A stretch of 64,000 bases of DNA from Brevibacillus composti (GTDB taxonomy: Bacteria; Bacillota; Bacilli; Brevibacillales; Brevibacillaceae), in NCBI RefSeq assembly GCF_016406105.1, contig NZ_CP066308.1, positions 1,957,501 to 2,021,500 on the forward strand, written 5' to 3'. The position numbers and the translations under genes were made by a program. Shown piece by piece: positions 1 through 64,000 of this stretch. The notes below the pieces were generated by a model. It did no database searches, had not been told where the DNA came from, and saw only the letters and a list, made by a program, of their open reading frames with translations. Position 1 is the first letter of the stretch; the number at the start of each line of letters is the position of its first letter.

Positions 1-102
1 GGGTTGATCGATGAAGTCGGCGGGCTCGGAAAGGCGCTCAAAAAGCTGAATGAACTGATCGAGAAGGCGAGAGCCGGCAACGGAGAGAAGGTGCTGCAGT
101 GA
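1..102 (+). CDS. tepA: ClpP-like translocation-enhancing protein TepA, C-terminal end (5' truncated)
   Basis: Only the last 33 codons are in the window, in frame 1, ending with TGA at 100-102. The peptide begins GLIDEVGGLGKALKKLNELI, which resembles the C-terminal helix of the TepA/ClpP-like (crotonase-fold) serine peptidase group. In B. subtilis tepA lies directly upstream of ylzJ and spoIIIE, as here. The catalytic residues lie outside the window, so the assignment rests on this tail and on gene order. The stop overlaps the GTG start of the next gene (GTGA), which suggests translational coupling. Confidence 0.7.
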   Translation, partial: GLIDEVGGLGKALKKLNELIEKARAGNGEKVLQ

Positions 103-332
103 TCTTTTATTCCGTCATGCCGATGGAAGTCGTATTCGAAGGGATGGATCAACTGGAGAAGCAAGTATTGCAGGAACTGCCCGTTGGCGAGGCGACCATG
201 CTTGTCCAGCAGACCGGCCCCTATGAGGGCAGGCTGGTCCGCCTGATTAGCCCCAACCCGCAGGATTATCTCAATCCGGCGTACGCGCCGGGTCAGGTCA
301 TCCGTTTTCGCCCCGAGCGATTCGGGGAATAA
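99..332 (+). CDS. ylzJ: YlzJ-like small protein
   Basis: A 77-residue protein starting at GTG 99, with a 4-nt overlap with the preceding stop. It resembles the YlzJ-like family (N-terminal MIFYSVMPMEVVFEG, then an acidic stretch and a C-terminal PGQVIRFRPERF). The family function is not known. There is no signal peptide, membrane segment or cysteine motif. Its position between tepA and spoIIIE matches B. subtilis. Being coupled to tepA it is probably translated from the same mRNA, which may end at the hairpin at 382-412. Confidence 0.75.
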   Translation: MIFYSVMPMEVVFEGMDQLEKQVLQELPVGEATMLVQQTGPYEGRLVRLISPNPQDYLNPAYAPGQVIRFRPERFGE

Positions 333-357
333 GTCCTGTATTTCTACGATTTTCCTG

Positions 358-366
358 TGTTATACT
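358..366 (+). promoter_or_regulatory. Extended -10 promoter upstream of spoIIIE
   Basis: TGTTATACT is a good extended -10 element (TGn followed by TATACT at 361-366). There is no clear -35 box. The predicted start near 373 lies only about 10 nt before the hairpin at 382-405, so transcripts would meet a terminator almost at once. Confidence 0.4.
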
Positions 367-381
367 AGATGTGAACGAACA

Positions 382-412
382 GCAGCCGAACATCATGCCG
401 GCTGCCTTTTTA
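382..412 (+). terminator. Rho-independent terminator after ylzJ / before spoIIIE
   Basis: Arms GCAGCCG (382-388) and CGGCTGC (399-405) are perfectly complementary with a 10-nt loop and are followed by CTTTTTAT. It ends tepA-ylzJ transcripts and may also attenuate the promoter at 358-366. Confidence 0.75.
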
Positions 413-464
413 TACGCATGCAGGCTTATGCCGTCGCGGGAATGAGAGAAAGGAGGCATGCCAT

Positions 465-2897
465 CTGAGTAGAAGAGAGAAAAGACAGTCGCAAACGGCA
501 GTAGCCTCTGTTGTCAAACTGGAGCTGGTGGGTCTGGTCGTGATCGTCCTGAGCCTGATCGGTCTGTTGGAGAGCGGGTGGCTAGGCAAAAACATCCTCG
601 CCTTCCTGTTCCGGTTTTTGGCGGGATCGTGGGATTTCACCATCCCCGTCTTGATGATGGGACTGTCCGTACATATGATGTTTACGCGCAAGCCGCCGCG
701 CCTGTCGATACGCGTATGTGGCTTGCTGTTGATTCTGCTCGCCGTATTGACCTGGGATCATCTGATTTTGTACAAGCAGATCACAGCGGGAGGCACATTT
801 GCCGAGCAGAGCATCCTGAAAGTGACGTGGGACCGGCTCTTGCTCGACCATGGTCAAAAGGTTTCGACGACCGGTGTGGGCGGAGGCATGGTCGGTGCCC
901 TGCTGTTCGCGATCTGCAACGCTTTGGTTGGCCTCGTCGGGACCGGGCTGATGATCGGTTTTCTGTTCCTGGTCGGATTGATGTTCTTATTTAATCTCTC
1001 GTACGTGGATATCGCCCTTTTTGTGAAGGACAAGCTGGCTTCTCTGTATGCCAAGATAAAAGATTCAGTCAAAGATTCGATAGACATGCTGCAAAGCGAG
1101 AGCCAGAAAAGAAAGCAGCAGGCGGAGGCCGCGCGCGAAGCCGCCAAATCGAAGCAGGCGGAAGAAGCGGCCGCGGGTACAGGTGTGCCTGTCGGCGAGA
1201 CTGCCGCAGGAGCCGCACCGGTAGTCGAAGCGATGCCTGGCGAGACAGATCGTGACCCTGGGCAGCCTGTCGTAGCGCCGTTAATTCGCGATTTTGCCGA
1301 AAAGCTGGCAACCGAACAGGACAGCGATACAGACGGAAATGGACATGTTCACGCCGGACACAGTCAAACCGGACCGGCTGCTCTCAAACAGGGGGCTGGA
1401 CCATACAGGCAGGCAGACCGGGAAATTACCTTCTCCCTCGAAGGAGAGGAAGAAATTTTTGGCACGCTGGAGGAAGCGGGCGCACAGCTCAGCATTCCGT
1501 ATATCTTGCCGAGCATCCAGATGCTGTCCCGCCCCAAAGGGTATACGCCGGGCAAGGACGTCGATCACACGTCCAATGCCAACAAACTGGTGCAGACGCT
1601 GAAAAGCTTTGGCGTCAACGCCATCGTCTCGGAGGTCCATCGCGGCCCCGCCGTGACGCGCTATGAAGTGCAGCCTGCCACCGGCGTAAAAGTGAGCAGA
1701 ATCGTCAGTTTGACCGATGATCTCGCGCTGGCGCTGGCGGCAAAGGACATACGGATCGAAGCGCCCATCCCTGGCAAATCGGCCATCGGGATCGAGATTC
1801 CCAATTCCGAGGTGGCGATGGTCTCCCTCCGAGAAGTGCTGGAAGCTCCCTCCTACCAGGATGCCTCGGCCAAACTGACCGTCGCGCTGGGCCGGGATAT
1901 TTCCGGCGAGCCGATCGTGGCCGATCTGACCAAAATGCCCCACCTTCTCGTAGCCGGTGCGACCGGGAGCGGAAAGTCCGTCTGCATCAACGGCTTGATC
2001 ATGAGCATTTTGTTCAAGGCGACACCCGATGAGGTCAAGCTGATGATGGTGGACCCGAAAATGGTGGAACTCAATGTCTACAACGGCATCCCGCATCTCC
2101 TGGCGCCGGTGGTGACCGATCCGCGCCGCGCCTCGGTGGCGCTGAAAAAGGTGGTCGCGGAGATGGAGCGGCGCTATAATCTCTTTGCCAAGACAGGCAG
2201 CCGCAACATCGAGATGTACAACCAGCAGGCAGACGGATCGCCGCTTCCGTACATCGTGGTCATCGTCGACGAGCTGGCCGACCTGATGATGGTCGCGCCG
2301 GGTGAAGTGGAGGACGCCATTTGCCGGTTGGCGCAGATGGCGAGGGCTGCCGGCATTCATTTGATCATTGCGACACAGCGGCCGTCTGTGGATGTCATCA
2401 CGGGTCTGATCAAGGCGAATATTCCGTCGAGGATCGCCTTTGGCGTATCGTCGATGGCCGATTCTCGGACGATCCTCGACATGGGCGGCGCAGAAAAGCT
2501 GCTCGGCCGAGGCGACATGCTGTATCTTCCGATGGGCGCCTCCAAACCGACCCGCGTCCAGGGAGCCTTCGTCTCGGACAAGGAAGTAGAAGAGGTAGTC
2601 AGATTTGTGAAAGAGCAGCAGGAAGCCCGCTATCAGGAGGACATGATTCCGGAGGAGATCTCGGAAGAAGCCCAGCCTGTAGCCGATGACGACATGTTCG
2701 ATCAGGCCGTCCAGGTAGTCGTCGAGGCCCAGACCGCATCGGCATCGCTCCTGCAGCGGAGGCTGCGGGTGGGATATACCCGTGCCGCCCGGCTGATCGA
2801 CATGATGGAAGCACAGGGAATCGTGGGGCCGTACGAAGGCAGCAAGCCGCGGGAAGTGCGGATTCCGCGCCCTGCTCCCGAGAGCAATATTTCATAA
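465..2897 (+). CDS. spoIIIE: DNA translocase FtsK/SpoIIIE
   Basis: An 810-residue membrane-anchored, ATP-driven DNA pump that moves chromosomal DNA through the division or sporulation septum. The first ~190 residues hold about four hydrophobic membrane segments. A charged, Ala/Glu-rich linker follows, then the RecA-like motor with Walker A GATGSGKS at about 498-505 and a Walker B-like [11 protein letters not shown] winged-helix gamma domain of the KOPS/SRS-reading type occupies about 745-810. Start choice: the first in-frame GTG is at 528, but the homologous N-terminal region (basic residues, then KLELVG) extends upstream. The only in-frame candidate with a well-placed ribosome site (AAAGGAGG, 449-456) is CTG at 465. 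No ATG, GTG or TTG occurs in frame between 390 and 528. A five-codon ATG-to-TAG ORF (458-472) overlaps this start. Confidence 0.93.
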
Positions 2898-2938
2898 AAG
2901 AATAATCACAAAATATATATAGCGATAAGTCACGAATG

Positions 2939-2993
2939 TAGGGGCGAATCAGGCAAGCAATAAAAAAATTGGCTTGCATGATATTCGCCCCTA
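2939..2993. repeat. Long two-part inverted repeat between spoIIIE and the GntR gene
   Basis: Outer arms TAGGGGCGAAT (2939-2949) and ATTCGCCCCTA (2983-2993) are perfect complements over 11 bp. Inside them GCAAGC (2953-2958) pairs with GCTTGC (2972-2977) around an A-rich loop. No T-run follows on the plus strand, so this is not a typical terminator. It may end spoIIIE mRNA, act as a cruciform or operator, or be a small miniature element. Confidence 0.6.
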
Positions 2994-3050
2994 AGGTACA
3001 ATTTTTAGGGATACAAAGGAAATTGTTGTTATCGTCTTTTGTATTCAAGA

Positions 3051-3066
3051 GGTCTGACGTCTTACC
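3051..3066. promoter_or_regulatory. Imperfect palindrome, candidate GntR operator
   Basis: GGTCTGACGTCTTACC is a 16-bp palindrome with six of eight pairs matched. It lies 35 bp upstream of the GntR-family gene, a usual position for autoregulation. No experimental consensus is known to me for this regulator, so this is only a candidate. Confidence 0.3.
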
Positions 3067-3100
3067 TATTGCATAGCAGAGAAAGCAGGAGTGAAGGAAG

Positions 3101-3826
3101 ATGAGCGTCAAGGGGAACTTCCGCTCGCTTTGTCTCTTGGTTATGGACAAGATTAAAAGCGACATTGAATCAGGGACGTTAAAACCCGGTGTGCGCCTCC
3201 CTTCCGAAGCCGACCTGTCCAAACAGCTAGGTGTGAGTCGAGCGACGCTGCGAGAAGCACTTCGTCTCCTGGAGGAGGAGAAAATTGTCATCCGAAAGCA
3301 TGGAGTCGGCACATTTATTCATGCGAGACCTGTTTTTTCGGGTGGAATTGGGGAACTCTTTAGTGTGACGGATGCGATCGAACGCCAGGGCTATGTTGCC
3401 GGCACAACCATATTGCGTACAGCCTACGGCGAACCAGCGGAGGAAGAACAAAAGCGCCTTTCTCTCAATCCAGGTGAGGGTGTTCTCATGGTAGAACGCA
3501 TTCGCACGGCAGATGGAGAGCCGGTCGTCTACTGTTTCGACCGAATCCCCGCTCAGCTCGTACCTGGGGGCTATACTGAAGGTGGAGAGTCTATTTTCAA
3601 GTGGCTGGAGTCAGTTACGGGGATTCGCATCGCTTACGCAGTCGCTGATATTGAGCCGCTGGGGTATTGCGAACGGATATCCTCTTTGTTGCAGTGCAGC
3701 AAGGCAACTCCACTACTGCTCTTGAAACAGATTCACTACGATGAGAGTGAAAAGCCCGTTCTCTACTCGCACAACTACTTTCGGGCGGACAAATTTCACT
3801 TTCAAGTCGTACGCAGACGGTTGTAA
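3101..3826 (+). CDS. ymfC: GntR/HutC-family transcriptional regulator (YmfC-like)
   Basis: A 241-residue DNA-binding regulator. Residues ~10-75 form the GntR winged helix-turn-helix (LPSEADLSKQLGVSRATLRE, then a wing ending in VGTFI). Residues ~95-235 are a UTRA effector domain of the HutC subfamily, which binds small ligands such as sugars or amino acid derivatives. ATG 3101 follows an AGGAGTGA ribosome site. Gene order spoIIIE-ymfC matches B. subtilis. It sits 58 bp upstream of the nucleoside-type ABC operon on the same strand, so it probably controls that operon; this is inference from position. The palindrome at 3051-3066 may be its autoregulatory site. Confidence 0.88.
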   Translation: MSVKGNFRSLCLLVMDKIKSDIESGTLKPGVRLPSEADLSKQLGVSRATLREALRLLEEEKIVIRKHGVGTFIHARPVFSGGIGELFSVTDAIERQGYVAGTTILRTAYGEPAEEEQKRLSLNPGEGVLMVERIRTADGEPVVYCFDRIPAQLVPGGYTEGGESIFKWLESVTGIRIAYAVADIEPLGYCERISSLLQCSKATPLLLLKQIHYDESEKPVLYSHNYFRADKFHFQVVRRRL

Positions 3827-3884
3827 CAGTGGGGGAAACCTCACTCAACAATTTCTATATTTAAAAAACAGGGGGTATTCAGAC

Positions 3885-4937
3885 ATGAAAAAGGTACTTT
3901 CCGTCCTATCCGTGGCAACCCTCAGCCTGTCGCTCGTGCTGGCTGGCTGTGGCAATAAGCCAGAGGGACAACCGCAAGGCGCTGGCGAACAGGGTGGAGC
4001 ACAAGGCGGTGCCGCACCGACTGCACGCATCGGTATGGTTACCGACGTTGGCGGTGTAAACGACAACTCCTTTAACCAGAGCGCATGGGAAGGTCTGCAA
4101 AAACTGCAAAAAGACCTGAACCTGGCAGAAGGCAGCGTAGACTACCTGCAATCCACTTCTGACGCGGACTACATTCCGAACCTGACGCAATTCGTCAAAG
4201 ACAACTGGGATTTGACGTGGGGGATCGGTTTCGTCATCGGTGACCACGTGAAGAAAGTAGCGACGGAGAACCCTGACAGCAAGCTGGCGATTATCGACGC
4301 GGAAGTAGACGCGCCAAACGTGGAATCCGTCCTCTTCAAAGAGCATGAAGGTTCCTTCCTGGTTGGTGTCGTTGCCGCGAAAATGACCAAATCCAAAAAG
4401 ATTGGGTTCGTCGGCGGTATGGAAATCCCGGTTATCAAACGCTTTGAGCTGGGCTTTGAAGCTGGTGTAAAAGCAGTTGACCCGAGCATTGAAGTGATCA
4501 CTGTATACACAGGTGCTTTCGACAAGCCTGACCTGGGCAAATCCACTGCTTCCCAAATGTACGACCAAGGCGCGGACATCATCTTCCACGCATCCGGCGC
4601 TACTGGCGACGGTGTATTCAACGAAGCAAAAGCCCGCAAATCCAAAGGCCAAGACGTATGGGTAATCGGTGTGGACAAAGACCAATCCCTGACATTTGGC
4701 GACGACATCACGCTGACCTCCATGGTAAAACGCGTAGATGAAGCCGTGTACCGCGTCTCCAAAGACGTGATTGACGGCAAATTCCAAGGCGGCAAAATCG
4801 TATGGCTGGGTCTGGCTGAAAACGGTGTAGGCTTGGCGGATACCTCCAGCAAAAACGTACCGGAAGATGTACTGAAGCTGGCTGATGAATTCAAAGAGAA
4901 GATCGTCAAAGGTGAAATTACAGTACCAGAGAAGTAA
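3885..4937 (+). CDS. nupN: BMP-family (PnrA-like) nucleoside-binding lipoprotein
   Basis: A 350-residue extracellular substrate-binding lipoprotein of an ABC importer. The signal peptide ends in the lipobox LAGC with Cys22 as the lipidated residue, followed by a Gly/Gln-rich linker to about residue 45. The mature part carries the BMP/PnrA signature (IGMVTDVGGVNDNSFNQSAW), typical of purine-nucleoside binders such as TmpC/PnrA and B. subtilis NupN (YufN). ATG 3885 follows GGGGGT. It is the first gene of an operon with the two-domain ATPase and two permeases downstream. A strong hairpin after the stop probably makes it more abundant than the membrane parts. Nucleoside specificity is inferred from the family. 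Confidence 0.9.
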   Translation: MKKVLSVLSVATLSLSLVLAGCGNKPEGQPQGAGEQGGAQGGAAPTARIGMVTDVGGVNDNSFNQSAWEGLQKLQKDLNLAEGSVDYLQSTSDADYIPNLTQFVKDNWDLTWGIGFVIGDHVKKVATENPDSKLAIIDAEVDAPNVESVLFKEHEGSFLVGVVAAKMTKSKKIGFVGGMEIPVIKRFELGFEAGVKAVDPSIEVITVYTGAFDKPDLGKSTASQMYDQGADIIFHASGATGDGVFNEAKARKSKGQDVWVIGVDKDQSLTFGDDITLTSMVKRVDEAVYRVSKDVIDGKFQGGKIVWLGLAENGVGLADTSSKNVPEDVLKLADEFKEKIVKGEITVPEK

Positions 4938-4958
4938 GAGCGAATGCTGCTGACACGG

Positions 4959-4995
4959 ACAAGGCTAGTTCGAGCAACTAGCCTTGTTCTTTACC
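4959..4995 (+). terminator. Hairpin attenuator between binding-protein and ATPase genes
   Basis: Arms ACAAGGCTAGTT (4959-4970) and AACTAGCCTTGT (4976-4987) pair over 12 bp with a 5-nt loop, followed by a broken T-rich tail. Within an operon this would give partial termination, raising lipoprotein mRNA over transporter mRNA. Confidence 0.75.
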
Positions 4996-5031
4996 TTCTT
5001 CACTAGACCCACGAAAACGGGGGGAACACGG

Positions 5032-6573
5032 TTGAAACCAGTACAGACTGTTGTAGAAATGCGCGGCATTACCAAGCGCTTCCCCGGCATTGTTGCCAAT
5101 GACAACATCAATCTTGTCGTGAAAAAAGGGGAAATCCACGCCCTTCTGGGAGAGAATGGCGCTGGCAAGTCCACGTTAATGAACATTTTATTCGGCCTTT
5201 ATCAGCCTGAAGAAGGCGATATCCTGATCAATGAAAAGATCGTGAAAATCACGAGTCCTAACGTCGCGAATGAACTGGGCATCGGCATGGTCCATCAACA
5301 TTTTATGCTGGTGGAGAAGTTCACTGTTGCCGAAAACATCGTTTTAGGAAACGAGCCAAGGTCCGGGTTACAGATAGATATGCAACGCGCTATTTCCGAT
5401 GTGGAGAGACTGTCCAATCAATACGGGCTCAAAGTCGATCCGCGGGCGAAAATCGAAGATATTTCCGTAGGCATGCAACAGCGTGTGGAGATTTTGAAAA
5501 CGCTTTACCGCGGTGCCGATATCCTGATTTTTGACGAGCCTACAGCCGTTTTAACCCCCCAAGAAATTCTAGAACTCATCGAGATCATGAATAATTTGGT
5601 CAAAGAGGGCAAAACGATTATCCTGATTACCCACAAGCTGAAGGAAATCATGGCTGTCTGCGACACCGTCACCATTATCCGCAGGGGGAAAGTAATTGAT
5701 TCCCTGGCTATCAAAGACACGAATCCAGATGAGCTTGCCGCCAAAATGGTAGGCAGAGAGGTAAATTTCCGGGTGGACAAGCAAGAGTCCAATCCCAAGG
5801 AAGTCATCCTGTCCGTCGAAGGGATTACCGCGATGGGCAACCGCGGCGTGAACGCGCTGAACAATATCTCGCTGGAGGTAAGAGGCGGGGAGATTCTCGG
5901 CATTGCCGGTGTAGACGGGAACGGACAGAGCGAGCTGATCGAGGTGCTCACGGGCCTTAGAAAAGCATCCAGCGGCCGCATCCTCCTGAAGGGCAAGGAG
6001 ATTACCAATCAAACGCCTCGCGTCATCTCCGAGTCGGGCCTGTCCCACATTCCGGAGGACCGCCATAAGCACGGGCTCATTCTCGACTTTTCGATGAGCG
6101 AGAACATGGTGCTCGAAACCTATTTTCACCCCGAATTTAACAAAAACGGATTTCTCGATTACGGGGCGATTGACAAGCACGCCAGCAAGCTGATCGAGGA
6201 ATTTGACGTGCGGACGCCGAGCATCTACACGCCGGCACGCGCATTGTCCGGGGGGAATCAGCAAAAGGCGATTATCGCCCGGGAGATCAACAAGGATCCG
6301 GATCTGCTGATCGCCGCTCAGCCTACGCGCGGCCTGGACGTCGGCGCGATTGAATTTATCCACAGACGTCTCATCGAACAGCGGGACAAAGGGAAAGCCG
6401 TGTTGCTGCTCTCGCTGGAGCTGGACGAAATCATCAACGTCTCCGACCGGATCGCCGTCATTTACGAAGGGCAGATCGTCGGCGTCGTCAATGCGAAAGA
6501 GACCAATGAGCAAGAACTGGGCTTGATGATGTCCGGTGGAAAACGAATGCAAGGAGGCGGCAACGGTGAATAG
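5032..6573 (+). CDS. nupO: Nucleoside ABC transporter, two-domain ATPase
   Basis: A 513-residue protein with two ABC ATPase domains in tandem, as in RbsA/NupO. The first domain has Walker A GENGAGKST at ~40, signature SVGMQQR and Walker B DILIFDEPTA. The second has a degenerate P-loop (GVDGNGQSE at ~293), signature LSGGNQQ and a PTRGLD D-loop, typical of this family where only one site is fully active. TTG at 5032 is chosen because it follows ACGGGGGGAACA at the right distance and starts just before the conserved VEMRGITKRFPG. It powers the permeases encoded next. The end overlaps the next gene by 8 nt. Confidence 0.92.
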   Translation: MKPVQTVVEMRGITKRFPGIVANDNINLVVKKGEIHALLGENGAGKSTLMNILFGLYQPEEGDILINEKIVKITSPNVANELGIGMVHQHFMLVEKFTVAENIVLGNEPRSGLQIDMQRAISDVERLSNQYGLKVDPRAKIEDISVGMQQRVEILKTLYRGADILIFDEPTAVLTPQEILELIEIMNNLVKEGKTIILITHKLKEIMAVCDTVTIIRRGKVIDSLAIKDTNPDELAAKMVGREVNFRVDKQESNPKEVILSVEGITAMGNRGVNALNNISLEVRGGEILGIAGVDGNGQSELIEVLTGLRKASSGRILLKGKEITNQTPRVISESGLSHIPEDRHKHGLILDFSMSENMVLETYFHPEFNKNGFLDYGAIDKHASKLIEEFDVRTPSIYTPARALSGGNQQKAIIAREINKDPDLLIAAQPTRGLDVGAIEFIHRRLIEQRDKGKAVLLLSLELDEIINVSDRIAVIYEGQIVGVVNAKETNEQELGLMMSGGKRMQGGGNGE

Positions 6574-7636
6574 AATCGCAGCCATTTTTACCAAGGAATC
6601 TTTCCTCGTGCCGGTTGCTGCCATCATTCTCGGATTGCTCACAGGGGCCGTCGCCATGCTGGCTGGCGGATTTAATCCGATCCAGGCCTACGCTTCGCTC
6701 ATCGAGAAAGTTTTTGGCAATGCCTATAATTTTGGGGAAACGATCCGTCAGATCACGCCGCTGATTTTTACAGGCTTGTCCGTCGCGTTTGCTTTCCGGA
6801 CGGGACTGTTTAACATCGGGGCGGAAGGCCAGTTTATCATCGGCATGATCGCATCGACGGCTGTGGGGATCTCTTTTGATCTGCCCTGGTATCTCCATGC
6901 GCCGCTGGCCGTGGTGGCCGGCGGTCTGGCGGGCGGCCTCTGGGGAGCCATCGCGGGATGGCTGAAAGCCGCGCGCGGCGTCAATGAGGTCATCACGACG
7001 ATCATGCTCAACTGGATCGCTTTGTATTTTGCCAACTATATTCTCAAGGCTTTCTACGTCGCGGAAGGTCAGCAGCGCTCGGACATGATCAAAGACTCCG
7101 CTTCCATCTCGTTTACGTGGCTTTCGCAAATGTTTGACAGTGCCCGTTTGCACTGGGGGACTCTTTTGGCCGTATTGGCAGCTGTTTTCTTCTACGTCTT
7201 GTTGTGGAAGACCAAGACAGGCTTCGAGCTTCGCGCAGTCGGTCTAAATCCGCATGCTTCGGAATACGCGGGGATGAACGTCAACCGCAATGTGGTGAAT
7301 GCCATGTTCGTCGGCGGCATGTTCGCCGGCATCGGCGGCGCCTGCGAAATCCTGGGCGTTTTCCACTATCAATCGATCATGGCTGCACAGCCGGGGTACG
7401 GCTTTGACGGAATCGCCGTCGCGCTGATCGGAGGGAATACGCCGCTGGGTGTCGTCCTCGGGGCGATTCTGTTCGGGATTCTGACTTTCGGGGCGGCAGG
7501 CATGAAGTTCGGCGCCGGCGTGCCGGTTGAACTGATCCGGGTGGTCATCTCCTCCGTGATCTTCTTCGTCGCCGCACATGGAATTGTGAAGTTTTTCTTG
7601 AAGCCAATCTGGAAGAAGAAGGAGGGTGGACACTGA
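6566..7636 (+). CDS. nupP: Nucleoside ABC transporter permease
   Basis: A 356-residue integral membrane permease of the BPD_transp_2 class, with about 8-10 hydrophobic segments and the family motif GLFNIGAEGQFIIG. GTG 6566 follows AAGGAGG (6551-6557) and lies inside the end of nupO, so the two are translationally coupled. With nupQ it forms the channel for the solute delivered by the 3885 lipoprotein. The stop shares bases with the next start (TGATG). Confidence 0.92.
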   Translation: MNRIAAIFTKESFLVPVAAIILGLLTGAVAMLAGGFNPIQAYASLIEKVFGNAYNFGETIRQITPLIFTGLSVAFAFRTGLFNIGAEGQFIIGMIASTAVGISFDLPWYLHAPLAVVAGGLAGGLWGAIAGWLKAARGVNEVITTIMLNWIALYFANYILKAFYVAEGQQRSDMIKDSASISFTWLSQMFDSARLHWGTLLAVLAAVFFYVLLWKTKTGFELRAVGLNPHASEYAGMNVNRNVVNAMFVGGMFAGIGGACEILGVFHYQSIMAAQPGYGFDGIAVALIGGNTPLGVVLGAILFGILTFGAAGMKFGAGVPVELIRVVISSVIFFVAAHGIVKFFLKPIWKKKEGGH

Positions 7637-8595
7637 TGGATTGGGGCGTCGTTTTCAGCAACCTGATTCACGATACCATCGTGTTTTCCACTGCCTTGAT
7701 CTTTGCCGCACTGGGCGGGATGTACTCGGAACGCTCCGGCGTGGTCAACATTGCCCTCGAAGGAATGATGGTCATCGGTGCCTTTACAGGCGCGGTGGTG
7801 ACCTATTTCGCCCAGGACGCCTTTGGCGGATTGGCGCCGTGGATCGGCTTTTTGGCAGCATGCATCGCAGGGGCAATTTTCGCCTCGCCGCACGCAGTGG
7901 CGTCGATCACCTTCCGTGCGGATCAGGTGGTCAGCGGGGTGGCCCTCAACTTCTTGGCAGTCGGGCTCTCGGTCTACCTGACCAAAATTATTTTCAATGG
8001 CGCAGGACAAACCACGACACTGCAAGAGGTATTCGGCAAATGGCATATTCCGCTCCTCAGTGACATTCCGATCTTGGGACACGCCGTTTTTGAGGGGTAT
8101 CCGACCAGTTATATCGCCTTTGTGCTCGTGGGCATTTCCTGGTATTTGCTGTTCAAAACCTCCTTTGGCCTTCGCCTCCGCGCCGTGGGCGAGCATCCGC
8201 GGGCAGCGGATACCGTCGGGATCAACGTAAAGCGCATGCGCTATACCGCTGTACTGATCTCCGGCGCTTTGGCAGCCATGGGCGGAGCGACGATCTCGCT
8301 TACAACGACCAGCAACTTTTCCCACAATACCGTTTCCGGCCAAGGCTTTATCGCGCTGGCGGCATTGATCTTCGGAAAGTGGCATCCGATGGGAGCGATG
8401 GGGGCGGCGCTGTTCTTCGGGGTGGCCCAAGCCTTTAAATCGCTGGTCCAAATCTTCGGTTTGACCAAATACGTCCCGACCGAAGTGATCTTCATGCTGC
8501 CGTACGTCCTCACCATTTTGGTGCTGGCCGGCGTGGTTGGCCGCTCCAGTGCGCCAGCTGCACTGGGCAAGGCGTACGAGACCGGATCGCGCTGA
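7636..8595 (+). CDS. nupQ: Nucleoside ABC transporter permease, second subunit
   Basis: A 319-residue BPD_transp_2 permease with the motif SGVVNIALEGMMVIG at ~35-50, the equivalent of the GLFNIGAEGQ motif in its partner. ATG 7636 overlaps the stop of nupP; the ribosome site is GGAGGGTGG just upstream. It is the last gene of the operon. No convincing terminator lies immediately downstream; the 78 bp to the M23 gene contain only a weak hairpin (TGCGAT/ATCGCA) near 8635-8660. Confidence 0.92.
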   Translation: MDWGVVFSNLIHDTIVFSTALIFAALGGMYSERSGVVNIALEGMMVIGAFTGAVVTYFAQDAFGGLAPWIGFLAACIAGAIFASPHAVASITFRADQVVSGVALNFLAVGLSVYLTKIIFNGAGQTTTLQEVFGKWHIPLLSDIPILGHAVFEGYPTSYIAFVLVGISWYLLFKTSFGLRLRAVGEHPRAADTVGINVKRMRYTAVLISGALAAMGGATISLTTTSNFSHNTVSGQGFIALAALIFGKWHPMGAMGAALFFGVAQAFKSLVQIFGLTKYVPTEVIFMLPYVLTILVLAGVVGRSSAPAALGKAYETGSR

Positions 8596-8673
8596 TTAAC
8601 ATTTTTTGCGTCTGGAACCTGCTGCTTCCCCTATGCGATAATGTGTACGATTTCATCGCACAGGGGGGATACG

Positions 8674-9846
8674 ATGAACCGTTCTTTACATAGTGACGGC
8701 CCTCATCTGATCAGCAGGATTCTGGGCGCTTTTTTGCTTGTGATCGTGATGGCGGCGCTTCACGCCAGCCAGGCGCACGCCCAATCGCCGGGACCTGTGA
8801 TCTCGCTGATGGTAGACGGCATCGGCGTGCAATCGGATGTGCAGCCTTTGCATCAAAACGGGCGTACGCTCGTACCGATACGAGTCATCGCCGAGCAGTT
8901 GGGCGCATCTGTTTTTTATGAGCCAAAAACGCGCCGCGTGACCTTTCAGGACGGAACCAATCAGGTGGCCGTTTTTCCCGACAGCAAGACCGGATATGTC
9001 AATGGGAATCGCGTGATGCTGGATGCGGCCCCTGTGGTCAAAAACAGGAGGACGCTCGTGCCTCTCCGTTTTATCAGCGAATCGCTGGGTTACGAGGTAT
9101 CCTGGGACAATCGGGCGAGAGTCGCTGTCATCTCCAGTAAAAAAACGGCGGCGTCCCAGCCCGTAAGTCATTACCGGAGCAATCCGTATGTCGTTCAGCC
9201 GGGGGACACGCTGCTGGCCATTGCCAAACAGCATGGCACCACGCTTGAGGAAGTAGCGGAAAATAACCGGCTTTCGCAGCATGACTTGCTGGTGGGCCAG
9301 CTGTTGTATTTGCCCGAGGATGCTAAAAGAGCGAAATCGCCGCTCGCCCATCACGTCGATACCCAAGCGCTGCTCTCCGATCGGTATGTCTTCCCGTTCA
9401 GCCAAAACAGCCGCTACGAAGCGTACGGCGACAGCTTTGGCTCCAGCCGGGAATGGACAGAGTCGAAATCGGGCACGGTTCGCTCCCACGAGGGGATCGA
9501 CATCATGGCGCCGGAAGGGACCGCGATCTACAGTGTCGGGGACGGGGTCATCAACCGGATCGGCTGGAATACATACGGCGGCTGGCGGATCAACATCACT
9601 GACGACACGGGGAAGTACCGGATGTACTACGCCCATTTGCAGGCGTTTACGCCGGGTCTGAAGGTCGGTTCACGCGTGCGAGCGGGCCAATTGATCGGTT
9701 TTGTGGGAACGACGGGGTATGGCTCTCCCGGGACGGAAGGGATGTTTCCGCCGCATCTCCATTTTGGCCTCTATCGCCAGTCCGACGATCGGGCGATCAA
9801 TCCCTTTTATTACCTGAAATTTTGGGAAAACCACAGGGTTGAGTAG
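8674..9846 (+). CDS. Secreted LysM / M23 endopeptidase with copper-amine-oxidase-like N-domain
   Basis: A 390-residue exported cell-wall hydrolase. A signal peptide (hydrophobic core, then ASQAHAQS) covers about 1-36. Residues ~42-155 are the Cu_amine_oxidN1 stalk-like domain common in Paenibacillaceae envelope proteins, with the repeated TLVPIRVI / TLVPLRFI motif. A LysM peptidoglycan-binding module is at ~172-214 (YVVQPGDTLLAIA). A lysostaphin-type M23 metallopeptidase is at ~260-375 with zinc motifs HEGID (His272, Asp276) and HLHFG at ~361. It should cut peptide cross-links in peptidoglycan. ATG 8674 follows CAGGGGGGAT. Timing (vegetative or sporulation) cannot be told. Confidence 0.88.
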   Translation: MNRSLHSDGPHLISRILGAFLLVIVMAALHASQAHAQSPGPVISLMVDGIGVQSDVQPLHQNGRTLVPIRVIAEQLGASVFYEPKTRRVTFQDGTNQVAVFPDSKTGYVNGNRVMLDAAPVVKNRRTLVPLRFISESLGYEVSWDNRARVAVISSKKTAASQPVSHYRSNPYVVQPGDTLLAIAKQHGTTLEEVAENNRLSQHDLLVGQLLYLPEDAKRAKSPLAHHVDTQALLSDRYVFPFSQNSRYEAYGDSFGSSREWTESKSGTVRSHEGIDIMAPEGTAIYSVGDGVINRIGWNTYGGWRINITDDTGKYRMYYAHLQAFTPGLKVGSRVRAGQLIGFVGTTGYGSPGTEGMFPPHLHFGLYRQSDDRAINPFYYLKFWENHRVE

Positions 9847-9909
9847 GAAAGGAAGTAGATGGGGCAGACTAACGCATAGGGAAGGACTTCTGAAAAAGGA
9901 GGACACCGT

Positions 9910-10065
9910 ATGTGGACATGTCCCTACTGCGGCGGCACGCACGGATTGCCGTTTCAAGACAGCCAGCTCGACGGTATGCTTTGTCTGGAGCCTGATTGTG
10001 GGCGGTTTGAAGAAAGCAGCGCAGACCACGACGACCTTAGTCAGTGGGACATCACGGATCTGTGA
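9910..10065 (+). CDS. 51-residue zinc-ribbon-like small protein
   Basis: A short ORF (ATG 9910 to TGA 10063-10065) with an excellent ribosome site, AAAAGGAGGA, 6-7 nt upstream. It encodes 51 residues beginning MWTCPYCGGTHGLPF. A CPYC knuckle and, about 20 residues later, CLEPDC give four cysteines spaced like a zinc ribbon. The C-terminal half is acidic (SSADHDDLSQWD). A strong terminator follows 17 nt after the stop. I do not recognise a named family. It may bind nucleic acid or a protein partner, but no function can be assigned. Its RBS, compact layout and own terminator support it being a real gene. Confidence 0.72.
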   Translation: MWTCPYCGGTHGLPFQDSQLDGMLCLEPDCGRFEESSADHDDLSQWDITDL

Positions 10066-10082
10066 AGAAAAGAATGGGCAGG

Positions 10083-10109
10083 GGAGCCAAGAAGGCTCCT
10101 TTTTTCTTT
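10083..10109 (+). terminator. Rho-independent terminator after the zinc-ribbon gene
   Basis: GGAGCC (10083-10088) and GGCTCC (10094-10099) form a 6-bp stem with a 5-nt loop, followed directly by TTTTTTCTTTT. It separates the peptidase/zinc-ribbon unit from the sigma-54 activator gene. Confidence 0.88.
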
Positions 10110-10152
10110 TCCTGATTTTCGGTAAAGTGGAAGGAGAAGGAGGGTTTATGGC

Positions 10153-11877
10153 ATGGAGCTGAAATTATCCGAATTTTTGGAAACGATTCCCTACGGTATC
10201 GTCATCGTCGACCGAGAAGGATTGATCACCCAGGTGAATGCAGCCGGCTCCCAATTGCTCGGGCTGAAGAGGGAGGAACTGATCAGCCGTCCCATCACCA
10301 GCATCGCACCAGGCTCGGACATGCTGCAGGTCATGCGTCAGGGAATGGCCAGCCTGCGCAGAGAGATCCAATTCGGGGAAAAGCGGTTTCTGGTCGATCG
10401 CCTGCCGATCGTAGTCGGAGGCGAGGTAATCGGCGGTCTCTCCCTCTTTCAGATGGTGCCCGGAACCGAAGGCATGGAGCGTCGCTGGTCGGAGCAGGAG
10501 CGCGAGCTGCATCAGTTTAAAGAGCTCGTCGAACAGTTGTACGACGGCATCGTCATGTGTGACAAAAACGGAATCATTACGATGATTAACAAAAGCTATT
10601 GCGATTTTTTGGGGACGACCATCGAAGAGGCGATAGGCCGCCACATCACAGAGGTCATCGAAAATACACGGATGCACGTCGTCATCAAGACGGGAAAAGC
10701 GGAGATCGATCAGCTGATGCGCATCGGGGACCGAGAGATCATCGTCAGCCGCATGCCGCTGAAAGAGGGAGATGAGACGGTAGGCGCACTGGGAAAAGTG
10801 GTCTTCAGCGATCTGCGGGAGCTGCGGAGCATCGTAGAGCGCTACAATATTATGGAGAGACAGCTGGACTTCTACCGCCAGGAACTGAAGCGCATGGTGG
10901 GCGCCAAGTACTCGTTCGCCCATATCATGGCGGAGCATCCCCTGATGAAGGATGCGGTCCAAATGGCCAAAAGAATCGCCCAGACCAAGTCCTCTGTGCT
11001 CATCTTGGGCGAGAGCGGGACGGGCAAGGAGTTGTTTGCCCACGCGATCCATGAAGAGAGCAATCGGTCAGAGGGCGCCTTTGTCCGCGTGAACTGTGCC
11101 GCAATCCCCAAGGATTTGATGGAAGCGGAGCTGTTCGGCTACGAGGAAGGAGCGTTTACCGGAGCGAAAAAGGGAGGAAAGCCGGGGAAGATCGAGCTGG
11201 CCAATCAGGGGACGCTCTTCCTCGATGAGATCGGAGACATGCCGCTTGACATGCAGGCAAAGCTGCTTCGTGTCCTGCAGGAGAGAGAAGTGGAGCGGAT
11301 CGGGGCCACCAGGCCGATCAGCGTCGATATCCGCGTCATCGCCGCCACCCACCGCCCGTTGGAGAAGCTGATAAAAGAAGGGGAGTTTCGCGAGGATCTC
11401 TACTACCGCCTGAACGTCTTCATGATCAGTCTGCCTCCTCTCCGGGTCCAAGGCCAGACCATCCTCACCCTGGCGGATGGATTGATCAAAAAGCTGAATG
11501 CCGAGCTGTACACCAATGTGACCGGGATCAGCGAGCGGGTCAAAGATATCTTTCTGGCTCATCCCTGGCCGGGCAATCTACGCGAGATGAACAATGTGCT
11601 GGAGCGGGCGGTTCAGCTGGCGGAGGACGGTGTACTCGAACCGGAGCATCTCCCTCCCTATCTCTTGGACAAGCAGGTGCTGCGCGGCAGTGACAGCATA
11701 TCGCTTGATCTGGAAGCAGAGCTGGCCAAGACCGAGAAGCGTGTGCTCGAAGCGGCGCTTGCGCAATGCGAAGGGAACAAGGTGCAGGCCGCACAACTGC
11801 TGGGCATCCACCGGGCCAGCCTGTACCGCAAATTAGAAAAGCATCGGATCGCGGTGAACGAATCGATTCATGGATGA
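10153..11877 (+). CDS. Sigma-54-dependent transcriptional activator, PAS-PAS-AAA-Fis
   Basis: A 574-residue enhancer-binding protein. Residues ~5-105 and ~122-215 are PAS sensor domains (IPYGIVIVDREGLITQVN; YDGIVMCDKNGIITMINK). Residues ~250-480 are the AAA+ module with Walker A GESGTGKE (~286) and the sigma-54 contact loop GAFTGA (~333), which carries an extra KKGGKPGK insertion-like stretch. Residues ~530-570 are a Fis-type helix-turn-helix (KVQAAQLLGIHRASLYRKL). There is no response-regulator receiver, so it likely senses a ligand or redox state through PAS. ATG 10153 follows AAGGAGGG; an earlier ATG at 10148 opens only a 5-codon ORF. The -24/-12 promoter and palindrome just downstream indicate that its target is the following dehydrogenase-transporter operon. 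Confidence 0.9.
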   Translation: MELKLSEFLETIPYGIVIVDREGLITQVNAAGSQLLGLKREELISRPITSIAPGSDMLQVMRQGMASLRREIQFGEKRFLVDRLPIVVGGEVIGGLSLFQMVPGTEGMERRWSEQERELHQFKELVEQLYDGIVMCDKNGIITMINKSYCDFLGTTIEEAIGRHITEVIENTRMHVVIKTGKAEIDQLMRIGDREIIVSRMPLKEGDETVGALGKVVFSDLRELRSIVERYNIMERQLDFYRQELKRMVGAKYSFAHIMAEHPLMKDAVQMAKRIAQTKSSVLILGESGTGKELFAHAIHEESNRSEGAFVRVNCAAIPKDLMEAELFGYEEGAFTGAKKGGKPGKIELANQGTLFLDEIGDMPLDMQAKLLRVLQEREVERIGATRPISVDIRVIAATHRPLEKLIKEGEFREDLYYRLNVFMISLPPLRVQGQTILTLADGLIKKLNAELYTNVTGISERVKDIFLAHPWPGNLREMNNVLERAVQLAEDGVLEPEHLPPYLLDKQVLRGSDSISLDLEAELAKTEKRVLEAALAQCEGNKVQAAQLLGIHRASLYRKLEKHRIAVNESIHG

Positions 11878-11895
11878 CTTACCTGTCTCAAAACC

Positions 11896-11907
11896 GCGAC
11901 ATGTCGC
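11896..11907. promoter_or_regulatory. Perfect palindrome, candidate upstream activator site
   Basis: GCGACATGTCGC is a perfect 12-bp palindrome about 75-90 bp upstream of the -24/-12 promoter, the usual distance for an enhancer-binding-protein site. It lies immediately downstream of the activator gene. Binding by that activator is inferred. Confidence 0.55.
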
Positions 11908-11982
11908 AAAAGCGCACCAATATTATGTTGCATTTTCGATACAACGACCAAAAAGCTCCCCGTGGTTGCAAGGATTCTCCCT

Positions 11983-11999
11983 TTGGCATGAAGGTTGCA
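11983..11999 (+). promoter_or_regulatory. Sigma-54 (-24/-12) promoter of the hydroxybutyrate operon
   Basis: TTGGCATGAAGGTTGCA matches the sigma-54 consensus TGGCAC-N5-TTGCA, with GG at 11985-11986 and GC at 11997-11998, exactly 10 bp apart. Predicted transcription start is near 12009. No sigma-A-like promoter is obvious in this gap. Confidence 0.85.
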
Positions 12000-12011
12000 A
12001 ATATTCTGTAT

Positions 12012-12025
12012 TGAAAACGTTTACA
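12012..12025. promoter_or_regulatory. cre box (CcpA site) downstream of the sigma-54 promoter
   Basis: TGAAAACGTTTACA matches every position of the cre consensus TGWAANCGNTNWCA. It covers roughly +3 to +16 of the predicted transcript, a position that would block initiation or elongation when CcpA is bound. This predicts carbon catabolite repression of the operon. Confidence 0.8.
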
Positions 12026-12044
12026 CGCCGAGGAAGGAGGACTT

Positions 12045-12836
12045 ATGCATACGAAATCCTTACACCAAAAAGTTGCTTTAGTTACAGGAGGGGCTAGCGG
12101 CATCGGGCTCGCGATCGCGGAGAAATTGTACCAGGCGGGAGCCCATCTCGCCATCGCCGACATTGATGCGGACAAGGCAAAGTCCGCCCTCGAGACGATC
12201 CCGGAACGGGAGGGTCAAAAGAAAGCGGCCATCCAGGCGGATCTGTCTGACGTGGAGTCGATTCGCAGGATGGTGGCCCAATGTGAAGCGGACATTGGCG
12301 CGGTGGACATTCTGGTAAACAACGCCGGATTTCAGCACGTCGCACCCATCGAAGCCTGCGAACCCGCCATCTTCCAAAAGTTGATCGACGTGATGCTGGT
12401 CGGTCCGTTTGTGGCGACGCAAGCCGTCTTTGCCCAGATGAAAGAGAGGGGCTGGGGCCGCATCATCAACATCTCCTCGATTAACGGGAAAATTGGCGCG
12501 CCTTACAAAGCCGGCTACTGCTCCGCCAAACACGGGATCATCGGTCTGACGCGCGTCACGGCGATGGAAGCCGTCAACTCCGGCGTCACCTGCAATGCCA
12601 TCTGTCCCGGCTATGTGGATACCCCGTTGGTCCGCAACCAGCTGGCCGATTTGGCCAAGAGCTATCAACTGGCCGAGGAAGAGGTGCTGGAGGAGGTCAT
12701 CTTGCGCCATGTGCCGCAGCATCGCTTGCTGGAGGCGAGCGAAGTCGGCGACATGGCGGTGTTTCTCGCTTCGGAGCAGGCGGCGGCCATCACGGGGCAA
12801 GCGATCAATGTTTCCGGCGGATATGTCATGCATTGA
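12045..12836 (+). CDS. bdhA: 3-hydroxybutyrate dehydrogenase (SDR family)
   Basis: A 263-residue cytosolic short-chain dehydrogenase that should oxidise D-3-hydroxybutyrate to acetoacetate with NAD+. The NAD-binding motif TGGASGIG is at 14-21, NNAG at 92-95, and the catalytic set is Ser145, Tyr158 and Lys162 (YCSAK). Overall similarity to bacterial D-beta-hydroxybutyrate dehydrogenases is strong (NAGFQHVAPIE; ICPGYVDTPLV; QHRLLE near the C-terminus). ATG 12045 follows AAGGAGG. It is the first gene after the sigma-54 promoter and cre box and leads directly into the ABC transporter genes with no terminator between. Acetoacetate reductase or a related hydroxyacid specificity cannot be excluded. 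Confidence 0.88.
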   Translation: MHTKSLHQKVALVTGGASGIGLAIAEKLYQAGAHLAIADIDADKAKSALETIPEREGQKKAAIQADLSDVESIRRMVAQCEADIGAVDILVNNAGFQHVAPIEACEPAIFQKLIDVMLVGPFVATQAVFAQMKERGWGRIINISSINGKIGAPYKAGYCSAKHGIIGLTRVTAMEAVNSGVTCNAICPGYVDTPLVRNQLADLAKSYQLAEEEVLEEVILRHVPQHRLLEASEVGDMAVFLASEQAAAITGQAINVSGGYVMH

Positions 12837-12876
12837 ACTCATGGTTGATGTGAATTGAAAAAAGGGGGCAATAGCA

Positions 12877-14109
12877 TTGAGAAAAGCAAAATGGTGGTTG
12901 TCGTTGGCACTGGCTTTGACATTGGGGGCAGCGGGATGCGGTCCGCAACTGGATCAGTCCGCTCCGGCGGGCGGCTCCGGCGGCTCGTCCGGGGGACAGA
13001 CATCCAGCGGGGGAGCGGGTGCCGGGCAAAGCGGAGGCGGAGAATTCAACGTGGGTCTGGCGATCTCGCTGAGCGGTGGGACCGCCAAATTCGGCGAAGC
13101 GGTAAAGCGTGCGGCGCAAATGGCGGTGGACGAATTTAACGAAGCGGGTGGAGCCGACGGCAAAAAGGCGAAGCTGATCGTCTATGACGACGAAGCCAAA
13201 CCGGAAAAATCGGTAGAGATTGTGCAGCGGCTCATCCAGCAGGACAAAGTCGTGGCCTTTGTGGGACCGGCCAACTCCGGAAATGCCAAGGCTCACATCA
13301 AATTCGCCCAAGAGGCAGGTGTGCCGGAAATCATACCGGTCGCGACCGGGACGGCGATCACTGATACCTATGCCAATGAAGAGAAAAACTACATCTTCCG
13401 CGTGGCTCCCTATGACAGAGGCCAGGTGGAAACCATCCTGAAGTGGGTCGTGGCCGACAAGAAGTTTACCAAGATCGGTCTGCTCCACGATACGACCGGC
13501 TACGGGCAGGGCGGAAAGGCAGACGTGGAAGCTGTGCTGAAGGAGCAGTACAACATGAGTTTGACTGCCGTCGAATCCTTCCAGGTGAACGATACCAATA
13601 TGGAAGCGCAACTATCCAAGATGCGCGATGCCGCCGTCGAGGTCGTCATCTTCTACGGACTGGCACCGGAAGCGGCCCAATATCTGAAATCCCGCCAAAA
13701 GCTAGATTACTACCCGCTGACCGTCGCTTCCTGGGCGATGGGCGATCCGACCGTGAAAGAACTGGTTGGCGATCTGGTTAACCGAGATGTGTACATGGTG
13801 CAGTCCTTTACGATCGACCAGAGCGAATCCTCCCGGGCGTTTCACGAGAAGGTCGTCGCCAAGTTCGGCGAAGACATCTTCCCGATCGCGTCTGCCCAAG
13901 GCTATGATTGCATGCGGCTGATCCTGGAAGCGGTCAAAAAAGCAGGAACAGACCCCAAGGCCATCCGCGATGCCATCGAAAACATGGAAGGCTTTGAAGG
14001 AGTTACGGCCATTGGCGAACAGCCGTTTACCAAAGAGAATCACGAGGCATTGAACAGCAGCAACATGTTCCTCGCGACCTACAAGGACGGCGCCATCGTA
14101 AAGCCGTAA
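12877..14109 (+). CDS. livJ: Branched-chain-amino-acid-type ABC substrate-binding lipoprotein
   Basis: A 410-residue lipoprotein of the Leu/Ile/Val-binding type I fold (Peripla_BP_6). The signal peptide ends in lipobox GAAGC with Cys21, followed by a Gly/Ser-rich tether to about residue 50. The mature domain begins NVGLAISLSGGTAKFGEAVKRAAQMAVDEFN-type sequence, standard for LivJ-like proteins. TTG 12877 is chosen because of the upstream AAAGGGGGCAAT and the proper signal peptide. It is 40 bp behind the dehydrogenase and in the same transcription unit. The family also binds urea, amides and carboxylates, so a hydroxybutyrate-related or amino acid ligand is open. Confidence 0.88.
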   Translation: MRKAKWWLSLALALTLGAAGCGPQLDQSAPAGGSGGSSGGQTSSGGAGAGQSGGGEFNVGLAISLSGGTAKFGEAVKRAAQMAVDEFNEAGGADGKKAKLIVYDDEAKPEKSVEIVQRLIQQDKVVAFVGPANSGNAKAHIKFAQEAGVPEIIPVATGTAITDTYANEEKNYIFRVAPYDRGQVETILKWVVADKKFTKIGLLHDTTGYGQGGKADVEAVLKEQYNMSLTAVESFQVNDTNMEAQLSKMRDAAVEVVIFYGLAPEAAQYLKSRQKLDYYPLTVASWAMGDPTVKELVGDLVNRDVYMVQSFTIDQSESSRAFHEKVVAKFGEDIFPIASAQGYDCMRLILEAVKKAGTDPKAIRDAIENMEGFEGVTAIGEQPFTKENHEALNSSNMFLATYKDGAIVKP

Positions 14110-14114
14110 CGAAA

Positions 14115-14156
14115 CCCTCACAGCGACTTCGGCCAAAGGCCAACGCAGCCTGTGGG
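14115..14156 (+). other. Intra-operon stem between livJ and livH
   Basis: CCCTCACAG (14115-14123) pairs imperfectly with CTGTGGG (14150-14156), with an inner GGCC-AAA-GGCC hairpin. No T-run follows. It could protect the 3' end of the binding-protein mRNA, a common arrangement in binding-protein operons. Confidence 0.35.
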
Positions 14157-14194
14157 ATGTGAACCAGAGAGAAGTTTGAAAGGAGGAACTGCTT

Positions 14195-15079
14195 TTGCTG
14201 CAAGCCGTCGTAAGCGGATTGATTCTCGGAAGCATCTACGCCATCATTGCCCAGGGCTATTATATTACCTATGTCACGACACGGACCATGAACTTCGGAC
14301 AGGGAGACTTCTTGATGCTGGGAGCCCTGCTCGGCCTGACCTCGCTCGGGGCGATGACTTCAGCGGGAATGAATCTGATCGTGTCTGTGTTGTTCACCTT
14401 GATGATCGTGGCGGCGGCGATGGGTTTGCTCGGTTGGGGGCTGGAGCGCGGTGCGATCCGCCCCCTGAACCACATCTTGTCAGTCGGATGGATTCTCAGC
14501 ACGGTGGCCGTTTCCCTGATGATTCGCAATATCGCCATGCTGGTTTGGGGGAGAAACGTCATCCCCTTCCCGTCCCCGTTTGGCAATGAGGTGTATCGGT
14601 TCGGCTCCGTCGGGATCACCAAGCACGAGGTGTTCGTCGCCTTCTGCGCAGTCGTCATCATGGCCTGCCTGTTTTTCTTTCTCAACAAATCCCTCCTGGG
14701 GAAAGCGCTGGCAGCCGTCGCTTACAATCCCGAAGCGGCATCGCTGATGGGCATCAATCCCAAGCGGATGGCCGTCTTGGCCTTTGCGCTCTCGTCGGCG
14801 CTCGCCGGGATCGGCGGCATTCTCGTCGGGCCGATTACCAATACGGCTTTCTTCATGGGGGCCACCTTGGGCCTCAAAGCATTCGCCGCGGCGATTATCG
14901 GCGGCTTGACCAATCCGCTCGGGATCTTGATCGGCGGACTTCTGCTCGGCGTGCTGGAACAAGTGTTTTCCCTCTACAGCTCCGCTTACAAAGACGCCAG
15001 CGCCTTTTTGCTGATCCTGATCGTCCTGATCTTCATGCCGCAAGGGCTGCTGGGCAAGAAAGTAAAGGAGAAGTTCTGA
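14195..15079 (+). CDS. livH: Branched-chain-type ABC permease LivH
   Basis: A 294-residue polytopic permease of the LivH class, with about eight membrane segments. It starts MLQAVVSGLILGSIYAIIAQ, and the motif TMNFGQGDFLMLGA at ~35-48 is typical. The permease loop (NPEAASLMGINPKRM) contacts the ATPase. TTG 14195 follows AAAGGAGGA at 8 nt. It ends one base before the fused permease-ATPase gene, which supplies its LivM partner. Confidence 0.92.
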   Translation: MLQAVVSGLILGSIYAIIAQGYYITYVTTRTMNFGQGDFLMLGALLGLTSLGAMTSAGMNLIVSVLFTLMIVAAAMGLLGWGLERGAIRPLNHILSVGWILSTVAVSLMIRNIAMLVWGRNVIPFPSPFGNEVYRFGSVGITKHEVFVAFCAVVIMACLFFFLNKSLLGKALAAVAYNPEAASLMGINPKRMAVLAFALSSALAGIGGILVGPITNTAFFMGATLGLKAFAAAIIGGLTNPLGILIGGLLLGVLEQVFSLYSSAYKDASAFLLILIVLIFMPQGLLGKKVKEKF

Positions 15080-15080
15080 T

Positions 15081-16853
15081 ATGAAAAAATGGCTCCTTTA
15101 CGCAACGATTGCTGTCGCCCTGTATTTCTTTCCTTGGTTGTTTCCGAGCTCGTACTACGTTCATCTGGCCCAAGGCTTCCTGTACACTTACATCGTCGTC
15201 GCCGGGCTGAATCTGTTGGTGGGACTGTCGGGACAGCTTTCTCTCGGGCATGCCGGCTTTTATGCGATCGGCGCCTATGTGACCGGCCTTTGCACGGTAT
15301 CCGGCATTCCGTTTTTGCTCAGTCTGCTGTTGGGCGTCCTGGTATGTGCGGGCGCCGGCGGCCTGGTCGCGATGCTCTCTCTCCGGGCAAAAGGACCGTA
15401 TCTGGCGATGGTGACGATCGCGTTCGGCCTGTTGATCGAGATCGTCGCGAACCGCTGGGTAGAGGTCACCGGAGGACCGGCGGGATTGTACCTGCCCGAA
15501 GCCTCGCTGTTTGGCCTGAAGCTCGGCGTGGTCTCCTACTACTGGTTGATCGCGGTGGCTGCGCTGCTCGTCACCGTGCTGATCGACAATCTGTTTACCT
15601 CCCGCTTCGGCAGAACGTTTCGGGCGATGGGCAACAGCGAGGTGGCTGCCGCTACCGTCGGTGTCAATGTCCGCAACTGGAAGGTGCTCGCGTTTGCGAT
15701 CAGCGCTTGCACGGCCGGACTTGGCGGCGCCCTGTTCGCCTTTCAAAACGCCTATTTCAACAGCGATACCTTTACCTTTGACAAATCGATTCTCTTCCTC
15801 GTCGGCGTGATCGTCGGAGGCGCCGGGACCAGATTGGGGCCATTGGTCGGCACGATCGTGATTTTCCTGTTGCCGCAATGGGTGCAGAGCCTATACGACT
15901 ATCACCTGCTGATCTTTGGCGGCATTCTGCTGCTCAGCCTGATCGCGCTCCCCGAAGGAATCGTCGGCGGAGTCGAGCGATTGCTCAAACAGAAAATGAA
16001 AAGGCGGACAGAGCCAAACACAATGGAGTCGGTTGCTGACGAACCGATCCAGATGGGCAGCCAGGCGGGGGCCAATCTGCAGGTGGATGGCGTCGTGATG
16101 GAATTTGACGGATTCCGCGCCGTGGATGACATCAGCATGAGCGTCCATGGCTCAGAAGTTCGCGGGCTGATCGGACCCAACGGCTCGGGGAAGAGCACGA
16201 CGGTCAACATGCTCTCGGGTGTCTATGTGCCGACCCGCGGGAAGCTGACCTGGAAAGGGGTGGACGTCACCCACTATCCGCCGCATCGCATGGCTGCAGC
16301 AGGGATTACTCGCACCTTTCAAAATCTTCAGCTGTTCCACGAGCTGACCGTGCTGGAAAACGTGATGCTCGGCTTTCACCTGCACTACCGGACGGGCTTT
16401 GCGGCCAATCTTTTGCATACCCCCGGCTTTTGGCGCGAAGAGAAGCGGTTTCAGGAAGAGTCGATGCGGCTTCTTCACTTCGTCGGTTTGGCTGACAAGG
16501 CGGGAGAACAAGCGGCCAATCTCTCCTACGGCCAGCAGCGGCTGGTGGAGATTGCCCGCGCACTGGCGACTCGGCCCGATCTGTTGATTCTGGATGAGCC
16601 GGCGGCGGGAGCCAGCCTGTATGAAGTGGACAATATCGTCCGCGTCATCCGCAAGGTAAAGCAATCCGGGATTGCCATCCTCCTGGTCGAGCACCACATG
16701 GAGATCGTGATGAATGTATGCGATCGGATCACCGTGCTGGACTTTGGGAAAAAGATCGCAGAGGGCGATCCGGCGTACATTCAATCCCATCCGCAAGTCA
16801 TCGAAGCCTACCTGGGCGGAGAGGAGGTGACGCAGCTTGTTGTCGGTAAATAA
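15081..16853 (+). CDS. livMG: Fused ABC permease-ATPase, LivM-LivG
   Basis: A 590-residue single polypeptide. Residues 1-~315 are a LivM-type permease (GLNLLVGLSGQLSLGHAGFY; EAA-type loop near NSEVAAATVGVNVRNWK). A basic linker (KQKMKRRTEPN) follows, and residues ~335-590 are a LivG-type ATPase with Walker A GPNGSGKS at ~365-372, Q-loop TFQNLQLF, signature LSYGQQRL at ~481 and Walker B LLILDEPAAG. The frame is open throughout with no stop at the junction, so this is a true fusion rather than a frameshift. Fused LivMG proteins occur in other bacteria. With LivH, LivF and LivJ it completes one importer. Confidence 0.92.
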   Translation: MKKWLLYATIAVALYFFPWLFPSSYYVHLAQGFLYTYIVVAGLNLLVGLSGQLSLGHAGFYAIGAYVTGLCTVSGIPFLLSLLLGVLVCAGAGGLVAMLSLRAKGPYLAMVTIAFGLLIEIVANRWVEVTGGPAGLYLPEASLFGLKLGVVSYYWLIAVAALLVTVLIDNLFTSRFGRTFRAMGNSEVAAATVGVNVRNWKVLAFAISACTAGLGGALFAFQNAYFNSDTFTFDKSILFLVGVIVGGAGTRLGPLVGTIVIFLLPQWVQSLYDYHLLIFGGILLLSLIALPEGIVGGVERLLKQKMKRRTEPNTMESVADEPIQMGSQAGANLQVDGVVMEFDGFRAVDDISMSVHGSEVRGLIGPNGSGKSTTVNMLSGVYVPTRGKLTWKGVDVTHYPPHRMAAAGITRTFQNLQLFHELTVLENVMLGFHLHYRTGFAANLLHTPGFWREEKRFQEESMRLLHFVGLADKAGEQAANLSYGQQRLVEIARALATRPDLLILDEPAAGASLYEVDNIVRVIRKVKQSGIAILLVEHHMEIVMNVCDRITVLDFGKKIAEGDPAYIQSHPQVIEAYLGGEEVTQLVVGK

Positions 16854-17547
16854 CGTACGGGTCCATTACGGCATGGCGGAAGCGCTGCGGGGGGTCACGC
16901 TCGAAGTAGGCAAAGGGGAGATCGTCGCCCTGATCGGCCGGAACGGCGCGGGAAAAACGACCTTGCTCAAGGCGATTACCGGCCTGGTAAAGCTGCGCGA
17001 TGGCGAGATTCTCTATCAGGGAAAATCGATTTCCGGCATGCCGGCCCACGCGATCATGCGTCTCGGGATCGGCCATGTGCCGCAGGGCAGGCAGGTATTC
17101 GGCGACCAGACCGTAGAGGATAATCTCATTCTCGGCGCATACACCCGGATCAAACAGCAGCCCAAGCAGGTGAGCGAGTGGCTGGAGCGGGAATACACCC
17201 GCTTCCCGCGCCTGAAGGAGAGGGCGAAGCAACTGGCCGGCACGCTGTCCGGCGGTGAACAACAGATGCTGGCGCTGTCCCGCGCGCTGATGTCCGATCC
17301 GGACTTGCTCGTCCTGGATGAACCCTCGATGGGCTTGTCTCCGCTGTACGTCAAACTGATCCTCGATACGGTGACGGAGCTGCGCAAAGAAGGCAAGACG
17401 ATTCTGCTCGTGGAGCAGCTGGCTGCAGCTGCCCTGTCCATCTCCGATCGGGCGTACGTGCTCTCGTCCGGCCAGGTGGAGATGTCCGGGGGCGCCCAAG
17501 AACTTTTGCATGACGAAAAAGTCGTACGCACCTATTTGGGGGCATAA
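16837..17547 (+). CDS. livF: Branched-chain-type ABC ATPase LivF
   Basis: A 236-residue ABC ATPase. Walker A GRNGAGKTT is at ~35, signature LSGGEQQ at ~136 and Walker B LLVLDEPSMG. It is the usual second ATPase of LIV transporters, pairing with the LivG half of the preceding fusion. TTG 16837 follows GAGGAGGTGA (16821-16830) and lies within the end of the previous gene (17-nt overlap), so translation is coupled. It is the last gene of the sigma-54-controlled unit. A weak imperfect hairpin with internal T-run near 17560-17598 may terminate the operon. Confidence 0.92.
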   Translation: MLSVNNVRVHYGMAEALRGVTLEVGKGEIVALIGRNGAGKTTLLKAITGLVKLRDGEILYQGKSISGMPAHAIMRLGIGHVPQGRQVFGDQTVEDNLILGAYTRIKQQPKQVSEWLEREYTRFPRLKERAKQLAGTLSGGEQQMLALSRALMSDPDLLVLDEPSMGLSPLYVKLILDTVTELRKEGKTILLVEQLAAAALSISDRAYVLSSGQVEMSGGAQELLHDEKVVRTYLGA

Positions 17548-17613
17548 CTTGATACAGACGGGGAAAGGGCGGTAGGAAGAGGTGCCGTCCTTTTTCCGTT
17601 GCCGCAAGCAGCT

Positions 17614-17643
17614 TTGCTGAACCCCCTTCCATTTGGTTACAAT
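17614..17643 (+). promoter_or_regulatory. Sigma-A promoter of the ymfF operon
   Basis: TTGCTG (17614-17619), an 18-bp spacer and TACAAT (17638-17643). The predicted start near 17650 favours ATG 17678 over the earlier ATG 17654 as start of the first gene. Confidence 0.55.
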
Positions 17644-17677
17644 AGAAGGGAGTATGACGCAGAAGGGAGATTTGGCC

Positions 17678-18973
17678 ATGAGCGAAAGCGTGAAGGACAT
17701 TTCATTTCACACCTCCGCGATCAACGGAATCAACGTACATATCATGCCGACCGCCAAATTCAAAACCACGACAATCGTCACCATGATCGAACAGGAGCTG
17801 TCGGAGGAGCACGTCACGAAAACAGCCCTTCTGGCGATGGTTATGAAGCGGGCAACCGCTCGTTTTCCGGAGACGAAGCAGCTGAGGGAGCATCTCGACT
17901 TCCTGTACGGGGCTATTTTTGACGTGGATGTGGTCAAAAAGGGAGAGCGGCAAATCCTGCAGATTTATATGGAAGTCCCAAACGAAAAGTATTTGTCCAA
18001 GGAGAATGCGCTCCTGGAAGAAGCCATCCGCTTCGTCGGCGATATCGTCTGCCGCCCCTATCTGGAGGGTGAGGCGTTCGCTGAAAAGTACATTGCGCAG
18101 GAAAAAGAGACGCTGCGCAAACGGATCGAGAGTCTGATCGACGACAAAATGAAATACGCCAACCAGCGGGTCACCGCCGAGATGTGCCAGGGAGAGCCGT
18201 ATGCGCTGCTGGTCCAAGGGAGGACAGAGGATCTGCCGGGGATTACGGGCGAAAATCTGTACGCGTATTACCGGGAGATCACGAGCCATAATCCGATCGA
18301 CCTGTTTGTCGTCGGCGATGTGGAGCAGGCGGCGGTGGAGTCCGCCATCAGGGAGCATCTGCAGCTGGCTCGCAAGGAAGTTCGTTCGATCGGACCGACC
18401 GAGGCCAAGAAACGGATGGGCGAAGAGCGTGTCGTCATCGACAAGCTGGATGTCAATCAAGCGAAGCTGAATATCGGCTGCCGCACACAAATCGGCTACG
18501 CCGACGACCAGTACCCGTCTTTGCTCGTCTATAACGGCGTGCTCGGCGGCTTCCCGCACTCCAAGCTGTTTGTCAATGTGCGCGAAAAAGAGAGTCTCGC
18601 CTATTACGCTGTGTCCCGCCTGGAGAGCCACAAGGGCATCATGATGATCATGTCGGGGATCGACGTGAAGAACTTCGACCGTGCGGTGGCGATCATCAAA
18701 GAGCAGCTCGCTTCCATGAAGCAGGGGAGAATCGGCGAAGAAGAGCTGGCCCAAACGAAAGCGACGCTGGCCAATCAGTTCCGGGAGCTGTTGGACAGCG
18801 CGCGCATGATGATTGATTTTGCTTACAACGGCGTGGTCAGCGGCCGCAAGCGCCAGCTGGAGGAGCTGCTGCGGCAGATTGAGCAGGTGCAAATCGACGA
18901 TCTGAAGCGGGTAGCGGAGCAAGTGGCGATCGACACTGTCTACCTGCTGCGAGACAAGAAGGGAGATGCCTGA
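17678..18973 (+). CDS. ymfF: M16-family protein without the zinc motif (YmfF-like)
   Basis: A 431-residue cytosolic protein with the M16 (insulinase/processing protease) two-lobe layout. The expected position of the HxxEH zinc motif reads REHLDFLYGAIFDVDVV, so the catalytic residues are missing. In M16 systems one partner is often inactive and the other catalytic; the adjacent YmfH-like protein carries the motif, so the two probably form a heterodimer. ATG 17678 is chosen because AGAAGGGAGA lies 8 nt upstream and the promoter start falls near 17650. Its stop is one base before the next start. Substrate unknown. Confidence 0.85.
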   Translation: MSESVKDISFHTSAINGINVHIMPTAKFKTTTIVTMIEQELSEEHVTKTALLAMVMKRATARFPETKQLREHLDFLYGAIFDVDVVKKGERQILQIYMEVPNEKYLSKENALLEEAIRFVGDIVCRPYLEGEAFAEKYIAQEKETLRKRIESLIDDKMKYANQRVTAEMCQGEPYALLVQGRTEDLPGITGENLYAYYREITSHNPIDLFVVGDVEQAAVESAIREHLQLARKEVRSIGPTEAKKRMGEERVVIDKLDVNQAKLNIGCRTQIGYADDQYPSLLVYNGVLGGFPHSKLFVNVREKESLAYYAVSRLESHKGIMMIMSGIDVKNFDRAVAIIKEQLASMKQGRIGEEELAQTKATLANQFRELLDSARMMIDFAYNGVVSGRKRQLEELLRQIEQVQIDDLKRVAEQVAIDTVYLLRDKKGDA

Positions 18974-18974
18974 T

Positions 18975-20267
18975 ATGCAGACAACCGTATTTGAACAGCT
19001 GGGAGAGACGGTCTACCATGAGACGCTGCCAAACGGCCTGGCTGTCTATCTGGTTCCCAAACAGGGCTTCAGCAAGACCTATGCCGTGTTCACGACGAGG
19101 TACGGCTCCATCGACAGCCATTTTCGCTTGAAAAGCGGGGAAGAAGTTCATGTGCCGGACGGCATCGCCCACTTTCTGGAGCACAAGATGTTCGAGAAAA
19201 AAGAGATGGATGTGATGCATGAATTCAGCCGGAACGGGGCATCCTGCAATGCCTTTACCAGCTTTAACCGGACGGCCTATCTTTTCTCCTGCACCGACAA
19301 TCTGGACCGCAACCTGAATCTGCTTTTAAACTACGTGCAGGAACCGTACTTTACCGATGCCAGCGTCGAGAAGGAAAAAGGCATCATCGGCCAGGAAATC
19401 ACCATGTACGACGACAATCCGGACTGGAAAGTGTACATGAATCTGCTCAAGGCGATGTACCAAAAGTTTCCGATCAAGATTGAAATCGCCGGGACGATCG
19501 AATCCATCTCCCACATCACCAAGGAGTATCTGTATCAATGCTATGAGACCTTCTACCACCCGGGCAACATGGTGCTTCTCGTCGTCGGTTCCTTCGACCC
19601 GGAAACGGTGATGAAGTGGGTCCGGGACAATCAGGCGGCCAAGGAGTTTCCGCCCACGCCCAAAATCGAGCGGCTGTTCCCAGAGGAGCCGGCCCCTGTC
19701 GCCGAGAGTCGCGTGGAAGCCAATCTGGCGGTAGGCCTGCCCAAATGCTTGATCGGCTTCAAAGAAAAAACGAACGGATTGACGGGCGAAGCCTTGTTAA
19801 AGCGGGAGTTGACCACTAAACTGGTATTGGACATCGCGTTTGGCACCAGTTCGGCTCTCTACCAGAAGTGGTACGGGTCCGGGCTGATTACGGAGAGCTT
19901 TGACTTTGACTACAGCGGCGAGAAGGAATACGGGTACTCGATCATCGGCGGCGACACGCCTGATCCTGACAAACTGGTAGCCGAGGTGCAGCAAGGCATC
20001 GGCGAGCTGATGCAACGCGGCATCGACCAGCAGGATTTCGAGCGGGCCAAACGGAAGAAGATCGGCCTATTCCTGCGCTCGCTCAATTCCGTCGAGTTTA
20101 TCGCCAATCAGTTCACCAGCTACAAGTTTAATGGGACGGAGCTGTTCTCCGTGGTGCCGGCGCTGGAGTCGATCACCCGCGAAGAGGTAGAAGCGCGCAT
20201 GAGGGAGCATTTTCTAACCGAGCAAATGTCTGTTTCCATTGTTCGTTCCGCTTCGCCACAGGAGTAG
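18975..20267 (+). CDS. ymfH: M16-family zinc peptidase (YmfH-like)
   Basis: A 430-residue M16 metallopeptidase. The inverted zinc motif is intact in GIAHFLEHKMFEKK (HFLEH at ~60), and a downstream glutamate in the following helix is expected to complete the site. ATG 18975 follows AAGAAGGGAG (18956-18965) at 9 nt; an earlier in-frame ATG at 18966 abuts that ribosome site. It is the presumed catalytic partner of the preceding motif-less protein. In B. subtilis the pair sits in the same place. The natural substrate is not known to me. Confidence 0.88.
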   Translation: MQTTVFEQLGETVYHETLPNGLAVYLVPKQGFSKTYAVFTTRYGSIDSHFRLKSGEEVHVPDGIAHFLEHKMFEKKEMDVMHEFSRNGASCNAFTSFNRTAYLFSCTDNLDRNLNLLLNYVQEPYFTDASVEKEKGIIGQEITMYDDNPDWKVYMNLLKAMYQKFPIKIEIAGTIESISHITKEYLYQCYETFYHPGNMVLLVVGSFDPETVMKWVRDNQAAKEFPPTPKIERLFPEEPAPVAESRVEANLAVGLPKCLIGFKEKTNGLTGEALLKRELTTKLVLDIAFGTSSALYQKWYGSGLITESFDFDYSGEKEYGYSIIGGDTPDPDKLVAEVQQGIGELMQRGIDQQDFERAKRKKIGLFLRSLNSVEFIANQFTSYKFNGTELFSVVPALESITREEVEARMREHFLTEQMSVSIVRSASPQE

Positions 20268-20276
20268 TGAAATCTG

Positions 20277-21014
20277 ATGCACAGCAATTTGCCTCCCTGG
20301 GCCTTGGTCACCGGGGCCTCCGGCGAGATTGGCGGAGCGATCAGCCTGTCGCTCGCCGAGAAGGGAATACCGTTGTACCTGCATTACCACCAATCCCCGC
20401 ACCGGATCGAGCCGATTCTGCAGGCCTGCCGGGAAAGAGGGGTACCCGCATACGCCCTGCAAGCGGATCTGCGCGATACGGAGCAGATCGCGGCGATGTT
20501 TGGCGCGATGCTTACGCCGCCGCTGCTCGTCGTCAACAATGCCTCGATCGATCACGTCGGTCTCTTTGCCGACGTGTCGCCGGGGCAATTTGACGAGCTG
20601 CTGGCCGCCAATGTCCGCTCCGCCTTTTTTGTGACGCAGCACGCTCTGCCTGCGATGCTGCGCGAGCGGTTTGGGCGGATCGTCAATCTCTCTTCCCTCT
20701 GGGGCGTGACCGGGGCCTCCTGCGAGGTTCTGTACTCGCTCAGCAAGGGAGCGATCAACGCATTCACCAAAGCGCTGGCCAAAGAGCTGGGGCCAAACGG
20801 GATCACGGTCAATGCTGTCGCTCCCGGCGCCGTGCAGGGCGGGATGATGAACCGCTTCGGTCCGGAGGAAATCGCCATGCTGACGAGCGAGATCCCGGCG
20901 GGGCGGCTGGGGACGCCGCAGGAAATAGCCGCCGTCGTCCGCTTTCTGCTCTCGACCGAGGCGAGCTATGTCACCGGACAGATCATCAGTCCCAATGGCG
21001 GCTGGTATACGTAG
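20277..21014 (+). CDS. ymfI: SDR reductase YmfI, EF-P modification
   Basis: A 245-residue short-chain dehydrogenase/reductase. The cofactor motif TGASGEIG is at ~13-20, NNAS at ~90, and the catalytic Tyr-x-x-x-Lys is YSLSKG at ~158-163. In B. subtilis YmfI reduces the 5-aminopentanone group on the conserved lysine of elongation factor P to 5-aminopentanol. Orthology here is supported by position between ymfH and ymfJ. The Shine-Dalgarno GGAG (20261-20264) is rather far (12 nt) from ATG 20277. EF-P itself is not in the window. Confidence 0.82.
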   Translation: MHSNLPPWALVTGASGEIGGAISLSLAEKGIPLYLHYHQSPHRIEPILQACRERGVPAYALQADLRDTEQIAAMFGAMLTPPLLVVNNASIDHVGLFADVSPGQFDELLAANVRSAFFVTQHALPAMLRERFGRIVNLSSLWGVTGASCEVLYSLSKGAINAFTKALAKELGPNGITVNAVAPGAVQGGMMNRFGPEEIAMLTSEIPAGRLGTPQEIAAVVRFLLSTEASYVTGQIISPNGGWYT

Positions 21015-21102
21015 GAGATGAATATTTTCCCCCTCTTGTTGGAACTCTACCAAATGTGACGGTCAGAAAGAGGACCGCAATGTACAGGAGGAGGGATCAT
21101 TC

Positions 21103-21372
21103 ATGTCGATTCTTGACAATTTTCGTGATTGGAAAGAGTTTCTCGGCGAACGCGTAGAGCAGGCCAAACAAGCAGGGATGGAAAGCGACACTATGGAGAA
21201 TGTCGCTTACCAGATCGGGGGCTATCTGTCTGAGCAGGTGGATCCAAAGAACGATCAGGAGCGCCTGCTGAAGCAGCTCTGGGACGCTGGCGACGAGGAG
21301 CAGAAGCGCGCGCTGGCCTCGCTGATGGTGAAGCTGGTCCAAGACCCCAATAATATTAACCGCGGCAATTAA
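21103..21372 (+). CDS. ymfJ: DUF3243 protein (YmfJ-like)
   Basis: An 89-residue, highly charged, probably all-helical protein of the DUF3243/YmfJ family. It begins MSILDNFRDWKEFLGERVEQ and ends DPNNINRGN, with no signal peptide or membrane segment. ATG 21103 follows a strong AGGAGGAGGG. It is usually found between ymfI and ymfK as here. The function is not known. A terminator follows 20 bp after the stop. Confidence 0.85.
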   Translation: MSILDNFRDWKEFLGERVEQAKQAGMESDTMENVAYQIGGYLSEQVDPKNDQERLLKQLWDAGDEEQKRALASLMVKLVQDPNNINRGN

Positions 21373-21392
21373 AAAAGAGGTTTTCTTGTCCC

Positions 21393-21421
21393 AAATCCCC
21401 GACTTTTGGGGATTTTTCTTT
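21393..21421 (+). terminator. Rho-independent terminator after ymfJ
   Basis: AAATCCCC (21393-21400) pairs with GGGGATTT (21408-21415) around a 7-nt loop and is followed by a T-rich tail. Confidence 0.85.
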
Positions 21422-21428
21422 TCCAACG

Positions 21429-21456
21429 TTGTCGAATATTTGGAACGTGTTATACT
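21429..21456 (+). promoter_or_regulatory. Sigma-A extended -10 promoter of ymfK
   Basis: TTGTCG (21429-21434), a 16-bp spacer and TATACT (21451-21456) preceded by TGT, an extended -10. It starts a new unit right after the ymfJ terminator. Confidence 0.6.
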
Positions 21457-21495
21457 ACTTAGGAAGAGGAATTTTTGTGTCGGAGAGGATCGGAC

Positions 21496-22275
21496 ATGGA
21501 CATGCAAAAAGAGTGGTACTTGGAATACGAGATCGCAAAAAACCGCCCGGGTCTCCTGGGAGATGTGTCATCGATTCTGGGCATGCTCGGCATTAACATC
21601 GTCACCATCAATGGCGTCGACGACTTGCGCAGGGGCATGCTGCTGACGACGGATGATGATGATAAAATCGAAGTTGTGCGCAATGTTATCCAAAAGATGG
21701 ACAAGATAACCATAACGCGGCTGCGGCCGCCTACGATGCTCGACCGCCTGGCCGTTCGCCATGGCCGGTACATCGAACGGGACAGCGAGGAGAAAAGAAC
21801 GTTTCGCTTCGTCAGAGACGAGCTGGGCTTGCTCGTCGATTTTATGGCCGAGATACTCAAGCGGGAAGGTCATCAACTGATCGGGATTCGGGGCATGCCC
21901 CGCGTCGGCAAGACAGAGTCGATGATCGCGGCCAGCGTGTCCGCCAACAAGCGCTGGACCTTTCTCTCTTCCACTCTCTTGCGGCAAACGGTGCGCAATT
22001 CGCTGGCCGTTGATGAGATGTCAGCGGATCATGTATATTTAATTGACGGGATTGTCTCGACGATGCGGGCGACGGAGCAGCACCATTCGCTTTTGCGCGA
22101 AGTGATGGGCTATTCTGCCGCGAAAATCATTGAGCATCCCGATATCTTCGTCCGGGAATCCGAATACCAACTGTCCGACTTTCATTATATTATCGAACTG
22201 CGTCATCATCCCGATGAGGAAATTACATACGAACTGATTAACAATCGCGGGTTTGATCACTTTGACATGACATAA
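21496..22275 (+). CDS. ymfK: DUF3388 protein (YmfK-like) with ACT-like and P-loop segments
   Basis: A 259-residue cytosolic protein of the YmfK/DUF3388 family. Residues ~10-75 look like an ACT-type ligand-binding domain (NRPGLLGDVSSILGMLGINI). Residues ~130-145 contain GIRGMPRVGKTES, which fits a Walker A pattern (GxxxxGKT), and the C-terminal half could be a nucleotide-dependent module. ATG 21496 follows GGAGAGGAT (21482-21490). The combination suggests a ligand-sensing NTP-dependent regulator, but no role is established. It lies 17 bp upstream of rodZ and has its own promoter. Confidence 0.83.
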   Translation: MDMQKEWYLEYEIAKNRPGLLGDVSSILGMLGINIVTINGVDDLRRGMLLTTDDDDKIEVVRNVIQKMDKITITRLRPPTMLDRLAVRHGRYIERDSEEKRTFRFVRDELGLLVDFMAEILKREGHQLIGIRGMPRVGKTESMIAASVSANKRWTFLSSTLLRQTVRNSLAVDEMSADHVYLIDGIVSTMRATEQHHSLLREVMGYSAAKIIEHPDIFVRESEYQLSDFHYIIELRHHPDEEITYELINNRGFDHFDMT

Positions 22276-22292
22276 ATGAAGGAGGGTAAGCT

Positions 22293-23204
22293 GTGTCAGA
22301 GCTAGGTCAAGTGCTACAAAGGGCTCGGGAGGAAAAAGGAATCACGCTCGACGATATCCAGCGAACCACAAAAATTCAACGGCGGTATCTGGAAGCCATT
22401 GAAAGGGGTCACTTCCACCTGCTGCCGGGCCATTTTTACGCTCGTGCCTTCATAAAAAGCTACGCGGAAGCGGTGGGGTTGGATCCCGCCCACATTATGA
22501 GCCATTTTCAGTCGGACCTGCCAGCCCAACCTCCGCAGGAACAGGTCGAAAGACTCCGCCGCCGGCGCGTCGCTACCACCAGCAATCCGCTGCAGGCAGG
22601 CAGGTGGGTCACCAAGACATTGCTGGTCTTGTTTATCGCGCTGATTTTCGGAGTCACCTACATCGCCTTCGTAAACAGCGACAGCTTTACGACAGAGCCC
22701 GTCCCCGGCAGCAATATAAATCCTGGGGCCGAAGTCGCCAATCCGGGCCAAGGCGGGGCACCTTCTCAGGTGACGCCTCCTCCGCAAGCGCAAACCCCCA
22801 ATCCGCCTCCGGCTGCCCCACAGTCTCCTGCCAATCCGGCGGGGCAATCGCCTGTGGTACCCGATGCGGCCGCCACTCAATCTGTACTGACTTTTGAATC
22901 GCAGCAGGGCTCCCTGTACAAGTACAACCTGGCGGGCGGAGAGAAAATCATGGTGAAGATCAAGGCCGTCAGCAGCGACTGCTGGTACGGGGCGGCTGAG
23001 AAGCAGGTGAAGAACTTCCCGAAGCAGGGGACTTTGAAAAAAGGCGAGGAAGTCGAGCTGGAGCTCGGAAAAACGGCATACATTCGCCTGGGCAAACCGA
23101 TGGCCGTCGAGGTCACCGTCAACGGGGTGCCAGTAGACACGTCCACATTGAAATTCATGCCATCCAATGTCAGCATCACGCTGGCTCAGACGGCAGCGCA
23201 ATAG
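22293..23204 (+). CDS. rodZ: Cell-shape protein RodZ (YmfM)
   Basis: A 303-residue bitopic membrane protein linking cytoplasmic MreB filaments to the wall-elongation machinery. Residues ~1-70 form the HTH_25 domain (LGQVLQRAREEKGITLDDIQ) that binds MreB. A transmembrane helix is at ~110-130 (TLLVLFIALIFGVTYIAFV), followed by a Pro/Gln-rich extracellular linker and a DUF4115 beta domain at ~205-300. GTG 22293 follows AAGGAGGG at 6 nt. The stop overlaps the first base of its terminator stem. Confidence 0.92.
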   Translation: MSELGQVLQRAREEKGITLDDIQRTTKIQRRYLEAIERGHFHLLPGHFYARAFIKSYAEAVGLDPAHIMSHFQSDLPAQPPQEQVERLRRRRVATTSNPLQAGRWVTKTLLVLFIALIFGVTYIAFVNSDSFTTEPVPGSNINPGAEVANPGQGGAPSQVTPPPQAQTPNPPPAAPQSPANPAGQSPVVPDAAATQSVLTFESQQGSLYKYNLAGGEKIMVKIKAVSSDCWYGAAEKQVKNFPKQGTLKKGEEVELELGKTAYIRLGKPMAVEVTVNGVPVDTSTLKFMPSNVSITLAQTAAQ

Positions 23205-23226
23205 GCAAGCATCGGCTTGCCTTTTT
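23204..23226 (+). terminator. Rho-independent terminator after rodZ
   Basis: GGCAAGC (23204-23210), loop ATCG, GCTTGCC (23215-23221), then TTTTT. Confidence 0.9.
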
Positions 23227-23241
23227 GTGTGCGGTTCAACT

Positions 23242-23271
23242 TTGACACCCCGTCGCGGCATATATTATACT
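23242..23271 (+). promoter_or_regulatory. Sigma-A promoter of rimO-pgsA-cinA
   Basis: Perfect -35 TTGACA (23242-23247), 18-bp spacer and -10 TATACT (23266-23271). It lies 48 bp upstream of the rimO start, between the rodZ terminator and the gene. Confidence 0.85.
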
Positions 23272-23318
23272 GTATAGGTGTAATCTGGGCTGGTGTGACC
23301 AATTGGAGGAAAATTAGC

Positions 23319-24665
23319 ATGACAGAGAAGGTAGGCTCACGAGAAAAAGTTGCGATCGTAACATTGGGCTGTGAGAAGAATCTCGTCGATTCGGATATGA
23401 TGGCTCATTTGATAGATGAGAAAGGCTACGAGCTGGTCGACAATCCTGAGGAAGCGACCGTCGTTATTGTCAATACCTGCGGATTCATTGATGCGGCCAA
23501 GGAAGAATCGGTGAACAAGATTCTGGACATGGCGGAGCTGAAGGATTCCGGCAAGCTGAAATCGCTTGTAGTGGCAGGCTGTCTCACGCAACGGTACAAA
23601 GAGGATATCCTGAATGAGATTCCTGAGGTGGACGGCATTGTCGGCACAGGCGATTTTATGTCTATCACCGGCATTATCGAGGAATCGCTTGCAGGCAAGC
23701 GTCCTGTCTACGTGGGCAATCCCGTTTTTACCTACGAAGAAGTTGTAAAAAGAAAAGTGAAATCCGGTACCTATTCCGCCTATCTGAAAATTGCCGAAGG
23801 CTGCGACAACGCCTGTACCTTTTGCAGTATTCCGATCATGCGCGGAGGATTTCGCAGCCGGACAATCGAATCTATCGTGGAAGAGGCCAAACATTTGGCC
23901 GAGCAGGGAATTGTGGAGATCAGTCTGATTGCACAGGACTCTACGAATTACGGTACGGATATTTACGGCGGCAAGCACATGCTGCCTGAGCTGCTGAACC
24001 GCTTGGCTGAAGTAGAAGGAATCCAGTGGCTCCGCCTCCATTACGCTTATCCCGGCTTTTTCACGGACGAGCTGATCGAAGTGTTTGCCACCAACCCGAA
24101 AGTATGCAAGTACGTGGATATGCCCCTGCAGCACTCCGAGGATCATATCCTCAAAAAAATGCGCCGCCCAGGCCGCCAGCGGGATTCACGCGAGCTGCTT
24201 TTGAAAATCCGCTCCCAAGTGCCGGATGTGGCTCTAAGAACCTCTTTGATCGTCGGATTCCCGGGCGAAACTGAAGAGGATTTTGAACGTCTGTGCGAGT
24301 TTGTGAAGGACGTCCGCTTTGATCGGTTGGGCGTGTTTACCTACTCCAATGAAGACGACACGGCAGCGACCCGGCTCCCGGACCACGTCGATGAAGAGAC
24401 AAAGGAAAAGCGCGCCAATATCCTGATGGAAATCCAGCGGGAGATTGCCGCAGAGCGGAATGGACGCTTTGTCGGCCGCGAACTGGATGTGCTGATCGAG
24501 CGTTACGAAGGGCGCAACGATATTTACGTTGGCCGCACGCAGTACGATGCCCCGGAGATTGACGGTGAGGTATTTGTCACGGGCTATCAAGGAGAACTGG
24601 GCAAAATCGTGAAGGTCAGAATTACACACTCCTATGAATACGACTTGGCCGGGGAGGTAGTCTAG
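23319..24665 (+). CDS. rimO: Ribosomal protein S12 methylthiotransferase RimO
   Basis: A 448-residue radical-SAM enzyme that adds a methylthio group to the conserved aspartate of ribosomal protein S12. The N-terminal UPF0004 domain holds its auxiliary-cluster cysteines (LGCEKN Cys18; NTCGF; AGCLTQ). The radical-SAM cluster is CDNACTFC, with Cys162, Cys166 and Cys169, and a TRAM domain forms the last ~65 residues. LGCEKNLVDSD is characteristic of RimO rather than MiaB. ATG 23319 follows TTGGAGGAAAATT. It is followed without a gap by pgsA. MiaB is separately encoded at 47689. Confidence 0.95.
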   Translation: MTEKVGSREKVAIVTLGCEKNLVDSDMMAHLIDEKGYELVDNPEEATVVIVNTCGFIDAAKEESVNKILDMAELKDSGKLKSLVVAGCLTQRYKEDILNEIPEVDGIVGTGDFMSITGIIEESLAGKRPVYVGNPVFTYEEVVKRKVKSGTYSAYLKIAEGCDNACTFCSIPIMRGGFRSRTIESIVEEAKHLAEQGIVEISLIAQDSTNYGTDIYGGKHMLPELLNRLAEVEGIQWLRLHYAYPGFFTDELIEVFATNPKVCKYVDMPLQHSEDHILKKMRRPGRQRDSRELLLKIRSQVPDVALRTSLIVGFPGETEEDFERLCEFVKDVRFDRLGVFTYSNEDDTAATRLPDHVDEETKEKRANILMEIQREIAAERNGRFVGRELDVLIERYEGRNDIYVGRTQYDAPEIDGEVFVTGYQGELGKIVKVRITHSYEYDLAGEVV

Positions 24666-25241
24666 GTGAATCTCGCCAACCGCATCACTATTGCCAGAAT
24701 ATTACTGGTGCCTGTAGTCATGTTTTTCCTGCTGGTGCGTTACAATATCGGAAGTTTTACCATCGGCAGCCTGACGATGACCTACAACGAGCTGATTGCG
24801 GCATTGGTATTTATCCTAGCGGCCAGTACGGATGGTCTTGACGGCTACATCGCCCGTAAAAAAAAGATTGTCACCAACCTCGGGAAGTTCTTGGATCCCT
24901 TAGCTGACAAACTGCTGATTTCCGCAGCCCTGATTTCTCTCGTCGAAATGCAGAGGCTGGAGGCTTGGATCGCCATCATTATCATCAGTCGGGAATTTGC
25001 TGTGACCGGGCTTCGCCTGGTGGCGGCCGCTGAGGGACAGGTCATTTCTGCCAGTGCCTTGGGCAAACTAAAAACATGGGTCCAGATCGTTGCGATTACA
25101 GCGGTGATCATCCGCAACTTTCCCTTTGCATTTTTCGGGATCCCCTTTGATACAGTCGCGATCTGGGCGATGGTGATTATTACGCTGTACTCTGGCTATG
25201 ACTACTTTGCCAAGAATCGCAATGTCATCCAATACTCGTAG
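24666..25241 (+). CDS. pgsA: CDP-diacylglycerol-glycerol-3-phosphate 3-phosphatidyltransferase
   Basis: A 191-residue integral membrane enzyme making phosphatidylglycerol phosphate from CDP-diacylglycerol and glycerol-3-phosphate. The CDP-alcohol phosphotransferase motif is complete: DGLDGYIAR, then G eight residues later, then DPLADK. About five to six hydrophobic helices are present. GTG 24666 begins directly after the rimO stop and uses GGGGAGGTAG in the end of rimO, so the genes are coupled. Confidence 0.95.
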   Translation: MNLANRITIARILLVPVVMFFLLVRYNIGSFTIGSLTMTYNELIAALVFILAASTDGLDGYIARKKKIVTNLGKFLDPLADKLLISAALISLVEMQRLEAWIAIIIISREFAVTGLRLVAAAEGQVISASALGKLKTWVQIVAITAVIIRNFPFAFFGIPFDTVAIWAMVIITLYSGYDYFAKNRNVIQYS

Positions 25242-25295
25242 ACGAACGGGTATTGGACTTCTTTTTCAATCCTCTAAAGAGAGTGGATGAGAGGC

Positions 25296-26546
25296 ATGAA
25301 AGCGGAGATTATTGCTGTAGGGACAGAGCTTCTGCTGGGACAAATCGCCAACACGAACGCGCAGTTTTTATCGCAAAAGCTGGCGGAGATTGGCATCGGC
25401 GTCTATTTCCACACGGTTGTGGGCGATAACGCCGAACGTCTGATGCGGACCATCGAGCTGGCGGCAAGCCGTTCGGATCTGATTATTTTTTCCGGCGGAT
25501 TGGGTCCGACGCAGGATGATCTGACCAAGGAAACGGTGGCATCGTACATCGGCGCCGGATTGGTGACAGACCGGGTGGCGATGGATCGGATCGAGGCGTT
25601 TTTTCACCAGAGGGGCACGGTGATGACGCAAAATAATCGCAAGCAAGCGCTCGTCTTTGACCGTGGAGACGTATTCCCGAACGATACGGGGATGGCTCCG
25701 GGTATGGCCGCCGAGCACGAGGGCCGCACCTTTGTCCTCTTGCCCGGTCCCCCGAGCGAGCTGTATCCGATGGTGGAGCGGTACGTCATGCCTTACCTGA
25801 TCAATCTGTTGCCAGAGCGGCAGGTGTTTCACTCCCATGTCCTCCGTTTTTACGGAATTGGCGAGTCGGCCCTGGAAGAGCGGCTGCTGGATCTGATCGA
25901 AGGGCAGGATAATCCGACGATCGCCCCTTACGCCAAAGAATTCGAGGTCACGCTTCGCATTACGGCTCGGGCCAAAACCATGCAGGAAGCGGAAGAGCTG
26001 ATCGCTCCGGTGGAGTCTGAGATCCGAAACCGGCTCGGAGCGTATATCTATGCGGAGGGAGAGACCTCTCTGCATGAAGTGCTGGTGGACGAACTGGCAC
26101 AGTCAGGGCGGACCATTGCCTGCGCCGAGAGCTGCACAGGCGGAAGGACAGCTTCTCTGATCACTTCCGTGCCCGGCAGCTCGGCTGTCATGCGCGGAGG
26201 CATCGTCTGCTACACCAACGAGGCAAAGCACGATCTGGTCGGCATCCCGCAAGAGGTATTGGACAGCGCGGGAGCGATCAGCGAAGAAACAGCCCGTCTG
26301 CTCGCCGAGAACATTCGGCAGAAGCTGGGGGCTTCCTGCGGAATTTCCGTCACGGGCGTCGCAGGGCCTGATCCTTCCGAAGGAAAACCGGTGGGACTTG
26401 TTTACATCGGCGTGGCAGTCGAAGGATTGCCGACCGTCGTAAAGGAAGTCCGGCTGGCTGGCAGCAGACATGCGATTGTGAGTCGCGCTGCCAAATTTGC
26501 TTTATTCTACGCGCTTCAGCGACTAAAGAAAGGTGAACGTATATGA
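25296..26546 (+). CDS. cinA: CinA, competence/damage-inducible protein with NMN deamidase-type domain
   Basis: A 416-residue cytosolic protein, the usual CinA length. The N-terminal MoaB/COG1058 domain (MKAEIIAVGTELLLGQIANT; FSGGLGPTQDDLTK at ~65-80) is linked to ADP-ribose/pyrophosphate hydrolysis. The C-terminal CinA domain (~255-415; CAESCTGGRTASLIT; VTGVAGPDPSEGKPVG) is the nicotinamide-nucleotide amidohydrolase type. ATG 25296 is preferred because the protein then starts MKAEIIAVGTE as usual; an in-frame ATG at 25287 is possible. It overlaps the next gene by 4 nt. In many Firmicutes cinA is close to recA, as here. Confidence 0.93.
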   Translation: MKAEIIAVGTELLLGQIANTNAQFLSQKLAEIGIGVYFHTVVGDNAERLMRTIELAASRSDLIIFSGGLGPTQDDLTKETVASYIGAGLVTDRVAMDRIEAFFHQRGTVMTQNNRKQALVFDRGDVFPNDTGMAPGMAAEHEGRTFVLLPGPPSELYPMVERYVMPYLINLLPERQVFHSHVLRFYGIGESALEERLLDLIEGQDNPTIAPYAKEFEVTLRITARAKTMQEAEELIAPVESEIRNRLGAYIYAEGETSLHEVLVDELAQSGRTIACAESCTGGRTASLITSVPGSSAVMRGGIVCYTNEAKHDLVGIPQEVLDSAGAISEETARLLAENIRQKLGASCGISVTGVAGPDPSEGKPVGLVYIGVAVEGLPTVVKEVRLAGSRHAIVSRAAKFALFYALQRLKKGERI

Positions 26547-28129
26547 CGATTTTTTCCGATTTTCCTTTACATAAAAATATTGTGCAGGCCATCTATGACA
26601 TGGGCTTTGAAGAGCCGTCGCCGATTCAGGCAGCTTGCATCCCGAAGGTCCTGGAAGGGGGAGACCTGATCGGTCAAGCCCAGACGGGTACGGGAAAAAC
26701 AGCCGCATTCGGAATTCCGCTGATTGAAAAGGTAACCACGGCAAATCGCGTCCAGGCGATTGTCCTCACGCCTACGCGCGAGCTGGCAATCCAGGTGGCA
26801 GGCGAGCTCTTGCGCATCTCCAAATACAAAAAAATCCGCACCATGCCGATTTACGGCGGTCAATCCATCGGCCATCAAATCCGCGCCCTTCGTCAAGGAG
26901 TCCAGGTGATTGTCGGTACGCCGGGCCGCGTGCTCGACCATCTGCGCCGCAAAACGCTCAAGCTGGATCACGTACATACGCTCGTCTTGGATGAAGCGGA
27001 TGAGATGCTGGACATGGGCTTTGTGGACGACATCGAAACGATCATCAATCACATCCCCGAAGAAAGACAAACCCTGCTCTTCTCCGCGACCATGCCGCCG
27101 GAAATTAAGCGGCTGGCAAACCGCTATATGAAACAGCCGGAGACGATCGCAGTCAGCCGCGAGGAAGTAACCGCCCCGCTGATTGAACAGGTGTACTACA
27201 AGGTGTTCGAACGCAATAAAGTAGAGAGCCTCTGCCGGATTCTCGACAGCGAGGACGTCGAGCTGGGCATCATCTTCTGCCGCACCAAGCGCGGCGTAGA
27301 CGAGCTGACCGAAGTCCTGCAGGCACGCGGCTATCTCGCGGACGGGCTGCACGGAGATCTCTCCCAGGCACAGCGCGACAAAGTCATGGGCGCCTTCCGC
27401 GAGGGCTCGATCGAATTCTTGATCGCCACAGACGTAGCTGCTCGCGGAATCGATGTGGGCAACGTCTCCCACGTCATCAACTACGACATTCCGCAGGACT
27501 CCGAGAGCTACGTGCACCGCATCGGACGCACGGGCCGCGCCGGACGCAAAGGGATTGCCATGACACTGGTAACCCCGCGCGAAATGAGACAGATGATGTT
27601 CATCCAGAAGCAGACAAAAGCGGAGGTCGTCTCCCGCAACGTTCCGTCGCTGGAGGAAGTGGCCGAGCGCAAGCAGGAGCAATTGAAGGAACAGCTGGTT
27701 GCGCTGCTGGAAAATGACACGATAGCCGATATGTACGCCAAGGTAGCGGAGTCCCTGGTCGGCCAGTTCCCGGCTGAGAAGGTGGCGGCAGCAGCCCTGC
27801 ACCTCGCATTCCACAGCGAAATCGGCGAGACCGAAGAGACCGACGTGTACGACTTCGGCGAAACCGGCGCCGCCAAAGGAATGGTCCGTTTCTTCCTGAA
27901 CGTGGGCCGCAACGCCAATGTGCGTCCGCAGGACCTGGTGCGGGAAATTTCCGAGACCGTCGGAATTCCGGGCAAGGCGGTAGGCCGCATCGATATCTTC
28001 GAGAACTTCACGTTTGTGGAAGTGCCGGAAGATGTGGCGCCATTTGTCTACGAATCCCTCCGCCAGACCCGTATCAACGGCAAGCGGATCAATCTCGAAC
28101 CGGCAAAACCGCGTGGCAAGCGCTCCTGA
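26543..28129 (+). CDS. DEAD-box RNA helicase with DbpA-type RNA-binding domain
   Basis: A 528-residue ATP-dependent RNA helicase. It has a Q motif at ~23-30 (PSPIQA), motif I AQTGTGKT (46-53), motif II DEAD at ~150, motif III SAT, and motif VI HRIGRTGRAG. After a charged linker, residues ~450-520 form the DbpA/CsdA C-terminal RNA-binding domain (MVRFFLNVGRNANVRPQDLV), which targets structured rRNA. ATG 26543 overlaps the cinA stop (ATGA). A role in ribosome assembly or cold-shock RNA remodelling is likely from the family. Placement of a helicase between cinA and recA differs from B. subtilis. Confidence 0.92.
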   Translation: MTIFSDFPLHKNIVQAIYDMGFEEPSPIQAACIPKVLEGGDLIGQAQTGTGKTAAFGIPLIEKVTTANRVQAIVLTPTRELAIQVAGELLRISKYKKIRTMPIYGGQSIGHQIRALRQGVQVIVGTPGRVLDHLRRKTLKLDHVHTLVLDEADEMLDMGFVDDIETIINHIPEERQTLLFSATMPPEIKRLANRYMKQPETIAVSREEVTAPLIEQVYYKVFERNKVESLCRILDSEDVELGIIFCRTKRGVDELTEVLQARGYLADGLHGDLSQAQRDKVMGAFREGSIEFLIATDVAARGIDVGNVSHVINYDIPQDSESYVHRIGRTGRAGRKGIAMTLVTPREMRQMMFIQKQTKAEVVSRNVPSLEEVAERKQEQLKEQLVALLENDTIADMYAKVAESLVGQFPAEKVAAAALHLAFHSEIGETEETDVYDFGETGAAKGMVRFFLNVGRNANVRPQDLVREISETVGIPGKAVGRIDIFENFTFVEVPEDVAPFVYESLRQTRINGKRINLEPAKPRGKRS

Positions 28130-28151
28130 TCGGGCTGCTGCGCGGTTGGTA

Positions 28152-28195
28152 AAACATGGCTACGCCAAGCCCGTTGGCGAGGCGAAGCCATGTTT
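28152..28195. other. Two-part hairpin downstream of the helicase gene
   Basis: AAACATGGCT (28152-28161) pairs with AGCCATGTTT (28186-28195) and inside it CGCCAA (28163-28168) pairs with TTGGCG (28174-28179), leaving a 6-nt bulge. It lies just ahead of the true terminator and has no T-run; it probably folds in the helicase mRNA tail. Confidence 0.6.
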
Positions 28196-28240
28196 GCACC
28201 TATGTCGATCGGATAATTTTAGAAAATCCTGCCGACCGAG

Positions 28241-28279
28241 AAAACCACCTGGCTCCGCCAACTGGAGCAGGTGGTTTTT
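28241..28279 (+). terminator. Rho-independent terminator before recA
   Basis: Left arm AAAACCACCTGGCTCC (28241-28256) pairs with GGAGCAGGTGGTTTT (28264-28278) with a single bulged G, followed by T. It isolates recA from cinA-helicase transcription. Confidence 0.9.
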
Positions 28280-28284
28280 CCATG

Positions 28285-28298
28285 CGAATATTTGTTCG
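28285..28298. promoter_or_regulatory. LexA (SOS) box upstream of recA
   Basis: CGAATATTTGTTCG closely matches the Gram-positive SOS box CGAACRNRYGTTYG, differing at one base, and resembles the B. subtilis recA box. It sits just upstream of the recA promoter and indicates DNA-damage induction through LexA. Confidence 0.88.
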
Positions 28299-28308
28299 CA
28301 AAAAATAC

Positions 28309-28338
28309 TTGGCAAACTCTTCTGTCTCGATGTATGAT
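28309..28338 (+). promoter_or_regulatory. Sigma-A promoter of recA
   Basis: TTGGCA (28309-28314), 18-bp spacer, TATGAT (28333-28338). Predicted start near 28345, about 39 nt before the recA start. Confidence 0.75.
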
Positions 28339-28383
28339 GAAGACAAGAAAACAATAGTCACGTTTTGAAAGGGAGTGTCGTTT

Positions 28384-29442
28384 TTGTCAGATCGTCGCGC
28401 CGCTTTGGAAAGTGCATTGCGTCAAATAGAAAAACAGTTTGGCAAGGGTTCCATCATGAAGCTGGGGGAGATGGCGAACGTCCAGGTTTCTACCGTATCC
28501 ACCGGTGCTCTCGCTATAGATATCGCCCTTGGAGTGGGAGGATTCCCACGCGGTCGAATCGTAGAAATTTACGGACCGGAGTCTTCCGGTAAGACGACGG
28601 TTGCTCTCCACGCGATTGCAGAGGTGCAGCGTCAGGGCGGACAGGCCGCATTCATCGACGCGGAGCATGCGCTCGACCCCGTCTACGCATCCAAGCTGGG
28701 CGTAAACATCGAGGAACTGCTTCTGTCCCAGCCGGATACCGGCGAACAAGCGTTGGAAATCGCGGAGGCGCTGGTTCGTTCCGGCGCAGTCGACATTATC
28801 GTCGTGGACTCTGTAGCGGCACTCGTGCCAAAAGCCGAGATCGAAGGCGAGATGGGCGACTCCCACGTGGGGCTGCAGGCCCGTCTGATGTCCCAAGCGC
28901 TGCGCAAGCTCTCCGGCGCGATCAATAAATCGAAGACCATCGCGATCTTCATTAACCAGCTGCGCGAAAAGGTAGGCGTCATGTTCGGTAACCCGGAGAC
29001 CACACCGGGCGGACGAGCGCTGAAGTTCTACGCCAGCGTGCGTCTCGATGTGCGCAAGGCTGAATCGATTAAAGTGGGCAATGATGTGATCGGCAGCAAG
29101 ACCAAGGTAAAAGTCGTCAAAAACAAAGTGGCGCCTCCGTTCAAGACTGCAGAGGTAGACATCATGTACGGCGAAGGGATTTCCAAAGAGGGCAGCATTC
29201 TGGATATCGGCGCAGAGATTGATGTGGTGCAAAAGAGCGGTGCGTGGTATTCTTTCAATGACGAGCGTCTGGGTCAGGGACGTGAAAATGCGAAGATCTT
29301 CCTGAAGGAAAACCCGGCTATCGCAGCACAAATCGAAGCGAAAGTACGTGAATACTACAGTCTCAATCCGGGCTCGATTCCAGCTACCGAGCCGGTCGAA
29401 GATCCGGAGCAAGACGAAGAGCCGATGTTTGATCTGGAGTAA
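28384..29442 (+). CDS. recA: Recombinase RecA
   Basis: A 352-residue recombinase that forms the nucleoprotein filament for homologous recombination and SOS induction. Walker [10 protein letters not shown] is at ~65-73, the L2/DNA-binding region [20 protein letters not shown] at ~190-210, and the tail is acidic ([14 protein letters not shown]). Start choice: TTG 28384 gives [20 protein letters not shown], the usual N-terminus, with GAAAGGGAG 11 nt upstream; an in-frame GTG at 28375 is too close to that site. SOS box and promoter lie upstream; recX follows. Confidence 0.97.
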
Positions 29443-29455
29443 GCAAAACGAGCGG

Positions 29456-29485
29456 CAGCCTGTCTGGTGACAGGCTGTTCCTGTT
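29456..29485 (+). terminator. Hairpin attenuator between recA and recX
   Basis: CAGCCTGTC (29456-29464) and GACAGGCTG (29469-29477) form a 9-bp stem with a 4-nt loop and are followed by TTCCTGTTTT, a weak tail. Partial termination would keep RecX well below RecA. Confidence 0.6.
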
Positions 29486-29506
29486 TTACGAGAGGGGCGA
29501 AGCACG

Positions 29507-30148
29507 ATGAAGAGCGGCCGGATTACCGCTGTTCACCGCGATACGAAGAACAAGCATCGCTATCATTTTTACATCGGGGATGAGCTCGTGTTTTCGGTCC
29601 ACGAAGACATCCTGGTGAAATACCAGCTGATGAAAGGGACGGAAATCGATCAGGCCTTTTTGCAGGAAGTGCTTTTAGCCGAAGAGGAGCACCGTGCCTA
29701 CTTGCTCGCGCTCCGCTATCTCGGCATCCGGCCCCGCACCTCCAAGCAGATCGCATCCTATCTGAAAGAAAAGGGGTATCCGCAGGAGATTGCCGAGACG
29801 ATCGTAAGCCGCTGCCAGCAGATGGGGTATCTGGATGATCAGGCCTTTGCCCGGCAATGGGTAAGCGAGCGGATGCGCCTCAAACAGCGGAGCCCGCTCA
29901 TGCTGAAGATGGAGCTGCAGCAGCGCGGAATCGACAAAGACTTGGCGGAACATGCCTTGCGCGGCGTGACGAGTGAGGATGAGCTGAGTGCCGCCCGTGT
30001 GCTTGTCGAGAAAAAGCTGCGCCGCCACACGGGCGAGCTGGATCGGAATGAAGAGCAAAAAATCCTCGCTATGCTCTATCGAAAGGGATTCTCGCAATCG
30101 GTGATCCAAGCCATCCGCCGGGAGCTTGGCAGTTATGGAAGGTCCTGA
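29507..30148 (+). CDS. recX: RecX, modulator of RecA
   Basis: A 213-residue helical regulatory protein that binds RecA filaments and limits or tunes their activity. It shows the tandem three-helix RecX repeats (LALRYLGIRPRTSKQIASYL; YLDDQAFARQWVSERM; MLKMELQQRGIDKDLAEHAL), and its length is typical of Firmicute RecX. ATG 29507 follows AGAGGGGCGAAGC. It shares the recA transcript, with a hairpin in between that should lower its level. In B. subtilis recX is not next to recA, so this linkage is the ancestral or alternative arrangement. Confidence 0.9.
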   Translation: MKSGRITAVHRDTKNKHRYHFYIGDELVFSVHEDILVKYQLMKGTEIDQAFLQEVLLAEEEHRAYLLALRYLGIRPRTSKQIASYLKEKGYPQEIAETIVSRCQQMGYLDDQAFARQWVSERMRLKQRSPLMLKMELQQRGIDKDLAEHALRGVTSEDELSAARVLVEKKLRRHTGELDRNEEQKILAMLYRKGFSQSVIQAIRRELGSYGRS

Positions 30149-30170
30149 AAACGGTAGCATTTGCATGTTC

Positions 30171-30326
30171 TTGACAATTCTTGTTCACAAATAATAAAAT
30201 AGATGTGTATTTACTAGCTGTTTCATACCTTTTCGCTGATTTGATCGCTCGTACCCTGTGAACAACTGAAGACCCGTATGGTACAGTACGGATTCAGCGG
30301 ACCGAGTAAAATCGGTCCTGTTTTTT
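30171..30326 (+). ncRNA. Promoter-terminator leader or small RNA upstream of rny
   Basis: A strong promoter (TTGACA 30171-30176, 18-bp spacer, TAAAAT 30195-30200) is followed about 90 nt later by an intrinsic terminator (GGACCGA 30299-30305, TCGGTCC 30312-30318, then TGTTTTTT). Between them CGCTGA (30234-30239) can pair with TCAGCG (30294-30299), enclosing a hairpin CCGTA/TACGG (30274-30278, 30287-30291). The long-range stem touches the terminator's first base. The RNA is ~120 nt and could be an sRNA or a cis-acting leader controlling rny. It matches no riboswitch class I can recall. Confidence 0.5.
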
Positions 30327-30427
30327 AGCTTTGGATAGAGCGACAAGCGCAGCAGTTACACCGTGAATAACGAAAGCTTGGAAAGCGGGGAGATGTCTTA
30401 CCACAAGGAGGTGAAACAAGAGAGCCT

Positions 30428-31981
30428 ATGAGTATGTTAGCGAATCCTATTATCATGATGATTGTGCTCGTAGCCGTGCTGCTTGTCGGATTTGCTATTG
30501 GCTACTTTATTCGCAAATCGATCGCGGAAGCGAAGATCTCCAGTGCCGAAGAAGCGGCAAAGCAGATCGTAGAGGAAGCCAAACGAGACGCAGAAGCCGT
30601 CAAGAAGGAAAAAGTTCTGGAAGCCAAGGATGAAGTGTTTAAACTTCGTTCCGAAGCGGAGACGGAACTGCGCGAGCGGCGCAATGAAATCCAACGCCAG
30701 GAACGCCGGATCTTGCAAAAGGAAGAGGCGCTGGATCGGAAGATGGAACAGCTGGAGCGCAAAGAGGAAGAACTGGCTGAGCGCGACAGAACCATTGCGG
30801 ACATGCAAAGCAAGGTGGAGCACTTATATAAAGAGCAGGTTGCTGAGTTGGAGCGTATCTCCGGATTGACACAGGATGAAGCGAAAACCATCATCTTGAC
30901 CGAAGTAGAGCAGACGGTTCGCCATGAGATGGCTGTCATGATCAAAGAGATCGAGACCCAGGCCAAGGAAGAGGCGGACAAGCGCGCTCGCGAAATTATT
31001 ACGACCTCGATTCAGCGTTGTGCAGCAGACCATGTGGCGGAGACTACCGTATCCGTCGTCACGCTGCCAAACGACGAGATGAAAGGAAGAATTATCGGTC
31101 GGGAAGGACGCAACATTCGGGCCCTGGAGACGCTTACCGGTATTGATCTGATCATCGATGATACACCTGAAGCAGTGATTCTCTCAGGCTTTGATCCGAT
31201 TCGGAGGGAGATTGCTAAAACCGCTCTGGACAAGCTGGTGGCAGACGGACGGATTCACCCGGCCCGCATCGAGGAAATGGTGGAAAAAGCTCGTCGTGAA
31301 GTGGATGAGCGCATCCGTGAATACGGAGAGCAGGCCACCTTTGAAACAGGCGTACACGGCCTCCATCCGGATCTGATCAAGATTCTGGGACGCCTGCGCT
31401 ACCGGACCAGCTACGGTCAGAATGTGTTGAAGCACTCGATGGAAGTAGCTCATCTCGCCGGTCTGATGGCAGCGGAATTGAAAGAAGACGTGAAGCTTGC
31501 AAAACGCGCCGGTCTTCTGCACGATATCGGAAAAGCGATCGACCACGAAGTGGAAGGGTCACATGTGGAGATTGGAGTCGAGCTCGCCAAGAAGTACAAC
31601 GAACATCCTGTTGTCGTCAACAGTATCGCCTCTCACCACGGGGATACCGAGCCAACATCGGTTATCGCGATGCTGGTTGGAGCAGCGGACGCTCTGTCTG
31701 CCGCGCGCCCCGGTGCACGCCGCGAAACACTGGAAACCTACATCAGACGTTTGGAAAAGCTGGAGGAAATCTCCGAGTCGTTCGACGGGGTAGAGAAATC
31801 GTACGCCATTCAGGCAGGGCGCGAGATTCGCGTCATGGTGCAGCCTGACAAGATCGACGATGCGGAAGCCACTCGTCTGGCCCGCGACATTACGAAGCGA
31901 ATTGAAAATGAACTCGACTATCCGGGTCATATCAAAGTAACGGTAATCCGTGAAACCAGGGCAGTTGAGTATGCAAAGTAA
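30428..31981 (+). CDS. rny: Ribonuclease Y
   Basis: A 517-residue membrane-anchored endoribonuclease that starts mRNA decay in Firmicutes. One N-terminal transmembrane helix (~8-27) is followed by a long coiled coil to ~200, a KH RNA-binding domain (~205-270; [15 protein letters not shown]) and an HD phosphohydrolase domain with [10 protein letters not shown] at ~365. ATG 30428 is the first in-frame start; AAGGAGGTGA (30405-30414) lies 13 nt upstream, unusually far, which may mean weaker or structured initiation. A terminator follows. The structured leader at 30171-30326 lies upstream. Confidence 0.96.
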
Positions 31982-32008
31982 AGTGGCCATTGGTCACTTT
32001 ACTTTTTT
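31980..32008 (+). terminator. Rho-independent terminator after rny
   Basis: AAAGTG (31980-31985) pairs with CACTTT (31995-32000), extended by GCC/GGT, followed by ACTTTTTT. The stem begins inside the rny stop codon. Confidence 0.8.
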
Positions 32009-32139
32009 GTTTTCGCCGCCATTTCGCTCAGTCTCGGGCACTTATCCGAAATTGCTCCGCTGAGCATTGGCCATAGGCGGCTTCCTTTTTCTGTCTGAGC
32101 AAAAGAAGTGATATACTATACAACGAGGTGAAGACCAAA

Positions 32140-32934
32140 ATGAAGCTGCTATTTATCGGAGACATCATGGGCTCTCCCGGGAGAGAGATCGTGAAAACCT
32201 ATCTGCCGCTGTTAAAAAGAAAGTACCAACCTACTTACCTGGTGGTGAACGGAGAAAATGCCGCTCACGGCCGAGGCATTACGGAAAAAATAGTGAAGGA
32301 GCTGTTTGAGTCGGGCGTGCATGCCATTACGCTCGGCAACCACACCTGGGACAACAAAGAGATCTTTGATTTTATCGATGATGAGCCGCGCCTGATTCGG
32401 CCCGCCAATTTCCCGCAAGGCTCGCCAGGCAGCGGCATTACGTATATCAAGCAGGCGGAGGGGGAGCTGGCCGTCATCAATCTGCAGGGGCGTACGTTTT
32501 TGCCGCCGCTCGATTGCCCCTTTCAAATTGCAGACAAACTGGTGGAGCAGGCGCGGAAGCGGACCAAGTATATCTTCGTTGATTTTCACGCCGAAGCGAC
32601 ATCGGAAAAGCAGGCGATGGCCTGGTATCTGGATGGAAGGGTCAGTGCTGTCGTCGGGACGCATACTCATGTGCAGACGGCCGACGAACGCATCCTCCCG
32701 CAAGGCACCGGCTTTCTCTGCGACGTCGGGATGTGCGGGCCGATGAACGGCATTCTCGGGATGGATCGGGAAGCGGTGATCAAGAAATTCCGAACGCAGC
32801 TCCCCGTTCGTTTTGAGGTGGCGGATGGTCCTGCCCAGCTCAACGCGGTGTTGATCACGCTTGACAAAGCGAGCGGCCACGCAAGGAAGCTGGAGCGCAT
32901 TCGAATTGACGCCGACCATCCGTTTATGGAATAA
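32140..32934 (+). CDS. ymdB: YmdB, calcineurin-like metallophosphoesterase
   Basis: A 264-residue cytosolic phosphodiesterase, the same length as B. subtilis YmdB, which hydrolyses 2',3'-cyclic nucleotides and affects motility/biofilm choice. Metal-binding motifs are GDIMG (~7-11), NGENAAHG, GNHTWDN (~66-72), DFHAEATSEK and GTHTHVQTAD. ATG 32140 has GAGGTGA 9 nt upstream; an in-frame GTG at 32128 lies within that site. A TATACT -10 element is at 32112-32117. rny-ymdB adjacency is conserved in Firmicutes, but here a terminator separates them. Confidence 0.94.
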   Translation: MKLLFIGDIMGSPGREIVKTYLPLLKRKYQPTYLVVNGENAAHGRGITEKIVKELFESGVHAITLGNHTWDNKEIFDFIDDEPRLIRPANFPQGSPGSGITYIKQAEGELAVINLQGRTFLPPLDCPFQIADKLVEQARKRTKYIFVDFHAEATSEKQAMAWYLDGRVSAVVGTHTHVQTADERILPQGTGFLCDVGMCGPMNGILGMDREAVIKKFRTQLPVRFEVADGPAQLNAVLITLDKASGHARKLERIRIDADHPFME

Positions 32935-32975
32935 TAGAAGGAGATTTGAATTTTTCGAATATTTACCTCGCAGTT

Positions 32976-33002
32976 GCAGGAATTTTTAGGGGTTATGCGA
33001 AT
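32976..33002 (+). promoter_or_regulatory. Sigma-H-type promoter of spoVS
   Basis: GCAGGAATT (32976-32984) fits the sigma-H -35 RnAGGAwww. After an 11-bp spacer TGCGAAT (32996-33002) fits the -10 RnnGAAT except for its first base. B. subtilis spoVS is sigma-H-dependent, which agrees with this placement 48 bp before the gene. Confidence 0.65.
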
Positions 33003-33050
33003 ATCATTCTAATGATGACAGGATTCCTATCAGACGGGAGGTTCAAAAGG

Positions 33051-33311
33051 ATGGAAGTATTAAAAGTTTCAGCAAAGTCTAACCCCAACTCCGTTGCTGG
33101 TGCTCTTGCTGGTGTGCTTCGCGAACGCGGAGCGGCTGAGATTCAGGCCATCGGCGCTGGAGCACTTAACCAAGCTGTCAAAGCCGTAGCTATCGCACGA
33201 GGGTTCGTAGCGCCGAGTGGAGTTGACCTCATTTGTATTCCAGCCTTTACCGACATCGTAATTGATGGAGAAGAACGCACAGCCATCAAGCTGATCGTAG
33301 AGCCCAGATAA
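33051..33311 (+). CDS. spoVS: Stage V sporulation protein S
   Basis: An 86-residue protein of the SpoVS/Alba-like fold, needed for late spore development in B. subtilis. The sequence (MEVLKVSAKSNPNSVAGALA; IGAGALNQAVKAVAIARGFV) is nearly invariant in the family. ATG 33051 follows GGGAGG at 9 nt. It has its own sigma-H-like promoter and a terminator, so it is monocistronic. It precedes the dipeptidase and korAB genes; in B. subtilis the following genes are tdh-kbl instead. Confidence 0.96.
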   Translation: MEVLKVSAKSNPNSVAGALAGVLRERGAAEIQAIGAGALNQAVKAVAIARGFVAPSGVDLICIPAFTDIVIDGEERTAIKLIVEPR

Positions 33312-33337
33312 ATTCCAACCGAACCTGTCTTGAACTG

Positions 33338-33369
33338 CCTGTTTGTTCGTAGAATAAACAGGTTTTTTT
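33338..33369 (+). terminator. Rho-independent terminator after spoVS
   Basis: CCTGTTT (33338-33344) pairs with AAACAGG (33356-33362), loop of 11 nt, then TTTTTTT. Confidence 0.88.
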
Positions 33370-33420
33370 CGTGGACACAGAAGACGATACAGGGATTTTT
33401 ACATAAAAGGAGAATGAAAT

Positions 33421-34359
33421 ATGAGAGTTTTTGATGCGCACTGTGACGTATTGGCCAAGCTGTGGGAGAAGCCGTCCCTGGATTTCTATCAGGGCGCGCC
33501 GGAACTTCAGGCCAGTTTTCCGGAGCTGGAAAAAGGGAATGTAGATATACAGGTGCTCGCTTGCTACGTTCCCAGTCATGTGCCCTTCGGCCGCCGATTC
33601 CAGGCGGTGCTGGAGATGCTGGACCTCTTTCACGAGCGCGTGGCGAGCGAGAGATTCCGCCCAATACTTGGCCGCGCCGATTTAGAGGATTGTGTATTAA
33701 AGGGGACCAAAGGGGCTATTCTGTTTGTAGAAGGGGCGCATGCTTTAGAAGAAAGTCTCGTACAGCTCCGAACCTGGCATCGTCTGGGACTCAGGGGGAT
33801 GACCTTGACCTGGAATCACGGCAATGCCGTAGCGGCCGGCTGCCATGAGCCGCATCCCGGCGGCCTTACGATGTTCGGTAGAAAAGTAGTCGAAGAGATG
33901 AATCGCCTCGGGATGATGATTGACGTGTCTCACATAGCCGAGCCCGGCTTTTGGGACACCCTGGAGCTCTCGAAAGATCCGGTGATCGCTTCCCATTCCA
34001 ATGTACGCCGGCTTTGTGACCATCCGCGCAATTTGACGGATGAACAGATCGCCGCCTTGATTGCCAAGGGCGGTGTGATGGGTCTTACCTTTGTGGACTT
34101 TTTCGTCACCGCAGAAAAGCGTACAGTCTGGATTGACGATTTGCTGAAGCATCTGGACCATGTATGCGCCCTGGGAGGCGTCGATCATATTGCGTTCGGG
34201 TCGGATTTCGACGGGATCACGGATACCTTCGGAGACTTGGCTCGTGCAGGCGACTACGACCATTTGGTCAACGCTTTGCTGAAGCGTTATAAAGAGGCGG
34301 AAGTGCAGAAATTTATGCATGAAAACTGGTTGCGTGTTTTCCGAAACGTGCTACAATAG
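33421..34359 (+). CDS. Membrane-dipeptidase family (M19) hydrolase
   Basis: A 312-residue zinc-dependent dipeptidase of the renal/membrane dipeptidase family, here without a signal peptide and therefore cytosolic. Metal-binding motifs are DAHCD (5-9), the bridging glutamate in FVEGAH (~100), SHSN (~198) and GSDFDG (~263). Family members cleave dipeptides including some with D-residues, so peptide recycling is the likely role. ATG 33421 follows AAAGGAGAATG. It lies between the spoVS terminator and the korA promoter and seems to be a single-gene unit. Confidence 0.9.
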   Translation: MRVFDAHCDVLAKLWEKPSLDFYQGAPELQASFPELEKGNVDIQVLACYVPSHVPFGRRFQAVLEMLDLFHERVASERFRPILGRADLEDCVLKGTKGAILFVEGAHALEESLVQLRTWHRLGLRGMTLTWNHGNAVAAGCHEPHPGGLTMFGRKVVEEMNRLGMMIDVSHIAEPGFWDTLELSKDPVIASHSNVRRLCDHPRNLTDEQIAALIAKGGVMGLTFVDFFVTAEKRTVWIDDLLKHLDHVCALGGVDHIAFGSDFDGITDTFGDLARAGDYDHLVNALLKRYKEAEVQKFMHENWLRVFRNVLQ

Positions 34360-34427
34360 TCAATGAGAACATTAATGTACCAAGTTCAAAATTTTATTCA
34401 GGCCAAAGTTAAGTTGAGTAAAAGCAC

Positions 34428-34456
34428 TTGCATTTTTGCATGGGTCGGACTACAAT
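34428..34456 (+). promoter_or_regulatory. Sigma-A promoter of korAB
   Basis: TTGCAT (34428-34433), 17-bp spacer, TACAAT (34451-34456). Predicted start near 34463, giving a ~90-nt leader before korA. Confidence 0.65.
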
Positions 34457-34553
34457 TGGTACAGTCTATGCAGATTTTTGTCACATCTTATCGGAACCAG
34501 TCGGGTAAGGTGGGGCAGCTTTTTCTCACAGTCACTGAAGGGGTGGAATTTGA

Positions 34554-36332
34554 ATGATTAGTCAACTTTCCTGGAAAGTTGGAGGACAGCAAGGGGAGGG
34601 TATCGAGAGTACCGGAGAAATCTTCTCGATGGCAATGAACCGGATGGGATACCATCTGTATAGCTATCGCCACTTCTCTTCCCGGATTAAGGGTGGACAC
34701 ACTAACAACAAAATTCGTGTGAGCACCAAACCTATGCGCGCAATCTCTGACGATCTGGACATCCTCGTCGCTTTTGACCAGGAGACCATCGATTTCAACG
34801 CTCATGAGCTGCGCGAAGGCGGTATCATCATTGCGGACGCAAAATTCAACCCGAAACTGCCAGAAGGTCTGAAGCCGGTACGGTTCCTGACTGTTCCGCT
34901 GACCGAAATTGCAGACGAGTTGGGCACGTCCTTGATGAAAAACATGGTGTCTATCGGTGCGTCCAGCGCGATCCTCGGCATTCCAGCGGAAAGCTATCGC
35001 AACATTGTTGAAGATATGTTCCTCCGTAAAGGCGAAAAAGTCGTCGAGAAAAATATGGAGGCGATTCGCCGCGGATTTGACTTTGTCAACGAATTGACTG
35101 GTGGACAACTCCCTGAATTCCAACTGGAGAAGGCTGAAGGTCAAAAACAGCTGTTCTTGATCGGGAACGATGCGATTGCACTGGGTGCAGTAGCCGCTGG
35201 TTGCCGTTTCATGCCGGCTTACCCGATTACCCCTGCTTCCGAAATTATGGAATATCTTATTAAAAAACTGCCGAAATTCGGCGGTACGGTAATTCAAACG
35301 GAGGATGAAATTGCTGCGATCACCATGGCGATTGGCGCTGGCTTTGGCGGCGTTCGTTCCATGACGGCATCTGCTGGTCCTGGTCTCTCCCTGATGATGG
35401 AAGCAATCGGCCTCGCAGGTATTACCGAAACACCGGTTGTGATCGTGGACACCCAGCGTGGCGGTCCTTCTACCGGTATGCCTACCAAACAAGAACAATC
35501 CGATGTAAACGCGATGATCTACGGTACGCACGGGGATATCCCGAAAGTGGTGATCGCTCCGAGCACAGTAGAAGAATGCTTCTACGATACTGTGGAAGCG
35601 TTTAATATCGCCGAAGAATATCAGCTCCCGGTTATCCTGATGACCGACCTGACGCTCTCTTTGGGCAAACAAACCGTTGACCCATTTGACTATAGCAAGG
35701 TCGATATCCGCCGCGGAAAACTGCTGGCTGGACAAGAACTGCCGGAAAAAGAGCAAAACGATCTGTTCAAGCGCTATGAAGTAACGGAAGACGGCGTATC
35801 TCCGCGCGTCATTCCGGGACAAAAATACGGCTTGCACCATGTTACCGGTGTCGAGCATGACCAGACAGGCCGTCCGTCTGAGAACGCGGCGAACCGTGTC
35901 GCTCAAATGGATAAGCGCATGCGCAAACTGGAAGGCGTGCTGAAAAACTTCAAAAACCCGGTGACTGTCGATGCTGCTCATGATGAAGCAGACGTATTGA
36001 TCGTGGGCATCAACTCCACTATCGGTACCATCCAAGAAGCAAAAGCTCGCCTCGAACAGGAAGGCGTGAAAGTTAACCACGCGCAAATTCGTCTGATCCA
36101 TCCATTCCCGGCTGATCACATGAAAGCGCTCGTGGAGAAAGCAAAACAAGTGATTGTGGTTGAACACAACGCTCAAGCGCAAGTAACCAATCTGCTCAAG
36201 CAGCACGTCGGATCCGCTGAAAAAATCGAATCTGTGCTGAAATACGACGGAAACCCGTTCTTGCCGAAGGAAATCTATAGCGAAGTTAAGGGGCTGATTA
36301 AGCATGGCGACTTTGAAAGAGTTTCGCAATAA
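34554..36332 (+). CDS. korA: 2-oxoacid:ferredoxin oxidoreductase alpha subunit (fused gamma-alpha)
   Basis: A 592-residue subunit of the 2-oxoglutarate/2-oxoacid ferredoxin oxidoreductase, which oxidatively decarboxylates 2-oxoacids to acyl-CoA and reduces ferredoxin. Residues ~1-190 are the gamma domain (WKVGGQQGEGIESTGEIFS). Residues ~205-590 are the alpha domain with the pyruvate-binding region (AYPITPASEIMEYL; GPGLSLMMEAIGLAG; QRGGPSTGMPTKQEQSDV). ATG 34554 follows AAGGGGTGGAA. It overlaps korB by 29 nt. In aerobic bacilli KorAB works in or beside the TCA cycle. Codon use is markedly cytosine/adenine-ending, suggesting high expression. Confidence 0.95.
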   Translation: MISQLSWKVGGQQGEGIESTGEIFSMAMNRMGYHLYSYRHFSSRIKGGHTNNKIRVSTKPMRAISDDLDILVAFDQETIDFNAHELREGGIIIADAKFNPKLPEGLKPVRFLTVPLTEIADELGTSLMKNMVSIGASSAILGIPAESYRNIVEDMFLRKGEKVVEKNMEAIRRGFDFVNELTGGQLPEFQLEKAEGQKQLFLIGNDAIALGAVAAGCRFMPAYPITPASEIMEYLIKKLPKFGGTVIQTEDEIAAITMAIGAGFGGVRSMTASAGPGLSLMMEAIGLAGITETPVVIVDTQRGGPSTGMPTKQEQSDVNAMIYGTHGDIPKVVIAPSTVEECFYDTVEAFNIAEEYQLPVILMTDLTLSLGKQTVDPFDYSKVDIRRGKLLAGQELPEKEQNDLFKRYEVTEDGVSPRVIPGQKYGLHHVTGVEHDQTGRPSENAANRVAQMDKRMRKLEGVLKNFKNPVTVDAAHDEADVLIVGINSTIGTIQEAKARLEQEGVKVNHAQIRLIHPFPADHMKALVEKAKQVIVVEHNAQAQVTNLLKQHVGSAEKIESVLKYDGNPFLPKEIYSEVKGLIKHGDFERVSQ

Positions 36333-37170
36333 CGTTAAGCCGAACTGGTGCCCGGGCTGTGGAGACTTCTCCGTGCAGGCATCGATTCAACGCGCGGCGG
36401 CAAACGTAGGCCTGGAGCCTGAACAATTGGCAGTCGTTTCCGGTATCGGATGCTCCGGACGTATTTCCGGCTACATCAACTGCTACGGCTTCCACGGTGT
36501 GCACGGACGCGCTCTTCCTATCGCGCAAGGTCTGAAAATGGCCAATCGCGAGTTGACCGTAATCGCAGCGGGCGGCGACGGTGACGGCTTCGCGATCGGG
36601 ATGGGCCATACGGTTCACGCGATCCGTCGCAACATGAACATTACCTACATTGTCATGGATAACCAAATCTACGGTCTGACAAAAGGTCAAACCTCCCCGC
36701 GTTCCGCGACTGGTTTTGTGACCAAGTCTACGCCGGCTGGCTCGATTGAGTCTGCGATTTCCCCAGTGGAATTGGCTCTCTCTGTTGGCGCCACCTTCGT
36801 AGCGCAATCCTTCTCCAGCGACCTGAAAGGATTGACAGAACTGATTGAAATGGGTATCAAGCATGAGGGCTTCTCGCTGATCAACGTATTCAGCCCTTGT
36901 GTCACCTATAACAAAGTAAACACCTACGACTGGTTCAAAGAGAACATCGTACCGGTAGACACCATTGAAGGGTATGACCCTCATGACCGCATCAAAGCCA
37001 TGGCAGCTTCCATGCAGCACAAAGGCCTGTTGACAGGTCTCATCTACCAAAACAAAGAACAAAAATCGTACGAACAATTGGTAACAGGCTTCAAAGAAGA
37101 GGCGCTGGCTACCCAAGACATTCGTCTGAGCGAAGAAGACTTTGCCAAATTGGTGGCTGAGTTCGCGTAA
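36304..37170 (+). CDS. korB: 2-oxoacid:ferredoxin oxidoreductase beta subunit
   Basis: A 288-residue thiamine-diphosphate-binding subunit. The iron-sulfur cysteines are in WCPGCGDFS (~15-23) and GIGCSGR (~48-54), and the ThDP motif GDGDGFAIGMGH (~88-99) ends in NQIYGLTKGQTSPRS. ATG 36304 lies inside korA, so the two are coupled and should be made in equal amounts. It is followed by a strong terminator into which a group II intron has inserted downstream. Confidence 0.96.
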   Translation: MATLKEFRNNVKPNWCPGCGDFSVQASIQRAAANVGLEPEQLAVVSGIGCSGRISGYINCYGFHGVHGRALPIAQGLKMANRELTVIAAGGDGDGFAIGMGHTVHAIRRNMNITYIVMDNQIYGLTKGQTSPRSATGFVTKSTPAGSIESAISPVELALSVGATFVAQSFSSDLKGLTELIEMGIKHEGFSLINVFSPCVTYNKVNTYDWFKENIVPVDTIEGYDPHDRIKAMAASMQHKGLLTGLIYQNKEQKSYEQLVTGFKEEALATQDIRLSEEDFAKLVAEFA

Positions 37171-37199
37171 GCGCTCTGGATATGCGTACGACGTCAAAA

Positions 37200-37228
37200 A
37201 ACCTCTCCCTGGGTGGAGAGGTTTTTTT
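37200..37228. terminator. Bidirectional terminator after korB, group IIC intron target
   Basis: AACCTCTCC (37200-37208) and GGAGAGGTT (37214-37222) form a 9-bp stem with a 5-nt loop, followed by TTTTTT on the plus strand and preceded by AAAAAA, so it can work both ways. The intron starts at 37233. Before insertion it would have served both korB and the convergent permease gene. Confidence 0.9.
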
Positions 37229-37232
37229 ATGC

Positions 37233-39121
37233 GTGCGCCCGGCATGGGCGGTAGCTATAGGGTGAAAGTCCTGAACGGGGGTTGGCTGTACCAACCGTTA
37301 GCTCAAGGCAAGGGTGTCCGCCGTGAGGCGGAATCTGAAGGAAGCCGGCGGCAAAGTCCCGACCTGAGGTACACAAACCCGATTCGAGGCTGCTGTACTC
37401 GGGTGAGCCTGCGCAACAAGGTAAAGCCCTATACAGCCAAGGGGTATAGCAGTATATCGGGCAGGTACATGGGATGAAAGTTACCGCTCTTACCCGGGGA
37501 GGTCTGCATGGAATGCCTACTGCTGTTGGCAACCGCCTCCGTGAGGAGGCGCTGAACATGCAGAAGTCAGCAGAGGCCATAGTACCCAATCGGGGACACC
37601 CGGTGGGGAAGGGCTGAACATCAAGTCAACACATGTTCCCAACTCCTTTCGATACGATGCAGCGAAGCAGAAATCCAGTTTGGAACTTCCTCTGGATAGC
37701 AGGGGTGAAGCCCCGAGGGTACAGAGAAGGGCTGAGCATTGTACGGCAAGACTGGTGACATGTGTGCGGAGAGAGGAGTATCGTTATGGATCTGCTGGAG
37801 AAGGTTCTGTCACGGGAGAACCTCACGGCTGCCCTCAAACGGGTCGAAGGCAACAAGGGCGCTCCGGGAATCGACGGTGTTACAACCGAACAACTGCGCG
37901 ACTACCTTCGCGAGCACTGGGCGACCATTCGGTCGCAGATCGAGGCGGGAACTTATAGACCATCTCCTGTCCGCAGGGTCGAAATCCCGAAACCTGACGG
38001 AGGAGTGCGGCTACTAGGTATCCCTACTGTGGTGGATCGCCTGATCCAGCAGGCTATCCTGCAAGTATTGACTCCCGTCTTTGACTCGGATTTCTCCAAC
38101 TCCAGTTTCGGTTTTCGCCCAGGACGTCGTGCCCACGACGCCGTGCGAAAGGCGAAGCAGTTCATTGAGGAAGGATACCGGTACGTGGTCGACATCGACT
38201 TGGAGAAGTTCTTTGATCGAGTGAACCACGACATCTTGATGAGTCGTGTAGCACGGAAGGTGAAGGACAAGCGTCTCCTGAAACTGATCCGTGCTTACCT
38301 GCAATCCGGGGTGATGGTCAACGGGGTGTGCGTCACAACGGAGGAGGGCACACCGCAAGGTGGCCCTTTAAGTCCGCTCTTGGCCAATATTCTACTGGAT
38401 GACTTGGATAAGGAGTTGGAAAAGAGGGGGCACCGTTTCTGCCGTTATGCGGACGATTGCAATATCTATGTACGCACGAAACGCGCGGGGCAACGGGTAA
38501 AGGAGAGTGTGGAGCGATACCTGACCAGGGTACTTAAACTCAAGGTAAATCAACAGAAAAGTGCGGTGGATCAGCCGTACAAGCGAAAGTTTCTTGGATT
38601 TAGTTTTGTTCCAGGAAAAGAGGCGCGAATACGGCTACATCCCAAATCGATTACCCGGTTGAAAGAACGGATTCGTCAACTGACTAACCCTCATTGGAGC
38701 ATTTCCATGCAGGAGAGAATCCGGAAACTCAACCAATACCTTATGGGATGGATTGGGTATTTTGCGTTGGCCGAGGCGAAAAAGCACCTGTTGCGAATAG
38801 AGGAATGGATTCGCCGAAGGCTCCGGCTCTGTCTGTGGACGCAATGGAAACGAGTTCGAACGCGATATCGCGAACTTCGTTCGCTAGGTCTCTCCCATAA
38901 TAAAGCACTGGAAATTGCAAACACCCGCAAGGGGGCATGGCGGACAACGAAAACTCCGCATATGCACAAAGCCCTTGGCGTCGCCTACTGGCAACAACAA
39001 GGGCTGTTGAGTTTGGTACAGCGATATTTCAAACTTCGTCAAGCTTGATGAACCGCCGTATACCGGACGGTACGTACGGTGGTGTGAGAGGACGGGGGTT
39101 AGTCACCCCCTCCTACTCGAT
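37233..39121 (+). mobile_element. Group IIC intron with internal reverse transcriptase
   Basis: A ~1.89-kb retroelement. The 5' end GTGCG (37233-37237) begins GTGCGCCCGGCATGGGCGG and is followed by TATAGGGTGAAAGTCC, characteristic of bacterial class C introns. Domains I-III occupy about 37233-37785, and domain IV holds the reverse transcriptase. Domain V is at about 39051-39084 (arms ACCGCCGTATACC and GGTACGTACGGTGGT). Domain VI (GGGGGT/ACCCCC stem) has a candidate branch-point A at 39115. The 3' end is placed at 39121 (...TACTCGAT), within 2 bases. Class C introns insert just after intrinsic terminators, exactly as seen here. All parts look intact, so it may be mobile. Confidence 0.93.
37786..39048 (+). 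CDS. ltrA: Group II intron-encoded reverse transcriptase/maturase
   Basis: A 420-residue reverse transcriptase and maturase that aids splicing and retrohoming of its host intron. RT blocks are visible: RRVEIPKPDGGVRLLGIP, FGFRPGRRAHDAV, VDIDLEKFFDRVNHD, GTPQGGPLSPLLANI and the catalytic YADD at 221-224. A thumb/maturase domain X follows (~290-400; RIRKLNQYLMGWIGYF). There is no HNH endonuclease domain, as expected for class C enzymes, which use nicked or single-stranded targets at terminators. ATG 37786 follows GAGAGGAG. Its stop lies 2 bases before domain V. Confidence 0.96.
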   Translation: MDLLEKVLSRENLTAALKRVEGNKGAPGIDGVTTEQLRDYLREHWATIRSQIEAGTYRPSPVRRVEIPKPDGGVRLLGIPTVVDRLIQQAILQVLTPVFDSDFSNSSFGFRPGRRAHDAVRKAKQFIEEGYRYVVDIDLEKFFDRVNHDILMSRVARKVKDKRLLKLIRAYLQSGVMVNGVCVTTEEGTPQGGPLSPLLANILLDDLDKELEKRGHRFCRYADDCNIYVRTKRAGQRVKESVERYLTRVLKLKVNQQKSAVDQPYKRKFLGFSFVPGKEARIRLHPKSITRLKERIRQLTNPHWSISMQERIRKLNQYLMGWIGYFALAEAKKHLLRIEEWIRRRLRLCLWTQWKRVRTRYRELRSLGLSHNKALEIANTRKGAWRTTKTPHMHKALGVAYWQQQGLLSLVQRYFKLRQA

Positions 39122-39129
39122 AGAGAGGC

Positions 39130-40167
39130 CTACGCCGGTTTGCGGCGCAACTGCTGGATGGCCAGCATGAGCAAAAAGAGCATGACCAGCTGTCCGAACA
39201 ACGGATAGAGCAGACGAAGCAGGGGACCAAAGCCGACGAAGCTGATCGCGTAGCCGATGCACAAGATTCCCGCCACGATGGTCTCTCGTTTGAGTCCCGT
39301 CGCTTTTTTTACCTGTTCAGATAGCCCGAACACATTGGCAACGAGCGTGGAGAAGATTTCGGAATAGACCAGTACGGCGTAAATCAAAGGAATGCCAGCC
39401 CCCAGCCCCTGAAGAAGGGCAATCATGGGCATTTCCGCCTGTCCGACGGAAGGCATGCGCACCAGCATCGCGGAGTAGGAGAGAAGCAGCAGAAGACCCA
39501 CGCCCACTCCGCCGAGGATTCCGCCCCATACGAGCGGTTTTTCGCTGTCGCTGTGGCGGCCGATCGGCACCAGCACCGCTTGTGTTAGCGCCACGTTTAA
39601 GGCAACATAATAGAGGGGAGAGCTGAGCCAGGCGAACGGCTTGTTGATTTCGACGAGAGGTCCCGTTTCCAGCCAGGGCTTGGCGATCAGAAAAACCAGA
39701 GCGGTAAAGCCGATCAGCAGCGGGACGAACAAGCTGTTGACGGAGTGGATGGCGCGGAGTCCCTTTTGGGCGACAAAAAAGATCAACAGCATGCTCGCCA
39801 AGATGCCGATTTGGGGGGAAAGCCCGAAGGACTCCCAGAAGACCGCCCCGGTAGCGGCGAGCATGACAGAGGTTGTACCAAACAAGACCAGAAGAAGAAT
39901 CACATGAAAGACGGTGCCGATCGGGCGACCAAACAGATAGGTGCTGAGATCCTGATAGGAATCAGCCTGGATGCGGTAAGAGAGCACCATGACCCGGACG
40001 CCCCCCCAACAGAAGAGGACGGTGGCCAAAAGGATGCCGACCAGTCCCTGTGAGCCGTATTGTACGAAGAACTCAACAATCTCTTTTCCGGAAGCAAAAC
40101 CTGCTCCCACAACCGTACCGATATAGGTAAAGGCAATTTGCAGTGCGGCTTTCCAAGAATGTTGCAT
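39130..40167 (-). CDS. YkvI-like membrane protein (APC-type transporter)
   Basis: A 345-residue polytopic membrane protein with about ten hydrophobic helices, resembling the YkvI family of the amino acid/cation transporter superfamily. The N-terminal AFTYIGTVVGAGFASGKEIVEFF motif resembles the sodium/substrate-site helix of LeuT-fold proteins. The substrate is unknown. The start is ATG with AGGAGGTCTGAC upstream on the minus strand. Its stop codon is only 8 bp from the 3' end of the group IIC intron, so the intron now separates it from the terminator it shared with korB; transcripts would run antisense into the intron. Confidence 0.85.
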   Translation of the reverse strand: MQHSWKAALQIAFTYIGTVVGAGFASGKEIVEFFVQYGSQGLVGILLATVLFCWGGVRVMVLSYRIQADSYQDLSTYLFGRPIGTVFHVILLLVLFGTTSVMLAATGAVFWESFGLSPQIGILASMLLIFFVAQKGLRAIHSVNSLFVPLLIGFTALVFLIAKPWLETGPLVEINKPFAWLSSPLYYVALNVALTQAVLVPIGRHSDSEKPLVWGGILGGVGVGLLLLLSYSAMLVRMPSVGQAEMPMIALLQGLGAGIPLIYAVLVYSEIFSTLVANVFGLSEQVKKATGLKRETIVAGILCIGYAISFVGFGPLLRLLYPLFGQLVMLFLLMLAIQQLRRKPA

Positions 40168-40219
40168 GTCAGACCTCCTGTCCCACTTACTCCATCTTAT
40201 GAGAGGAAGAGATGTGATT

Positions 40220-40969
40220 ATGCACCTTACTGTATTAGGCTTCCAATCGCCCTATCCGGGTCCGCTGGGGGCTACCCCCGGCTATCTGCTTCAGACAGAG
40301 GGCACGAACCTGTTGCTCGATTGCGGGAGCGGTGTGCTCTCGCAGCTTGCCCGGCATCTGCCTGTCTACGAGCTGGATGCATTACTGCTCTCCCACTATC
40401 ATCACGACCATATCGCGGATGTAGGCGTCCTGCAGTACGGGCTGATGGTGCACCAGATATTCGGCCAGCGGGCAAAGGACCGGCCGCTGCCCATCTATGC
40501 GCCGGCGGAACCGGCAGGGAAAACTGAGAGTCTCGTCTACCGGGAAGCGACCCGATTCTATCCTGTAGAGGAGGAGAGCCGACTGACGATCGGCGATGTT
40601 CAGATCTCTTTTCTCCGGACGGACCATGGCGACGGAGATCCCTGCTATGCGATGAGGCTGGACGCGGCGGGAAAATCGATTGTGTACGGAGCGGACAGCG
40701 GCCCAGGGACAGACTGGAGCCGCTTTGCAAGTGAGGTAGATTTGTTTATTTGCGAGGCCACCTATCTGGAGAGAACCAAGCCGGCACAGCCGAACGGGCA
40801 TCTCAGCGTCAAACAGGCTGCAGCGACAGCGGAGAAGCTCGGCTGCCGGTCGCTTTTGCTGACGCATCTGTTCCACGAGTACCGGGAGGAAGAGGTGCGA
40901 GCCGAGGCAGGGGAGTACCGGCACGGCATTTGCCATGTGGCCAAGATCGGTTTGCAGATAGAGGTATAG
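40220..40969 (+). CDS. MBL-fold metallohydrolase (YhfI-like)
   Basis: A 249-residue cytosolic metallo-beta-lactamase-fold hydrolase. The zinc motif HxHxDH is complete (His59, His61, Asp63, His64 in SHYHHDH), and further ligands lie in FLRTDHGDG, GADSGPG and LTHLFHEYR. It resembles B. subtilis YhfI and RNase Z-like phosphodiesterases but has no exosite typical of RNase Z. ATG 40220 gives the usual family start (MHLTVLG); GTG 40214 with AGAGG at 7 nt is an alternative. It is divergent from the YkvI-like gene and is followed 25 bp later by a methyltransferase gene. Confidence 0.87.
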   Translation: MHLTVLGFQSPYPGPLGATPGYLLQTEGTNLLLDCGSGVLSQLARHLPVYELDALLLSHYHHDHIADVGVLQYGLMVHQIFGQRAKDRPLPIYAPAEPAGKTESLVYREATRFYPVEEESRLTIGDVQISFLRTDHGDGDPCYAMRLDAAGKSIVYGADSGPGTDWSRFASEVDLFICEATYLERTKPAQPNGHLSVKQAAATAEKLGCRSLLLTHLFHEYREEEVRAEAGEYRHGICHVAKIGLQIEV

Positions 40970-40994
40970 GAAGAAGCGAGAGGAGAGAAGGAAG

Positions 40995-41555
40995 TTGTTC
41001 CCCAATGTACTAGAAGTAGCAAGGACGCTGATACGCGAGCGGGTATCGCCGGGAGAGACGGTGATTGACGCGACGATGGGCAATGGCAACGACACGATGT
41101 TTTTGGCCGGGCTGGTGGGCGGAGAAGGCAAGGTGATCGCCTACGACATCCAGCCGCAAGCGATCGAGAAAACGCGGGAACGCCTGGAGCGGGAAGGATT
41201 GCTGGACAGGGTGGAGATGCGGCTGGCCAGCCATGAAGAGATGGAACAGGTATCCGGCTCTGTCGGAGCGATTATGTTTAATCTGGGCTATCTGCCGGGA
41301 GGCAATAAAGAAATCACGACGCAAGCGGCCAGTACCGTGCGGGCGATCGAAGCGGGTCTCGCTCTCCTGAAGCCGGGCGGAATCATGACGGTGATGATTT
41401 ACTGGGGGCATCCTGCCGGTCAGAGGGAAAAGGAAGCCGTCGTCTCTTTTTGCTCGCAGCTGAGCCAAATGGAGTATCTCGTGCTCCACTACCAGTATCT
41501 CAACCAGCAGAACCAGGCGCCGTTTTTGCTGGGAATTGAGCGGAGAAGCGGATAA
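40995..41555 (+). CDS. Class I SAM-dependent methyltransferase (YtqB-like, rRNA methylase type)
   Basis: A 186-residue Rossmann-fold methyltransferase. Motif I is DATMGNGNDTMFLA (~22-35), motif II YDIQPQA, and the catalytic-side motif is MFNLGYLPGG (~90-99), typical of the YtqB/putative rRNA methylase family, where NLGYLP replaces an NPPY motif. TTG 40995 is used, with AGGAGAGAAGGAAG directly upstream. The substrate in this group is uncertain; some members methylate wobble-position modifications in tRNA. It is probably co-transcribed with the MBL gene. Confidence 0.87.
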   Translation: MFPNVLEVARTLIRERVSPGETVIDATMGNGNDTMFLAGLVGGEGKVIAYDIQPQAIEKTRERLEREGLLDRVEMRLASHEEMEQVSGSVGAIMFNLGYLPGGNKEITTQAASTVRAIEAGLALLKPGGIMTVMIYWGHPAGQREKEAVVSFCSQLSQMEYLVLHYQYLNQQNQAPFLLGIERRSG

Positions 41556-41584
41556 GGGAAAAGAAGCGGCGATTTTCTTTTCCC
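41556..41584 (+). terminator. Hairpin after the methyltransferase gene
   Basis: GGGAAAAGAA (41556-41565) and TTCTTTTCCC (41575-41584) form a perfect 10-bp stem starting one base after the stop. The T-rich run lies inside the stem rather than after it, so termination may be weak. Confidence 0.5.
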
Positions 41585-41689
41585 GGGCAAGCGCATGATC
41601 CGACAACCGCGGAAAAAATGTTTACAGATGTCTAATCAAAGCGGTTTGTGTCAGGAGGAAAAATAGGCACGCTCTTCACGGCTGTGATA

Positions 41690-41698
41690 CATACCCTA
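41690..41698 (+). promoter_or_regulatory. Sigma-K-type -10 element upstream of the YheC/D gene
   Basis: CATACCCTA matches the mother-cell sigma-K -10 pattern CATAnnnTA and is 33 bp before the start codon. The AC at 41669-41670 is 19 bp upstream, slightly more than the usual 16-17, so the call is tentative. Confidence 0.35.
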
Positions 41699-41730
41699 GG
41701 AAGAGGAATGGAGCAAGGGGGTAACACTCC

Positions 41731-42849
41731 GTGGACAGAGTCGGAATCATGCTGGATTGGAACATCATGCAAAAAGGCATGAACGGAAAAAAATCATATG
41801 AACGCTTGCCTTACTACGTCGCGATTGGCAAAGAGCTTGGGCTTCGGCCCGTCTTTTTTCATCCCCGACATGTCCGGTCAAACGGGAAGGTGAAGGGCTA
41901 TGTTTGGAACGGGAGCCAACTCGTCCCCCAACTGCAGCCGATCCCGCGGGTGATTCACAATCGCGTCTTGACCGGGGACCCGAAATCCCGCAGGGTGATC
42001 CAGCAATTGAGCAGAAATCAGCTAGTTTTTAACGGGCTGGTCGTCCGAAACAAATGGAAAGTGCATCAGCTGCTATGGAAAAATCCCAAAGTGCGCGCCT
42101 ATTTGCCGCATACCGTGACGTACGCCAAGCACCAGCTTCGCCAGTTTCTGGATCGCTACCGGATCGTCTACGTCAAGCCGGCGATCGGCTCGGTCGGGAT
42201 CGGCGTGGTGCGGATTGAGCGGGATGGCAGCCACTACCGCTTTATCTCGTCCAAGCAGCGGAGCGTATTTTCCCGTTCCCAATTAGAGACGGAATTGTCC
42301 AAATGGATCGGGAAAAAGCGGTTTTTGATACAGCAAGGAATCCCGCTCGCCCGCTATGCAGGCAATACCTTTGATATCCGTGTCTCCGTACAGAAGAACC
42401 GGGAACGACAGTGGACGGTCAGCGGCATGGTAGCAAAGGTGGCCAATCAGAAAAACAAGCTGAGCAATCTGTCCCGCGGCGGTCATGCGCTTCCGCTTCG
42501 TACAGTTTTGCAGGAGATGTTTACGCAGGAGGAGCAGGACGAGATCTGGGGAAAAATCAGCACCGCGGCCATCGAACTGGCCCGGCAGTACGAACGGCAT
42601 TACCCGTCGCTGGCCGATCTCGGCATGGATATGGGAATCGATGACAAGGGCAATCCCTATCTGATTGAGATCAATGTGCGCGACCAGCGCTACTCGTTTT
42701 TCAAGGCGGGGGAAATCGAGATGTTCAAGCAGACCTATCGCCGCCCGCTGGAGTACGCATGGACGCTGCTCAGAGAGGGATTTTCCCATGGCAAAAACCA
42801 AGTGCGCCTGCATACGCAGACGATGGCCCCGTCGGTGATGGACTCCTGA
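41731..42849 (+). CDS. YheC/YheD-type endospore coat-associated ATP-grasp protein
   Basis: A 372-residue cytosolic protein of the YheC/D family, which has an ATP-grasp fold of the glutathione-synthetase type and in B. subtilis is linked to the spore coat. Recognisable segments are VYVKPAIGSVGIGVVRIE (~148-165, ATP-binding loop), FDIRVSVQKN (~215) and a Mg-binding end LIEINVRDQR (~312-321). GTG 41731 follows AAGGGGGTAA at about 8 nt. A sigma-K-like -10 lies upstream. The ligated substrates are unknown. Paralogues often occur in clusters, but only one copy is seen here. Confidence 0.87.
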   Translation: MDRVGIMLDWNIMQKGMNGKKSYERLPYYVAIGKELGLRPVFFHPRHVRSNGKVKGYVWNGSQLVPQLQPIPRVIHNRVLTGDPKSRRVIQQLSRNQLVFNGLVVRNKWKVHQLLWKNPKVRAYLPHTVTYAKHQLRQFLDRYRIVYVKPAIGSVGIGVVRIERDGSHYRFISSKQRSVFSRSQLETELSKWIGKKRFLIQQGIPLARYAGNTFDIRVSVQKNRERQWTVSGMVAKVANQKNKLSNLSRGGHALPLRTVLQEMFTQEEQDEIWGKISTAAIELARQYERHYPSLADLGMDMGIDDKGNPYLIEINVRDQRYSFFKAGEIEMFKQTYRRPLEYAWTLLREGFSHGKNQVRLHTQTMAPSVMDS

Positions 42850-42966
42850 AACGGCGGAATGAGCCACAGGTGAACTCCCTGGGAAGCCGGAAGAAACAAA
42901 GCCGGCAGGCGAACCATCCAGACGGAATCCGGGACGCCCGCGGGACACTGATGCGCGTCCGCATAG

Positions 42967-43006
42967 AAAAAGCAGACCTTTCGCTGTTCGCAAGGTCTGC
43001 TTTTTC
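42967..43006. terminator. Bidirectional terminator between the YheC/D and CBS genes
   Basis: AAAAGCAGACCTT (42968-42980) pairs with AAGGTCTGCTTTT (42992-43004), giving T-runs in both directions. It serves the convergent gene pair. Confidence 0.88.
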
Positions 43007-43018
43007 TACTTGATGAGG

Positions 43019-43038
43019 CGGGCCCTTGGCCCGTTTTT
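43019..43038 (+). terminator. Second small terminator ahead of the CBS gene
   Basis: CGGGCC (43019-43024), loop CTT, GGCCCG (43028-43033), then TTTTT. Its tail reaches the stop codon of the minus-strand CBS gene. Confidence 0.65.
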
Positions 43039-43513
43039 ACGTAGCGTCCGATGAGGAGGTTTGCCCTTCCACCGCGGGAAAAGGAAGCTGGCGAAAATGT
43101 CGATACACCAGCGCCAGTATGGATTTTCGCGTTAAAATGCCTTGAAAAACGCCGTCGTCATCCTCAATACAGATAAACGGATGGTTGATGGACAGTTCCA
43201 ACGCTTTCATGAATTCCTCCGAATATTTCATGCGGGCGATTTTGGTTGTCATCACTTCATCCACCGTATAATCAGCCATTTTTTCGTATTCAATTCGTTC
43301 CAAGCCCAGGATTTTGTTCATAATCAGGGTCGTACTGACCTGACCATGAAGCCGGTAGGAATGATCCAGTACCGGGATCGCCGAGTAGCCCGATTTGATC
43401 AGCACGAGCAGCGCATGCTCCAGAGAATTCCCGAGCTGCACGTGCGCCACCTTCGTCGAGGCAATCACCAGGTCTTTCATTTTTGTATAGAGCATGGGTA
43501 CATCCAGATTCAA
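43037..43513 (-). CDS. CBS-domain protein (CbpB/YkuL-like)
   Basis: A 158-residue protein with two CBS domains, resembling B. subtilis YkuL (CbpB/DarB type), which binds c-di-AMP and touches the (p)ppGpp synthetase Rel. Conserved text is VAHVQLGNSLEHALLVLIKSGYSAIPVLDHSYRL-type sequence and ILGLERIEYE. An open frame extends to 43705, but homologues start near residue 65 of that frame; TTG at 43513 with AAAGGTGG upstream fits, and ATG 43495 is another option. c-di-AMP binding is inferred from the family. It faces the YheC/D gene and shares its terminator. Confidence 0.83.
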   Translation of the reverse strand: MNLDVPMLYTKMKDLVIASTKVAHVQLGNSLEHALLVLIKSGYSAIPVLDHSYRLHGQVSTTLIMNKILGLERIEYEKMADYTVDEVMTTKIARMKYSEEFMKALELSINHPFICIEDDDGVFQGILTRKSILALVYRHFRQLPFPAVEGQTSSSDAT

Positions 43514-43866
43514 AACAGCATCCACCACCTTTCTTCTCTTTGGCAGAAAAAACGCCTTCTGTGGTTCTCTTCTATGATACCGCATGGCGCTGAGGAAGGG
43601 TAGGGCTCTCGATAAAAACAAAGAAGCCCGGCAGGAGCGCCGGGCAAAAATCGAGGTGTGGAACAAAAGTTCCTTGTCTGTAGTATGCACGAATGCGGAA
43701 GCCAAAACATTAGGTTTTTGAAGGAAAGAGCCGCGGCAGATTTGCCCTCAAGCGAGCTGCTGAGTCACGGCAGAGCGAACGGCCGAACATATTGCCTCAT
43801 GAATTGCCGAAAAACTGCCAATCGAACTACCATGTAAATTGTCGTGCGCAAAACGGGCCTGCCTGC
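43514..43866. other. 353-bp gap between the CBS and acyltransferase genes
   Basis: Both flanking genes are on the minus strand. The gap holds one clear minus-strand terminator (43606-43645) and, next to the CBS gene, its ribosome site. The rest (about 43646-43866) shows no ORF with a ribosome site and no repeat; I see nothing further in it. Confidence 0.6.
43606..43645 (-). terminator. Minus-strand terminator after the acyltransferase gene
   Basis: GCCCGGC (43626-43632) and GCCGGGC (43639-43645) form a 7-bp stem. Read on the minus strand it is followed by TTCTTTGTTTTT (43614-43625). It lies about 220 bp beyond the acyltransferase stop. Confidence 0.75.
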
Positions 43867-45003
43867 TCAGGCACCATGTGTTTTCATATAGACAGGGCGG
43901 CGATTTTTTTTACGTCTGCTCCGTTTCCAGGTGGAGAGCTGTGTCTGCTGATACAGGAAAATACAGAGAGGCGGTGTGATCAAAAACATAACCGCCATCA
44001 GAACCGGAACCGGCCAATTCAGCCTGAAGATAACATAGCTTTCGAGCAAAAACAGGATTAGCGGATGAACCAGATAAATCGCCATATTTTGTTTGGCCAC
44101 CTGTGACAGAAAGCCGCCCAGTGCCGGCAGTTTGCTCAGATAACGGGAGAACGGGTAAAAGGCGATCAGGAAACTGGTCGTATACACCAGATAGACCGGG
44201 GCGAAAATGTGCAAGCTCTCCTCGTAGCTGGCGTACCCGTACAGATAGCGGGCTGACAACCAACAGGCGATCCCGACAGCGATGATCCAGGCGGGGATCC
44301 GCAAGCGCTCCGTCCACTGCCGCCATTTGTCGACGTGAAGGCCGGCATAAGCTCCCAAGGCAAAGGTGAACAGATACATATACACAAAGGTTTGACTATT
44401 TACATAGCCGTATTGGATCACAGATAGCAGCGGGTGAGCCGACCAGTCGATTGACCGCTGCGGATCCGTAAAGAGATAGTCAAATAGCAGATAGATACCG
44501 TTTTGGATGAGAAACAGGCAGGCGACCATCCAAAAACGGAGGTATTTTTCCACCCAGTCCTTGCAGAGAAAAAAGAGAAGATTCAACTGCAGGTACAGCG
44601 GAATGTAATACAAGTGGTAAAAGGCGCTTCCGGTCAGGAGGCTGTGAAAAAAGGGGCCAGCCAGTTCCGCCGGGTCCAAGGTCTGCAGCTTGAAAGCGGT
44701 ATAGATCGCTGTCCAAATCATATAAGGAATCACGATCACCCGCCAGCGCTTTAGCCAAAAGGCGCGCCAGTCCATTTGCCGATGCCGGTACCAATAAAAC
44801 AGAAGCATGCCGGTGGCGAAGATGAACAGCGAGCGTCCAAACCTGAGCAATATCAACAGGATAGCCTCGATGTCCGTATTCCACGGATACTCCTCTTGTG
44901 TCTGAAGAAAGAAGCCCAGGATATGAATCACCAAGACGGTGGCGGCCCCAAAGACAAAGAGGGCATTCAAATCCTGAAACGTTCCTTTTCGGTCACTACG
45001 CAT
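43867..45003 (-). CDS. Acyltransferase 3 family membrane protein
   Basis: A 378-residue polytopic protein with about ten membrane helices, of the acyltransferase-3 (OafA/YrhL/WecH) family that O-acylates cell-surface sugars. The N-terminal FQDLNALFVFGAATVLVIHI occupies the place of the usual R..D..R..A...V...H catalytic helix and keeps the His of VIH. The loop GRSLFIFATGMLLFYWYRHR and the C-terminal AIYLVHPLIL are typical. ATG 45003 follows AGGAGGAGTT on the minus strand. It is downstream of lipL on the same strand, 80 bp apart; co-transcription is possible but a functional link is not evident. Confidence 0.85.
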   Translation of the reverse strand: MRSDRKGTFQDLNALFVFGAATVLVIHILGFFLQTQEEYPWNTDIEAILLILLRFGRSLFIFATGMLLFYWYRHRQMDWRAFWLKRWRVIVIPYMIWTAIYTAFKLQTLDPAELAGPFFHSLLTGSAFYHLYYIPLYLQLNLLFFLCKDWVEKYLRFWMVACLFLIQNGIYLLFDYLFTDPQRSIDWSAHPLLSVIQYGYVNSQTFVYMYLFTFALGAYAGLHVDKWRQWTERLRIPAWIIAVGIACWLSARYLYGYASYEESLHIFAPVYLVYTTSFLIAFYPFSRYLSKLPALGGFLSQVAKQNMAIYLVHPLILFLLESYVIFRLNWPVPVLMAVMFLITPPLCIFLYQQTQLSTWKRSRRKKNRRPVYMKTHGA

Positions 45004-45083
45004 AACTCCTCCTCAATATCTGTCCGCGCTGCGGGACGGGCCAGCGCTGTTTCTGGTTGAGCGAAGGAATGGGAAAGCTCCTG

Positions 45084-45926
45084 CTAGAGGGGCAGCCTCC
45101 AGTCGGGGTCTCCCAGTTCTTTAGCCGTATAGGCAAATAAGCCGAGCCTTTCTGCCAGATGCCGGCGGCTGTCCTCCAAGGTGCGCTCATTGACAGCGAA
45201 AGGGACGGATTGGATTGGCCATTCCGATTGGATCGCGCGTTGCAGGCGCTCTTTGACGTCTGCGACGGTGATGTTAGCTCCTGTCAAGGAAGCGATGCTG
45301 CCTACTGTATTGCCGTCGATGTAGGGAATCGGCTTGTTTTTTTCCATATCGGACAGACCTGCTCGCTCGTAAAACTGTTCCATCCATTGACCGCGGGGCT
45401 GCTCCTCCACATTGATGCACAGTTGCAGGATAGACCCGAAACGGGTGCGTCGCTGTGCCATCCCGCCGATTTTCTTTCCGTGAATCGAGAAGTCAAACTC
45501 ACCAGCGCAATAAGAACCCGTCACCTCGCCGAACTGGATGGCCCCGTAGTCTCTGAGGCCCACGGACAGTATTTCCGTAACAAAGCGGAAAAAGGCGTCG
45601 ATCGATAGAGATGTGTCCGGCAGCAAACAGGCCAGATTGAGCACGCCCGCATCAAGCGGGACACAGGCGCCGCCGGAAGAACGCAGGACACAGCCGAAGC
45701 CCTGGCTGCCGAAGTGGGATAGAGCGCTCTCTAGGCGGGGAAGCTTGGCATCCCGCCGCCCCAGGTAAAGCGCCTTGTCATAGACCCACAGATGCAGGAT
45801 CGGCGAGGCGTCTTCTCTCTGCATCTCTGCCGCCAAGGCTTCATCGCGGGCCAACGGTTCCAGCGGGCTCTCCCGATACGTGCCCGAATCCATCCATAAA
45901 AATGAGCGGTTCACAGTAAATGACAT
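45084..45926 (-). CDS. lipL: Octanoyl-[GcvH]:protein N-octanoyltransferase LipL
   Basis: A 280-residue BPL_LplA_LipB-domain enzyme, near the 281 residues of B. subtilis LipL (YwfL). LipL passes octanoyl groups from GcvH to the E2 subunits of 2-oxoacid dehydrogenases in lipoate assembly. The catalytic cysteine is probably Cys140 in [12 protein letters not shown], followed by [11 protein letters not shown] with the conserved lysine; RSSGGACV is the substrate-loop motif. The start is ATG at 45926 because AGAAGGAG lies 6 nt before it; an ATG at 45947 has no such site. LipM is a related alternative, but length and motif favour LipL. Confidence 0.85.
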
Positions 45927-46005
45927 AGGTAACTCCTTCTCGGTCAAGAATCGCTATCATTATAACGCTGTACGCGGTCTATTTCTAGTTTTCTTACAAA
46001 TACAA

Positions 46006-46079
46006 ATGATTCCGAGAAGAAAAAACCGCTTCCGCGGAAAGCGCGCGAAAGCTCGAACGCGATGCCGACGGAAACGGTT
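46006..46079 (-). terminator. Minus-strand terminator after the SLH-protein gene
   Basis: On the minus strand AACCGTTTCCG (46069-46079) pairs with CGGAAGCGGTT (46024-46034) with one mismatch, followed by TTTTTTCTTC. The loop is long (~34 nt) and contains further pairing. Confidence 0.7.
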
Positions 46080-46092
46080 GTGTCCTGCCTGA

Positions 46093-47340
46093 TTATTTCA
46101 CCAGTTTGAAGCTAAAGTTGTCGAGGGTGGTCAGTTTGCGCGGAGAATCCTCAGTCGCCGCTTTCTGCAGGTAGAGGCCCACCTCCGACCCGTTCAGCTT
46201 CAGCTTTTGTTGGCCGAACAGGTATTGATTATTCAGGTAGATCGAAACGCTGTCGTCCTTGACTACGATTTTCAGCTTGTTGGACGAACGCAGCTTGTAG
46301 GAGCCAGAGGCGAGAACATCGTAGTCGTCATCCTTGGCGTCCGCTACGCGGGCCAGCACGACCCGATCTTTATTGAGGAAGACGACGTGCGCTTCCCCAT
46401 CCTTGCCGTTAAAATAGAGACCGCCCAATCCGCTTGTACCGTCAACATTGACGTCCACGGACATTTCATAGCGGTGCTTGTTTGCCTTTTCATCCCAGAT
46501 CAAAGGCAGGAAGAAATGCTCCAGCTTGCGGTCCTTGGTGACGGCTGTCACTTGATTCAATACAACTCCCCAAGTACCGGTCGCTTTGTCCGTATCCCAG
46601 TTTTTCAGGTTCTCGGAGGAGAAGTTATCGGTGACGCTGGTCGGCAGCTCCGGCTCAGGAGTCGGTGCCGGCGGCTTCACGGGAGTCGGGAAAACCACCT
46701 TGGTCTCATCGTCTTTTTGCTCCAGCAGTGCACGGAACAGCAGGGAAGCTGCTTCTGCGCGCGTGATCGCGTCTTGCGGACGGTAGTAGTTGTTGCTGCC
46801 CTTCATCAGCTCCGTCTGAATAGAGATGGCGATGTAAGGACGGAGAGCCGGAGAGACTTGGTTGTGGTCGCGGAAGCGTTTGAGAACGTCCAGATCTGCT
46901 TTGTACGTCTGGTCGTAGCCGAGCAGACGAACGAGAGCGACCGCAATGTCTTCACGGACGGCATACTGATCCGGTTTGTAGGTGTACTTGCCGGAGTCCG
47001 ACTTGTAGCCGGTCAGGTACGGTTTGGCGTACTCGACATAGTAGAATGCCCAGTGGTTGCGAGGAACGTCCTGGAAGGTCTGGCTCACTTTTTGCGAGTG
47101 AATGTCGACGCCCGCCGCTGCGATCATGATTTTGGCAAACTCCGCACGGGTCACCAGGTTGTTGGGACGAAACTTGCCGTCCTCATACCCTTTGATGATG
47201 CCCAAAGAGGCCATCGTTTGGATTTCTTTATACGCCCAGTGATTGCGCGGAACATCCGAGAAGGTACTGGAAGCACTGACGAAGGGCACGATGGTGACAA
47301 ACATCACCATAGCCACGATGAAAGATAGTACTCTTTTCAT
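46093..47340 (-). CDS. Secreted S-layer-homology (SLH) protein with C-terminal jelly-roll-like domain
   Basis: A 415-residue surface protein. A signal peptide (MKRVLSFIVAMVMFVTIVPFVSAS) covers ~1-24. Three SLH modules (~25-70, ~85-140, ~145-205), each with the FxDVPxxHWAYxxI or ITRAE motif, bind pyruvylated wall polymer. A Pro-rich hinge follows at ~215-230. Residues ~235-415 form a beta-rich concanavalin-like domain (GTWGVVLNQVTAV; GLGGLYFNGKDGEAHVVFLNKD; LGLYLQKA-like end) that may bind carbohydrate. ATG 47340 follows AGGAGGTTCCC on the minus strand. No catalytic residues were seen, so a structural or adhesive role is likely. A long leader of ~140 nt from the promoter at 47490-47517 is predicted. 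Confidence 0.88.
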   Translation of the reverse strand: MKRVLSFIVAMVMFVTIVPFVSASSTFSDVPRNHWAYKEIQTMASLGIIKGYEDGKFRPNNLVTRAEFAKIMIAAAGVDIHSQKVSQTFQDVPRNHWAFYYVEYAKPYLTGYKSDSGKYTYKPDQYAVREDIAVALVRLLGYDQTYKADLDVLKRFRDHNQVSPALRPYIAISIQTELMKGSNNYYRPQDAITRAEAASLLFRALLEQKDDETKVVFPTPVKPPAPTPEPELPTSVTDNFSSENLKNWDTDKATGTWGVVLNQVTAVTKDRKLEHFFLPLIWDEKANKHRYEMSVDVNVDGTSGLGGLYFNGKDGEAHVVFLNKDRVVLARVADAKDDDYDVLASGSYKLRSSNKLKIVVKDDSVSIYLNNQYLFGQQKLKLNGSEVGLYLQKAATEDSPRKLTTLDNFSFKLVK

Positions 47341-47688
47341 GGGAACCTCCTGATTTTCATTTATTTTCGTTCGACCTGCTACTATGACGAGAATGGACAG
47401 GAAGAAGTTACAGGATAATCGGCCCAATTGGCAAAATTGTGTAGAAAGTCACATCTTTCTTCAGTTTGAAAAAAGTATATGGGACGACATTGTCATTCAT
47501 GAGCAGGTTTTGTCAAACGCTCGTCCCGCCGACTGCTCGCTGCCGGTTCGAAGTGAAGCCGGACTGCTCCTCTATGACGAATCTTCATAGGAAGTTCTCA
47601 TTTCCTTTTCGGGATTCACTCCGATATGTGCTATAATCAGGTGTTGTAACAACCTACAAAGACATCTTGCAGATGAGGTGATAGACGG
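47341..47688. promoter_or_regulatory. 348-bp divergent promoter region between the SLH gene and miaB
   Basis: On the minus strand TTGACA (complement of 47512-47517), a 16-bp spacer and GACAAT (complement of 47490-47495) form a candidate sigma-A promoter for the SLH gene. On the plus strand TGCTATAAT (47629-47637) is an extended -10 promoter for miaB, about 45 bp before its start. No ORF with a ribosome site is seen between them. Confidence 0.5.
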
Positions 47689-49200
47689 ATGACAGGGAAG
47701 AAGGAAGCGACACCGGACTTAAAATCCGGGAAGTCAGCGAAAACGGTTGAGGACTTCGCCAAGTATTTTCAACCGCCCTCTTTAAAGGAAGCAAAGAAAC
47801 GCGGCAAGGAAGAGATCAAAGTACACTACAATTTCGACATTCCCGATGATATGCAAGAGATCGGGAAAGGCAAGCGCTACCATGTGCGCACCTACGGCTG
47901 TCAAATGAATGAGCATGACTCGGAGACGATCTCCGGCATTCTCGAAGCGATGGGCTATACGGCGGTAGGCAATGTGGAAGAGGCGGATGTGGTGCTCTTC
48001 AATACCTGTGCGATTCGCGAAAATGCGGAAGACAAGGTATTTGGCGAGCTGGGTCACATGAAACGGCTAAAGAACAACAACCCCAACCTGATTTTGGGCG
48101 TCTGCGGCTGCATGTCCCAGGAAGAGAAAGTGGTCAACAAGATTCTGAAGAGCTACCAGCAGGTCGATCTGATCTTTGGCACACACAATATCCACCGTTT
48201 GCCGCACCTGCTTCGCGACGCGATGTTCAGCAAGGAAATGGTGATTGAGGTCTGGTCCAAAGAGGGCGACATCATCGAAAATATGCCGAAAATCCGCGAA
48301 GGAAACATCAAGGCCTGGGTCAACATCATGTACGGCTGCGACAAGTTCTGCACGTATTGCATCGTGCCGTATACGCGCGGAAAAGAGCGCAGCCGCCGGC
48401 CGGAGGATGTCATCGCGGAAGTGCGCGATCTGGCGCGTCAAGGCTACAAGGAAATCATGCTGCTGGGGCAAAATGTAAACGCCTACGGAAAAGACTTCGA
48501 GGATATGGAGTACGGCTTTGGCGACCTGCTGGATGAAATCCGCAAGATCGATATTCCGCGCATCCGCTTTACGACGAGTCACCCGCGCGATTTTGACGAT
48601 CACCTGATCGAAGTGCTGGGCAAACGGGGCAATTTGGTGGAGCATATTCATCTGCCGGTGCAGTCCGGTTCGACCGAAGTGCTGAAACGCATGGCCCGCA
48701 AATACTCGCGCGAACACTATCTGGAGTTGGTGCGTAAAATTAAAGCGGTAATCCCGGATGTGGTCTTGACCACGGATATCATCGTCGGTTTCCCTGGAGA
48801 GACCGATGAGCAGTTCGAAGAGACGCTCTCGCTGGTCGAAGAGGTCGGCTACGATTCCGCCTATACCTTCATCTACTCGCCTCGGGAGGGCACTCCGGCG
48901 GCGGTGATGGAAGACAATGTTCCAATTGAGGTCAAGAAACAAAGACTGTATCGCCTGAATGAACTTTTGGCCAAGATCGGTCTGGAGAAAAATCTGCCTC
49001 TGCAGGATCAGGTCGTGGAAGTGCTGGTCGAGGGCGAGTCCAAAAACAACCCGGAGGTGCTGGCTGGCCGCACGCGGACGAACAAGCTGGTCCACTTCAT
49101 CGGGGATAAATCGCTGATCGGGCAGTTTGCCCATGTAAAAATAACAGATGTCAAAACGTGGACCCTGCATGGGGAGATCGTGACAAAAATCGAGGTGTAG
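47689..49200 (+). CDS. miaB: tRNA-2-methylthio-N6-dimethylallyladenosine synthase MiaB
   Basis: A 503-residue radical-SAM methylthiotransferase that converts i6A37 to ms2i6A37 in tRNAs reading UNN codons. A ~65-residue N-terminal extension precedes the UPF0004 domain ([33 protein letters not shown]). The radical-SAM cluster is CDKFCTYC (Cys217, Cys221, Cys224), and the TRAM domain forms the C-terminus. ATG 47689 follows GAGGTGAT. It works after MiaA (59238). The following ricA gene product is needed for MiaB maturation in B. subtilis. Confidence 0.96.
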
Positions 49201-49205
49201 ATAAA

Positions 49206-49649
49206 ATGGAACAAACAGAACTGTACACACACAAAGAAATTCTGGATAAGGCGAGAGAACTGGCAACGATGATCTCCCGCACCAAGGAAGTCGACTTCTT
49301 CAAGCGGGCAGAGCACCAGATCAAGCATAATGAACGCGTCCAGGAAATGATCGATGAATTAAAGAAGAAACAAAAGCAAATGGTGATGTTCGAATCGATG
49401 AACAAGCCGGAGCTGGTGAAAAAGGTGGAAGCCGAATATAACCAGCTTCACGAGGAACTGGACAGCATCCCCATCGTCACAGAATTCAAGCAATCGCAGG
49501 TCGACGTCAACGATCTGTTGCAAATGGTGACCCATGTGATTACCAATACCGTGTCTGAGCGCATCATTTTGGATACGGGCGGGAATCCGCTTACCGGTGA
49601 AACCGGCGGCGGACCCGAGAAAAAACAGAGCGGCGGCTGCTGCTCGTAA
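49206..49649 (+). CDS. ricA: RicA (YmcA), Y-complex subunit
   Basis: A 147-residue helical protein of the YlbF/YmcA family. In B. subtilis RicA, RicF and RicT form the Fe-S Y-complex that promotes RNase Y-dependent mRNA processing, competence, biofilm formation and sporulation. The C-terminus ends GGCCS, keeping cysteines in the region used for cluster binding. ATG 49206 is 6 bp after the miaB stop with GAGGTGTAG upstream. RNase Y itself is encoded in this window at 30428. The miaB-ymcA-cotE order equals B. subtilis. Confidence 0.92.
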   Translation: MEQTELYTHKEILDKARELATMISRTKEVDFFKRAEHQIKHNERVQEMIDELKKKQKQMVMFESMNKPELVKKVEAEYNQLHEELDSIPIVTEFKQSQVDVNDLLQMVTHVITNTVSERIILDTGGNPLTGETGGGPEKKQSGGCCS

Positions 49650-49781
49650 AAGCATGACAACCGCAAGACTTTGGCGATGATTGCGGCGACAAGCCCTACC
49701 AAAATGGCGCTGGGTGTTTGCACCCTAGTCGGATGCCCTGCATACAAATGTACAGAAACGTTGTATGGAGGAGGTAACGAA

Positions 49782-50342
49782 ATGTCGGGTATAGACAAAG
49801 ACCTGCAGTGCCGGGAACTCATCGCCAAAGCCGTCTGCGGTAAAGGTCATAAATTTACACAAACGACCCACACCATCATACCGTCGCACACTCCTTCGAC
49901 GATCCTCGGATGCTGGGTGATAAACACGAACTTCCAGGCAGAGAAGGTTGGGGACGCGGTTGAGGTATCTGGTACGTATGACGTCAACCTGTGGTACTCG
50001 TTTGCCGACAACACGCAAACCGAAGTGAAGCGGGAAAACGTCCATTTCTCCGTACTCGTTCCGCTTACGTTCTTCGACAGAAACTGCCGCGGTGACCTGG
50101 AAATCGTCGCCCGCGCCGTAGAACAGCCGAAGTGCGTCAAAGCCGAACTGAGCGGCGGTGGCACCGTCACTGTCAGAGTGGAAAGCGAATTTGCAGTCGA
50201 AATCATCGGGGAGACCAAGGTGTGCGTCGTCGTCTGCAACAGCTGCGATGACAAGGATTTCCACCTGGTGGGCGACTACGAAGACAACAGCGACGAGTTT
50301 GACGACTTTGATTCGGCCACCCTGCTGGACGAATTGGATTAA
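49782..50342 (+). CDS. cotE: Outer spore coat morphogenetic protein CotE
   Basis: A 186-residue spore coat protein that builds the outer coat layer around the forespore. It begins MSGIDKDLQCRELIAKAVCG, keeps the conserved core (TILGCWVINTNFQA; YDVNLWYSF; FFDRNC) and ends in the acidic tail DNSDEFDDFDSATLLDELD. ATG 49782 follows GGAGGAGGTAACGA. An in-frame ATG at 49671 has no ribosome site. CATACAAA at 49741-49748 resembles a sigma-E -10, but no matching -35 was found. A terminator overlaps the stop region. Confidence 0.96.
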   Translation: MSGIDKDLQCRELIAKAVCGKGHKFTQTTHTIIPSHTPSTILGCWVINTNFQAEKVGDAVEVSGTYDVNLWYSFADNTQTEVKRENVHFSVLVPLTFFDRNCRGDLEIVARAVEQPKCVKAELSGGGTVTVRVESEFAVEIIGETKVCVVVCNSCDDKDFHLVGDYEDNSDEFDDFDSATLLDELD

Positions 50343-50369
50343 GAGGAGAGCAACCATCTCCTCTTTTTC
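50342..50369 (+). terminator. Rho-independent terminator after cotE
   Basis: AGAGGAGA (50342-50349) pairs with TCTCCTCT (50357-50364), loop of 7 nt, then TTTT. The stem starts at the last base of the stop codon. Confidence 0.9.
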
Positions 50370-50468
50370 TTTTCGTCCGATCGAGCCGTCTCCCGGGATT
50401 GAGGGAGGCGGCTTCACTTTTTCCCCCGAAATGTCATAGGCTATCACATCGGAGCGGAGGTGGAGATC

Positions 50469-51794
50469 GTGCATGCATGGAGTGGAGAACGAGCGAAGGC
50501 TCGCCTGACGGGCCGAGAACCGGGTCTGGAGCCAGCCACGCCAAGGTTGCCGGGGAACGCAGAGAAAGCGGTCTCGCTTTTGCAAAATCCGGAGCGGACA
50601 GCTTATTTGCTCAAAATTAGCGGCATCCCGACGGCGAGAGGTGCCCGTCCTGAGCCGGGAACACGAACCTATCGTATTCATATGTTCGAAAACCGGGTGT
50701 TGATGCTTGAGAAATCCCGGCAGCCGACACAATGGCTTCGCGAAGCGTGGGGAGAACCTTCGTTTGAACAAATCGATCCCGCCGATGACGATTATGAAGC
50801 GAGTGCCGTCATCCGCCTGGCGAGGCGCGCGCTCTATGCGGCGGGACTTCACTACGGACATCTGGTGCTGCACGCCGCCTCCCCCCACCGGGTGAAGGTA
50901 CATGCGGTCTCCGCCGATTGGCTTTTGCAGCATCAGGGCAGGCTGCGCACGGCGGCAGAGACTTGGTGGGCAGAAGAACAGGGACGCTGGTCTGGCTCGC
51001 CGATCATGCTGGGGGCTGACCCGGAATTTGCCCTGCGCCACCCTGACGGCCATATGGTGCTGGCTTCCGATTTCATGGGGACAAACGGTGTCGTAGGCTG
51101 CGATTCGACGCGGTACCGGGAAGAGCTCGCCCTGCATCAGCACCCCCTGGTCGAGCTTCGCCCCGCCCCGTCAGCCAACCCGGATCTTCTGTTTCTGCGA
51201 ATCGTGAAGGCCCTCCGCACGGCGGCGAAAAAAATCGACAATCCGTCGATAGAGTGGGTGAGCGGAGGAATGCCGTTTGAAGGCTATCCCATCGGCGGCC
51301 ATATCCATTTCAGCGGCATCCGGCCGGATTATCAGCTCTTGCGCCAGCTCGATGCTTATCTGGCGCTGCCGCTGGTCTTGATCGAAGACGCCGGCTGTCG
51401 GATGCGGCGGCCACGCTACGGGTATCTGGGCGACATGCGGGAAAAGGACTACGGCGGAACGCCGGGCTTTGAATACCGCACCCTGCCTAGTTGGCTGGTC
51501 GATCCCATCGTGACGAGAGGAGTGCTGCACCTCGCCCGCTTGATTGCCGACTCGAGCCATCATCTGATGATAAATGAGCTGAGTCCCGGCCTCGTCCGCG
51601 CGTATTACCGGGGGGAACAGGAGCGGATCAAACCCCTGGTGACGGCCATGTGGGAGGAGTTGCGGCAGCTGCCCGGTTACGCTCGCTCAGGGGCCGTGCT
51701 GGACCGTTACTTCGCGCGCCTGCTGTCCGGAAACGTCTGGCCTGCCGATCGCGATCTGCGAATCGTCTGGTCGCATTACAGCGGAAAAAGGTAG
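50469..51794 (+). CDS. Amidoligase-like protein (COOH-NH2 ligase type 2)
   Basis: A 441-residue protein whose C-terminal half looks like the phiEco32-type COOH-NH2 ligase (type 2) group of the ATP-grasp-related/glutamine-synthetase-like amidoligases. Key motifs are GADPEFALR (~182-190), VELRPAP, GGHIHFSG (~276-283), and FEYRTLPSW with a downstream NELSP. The Asp-Glu pair, the His pair and the Glu-x-Arg would bind metal-ATP. The N-terminal ~170 residues are not recognised. GTG 50469 follows GGAGGTGG at 8 nt; GTG 50460 overlaps that site. It lies between cotE and mutS. A role in peptide-bond or cross-link formation, perhaps in the spore coat, is inference only. Confidence 0.75.
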   Translation: MHAWSGERAKARLTGREPGLEPATPRLPGNAEKAVSLLQNPERTAYLLKISGIPTARGARPEPGTRTYRIHMFENRVLMLEKSRQPTQWLREAWGEPSFEQIDPADDDYEASAVIRLARRALYAAGLHYGHLVLHAASPHRVKVHAVSADWLLQHQGRLRTAAETWWAEEQGRWSGSPIMLGADPEFALRHPDGHMVLASDFMGTNGVVGCDSTRYREELALHQHPLVELRPAPSANPDLLFLRIVKALRTAAKKIDNPSIEWVSGGMPFEGYPIGGHIHFSGIRPDYQLLRQLDAYLALPLVLIEDAGCRMRRPRYGYLGDMREKDYGGTPGFEYRTLPSWLVDPIVTRGVLHLARLIADSSHHLMINELSPGLVRAYYRGEQERIKPLVTAMWEELRQLPGYARSGAVLDRYFARLLSGNVWPADRDLRIVWSHYSGKR

Positions 51795-51831
51795 GAATGC
51801 GTACGCAGGATACACGGCCGCGCATCCCGCA

Positions 51832-51840
51832 TGGTATAAT
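51832..51840 (+). promoter_or_regulatory. Extended -10 promoter of mutSL
   Basis: TGGTATAAT combines an upstream TG with a perfect TATAAT (51835-51840). It is 37 bp before the mutS start and directly after the amidoligase gene. No good -35 is seen. Confidence 0.65.
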
Positions 51841-51877
51841 GGACAGACGAGATTTTGAAGCTAGGAGACGTATCGCA

Positions 51878-54463
51878 ATGACTCAATATACCCCGATGAT
51901 TCAACAGTATCTGGCGATCAAGAAAGACTACCCGGATACTTTCTTATTTTTCCGCTTAGGCGACTTTTATGAACTTTTCTTTGACGATGCGATTGCGGCT
52001 TCCCGTGAGCTGGAAATCACACTGACGGGAAGAGAGGGCGGAGGCGCCGAGAAAATCCCGATGTGTGGGGTTCCCCATCACTCCGCCGACGCCTACATCG
52101 CCGAACTGCTCAAAAATGGCTATAAAGTAGCCGTCTGTGAGCAGGTGGAAGACCCCAAAGAAGCGAAGGGCGTGGTTCGGCGCGAAGTGACGCGTGTCAT
52201 TACGCCCGGAACGATGATGGAAGGAAAATGGCTGGCCGACAAGGAGAATAACTACCTCGTCGCCCTGGCTGATGCGCACGGCAGCATGGGTGTCGCCGCC
52301 TGTGACATGAGTACAGGGGAGATGTATGTCACTTCGCTTGCGGGCAGAAGGGAAGCCGCGCTGGATGAAGCGATGCAGTACCGGCCGAAGGAACTGGTTG
52401 TCACCGGTTGGAGCGGCGAGCTGAAAACGGATGTGCCCCTGACCTCCCTCGATCCGTCCGGGATCGATGCATCGGCTGTCGATGCGCAGTACGGGGCCGA
52501 TGCGAGCGGACTGGATCTGCCTATGCGGCTCGCTGTAAACGCCCTGCTGCATTACATCGGGGTGACCCAGAAGCGCAGTTTGACCCATATGCGTCTGATC
52601 AAGCGCTACGATGCGAAACAGTATTTGCAGATGGATAGTTTTTCCCGGCGGAATCTGGAGCTGACGGAGACGATCCGCGACAAGTCTAAGAAGGGATCGC
52701 TGCTCTGGCTGCTGGATCGTACGGAGACGGCGATGGGCGGCCGGATGCTGCGCCGCTGGATCGAGCGTCCGCTGGTGAACAAGAGCGAGCTGGAAGCCAG
52801 GCTGGATGCAGTGGCTCACCTGAAGGGAGACCTCCTGCTCCGCGCCGATGTGCGCCGCTGTCTGGATCAGGTCTACGATCTGGAGCGACTCGCAGGCCGC
52901 ATCTCCTACGGCAATGCCAATGCCCGGGACCTGGTCCAGCTCCGCCTCTCCCTCGAGAGCGTGCCGGAGTTGAAGGGGCTATTGCTCGGTTCGGGCTCGC
53001 CCGTCTTGCATGAGCTTGCCAGCGGGATGGATGAGTGCGCGGATATTGCCGCCTTTTTGCAAGCGGCATTGGTGGATGATCCGCCGATTTCCGTCCGCGA
53101 AGGGGGGCTGATTCGCTCCGGCTATGACGCTTATCTGGACAAGCTGCATACGGCCAGCCGCGAGGGCAAGACGTGGATCGCCCAGCTGGAGCAGACCGAA
53201 CGGGAAGCGACCGGCATCCGTTCGCTGAAGGTGGGCTTCAATAAAGTATTTGGCTACTACATAGAGGTGTCCAGAGCCAACCTCGCCAACATACCGGCGG
53301 GCAGGTATGAACGAAAGCAGACTCTGGCCAATGCGGAGCGCTTCATTACACCGGAGCTGAAGGAAAAAGAGGCGCTGATTCTGGAAGCGGAAGAAAAACT
53401 GATAGAGCTGGAGTACCAGTTGTTTGTACAGGTGCGGAGCGAAGTCGCGCTCCACATCCCCCGCCTGCAAAATCTCGCGGAGAGAATCGCGGCGATCGAT
53501 GTGCTGCAGGCCTTTGCCACGGTCAGTGACGAGCGCGGCTACGTCCGTCCCGAACTGGTCACGACGGGCGAATGCGTCATCAGCGAGGGCAGGCATCCGG
53601 TCGTCGAAGCGGTGCTCGAGCGGGAAAAGTACGTCGCCAATGACGTGGAGATGAATCAGACGGACCGGCAGATTCTTTTGATTACCGGCCCCAATATGGC
53701 GGGAAAAAGCACCTATATGCGGCAAATCGCGCTGCTGGTCGTGATGGCCCAAATCGGCTGTTTCGTTCCGGCAAAAGCAGCCCGCCTCTCCCTGGTGGAT
53801 CAAATTTTCACCCGCATCGGCGCGGCGGATGATCTCGTTGGCGGCCATTCCACATTCATGGTGGAGATGCTGGAGACGAAGCACGCGCTGCAAAAAGCGA
53901 CGGCCCAGAGCCTGATATTGCTCGACGAAATCGGCCGGGGGACCTCTACCTATGACGGGATGGCGCTGGCACAGTCCGTAATCGAGTACATCCAGCAAAA
54001 GATCGGGGCAAAGACGCTCTTTTCCACGCATTATCACGAACTGACCGGACTTGCGGAATCCCTGCCAGGCGTGGTCAATGTCAACGCGCGCTGCGAAGAG
54101 CGAGGGGGCAAGCTGCTCTTCCTACACAAGATCGAGCCGGGTCGAGCGGACAAGAGCTATGGGATTCACGTGGCCGAGCTGGCCGAGATGCCTCGCGAGG
54201 TAATCGACCGCGCCCGTGAAATTTTGTCCGGTCTGGAACAAGGCAGTACACTGGCAAAGGCCGGTGATCAGCAGTTGTCGCTGGATACGCTGTGGTCAGC
54301 CCAGGCGACATCCGCTGCCGCCCTTGACGAGTCCGCCACGCGCCTGTCTCCGGAAGAGGAGCAGATCGTAGCCGAGCTGCGGGAGCTCGATCTTAACCAG
54401 ACGACGCCGATGGATGCCATGCTGAAGCTCTTCCAATGGAAGCAGCAGCTGAAAAAAGGATAG
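51878..54463 (+). CDS. mutS: DNA mismatch repair protein MutS
   Basis: An 861-residue mismatch-recognition ATPase. The N-terminal mismatch-binding domain has the intercalating Phe-x-Glu motif in LGDFYELFFDDA (~29-40). Connector, lever and clamp domains follow. The ABC-type ATPase has Walker A GPNMAGKS at ~604, the motif TSTYDGMALA and STHYHELTGL. The C-terminal tail (MDAMLKLFQWKQQLKKG) matches the beta-clamp/tetramer region. ATG 51878 follows CTAGGAGACG. It is followed by mutL after 24 bp, the usual operon. Confidence 0.97.
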   Translation: MTQYTPMIQQYLAIKKDYPDTFLFFRLGDFYELFFDDAIAASRELEITLTGREGGGAEKIPMCGVPHHSADAYIAELLKNGYKVAVCEQVEDPKEAKGVVRREVTRVITPGTMMEGKWLADKENNYLVALADAHGSMGVAACDMSTGEMYVTSLAGRREAALDEAMQYRPKELVVTGWSGELKTDVPLTSLDPSGIDASAVDAQYGADASGLDLPMRLAVNALLHYIGVTQKRSLTHMRLIKRYDAKQYLQMDSFSRRNLELTETIRDKSKKGSLLWLLDRTETAMGGRMLRRWIERPLVNKSELEARLDAVAHLKGDLLLRADVRRCLDQVYDLERLAGRISYGNANARDLVQLRLSLESVPELKGLLLGSGSPVLHELASGMDECADIAAFLQAALVDDPPISVREGGLIRSGYDAYLDKLHTASREGKTWIAQLEQTEREATGIRSLKVGFNKVFGYYIEVSRANLANIPAGRYERKQTLANAERFITPELKEKEALILEAEEKLIELEYQLFVQVRSEVALHIPRLQNLAERIAAIDVLQAFATVSDERGYVRPELVTTGECVISEGRHPVVEAVLEREKYVANDVEMNQTDRQILLITGPNMAGKSTYMRQIALLVVMAQIGCFVPAKAARLSLVDQIFTRIGAADDLVGGHSTFMVEMLETKHALQKATAQSLILLDEIGRGTSTYDGMALAQSVIEYIQQKIGAKTLFSTHYHELTGLAESLPGVVNVNARCEERGGKLLFLHKIEPGRADKSYGIHVAELAEMPREVIDRAREILSGLEQGSTLAKAGDQQLSLDTLWSAQATSAAALDESATRLSPEEEQIVAELRELDLNQTTPMDAMLKLFQWKQQLKKG

Positions 54464-54487
54464 CCATACCACGCCTGGGAGGAACCG

Positions 54488-56740
54488 ATGGGGAAAATTC
54501 ATCTGCTGGACGAACATTTGACCAATATGATCGCCGCCGGAGAAGTGGTGGAGCGGCCCGCGTCCGTCGTCAAGGAACTGGTGGAAAACGCCGTTGACGC
54601 GGGAGCCAGCGCGATCGAAGTACACGTGGAAGAAGGGGGCCTGTCTCTCATTCGCGTCGTGGACAATGGGCAGGGCATGGATGCGGAGGATTGCCGTCTG
54701 GCCTTTGAACGGCACGCGACGAGCAAGATCCGCAGCACCCGGGATCTCTTCCGGATCCGCTCTCTCGGCTTTCGCGGAGAGGCCTTGCCCAGTATCGCGG
54801 CCGTCTCCCGTGTCGAGCTGACGAGCACCCAGTCCAGCGGTCAGGTGGGGACGCGGCTGAGGATTGAAGGGGGCGCTGTGATCGGCGTGAGCGAGGCGGC
54901 TGCAGTGAAAGGAACAGATATCGCCGTTCGCGACCTCTTTTACAATACGCCGGCACGGCTCAAGTATATGAAGTCCATTTCTACGGAAATCGGACATATT
55001 TCGGATTACGTCAATCGACTCGCCCTGACCTATCCGGCGATTGCCTTTACCCTCACCCACAACGGCAAGACCCTGCTGCAGACATCGGGAGACGGCAAGC
55101 TGCTGCACGTGATGGCTGCGATCTACGGGGTACAGGTCGCCAAGCTGCTTTTGCCGATTGAAGGGGAGACGCTCGACTTCCGCTGGACAGGCTATATTTC
55201 CAAGACGGAGGTCACGCGTGCGAATCGCTCCTATCTCTCCACGCTGGTTAATGGGCGGTATGTGCGGCATTTTGGCCTGCACAACGCCATTCTGCGCGGC
55301 TACCATACCCTGCTGCCGATCGGCCGCTACCCGATTGTCACCCTGCACATCGACATGGACCCGTCCCTGCTTGATGTGAATGTCCACCCGGCGAAGCTGG
55401 AGGTTCGTTTCAGCAAGGAAGAGGAGCTGCTCACGGCACTGGAAGCGTGTGTCAAAAGCAAGCTGCGTCAGGGGCTGGAAATCGTCCGCCCGATGGCGGC
55501 AGAGCGAAAGGCGAGGGTCATCGAGCAGGTCGTGCAACCGCAGTTTGACTTGGGCTGGTCTCCCGGCGCGGGAACCCGCACTGCCATGGACCGAGGGCCC
55601 GAGGGGAATAACGGAGAGGCGGCCGGATTTACCCGGCCCTTTGCAGCCGCAGAACAGGGAGAGCTAGCGAGAGCAGGAGAAGCAGTCGAGCAAGGCATGG
55701 CCGAAAAAGCACGCCAGGTTGGCATGGCAGAAATAGCTGGCCAGGTTGGCACGGCAGAAAGCGGGGTCCAAATGGGCGGGGCAGAGGCAGGGAATGCAGT
55801 CGCACCGGCAGTCGCCAATGTAGGCGCAGGGGATGCAGCGACGCCCGGCGCGGCCGGTTGGCCCGTGCCTTCGCCGGACGGAACGCCCCCGCTATTGTCC
55901 CGCGATACATCGGCAGGGCCGCTGGCATCCGCAAGCGGCGTTCCGGCTCCGCACGCTCAAGTACGCCGGGAGTCCAGCCGAGAGCTGTTGACGGCCAGGG
56001 AACATCAGGCCGGGTATCTGGAAGCGGCGCAAACCAGTGAGGCCACACGCACCGTACCCGCCATGCCAGCCCTACCTGCGGGCGGAGCGATGGGCGAGGC
56101 GAGTTCCGCGTCTGAAGCGTGGGATGCGCACCAGGCAGAAGCAACGGAAAGTGTACCCATGCTGTATCCGGTGGGGCAGGTACACGGCACTTATATCGTA
56201 GCGCAAAATGAACACGGCATGTATCTGATCGACCAGCATGCGGCACAGGAGCGAATTTTTTACGAGCACTTTATGCAGAAGCTGGCGGAGGAGAGCGTCG
56301 CCAGTCAGCTGCTGCTGTTTCCCCATACCATCGAGCTGACGGCGCAGGAAGCCCTGAAGCTGGATAAACGGCTTGCCTTGCTTCGCTCCTTTGGCCTGGA
56401 AATCGAATCGTTTGGCAGCAAGACTTATATCGTCCGTGCCCACCCGCACTGGTTTCCGGAGGGAAGCGAACTGGAAGTGATCGAAGAGTTGGTCCAGTTT
56501 GTCCTGGAAACAGCGGAGTCCAGACAAGGCGATATCCGAGCGATGAGGGAAAAGGCGGCGATCCTGATGGCCTGCAAGGCCTCGATCAAGGCTAATCGGT
56601 ATTTGACGAATGCCGAGATGGAAAGCCTGCTGGCGCAGCTGCGCAATTCCAGCAGTCCGTTTACCTGTCCGCATGGCCGACCGATCATCATTCATTTTTC
56701 CAGCTACGATCTGGAGAAAATGTTTAAACGGGTCATGTAA
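54488..56740 (+). CDS. mutL: DNA mismatch repair protein MutL with expanded linker
   Basis: A 750-residue GHKL ATPase-endonuclease. N-terminal motifs are ENAVDAGA (~35), DNGQGM and GFRGEALPSI (~96). The C-terminal endonuclease site DQHAAQERIFYE (~578) matches DQHA-xx-E-xxxx-E, with zinc-site motifs ACKASIK and CPHGRP, so it is the self-nicking type used in bacteria without MutH. The linker (~345-555) is over 200 residues, rich in Ala, Gly, Pro and Glu, and contains a four-copy 9-residue repeat (400-435), making the protein about 120 residues longer than B. subtilis MutL. ATG 54488 follows TGGGAGGAACCG. Confidence 0.95.
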   Translation: MGKIHLLDEHLTNMIAAGEVVERPASVVKELVENAVDAGASAIEVHVEEGGLSLIRVVDNGQGMDAEDCRLAFERHATSKIRSTRDLFRIRSLGFRGEALPSIAAVSRVELTSTQSSGQVGTRLRIEGGAVIGVSEAAAVKGTDIAVRDLFYNTPARLKYMKSISTEIGHISDYVNRLALTYPAIAFTLTHNGKTLLQTSGDGKLLHVMAAIYGVQVAKLLLPIEGETLDFRWTGYISKTEVTRANRSYLSTLVNGRYVRHFGLHNAILRGYHTLLPIGRYPIVTLHIDMDPSLLDVNVHPAKLEVRFSKEEELLTALEACVKSKLRQGLEIVRPMAAERKARVIEQVVQPQFDLGWSPGAGTRTAMDRGPEGNNGEAAGFTRPFAAAEQGELARAGEAVEQGMAEKARQVGMAEIAGQVGTAESGVQMGGAEAGNAVAPAVANVGAGDAATPGAAGWPVPSPDGTPPLLSRDTSAGPLASASGVPAPHAQVRRESSRELLTAREHQAGYLEAAQTSEATRTVPAMPALPAGGAMGEASSASEAWDAHQAEATESVPMLYPVGQVHGTYIVAQNEHGMYLIDQHAAQERIFYEHFMQKLAEESVASQLLLFPHTIELTAQEALKLDKRLALLRSFGLEIESFGSKTYIVRAHPHWFPEGSELEVIEELVQFVLETAESRQGDIRAMREKAAILMACKASIKANRYLTNAEMESLLAQLRNSSSPFTCPHGRPIIIHFSSYDLEKMFKRVM
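55685..55792 (+). repeat. Four-copy 27-bp (9-codon) tandem repeat in mutL
   Basis: Copies at 55685-55711, 55712-55738, 55739-55765 and 55766-55792 encode VEQGMAEKA, RQVGMAEIA, GQVGTAESG and VQMGGAEAG. Copies 2 and 3 share a 21-bp stretch with one difference. The repeat keeps frame and lies in the disordered linker. Confidence 0.85.
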
Positions 56741-56748
56741 ACAAACAG

Positions 56749-56787
56749 AAAGCCAAGGGCTGGCATGTTCAGTCCCTTGGCTTTTAA
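56749..56787. terminator. Terminator between mutL and the convergent CNNM gene
   Basis: AAAGCCAAGGG (56749-56759) pairs with CCCTTGGCTTT (56774-56784) around a 14-nt loop, followed by TT on the plus strand. The reverse strand reads the same stem with a short T-rich end, so it may be bidirectional. Confidence 0.75.
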
Positions 56788-56875
56788 TGCTATCTGCAGG
56801 ATGTCTGCTTGCTATTAACTACTATTAACTGCTAGTAGCTTGCGATCCGCAAAATCGCCCTCTTGCCATCGTCCG

Positions 56876-58198
56876 TTATTCGCTGGCAGCCACTTTTGAT
56901 GGTTCCGATTCGATCTGAAATACTTCGATGTACATGATTTTATGGGCGGCCATCTCGGTCACTTTAAAACAATATCCGTCTTGCTCGATGAAGTCGCCCG
57001 CTTTCGGCGCAAAATTTTTGGAGAGAAACCATCCGCCAATCGTATCGATGATCTCATCCGAGAGGGTCGTTCCGAGCAGATCGTTCACTTCACTAATGAT
57101 TACTTTGGCGCTCAGAATATAGTGATTTTCACTGATCATGCGAATGTCGGGAATTTCGTCGTCATCGAATTCATCCCGAATCTCCCCGACGATCTCTTCG
57201 AGAATGTCCTCAACCGTCACCAGCCCGGAGGTGCCGCCATACTCATCCAACAGAATCGCCATTTGCATCCGGTCCTTCTGCATGCGCACCAGCAGATCAT
57301 GGATGGGAATAGTCTCGATCACTTTTAGAACAGGGTGGATGTAGGATGACAGGGTCTGAGGGGAGGACGGGTTCGCCAGCTGGGCCGTCAGGATTTCTTT
57401 TATATTTACAATCCCCAGAATATCATCTTTGTCGTCGCCGACGATCGGGTAGCGGGTATAGTTCTCTTTGCTGATAATCTGCACCATGTCCTCCAGAGAA
57501 TCGTGGATGGATAAGCAGACGATTTCCGTCCGGGGGACCATGATTTCTTTCGCGATTCGCTGGTCGAACTCAAAGATGTTGTTCACATAAGTCAGTTCAT
57601 TCTGATTGATTTCCCCGCTCTGGTAGCTCTCCGAGAGCAAGATCCGCAGTTCCTCCTCGGAATGGGCCAATTCGTGTTCGGCGGCAGGCTTCATGCCAAA
57701 CATACCGACCAGCAAGCGGGCCGATCCGTTCAAGAGCCAGATGAAGGGGTACATCAATTTGTAAAACCAGATAATCGGTCGGGCAAAGAGCAAGGTGACC
57801 TGCTCCGCCTTTTGGATCGCCACCGTTTTCGGGGCCAGTTCGCCGACTACCACATGGAGATAGGTCATGGATAAAAAGGCGACGCCAAAAGAAACGAGAT
57901 GGGATATCGAGGGATTGAGGCTCCACTTTTCAAAGAGTGGATGCAAAAGCCTTTCCACCGTTGGCTCGCCCAGCCACCCCAGTCCCATTGCAGTCACGGT
58001 GATCCCCAGCTGGCAGGCAGAGAGGTACTCGTCGAGATGGGTAGTTACTTCCTTCGCGGCAAGCGCTCCTCTACGGCCTTCGGCTACCAATTGGTCGATG
58101 CGGCTGCTGCGGATTTTTACGATGGCAAATTCCGTAGCCACGAAAAAACCCGTCAGTGCAATCAGAATGACAACCAGAAACAAATTCACTAGTTCCAC
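56876..58198 (-). CDS. CNNM/CorC-family membrane protein (hemolysin C-like)
   Basis: A 440-residue membrane protein of the HlyC/CorC (CNNM) family, linked to magnesium export or resistance. Residues ~1-190 are the DUF21/CNNM transmembrane domain (four helices; [26 protein letters not shown]). Residues ~215-340 are a CBS pair ([37 protein letters not shown]). Residues ~350-435 are the CorC_HlyC domain ([15 protein letters not shown]). GTG 58198 is used; the nearest ribosome site, GAGGTAGGG, sits in the loop of a hairpin. A second hairpin with an unused perfect AAGGAGGT lies just upstream. It faces mutL. Confidence 0.9.
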
Positions 58199-58204
58199 TG
58201 GGTC

Positions 58205-58240
58205 GCCCTACCTCGGCAGGGCGATACACCTCCTTGTATC
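58205..58240 (-). promoter_or_regulatory. Paired hairpins in the CNNM-gene leader, one with a CsrA-like site
   Basis: On the minus strand GATAC-AAGGAGGT-GTATC (58240-58223) and GCCCT-GCCGAGGT-AGGGC (58222-58205) are adjacent hairpins, each with a 5-bp stem and an 8-nt loop that exposes a Shine-Dalgarno-like GAGGT. The first contains ATACAAGGAGGT, 11 of 12 matches to the CsrA consensus RUACARGGAUGU, with GGA in the loop. The second carries the ribosome site likely used by the gene. Translational control is a hypothesis. Confidence 0.45.
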
Positions 58241-58449
58241 AAATGAGGAAAAAATTTGGATATTAGCATTTACGAATACAACGCGGGATGGTTTCACAAA
58301 AATTGATGACGAGCTTGGAACATTTGACAATCCCTCGGGGAAAAGATATAAAAATGAAGTGGACAACATTCGCCTAGCAGCAGTTGGCAGGAATGATTGC
58401 ACAAAGGGGTTTTAGCCAACATGACAGGCAAGCGAAAGGGGGAACCAAC

Positions 58450-59235
58450 GTGATCGTCACCACCTCGCTGGAACCTACCCCTGAAACACTCCGTCACGCA
58501 GAAGAGTTGGCCAGGCGGTTTGACCTGCCGCTCGTGGCTCGCAAGGATGACTCTCTGACAGCGTTGCGGAAAAGATACGAAGAGACGGAGATTTTGATCG
58601 TTTCCTCCAATGGAGCAAGGCTGGAGGCGGTTGGGAAGCAGCCGTTCTTTTTTCATCCAAATACGGCTGCGTTTCGTATAAAGCGTTTGGAGCGCGGCGA
58701 TAATGATACTATGCTCGCTGTTTGCCAAATTCAACCAGGCGATGAGGTGCTGGATGCCACGATGGGCCTCGGTGCCGATGCCATCGTATTTGCTCATGGC
58801 GTCGGAAAAACGGGCCGGGTGGTCGGAATCGAATCGGAGAAGACGATCGCATGGTTGGTCGAGGACGGACTGCGCTACTGGTCTACGGAGTCAGAGGCTC
58901 TGCGTGAGGCTATGCAGCGGGTACATGTGCTGGCGGGCGATCATGCGGAGATCCTGAAAAGCTTGCCGACCGACTCATTTGACGTGGTGTATTTTGACCC
59001 CATGTTCGAAGAGACTGTCCATAGCTCCGCGGGAATCGCCGGGATCAGAGAGTGGGCAAACAGTCGTTCTCTGTCGCCTGAAGCCATTGCGGAGGCGCTT
59101 CGCGTTGCCAGACGGCGCGTCGTATTGAAAGAGGGAAAAACGGGCGTGCTGTATCAAAAATTTGGTTTCACACCCTATCGAGCTCGTGGAAACCAAGTCG
59201 TATACAGCTATAAAGAGAAAGGCGGAGGGGAGTGA
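58450..59235 (+). CDS. RsmJ/YpiP-like SAM-dependent methyltransferase
   Basis: A 261-residue class I methyltransferase. Motif I is LDATMGLGADAIVFAHGVG (~98-116) and the catalytic-side motif is VVYFDPMFEE (~178-187), like RsmJ-type (DUF548) enzymes and B. subtilis YpiP. RsmJ methylates G1516 of 16S rRNA in E. coli; the substrate in Firmicutes is not certain. GTG 58450 follows AAAGGGGGAACC. It ends 2 bp before the miaA start used here and is probably co-transcribed with miaA and hfq. Confidence 0.82.
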   Translation: MIVTTSLEPTPETLRHAEELARRFDLPLVARKDDSLTALRKRYEETEILIVSSNGARLEAVGKQPFFFHPNTAAFRIKRLERGDNDTMLAVCQIQPGDEVLDATMGLGADAIVFAHGVGKTGRVVGIESEKTIAWLVEDGLRYWSTESEALREAMQRVHVLAGDHAEILKSLPTDSFDVVYFDPMFEETVHSSAGIAGIREWANSRSLSPEAIAEALRVARRRVVLKEGKTGVLYQKFGFTPYRARGNQVVYSYKEKGGGE

Positions 59236-59237
59236 AC

Positions 59238-60191
59238 GTGCTCGAGAAAGAGAGACTTGTCGTGATCGTTGGCCCTACTTCGGTGGGCAAAACGGAACTC
59301 AGCCTGGAATTGGCTGAAGCGTTTCGGGGAGAGATTATCTCGGGGGACTCCATGCAGGTCTACCGCGGCATGGATATCGGGACAGCCAAAGCGACCCCGG
59401 CCGAACTAGCAAGAGTTCCCCATCATCTGATCGATATCCTGGATCCAGACGAAGAGTATTCCGTAGCCCTTTTTCAGGAATCTGCCACTCGCTTGATTTC
59501 CGAAATCAATGCACGGGGGCATCTTCCCATGATCGTGGGAGGAACAGGACTCTACATAGAATCCGTCACGCATCGCTTTCAGTTTGCGAATGCAAAGCAA
59601 GATCCGGAGTTGCGGAGCAGGCTGCAGAAGCTGGCTGAGATCGAGGGCGTGGAAGAACTGCATCGGCGGCTGGACGATGTGGATCCCATCACCGCCGAGC
59701 GTCTACATCCCAATGACGTGAAGCGTGTGATCCGCGCCTTGGAGATATATGAATTGACCGGCATGCGGATGTCCGAATACCAGCATCGCGCAGAGTATTC
59801 GCCGTACAATCTCTACATGATCGGTCTGACGATGGAGCGGGAAAAGCTCTATGAACGCATCAACCAGCGCGTGGACAAGATGATCGAAGCGGGGCTGATA
59901 GAGGAGGTGAGACGCCTTCTCGACCTCGGTTACGAATCCGGCTATACCTCCATGCAGGGGCTCGGGTACAAGGAGCTCATCCCGTATCTTTACGGAGAAA
60001 TCCCTTTGGAGAAAGCGATCAATGACATCAAACAGCGGACGCGCCACTTTGCCAAACGGCAGCTATCCTGGTTCCGCCGGATGTCAGACGTCGAGTGGTT
60101 TGATGTGACAAACCCTGAAGATCGGCCGAAGATCGTCCAAACTATCAAGCAAATAATGGCAGGAAAGTTTCCTCAATTGCCGAATATATAA
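59238..60191 (+). CDS. miaA: tRNA dimethylallyltransferase MiaA
   Basis: A 317-residue enzyme that transfers a dimethylallyl group to A37 of tRNAs reading UNN codons, the substrate for MiaB. P-loop GPTSVGKT is at 12-19, the DSMQVYRGMDIGTAK motif at ~36-50, and PHHLID follows. GTG 59238 is preferred because GGAGGGG lies 7 nt upstream; GTG 59232 is too close to that site. It precedes hfq, as in many bacteria. Confidence 0.95.
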   Translation: MLEKERLVVIVGPTSVGKTELSLELAEAFRGEIISGDSMQVYRGMDIGTAKATPAELARVPHHLIDILDPDEEYSVALFQESATRLISEINARGHLPMIVGGTGLYIESVTHRFQFANAKQDPELRSRLQKLAEIEGVEELHRRLDDVDPITAERLHPNDVKRVIRALEIYELTGMRMSEYQHRAEYSPYNLYMIGLTMEREKLYERINQRVDKMIEAGLIEEVRRLLDLGYESGYTSMQGLGYKELIPYLYGEIPLEKAINDIKQRTRHFAKRQLSWFRRMSDVEWFDVTNPEDRPKIVQTIKQIMAGKFPQLPNI

Positions 60192-60220
60192 CATACAAGT
60201 CCTTTTAGGGGGTATTGACC

Positions 60221-60466
60221 ATGAAACAGTCGATCAACATTCAAGATACGTTCCTCAACCATCTGCGGAAGGAAAACATCGCGGTCACCATCTACCTGGT
60301 AAATGGTTTTCAATTGCGCGGTTATATCAGAGCGTTTGACAATTTCACCATCGTGATTGACAGTGAAGGCAAGCAGCAGCTGGTATACAAGCATGCCATC
60401 TCTACCTTCACGCCGCAGCGCCCTGTGTCGCTCATGTCCCAAGACAACAACAACCAGCAAGCATAA
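60221..60466 (+). CDS. hfq: RNA chaperone Hfq
   Basis: An 81-residue Sm-like protein that forms a hexameric ring binding sRNAs and A-rich mRNA. Sm1 motif [17 protein letters not shown] and Sm2 YKHAIST are canonical, with a short Gln/Asn-rich tail (SQDNNNQQA). ATG 60221 follows TTAGGGGGT at 7 nt. It comes 29 bp after miaA and is followed by a terminator. Confidence 0.97.
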
Positions 60467-60480
60467 GCGTCACGCGAACG

Positions 60481-60511
60481 AAGCCGGGATCCTAGTCATC
60501 CGGGCTTTTTT
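60481..60511 (+). terminator. Rho-independent terminator after hfq
   Basis: AGCCGGGAT (60482-60490) pairs with ATCCGGGCT (60498-60506) with one mismatch, then TTTTT. Confidence 0.85.
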
Positions 60512-60568
60512 ACTGATTGGAACAACCATTCGTGAACATAATAAATATTATGGTAACTGGAGAGGGTC

Positions 60569-61369
60569 ATGCCGTTTACGTTCGCCCATCCTGCGATTGT
60601 TCTGCCCTTGCATCGAGTCCATCGGCTCTCATTTACAGCATTGGTGCTGGGCAGCATGTCGCCGGATTTTGAATACTTTCTGCGGTTGAAGCCTTACAGC
60701 ACTCTCAGTCATACAATGGCAGGGCTGCTCTTGTTTGATTTGCCTGTTGTCATTGCGTTGGCATTTTTGTTTCATCATCTGGTGAAGAGACCGATGATCC
60801 TGCATCTGCCGTCTCCCTTTGACCGGGGCCTGTTTCCCTATGCAGAAGCCTCCTGGCGGCCGGCATCGGTTCGCTCGGTGCTTGTATTTGGATATTCCGC
60901 TCTCATCGGCAGCTTCAGCCACATCGCCTGGGATTCGTTCACTCACGAGGGGGCCCCTATGGTGATGCGGATTGCCCTGTTGCAGCAGAGGCTGGTCCTG
61001 GGGGAATGGTCCATTCCCGTCTATAAGTGCTTGCAGCATCTAAGCAGCATGGGCGGTCTGCTCCTCATCGCCTTGTTCGTCTGGTTCGCGGCCCGCAAAG
61101 CGCTTGCCGCTGGAATGTCCGGCGGCGGCGGCGACGCTTTTCCCCGATTAGCCCAAACCGTCAGTCTGCGGGCAAAGCTGCTGTTTTGGACGGGGGTGGC
61201 CAGCTCTGGTCTTGTAACCTCTGTGCTGTACCTGACTGCCGCCTTCGGAGCGCGGCTGTACATGTATCCGCTTCAGGGGATCGTTCCATTTTTGTCGGGC
61301 GGCATGCTCGGGCTGTTGCTCATGTCCCTGCTGGCCAAAGCCCGCTTTATCCGGAACAAGACGGAATAG
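60569..61369 (+). CDS. DUF4184 membrane protein
   Basis: A 266-residue membrane protein of the DUF4184 family, with about six hydrophobic helices. The family start MPFTFAHPAIVLPL and motifs GSMSPDFEYF (~29-38) and SHIAWDSFTH (~115-124) are clear; the His/Asp residues resemble the metal-bound hydrolase family of YdjM/DUF457-like membrane proteins. No function is assigned. ATG 60569 follows TGGAGAGGGTC. It stands alone between the hfq terminator and spoVK. Confidence 0.85.
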   Translation: MPFTFAHPAIVLPLHRVHRLSFTALVLGSMSPDFEYFLRLKPYSTLSHTMAGLLLFDLPVVIALAFLFHHLVKRPMILHLPSPFDRGLFPYAEASWRPASVRSVLVFGYSALIGSFSHIAWDSFTHEGAPMVMRIALLQQRLVLGEWSIPVYKCLQHLSSMGGLLLIALFVWFAARKALAAGMSGGGGDAFPRLAQTVSLRAKLLFWTGVASSGLVTSVLYLTAAFGARLYMYPLQGIVPFLSGGMLGLLLMSLLAKARFIRNKTE

Positions 61370-61463
61370 CATGCGGACTTCCCGTACCTTGCCAACAAAA
61401 AATGGGCAGGTTTTCCGGTCGGGTGAGTATACTAAGGTATGACCAAGAGGCAGGTGATCGCTT

Positions 61464-62459
61464 GTGAAACCGTCGGGCCATCAACCGCCGGCTGATTCGA
61501 TGACAGTGACAGCGCCGCACCGGATCCAGGTGGTGTTTCGCCAGCCAGATCGGGTCAAACTGCCGGAAACCCTGTCCGAGAAAGTGCGTACAACCGCTCC
61601 CGGCAATGTGGCTGCGGCCTTTGAGGAACTGGAGAAGCTGATCGGATTGCAGGAAGCCAAGAAGCTGATGTACGAAATCCACGCGCTGCTCAGGATCAAC
61701 AAAGAGCGGGAAAAATACAGCTTGAAGTTGGAAAAGCAAGTGTATCATATGGTATTTAAAGGAAACCCGGGGACGGGCAAGACGACGGTCGCCCGGTTGT
61801 TTGGCAAGATTTTCCGCGAGATGGGGATTCTCAGCAAGGGCCATCTGATCGAAGTGGAAAGGGCCGATCTGGTCGGAGAATTTATCGGCCACACCGCGCA
61901 AAAGACGAGAGAGCTGGTGAAAAAGGCGTTAGGCGGAATCTTGTTTATTGACGAGGCATACTCGCTCGCGCGCGGAGGAGAAAAGGACTTCGGCAAAGAG
62001 GCCATCGATTGCCTCACCAAAGCCCTGGAGGATTACAGCAATGATTTTATCTGCATTTTAGCAGGCTATACGGACGAGATGGATGCCTTTCTGGAGTTGA
62101 ATCCCGGCTTGCCGTCTCGTTTTCCGATTCAGCTCCAATTCGCCGATTACTCCGTAGACGACTTGATCAAGATCGCGGAGACGATGGTGGAAGGGAAAGA
62201 ATACAAACTGTCCCCAGGCGCCAAGGATCGGCTGCGGCTGCACCTCAGCCGGATGCGGCAGGAGATGCTGGACGCCAATTTCAGCAATGCCCGGTATGTC
62301 CGCAATGCCATAGAACAGGCCATTCGCAAGCAGGCCGTTCGCTTGTTGACGGTCGCCGAGCCGACAAAGGAAGATGTGATGAGCCTGTTGCCGGAGGATT
62401 TCGTCTGGCCGTCTCCCAAAGCGGCCGGTAGCGACTGGAGCAAACTGTGGTATGATTAG
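61464..62459 (+). CDS. spoVK: Stage V sporulation protein K, AAA+ ATPase
   Basis: A 331-residue AAA+ ATPase of the CbxX/CfqX group. Walker A GNPGTGKTT is at ~102, Walker B GGILFIDEAYSL (~155), sensor-1 ILAGYTDEM and the arginine finger region PGLPSRFPI (~212). In B. subtilis SpoVK is a mother-cell protein required for spore maturation. GTG 61464 follows GGCAGGTGATC. It has a ~50-residue unstructured N-terminus. It is 21 bp upstream of hflX; this order matches B. subtilis spoVK-ynbA-ynbB. Confidence 0.93.
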   Translation: MKPSGHQPPADSMTVTAPHRIQVVFRQPDRVKLPETLSEKVRTTAPGNVAAAFEELEKLIGLQEAKKLMYEIHALLRINKEREKYSLKLEKQVYHMVFKGNPGTGKTTVARLFGKIFREMGILSKGHLIEVERADLVGEFIGHTAQKTRELVKKALGGILFIDEAYSLARGGEKDFGKEAIDCLTKALEDYSNDFICILAGYTDEMDAFLELNPGLPSRFPIQLQFADYSVDDLIKIAETMVEGKEYKLSPGAKDRLRLHLSRMRQEMLDANFSNARYVRNAIEQAIRKQAVRLLTVAEPTKEDVMSLLPEDFVWPSPKAAGSDWSKLWYD

Positions 62460-62480
62460 GGGAAGAAAGGGCGTGGATCT

Positions 62481-63773
62481 GTGAACGATGGAAGAAAACA
62501 GAAGGAAACAGCCATCCTCGTCGGCTGTTTTTTGGATAACCGAGATATCGAGCGCTCCCGCTTGTCGATGGAGGAGTTGCATGAGCTGGCACGGACAGCG
62601 GATGTAGAGGTCCTGGATGTCATCACGCAAAACCGGGAGCGGATCGATAATGCCTGGTACCTGGGCAGCGGAAAAATCCAGGAGATCGCGCAGCGGGCGC
62701 ATGACCTGGATGTGGATGTGATCATCTTCAACGATGAGCTCTCGCCCAGCCAGACGCGCAATCTGGACCAGGTATTCGACTGCAAGGTAATCGACCGGAC
62801 GCAGCTGATCCTGGATATCTTCGCGGGCCGTGCCCACTCCCGCGAAGGGAAGATCCAGGTGGAGCTGGCCCAGTACAATTATCTCTTACCGCGACTGGCG
62901 GGACAGGGCAAGCAGCTCTCCCGTCTGGGCGGCGGGATCGGTACGCGCGGTCCAGGGGAGACCAAGCTGGAGAGCGACCGCCGTCACATCCGCCGGCGGA
63001 TCAGCGAGCTGAAGGCCCAACTGGCGGAACTGGTGCGCACCCGTCAGCTGCACCGGGAGAGACGGAAGAAAAACAACGTCTTTCAAGTGGCGCTGGTCGG
63101 GTATACCAACGCAGGCAAGTCTACGCTGCTCAATGAACTGACCGCCGCGGAAACCCTGCAGGAAGATAAGCTGTTTGCGACGCTCGACCCGACGACCCGC
63201 CAACTGACATTGCCCAGCGGCATAGAGGTTCTGCTCACGGATACCGTCGGCTTTATCCAGGACCTGCCGACATCGCTGGTTGCCGCTTTCCGCTCCACAC
63301 TGGAGGGCGTGAAGGAAGCCGACCTGATCCTGCACGTGGTCGACGGCCATCATCCCGACCTGGAGATCCATATGGAAGTGGTGCATCGCATCCTGCGCGA
63401 GCTGAAAGCGGAAGAGATCCCGCAGCTCGTCGTCTACAACAAAGCAGACATGATCTTGCCCGGGACATACCTGCCCCCTGCCGAGGACTCGATCGTCATC
63501 TCGGCTTTGCGCGAGGAGGACCGCGCGGAGCTGTTGAAGCGGATCGAACGCTATGTATATGCCTCCTTTGACCGGTACACCTTGATTGTTCCGGCGGAGC
63601 GCGGCGATATTTTGTCGCTTTTGCACCGGGAAGGCGTGGAAATGGAGCAAGAGTTTGACGAAGAAAAATCCACCTACCGGATTTCTGTCCGCGTCAACCG
63701 GGATCATCCGATCTACGGCAGAATCGCTCCGTTTCTCCTGGAGAGACCAGAGACTGTAGAAGAGAGTTGGTAA
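62481..63773 (+). CDS. hflX: GTPase HflX
   Basis: A 430-residue ribosome-associated GTPase that rescues or splits stalled 70S ribosomes, especially under heat or antibiotic stress. The N-terminal HflX domain (WYLGSGKIQEI; IGTRGPGETKLESDRRHI at ~155-172) is followed by the G domain: G1 GYTNAGKST (~207), G3 DTVGFIQDLP (~255), G4 NKAD (~325). GTG 62481 follows GAAAGGGCGTGG. It is followed 7 bp later by the ynbB-like gene, as in B. subtilis. Confidence 0.95.
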   Translation: MNDGRKQKETAILVGCFLDNRDIERSRLSMEELHELARTADVEVLDVITQNRERIDNAWYLGSGKIQEIAQRAHDLDVDVIIFNDELSPSQTRNLDQVFDCKVIDRTQLILDIFAGRAHSREGKIQVELAQYNYLLPRLAGQGKQLSRLGGGIGTRGPGETKLESDRRHIRRRISELKAQLAELVRTRQLHRERRKKNNVFQVALVGYTNAGKSTLLNELTAAETLQEDKLFATLDPTTRQLTLPSGIEVLLTDTVGFIQDLPTSLVAAFRSTLEGVKEADLILHVVDGHHPDLEIHMEVVHRILRELKAEEIPQLVVYNKADMILPGTYLPPAEDSIVISALREEDRAELLKRIERYVYASFDRYTLIVPAERGDILSLLHREGVEMEQEFDEEKSTYRISVRVNRDHPIYGRIAPFLLERPETVEESW

Positions 63774-63780
63774 GAGAAAG

Positions 63781-64000
63781 ATGTTTTCGTTATTTGCACA
63801 CGGGGAGCGGCTGCGCCCCATCGTACAGGAAGTAGAACAGATGATCGCAGGGCGGCATCAAGAGATTGCTGCCCTGGTTGACTTTAATCAATTGAAGGTG
63901 CTTCGTTCGTTTCAGAAGCATCAGGTAAATGAATTTCACTTCGCCCCCTCGACGGGCTACGGCTATGATGACAGCGGCCGGGCCACGCTGGAATCAATTT
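63781..64000 (+). CDS. ynbB: YnbB-like PLP-dependent protein, 3' truncated by the window
   Basis: The frame from ATG 63781 stays open to the end of the window (73 codons). It reads MFSLFAHGERLRPIVQEVEQ and later FHFAPSTGYGYDDSGRATLE, typical of the YnbB / aluminium-resistance family of PLP-dependent aminotransferase-fold (methionine gamma-lyase-like) proteins. The PLP lysine is outside the window. Position after hflX agrees with B. subtilis, where glnR-glnA follow. Confidence 0.88.
   Translation, partial: MFSLFAHGERLRPIVQEVEQMIAGRHQEIAALVDFNQLKVLRSFQKHQVNEFHFAPSTGYGYDDSGRATLESI

Follow-up and report, generated by a model that had tools for sequence, protein, structure and literature searches.

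In Brevibacillus composti, the 5' leader of rny, which encodes RNase Y, probably carries a transcription attenuator, and the parts of this putative attenuator recur throughout the Brevibacillus family. The decay of most B. subtilis mRNAs, and probably of those of many Firmicutes, begins with RNase Y. As far as the open-access literature searched goes, B. subtilis is the only species in which the control of the RNase Y level has been elucidated. A conserved rny attenuator would add a second, transcriptional route to setting that level. Within the window, by which we mean the whole 64,000-nt stretch of contig NZ_CP066308.1 that was analysed, a promoter and an intrinsic terminator are found between the end of recX (30148) and the start of rny (30428; Table 1). 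The terminator thus lies between the gene's own promoter and its start.

In the proposed mechanism, RNA polymerase would start at about 30207, produce a leader of ~120 nt containing the hairpin H2, and then meet a short intrinsic terminator (7-bp stem, U6). A fraction of the transcripts would end at about 30326 as a short RNA and the rest would continue into rny, such that the strength of the terminator, whether tuned or regulated, would fix the amount of RNase Y. The likeliest signal would be RNase Y activity itself, since the 5' end is AU-rich with G, as expected of an RNase Y-type site, and since cleavage of the B. subtilis rny leader by RNase Y falls mostly within its first 50 nt (PMC10303841). 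From the promoter, the terminator, their conservation and their association with rny, all of which can be read in the sequence, we infer transcription, partial termination and a response to a signal. The most cautious interpretation is a leaky terminator through which a set share of the transcripts passes, and feedback of RNase Y on rny is plausible. A plain leaky terminator that senses nothing would, however, leave the same traces.

Table 1. Features of the recX-rny interval and of rny, in window coordinates
Feature	Position	Strand	Basis
rny promoter, TTGACA (30171-30176), 18 bp, TAAAAT (30195-30200)	30171..30200	+	promoter-like site scan; near-invariant across the Brevibacillus family
Predicted transcript 5' end G30207, then near-invariant first block GUAUUUAC..UCAUAC	30207..30229	+	family alignment; start site is a prediction
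Hairpin H2, CUGAA..CCGUAU/GUACGG..UUCAG, directly 5' of the terminator	30266..30297	+	covariation
Intrinsic terminator, stem GGACCGA/UCGGUCC (30299-30305/30312-30318), U-tract 30321-30326	30299..30326	+	
Invariant terminator core, GACCGA 30300-30305 / UCGGUC 30312-30317	within 30299..30326	+	
Conserved linear motif GGAAAGCGGGGAGAUGUC, in the terminator-to-Shine-Dalgarno interval	30380..30397	+	family comparison
Shine-Dalgarno sequence of rny, AAGGAGGUG (also given as AAGGAGGTG)	30405..30413	+	sequence
rny, RNase Y, 517 aa	30428..31981	+	rny present in 39/39 genomes of the order

Promoter, leader and terminator in the Brevibacillus family

The strong promoter that an earlier note had read upstream of rny matches 11 of 12 consensus positions, ranks first among eight promoter-like sites within 5 kb and is kept across the family. 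The intrinsic terminator described there is equally well borne out. The sample of the order comprised 39 genomes, all of one family (f1); Brevibacillus thermoruber, B. laterosporus, B. parabrevis and B. fulvus are among the named carriers of the element. A -10 block and a terminator lie upstream of rny in all 39, of which 37 were found by the first promoter-terminator pattern and the other two differ from it in their -10 block. Between the last base of the -10 block and that of the terminator lie 123-129 nt (114-116 nt in the five leaders of genus g18), and the terminator precedes rny by 63 to 280 nt. At the DNA level, the 281-bp recX-rny region has a match in 26/26 genomes of the genus and in 0/16 class genomes outside it. 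The fold signal of the leader (30207-30328) is modest, with a z of -2.0 and 7 of 200 shuffles as good; the leader is nevertheless judged to be real because its conservation (26/26 in the genus, 39/39 in the family) is decisive.

An alignment of 37 distinct family leaders, from which the identical leaders L026 and L061 were omitted, supports a three-helix structure in which 98.4% of cells are paired, compared with only 15-39% in slid versions of the same structure. All of its both-side changes fall in H2, where three pairs are changed on both sides in nine cells versus 1.2 in shuffles (0/500 as high), in a control that ignores relatedness; the sequences within the family are related, and the counts are thus not independent events. 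The covariation that the earlier note proposed to seek in these upstream regions is seen in H2 and is missing from the terminator stem.

The long-range stem 30234-30239/30294-30299, suggested earlier as a competitor of the terminator, did not survive comparison. It is perfect in the window sequence, and its exact six pairs are kept in only 7/37 distinct family leaders (L001-L005, L008 and L066). The earlier note had named a lack of stem conservation among close relatives as a refutation, and this specific switch fails by that measure. It uses the UCAG of the lower part of H2 (30293-30297) and meets the terminator at a single base, 30299. Because UCAG is common to both helices, the long-range stem would open H2 and not the terminator, and it was rejected as a switch. 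Two further candidates were also set aside: an inverted repeat between TTGTTCACA (30182-30190) and TGTGAACAA (30258-30266 region), the second half of which, judged by eye, is not retained in relatives, and sequestration of the Shine-Dalgarno sequence, for which the consensus fold of the family contains no pairs. Downstream of the terminator, the linear motif GGAAAGCGGGGAGAUGUC has one exact copy in the genome; its core GAAAGYGGGGAGAT is present in 35/39 family members, at a variable distance from the terminator.

The terminator stem across the class

A covariance model of the leader (R1) has one copy in its own genome (150 of 1137 first-look candidates scored). Across 398 class genomes it finds 36/36 members of the Brevibacillus family and, at E <= 0.1, six others. 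Of these, five are placed immediately 5' of rny in other families and share the hairpin GACCGA..UCGGUC (GGCCGA in one) followed by a U-tract; the sixth (G150, L106) is not at rny and was discarded. A pattern for the exact stem occurs in 69/398 class genomes, with one copy in each and none for the reversed control. As many as 66 of the 69 copies are directly upstream of rny (f1 30, f8 3, f18 18, f30 10, f31 3, f39 2), and the remaining three (two in f15, one in f29) are elsewhere. In a named genome collection, 33/38 matches to the exact stem are found at rny, the genomes being Brevibacillus and of Thermoactinomycetaceae type; 31 of these 33 placements were read directly, and L191 and L198, with no rny match in the locus, were assigned through contigs of equal length, L218 and L021. 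The other five matches are four from Clostridia-type genomes and one from Paludibacteraceae. The terminators of f8, f18, f30, f31 and f39 are mostly separated from the Shine-Dalgarno sequence by only some 10-20 nt.

A strict terminator rule is satisfied by 8/59 rny leaders outside the Brevibacillus family, where 0.88 would be expected from shuffles. This rule misses f18 L132 and f6 L139, which have a similar hairpin with a shorter or shifted U-tract, and by the same rule the terminator is absent from most families of the class. In f6, L139 and L142 have a variant hairpin GACCG/CGGUC before the rny Shine-Dalgarno sequence, and one f8 genome (G099, L121) keeps the promoter and rny and has no such hairpin. 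The recurrence of the exact terminator letters at rny in related families suggests that the level of RNase Y is set by partial read-through; the many families that do without a terminator, the f8 genome that lacks the hairpin and L142, which has no U-tract, count against an attenuator.

The fixity of the stem was counted fairly over every genome sampled in the six families (f1 36, f8 5, f18 19, f30 10, f31 3, f39 2; 75 in total), of which 72 have the exact 12-nt stem GACCGA/UCGGUC. Six members of the Brevibacillus family had been missed by the pattern, five because GGTCC stands at the end of the stem (the core is exact) and one, L024, with a mismatch; among the others, f8 G085 has one G-U pair in the stem and f18 G171 has the exact stem with a different U-tract. 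In an alignment of 46 rows (44 distinct) from the six families, 0/6 stem pairs show a compensatory change, and 72/75 is the fair figure since most rows from outside the Brevibacillus family were chosen by the exact pattern. H2, by contrast, has three pairs changed on both sides within one family alone. Given this difference, the letters of the terminator stem, and not its pairing alone, appear to be held. The 75 hairpins have a mean energy of -9.7 kcal/mol (sd 0.9); that of the window, with one extra G-C pair, reaches -13.2 kcal/mol, and the 3' terminator of rny in the window -17.0. The loop is 5-10 nt long, and because of this variation an RNA hairpin fits better than a DNA-level dimer operator, which was rejected.

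One explanation of this fixity, which we advance tentatively, is that a trans-acting factor (RNase Y, partners in the Y-complex or another RNA-binding protein) reads GACCGA/UCGGUC in the nascent RNA, or in the mRNA beside the Shine-Dalgarno sequence, and thereby controls termination, decay or translation. Both the stem retained in nearly all sampled genomes and the lack of compensatory changes, set against those of H2, are consistent with such a reader, as is L142, where the core hairpin is retained without its U-tract. Six pairs are few, however, the letters could also be held constant by selection for a single termination strength, and pre-selection by the exact pattern applies to most of the alignment rows from other families. 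The narrower proposal that the hairpin is a sequence-fixed recognition element read in trans by RNase Y or its partners, through which RNase Y would control its own transcription elongation, is regarded as rather doubtful. If true, it would constitute a feedback unlike the mRNA-cleavage feedback of B. subtilis.

Possible antiterminators and the proposed sensing of RNase Y

An attenuator that responds to a signal could be expected to have an alternative fold, and an antiterminator formed by the 5' end of the RNA is plausible in most Brevibacillus and weak in the species of the window. An attenuator sensing RNase Y could be built on it: the 5' end UUUACUUGGU would pair with the 5' arm and loop of the terminator ACCGAGUAAA in most Brevibacillus, and excess RNase Y would cut the AU-rich 5' end, free the terminator and silence rny. 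RNase Y prefers AU-rich single strands, often cutting after G, according to PMC4608709 and PMC11780869, and its cutting at the 5' end could remove the antiterminator. Between 7 and 10 contiguous pairs of UUUACUUGGU with ACCGAGUAAA are possible in 23/37 family leaders (21/25 in the genus, 2/12 in others), with all 10 in 14 leaders, and in leaders with 7-10 pairs the terminator fold and the best terminator-less fold are 0.1 to 6.5 kcal/mol apart.

Despite this, we consider such an RNase Y-sensing switch unlikely. Pairing is limited to six pairs in the species of the window (UUUACU/AGUAAA) and in its two closest relatives, and to four in L008; in other genera, 10/12 leaders have six or fewer, mostly in another register. 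The partners hardly vary and hence provide no covariation, and the p of the duplex per sequence is 0.017 at best and > 0.05 in many. RNase Y is membrane-bound, making it doubtful that nascent RNA would be cut fast enough. For the window leader, the fold with the terminator is at -31.2 and the best fold without it at -21.9 kcal/mol, a gap of 9.3, and the lack of a strong antiterminator in the window's own species weighs against the attenuator reading. In prefix folding, the terminator arm was overall paired upstream no more than in shuffles, with a mean z of 0.45 in 17 of 37 family leaders (18 rows, one leader being entered twice) and of -0.7 in 7 of 20 f18 leaders.

Other candidates for a sensing element were rejected. 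An antiterminator from CUCG..CC around 30246-30255 makes only partial pairs by eye. A leader peptide encoded by the 18-codon frame from 30205 has a start codon that, in the window, precedes the predicted 5' end of the transcript, and an open reading frame of at least 15 codons at the 5' block is found in 13/37 leaders, with the frame not kept. A small upstream frame near the ribosome-binding site, from AUG 30393 in GGGGAGAUG, has no room for a Shine-Dalgarno sequence; its AUG is absent in L016 and L019, and by eye its frame is not kept.

The leader as part of rny, and rny leaders elsewhere

For the class comparison, each genus was represented by one or two regions upstream of rny, from 60 class genomes outside the Brevibacillus family. 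A promoter scoring at least 9 lies upstream of rny in 58/60, and the predicted start of the transcript tends towards TGYRTAT (T in 44/58, G in 43/58), also in terminator-less genomes. Because genera without the terminator have the same kind of promoter and first bases, these belong to rny, and the terminator lies inside the rny leader. The region is thus well supported, by comparative sequence evidence, as rny's own 5' leader and not a separate sRNA. The class-wide comparison further suggests that the promoter and first bases of rny are old and shared, and that the families differ in the controlling portion of the leader. By eye, the TGYRTAT start could fold into a 5'-terminal hairpin in several genera (L107-L166), with different pairing partners.

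The earlier note had left the choice between leader and sRNA open, and the association with rny favours the former. A separate sRNA gene placed by chance between recX and rny would account for the element's own promoter and terminator, for a near-invariant 5' block without a conserved stem, and for the variable distance (63 to 280 nt) to rny. It is quite improbable nonetheless: the element is always at rny, terminator-less rny leaders begin with the same type of bases, the terminators of other families adjoin the rny Shine-Dalgarno sequence, and no further + strand promoter-like site occurs from 30326 to rny. A trans-acting sRNA might be expected to occur apart from rny, and no second copy of the element was found in the genome among the candidates scored with R1. 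That the terminator merely halts transcription from a recA-recX operon, leaving rny otherwise unregulated, is very improbable even though recX stops just upstream and no other + strand terminator-like site occurs before rny, as a terminator serving the operon alone should precede the conserved rny promoter rather than follow it, and the fixity of its sequence would be left unexplained.

The rny leader corresponds to no known riboswitch class, as previously stated, insofar as Rfam 15 is concerned: the region has no match at gathering score, a search at E up to 10 yields a single match, at chance level (E 8.8) and not in the leader, and no family matches the loci of 15 relatives. Elsewhere in the window, Rfam matches to group II intron D1-D4 are found at 37317-37614 on the + strand. 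The open-access literature searched contains no report of an rny attenuator or of this element, by title or start of abstract, and no paper that treats RNase Y together with Brevibacillus; one candidate, PMC13236596, turned out to concern a different gene.

In Firmicutes attenuators and terminator-type riboswitches, a promoter and a structured leader are followed by an intrinsic terminator before the gene. The rny locus has the same arrangement, with a structured leader of ~120 nt; unlike these systems, it has no recognised ligand domain or leader peptide and no family-wide antiterminator, and its terminator stem is fixed in sequence. E. coli RNase E (rne) resembles RNase Y as a main mRNA-decay enzyme controlled via its own leader, and the autoregulation through the rne 5' UTR acts on mRNA stability and not via an intrinsic terminator. 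It requires a stem-loop in the leader, according to the discussion of PMC10303841. In B. subtilis, RNase Y cuts the 164-nt leader of its own mRNA as well as the first ~100 nt of the open reading frame, and the mRNA decays (PMC10303841). The Brevibacillus 5' block resembles an RNase Y site. The two rny genes have in common a sigma-A promoter and a long leader, and differ in that Brevibacillus has a terminator between promoter and gene; the main text of PMC10303841 has no words beginning with 'terminator' or 'attenuat'.

Several other families have distinct rny leaders, as noted by eye. Those of f18 (L215-L229, L127, L132, L104; Thermoactinomycetaceae-type) have a 5'-terminal hairpin of their own, GUAUCUUU/AAAGAUAC, together with strands GCUGG, CCAGC and CCUGG, the middle of which can pair with either neighbour; in L221 and L225 the letters are changed and still pair. 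None of the six f18 loci scanned has an Rfam match, and the f18 leader is possibly a second regulatory RNA. In f3, f15 and f33 (L128, L130, L134, L138, L145 and others), the rny Shine-Dalgarno sequence GCAAGAGGAGGUG could base-pair with CAUCUCC..UUUUGC within the first codons, in what appears to be the B. subtilis structure of PMC10303841. In f4 (L107, L108 and L112), another hairpin, CCAAGG..CCUUGG, stands just upstream of the rny Shine-Dalgarno sequence.
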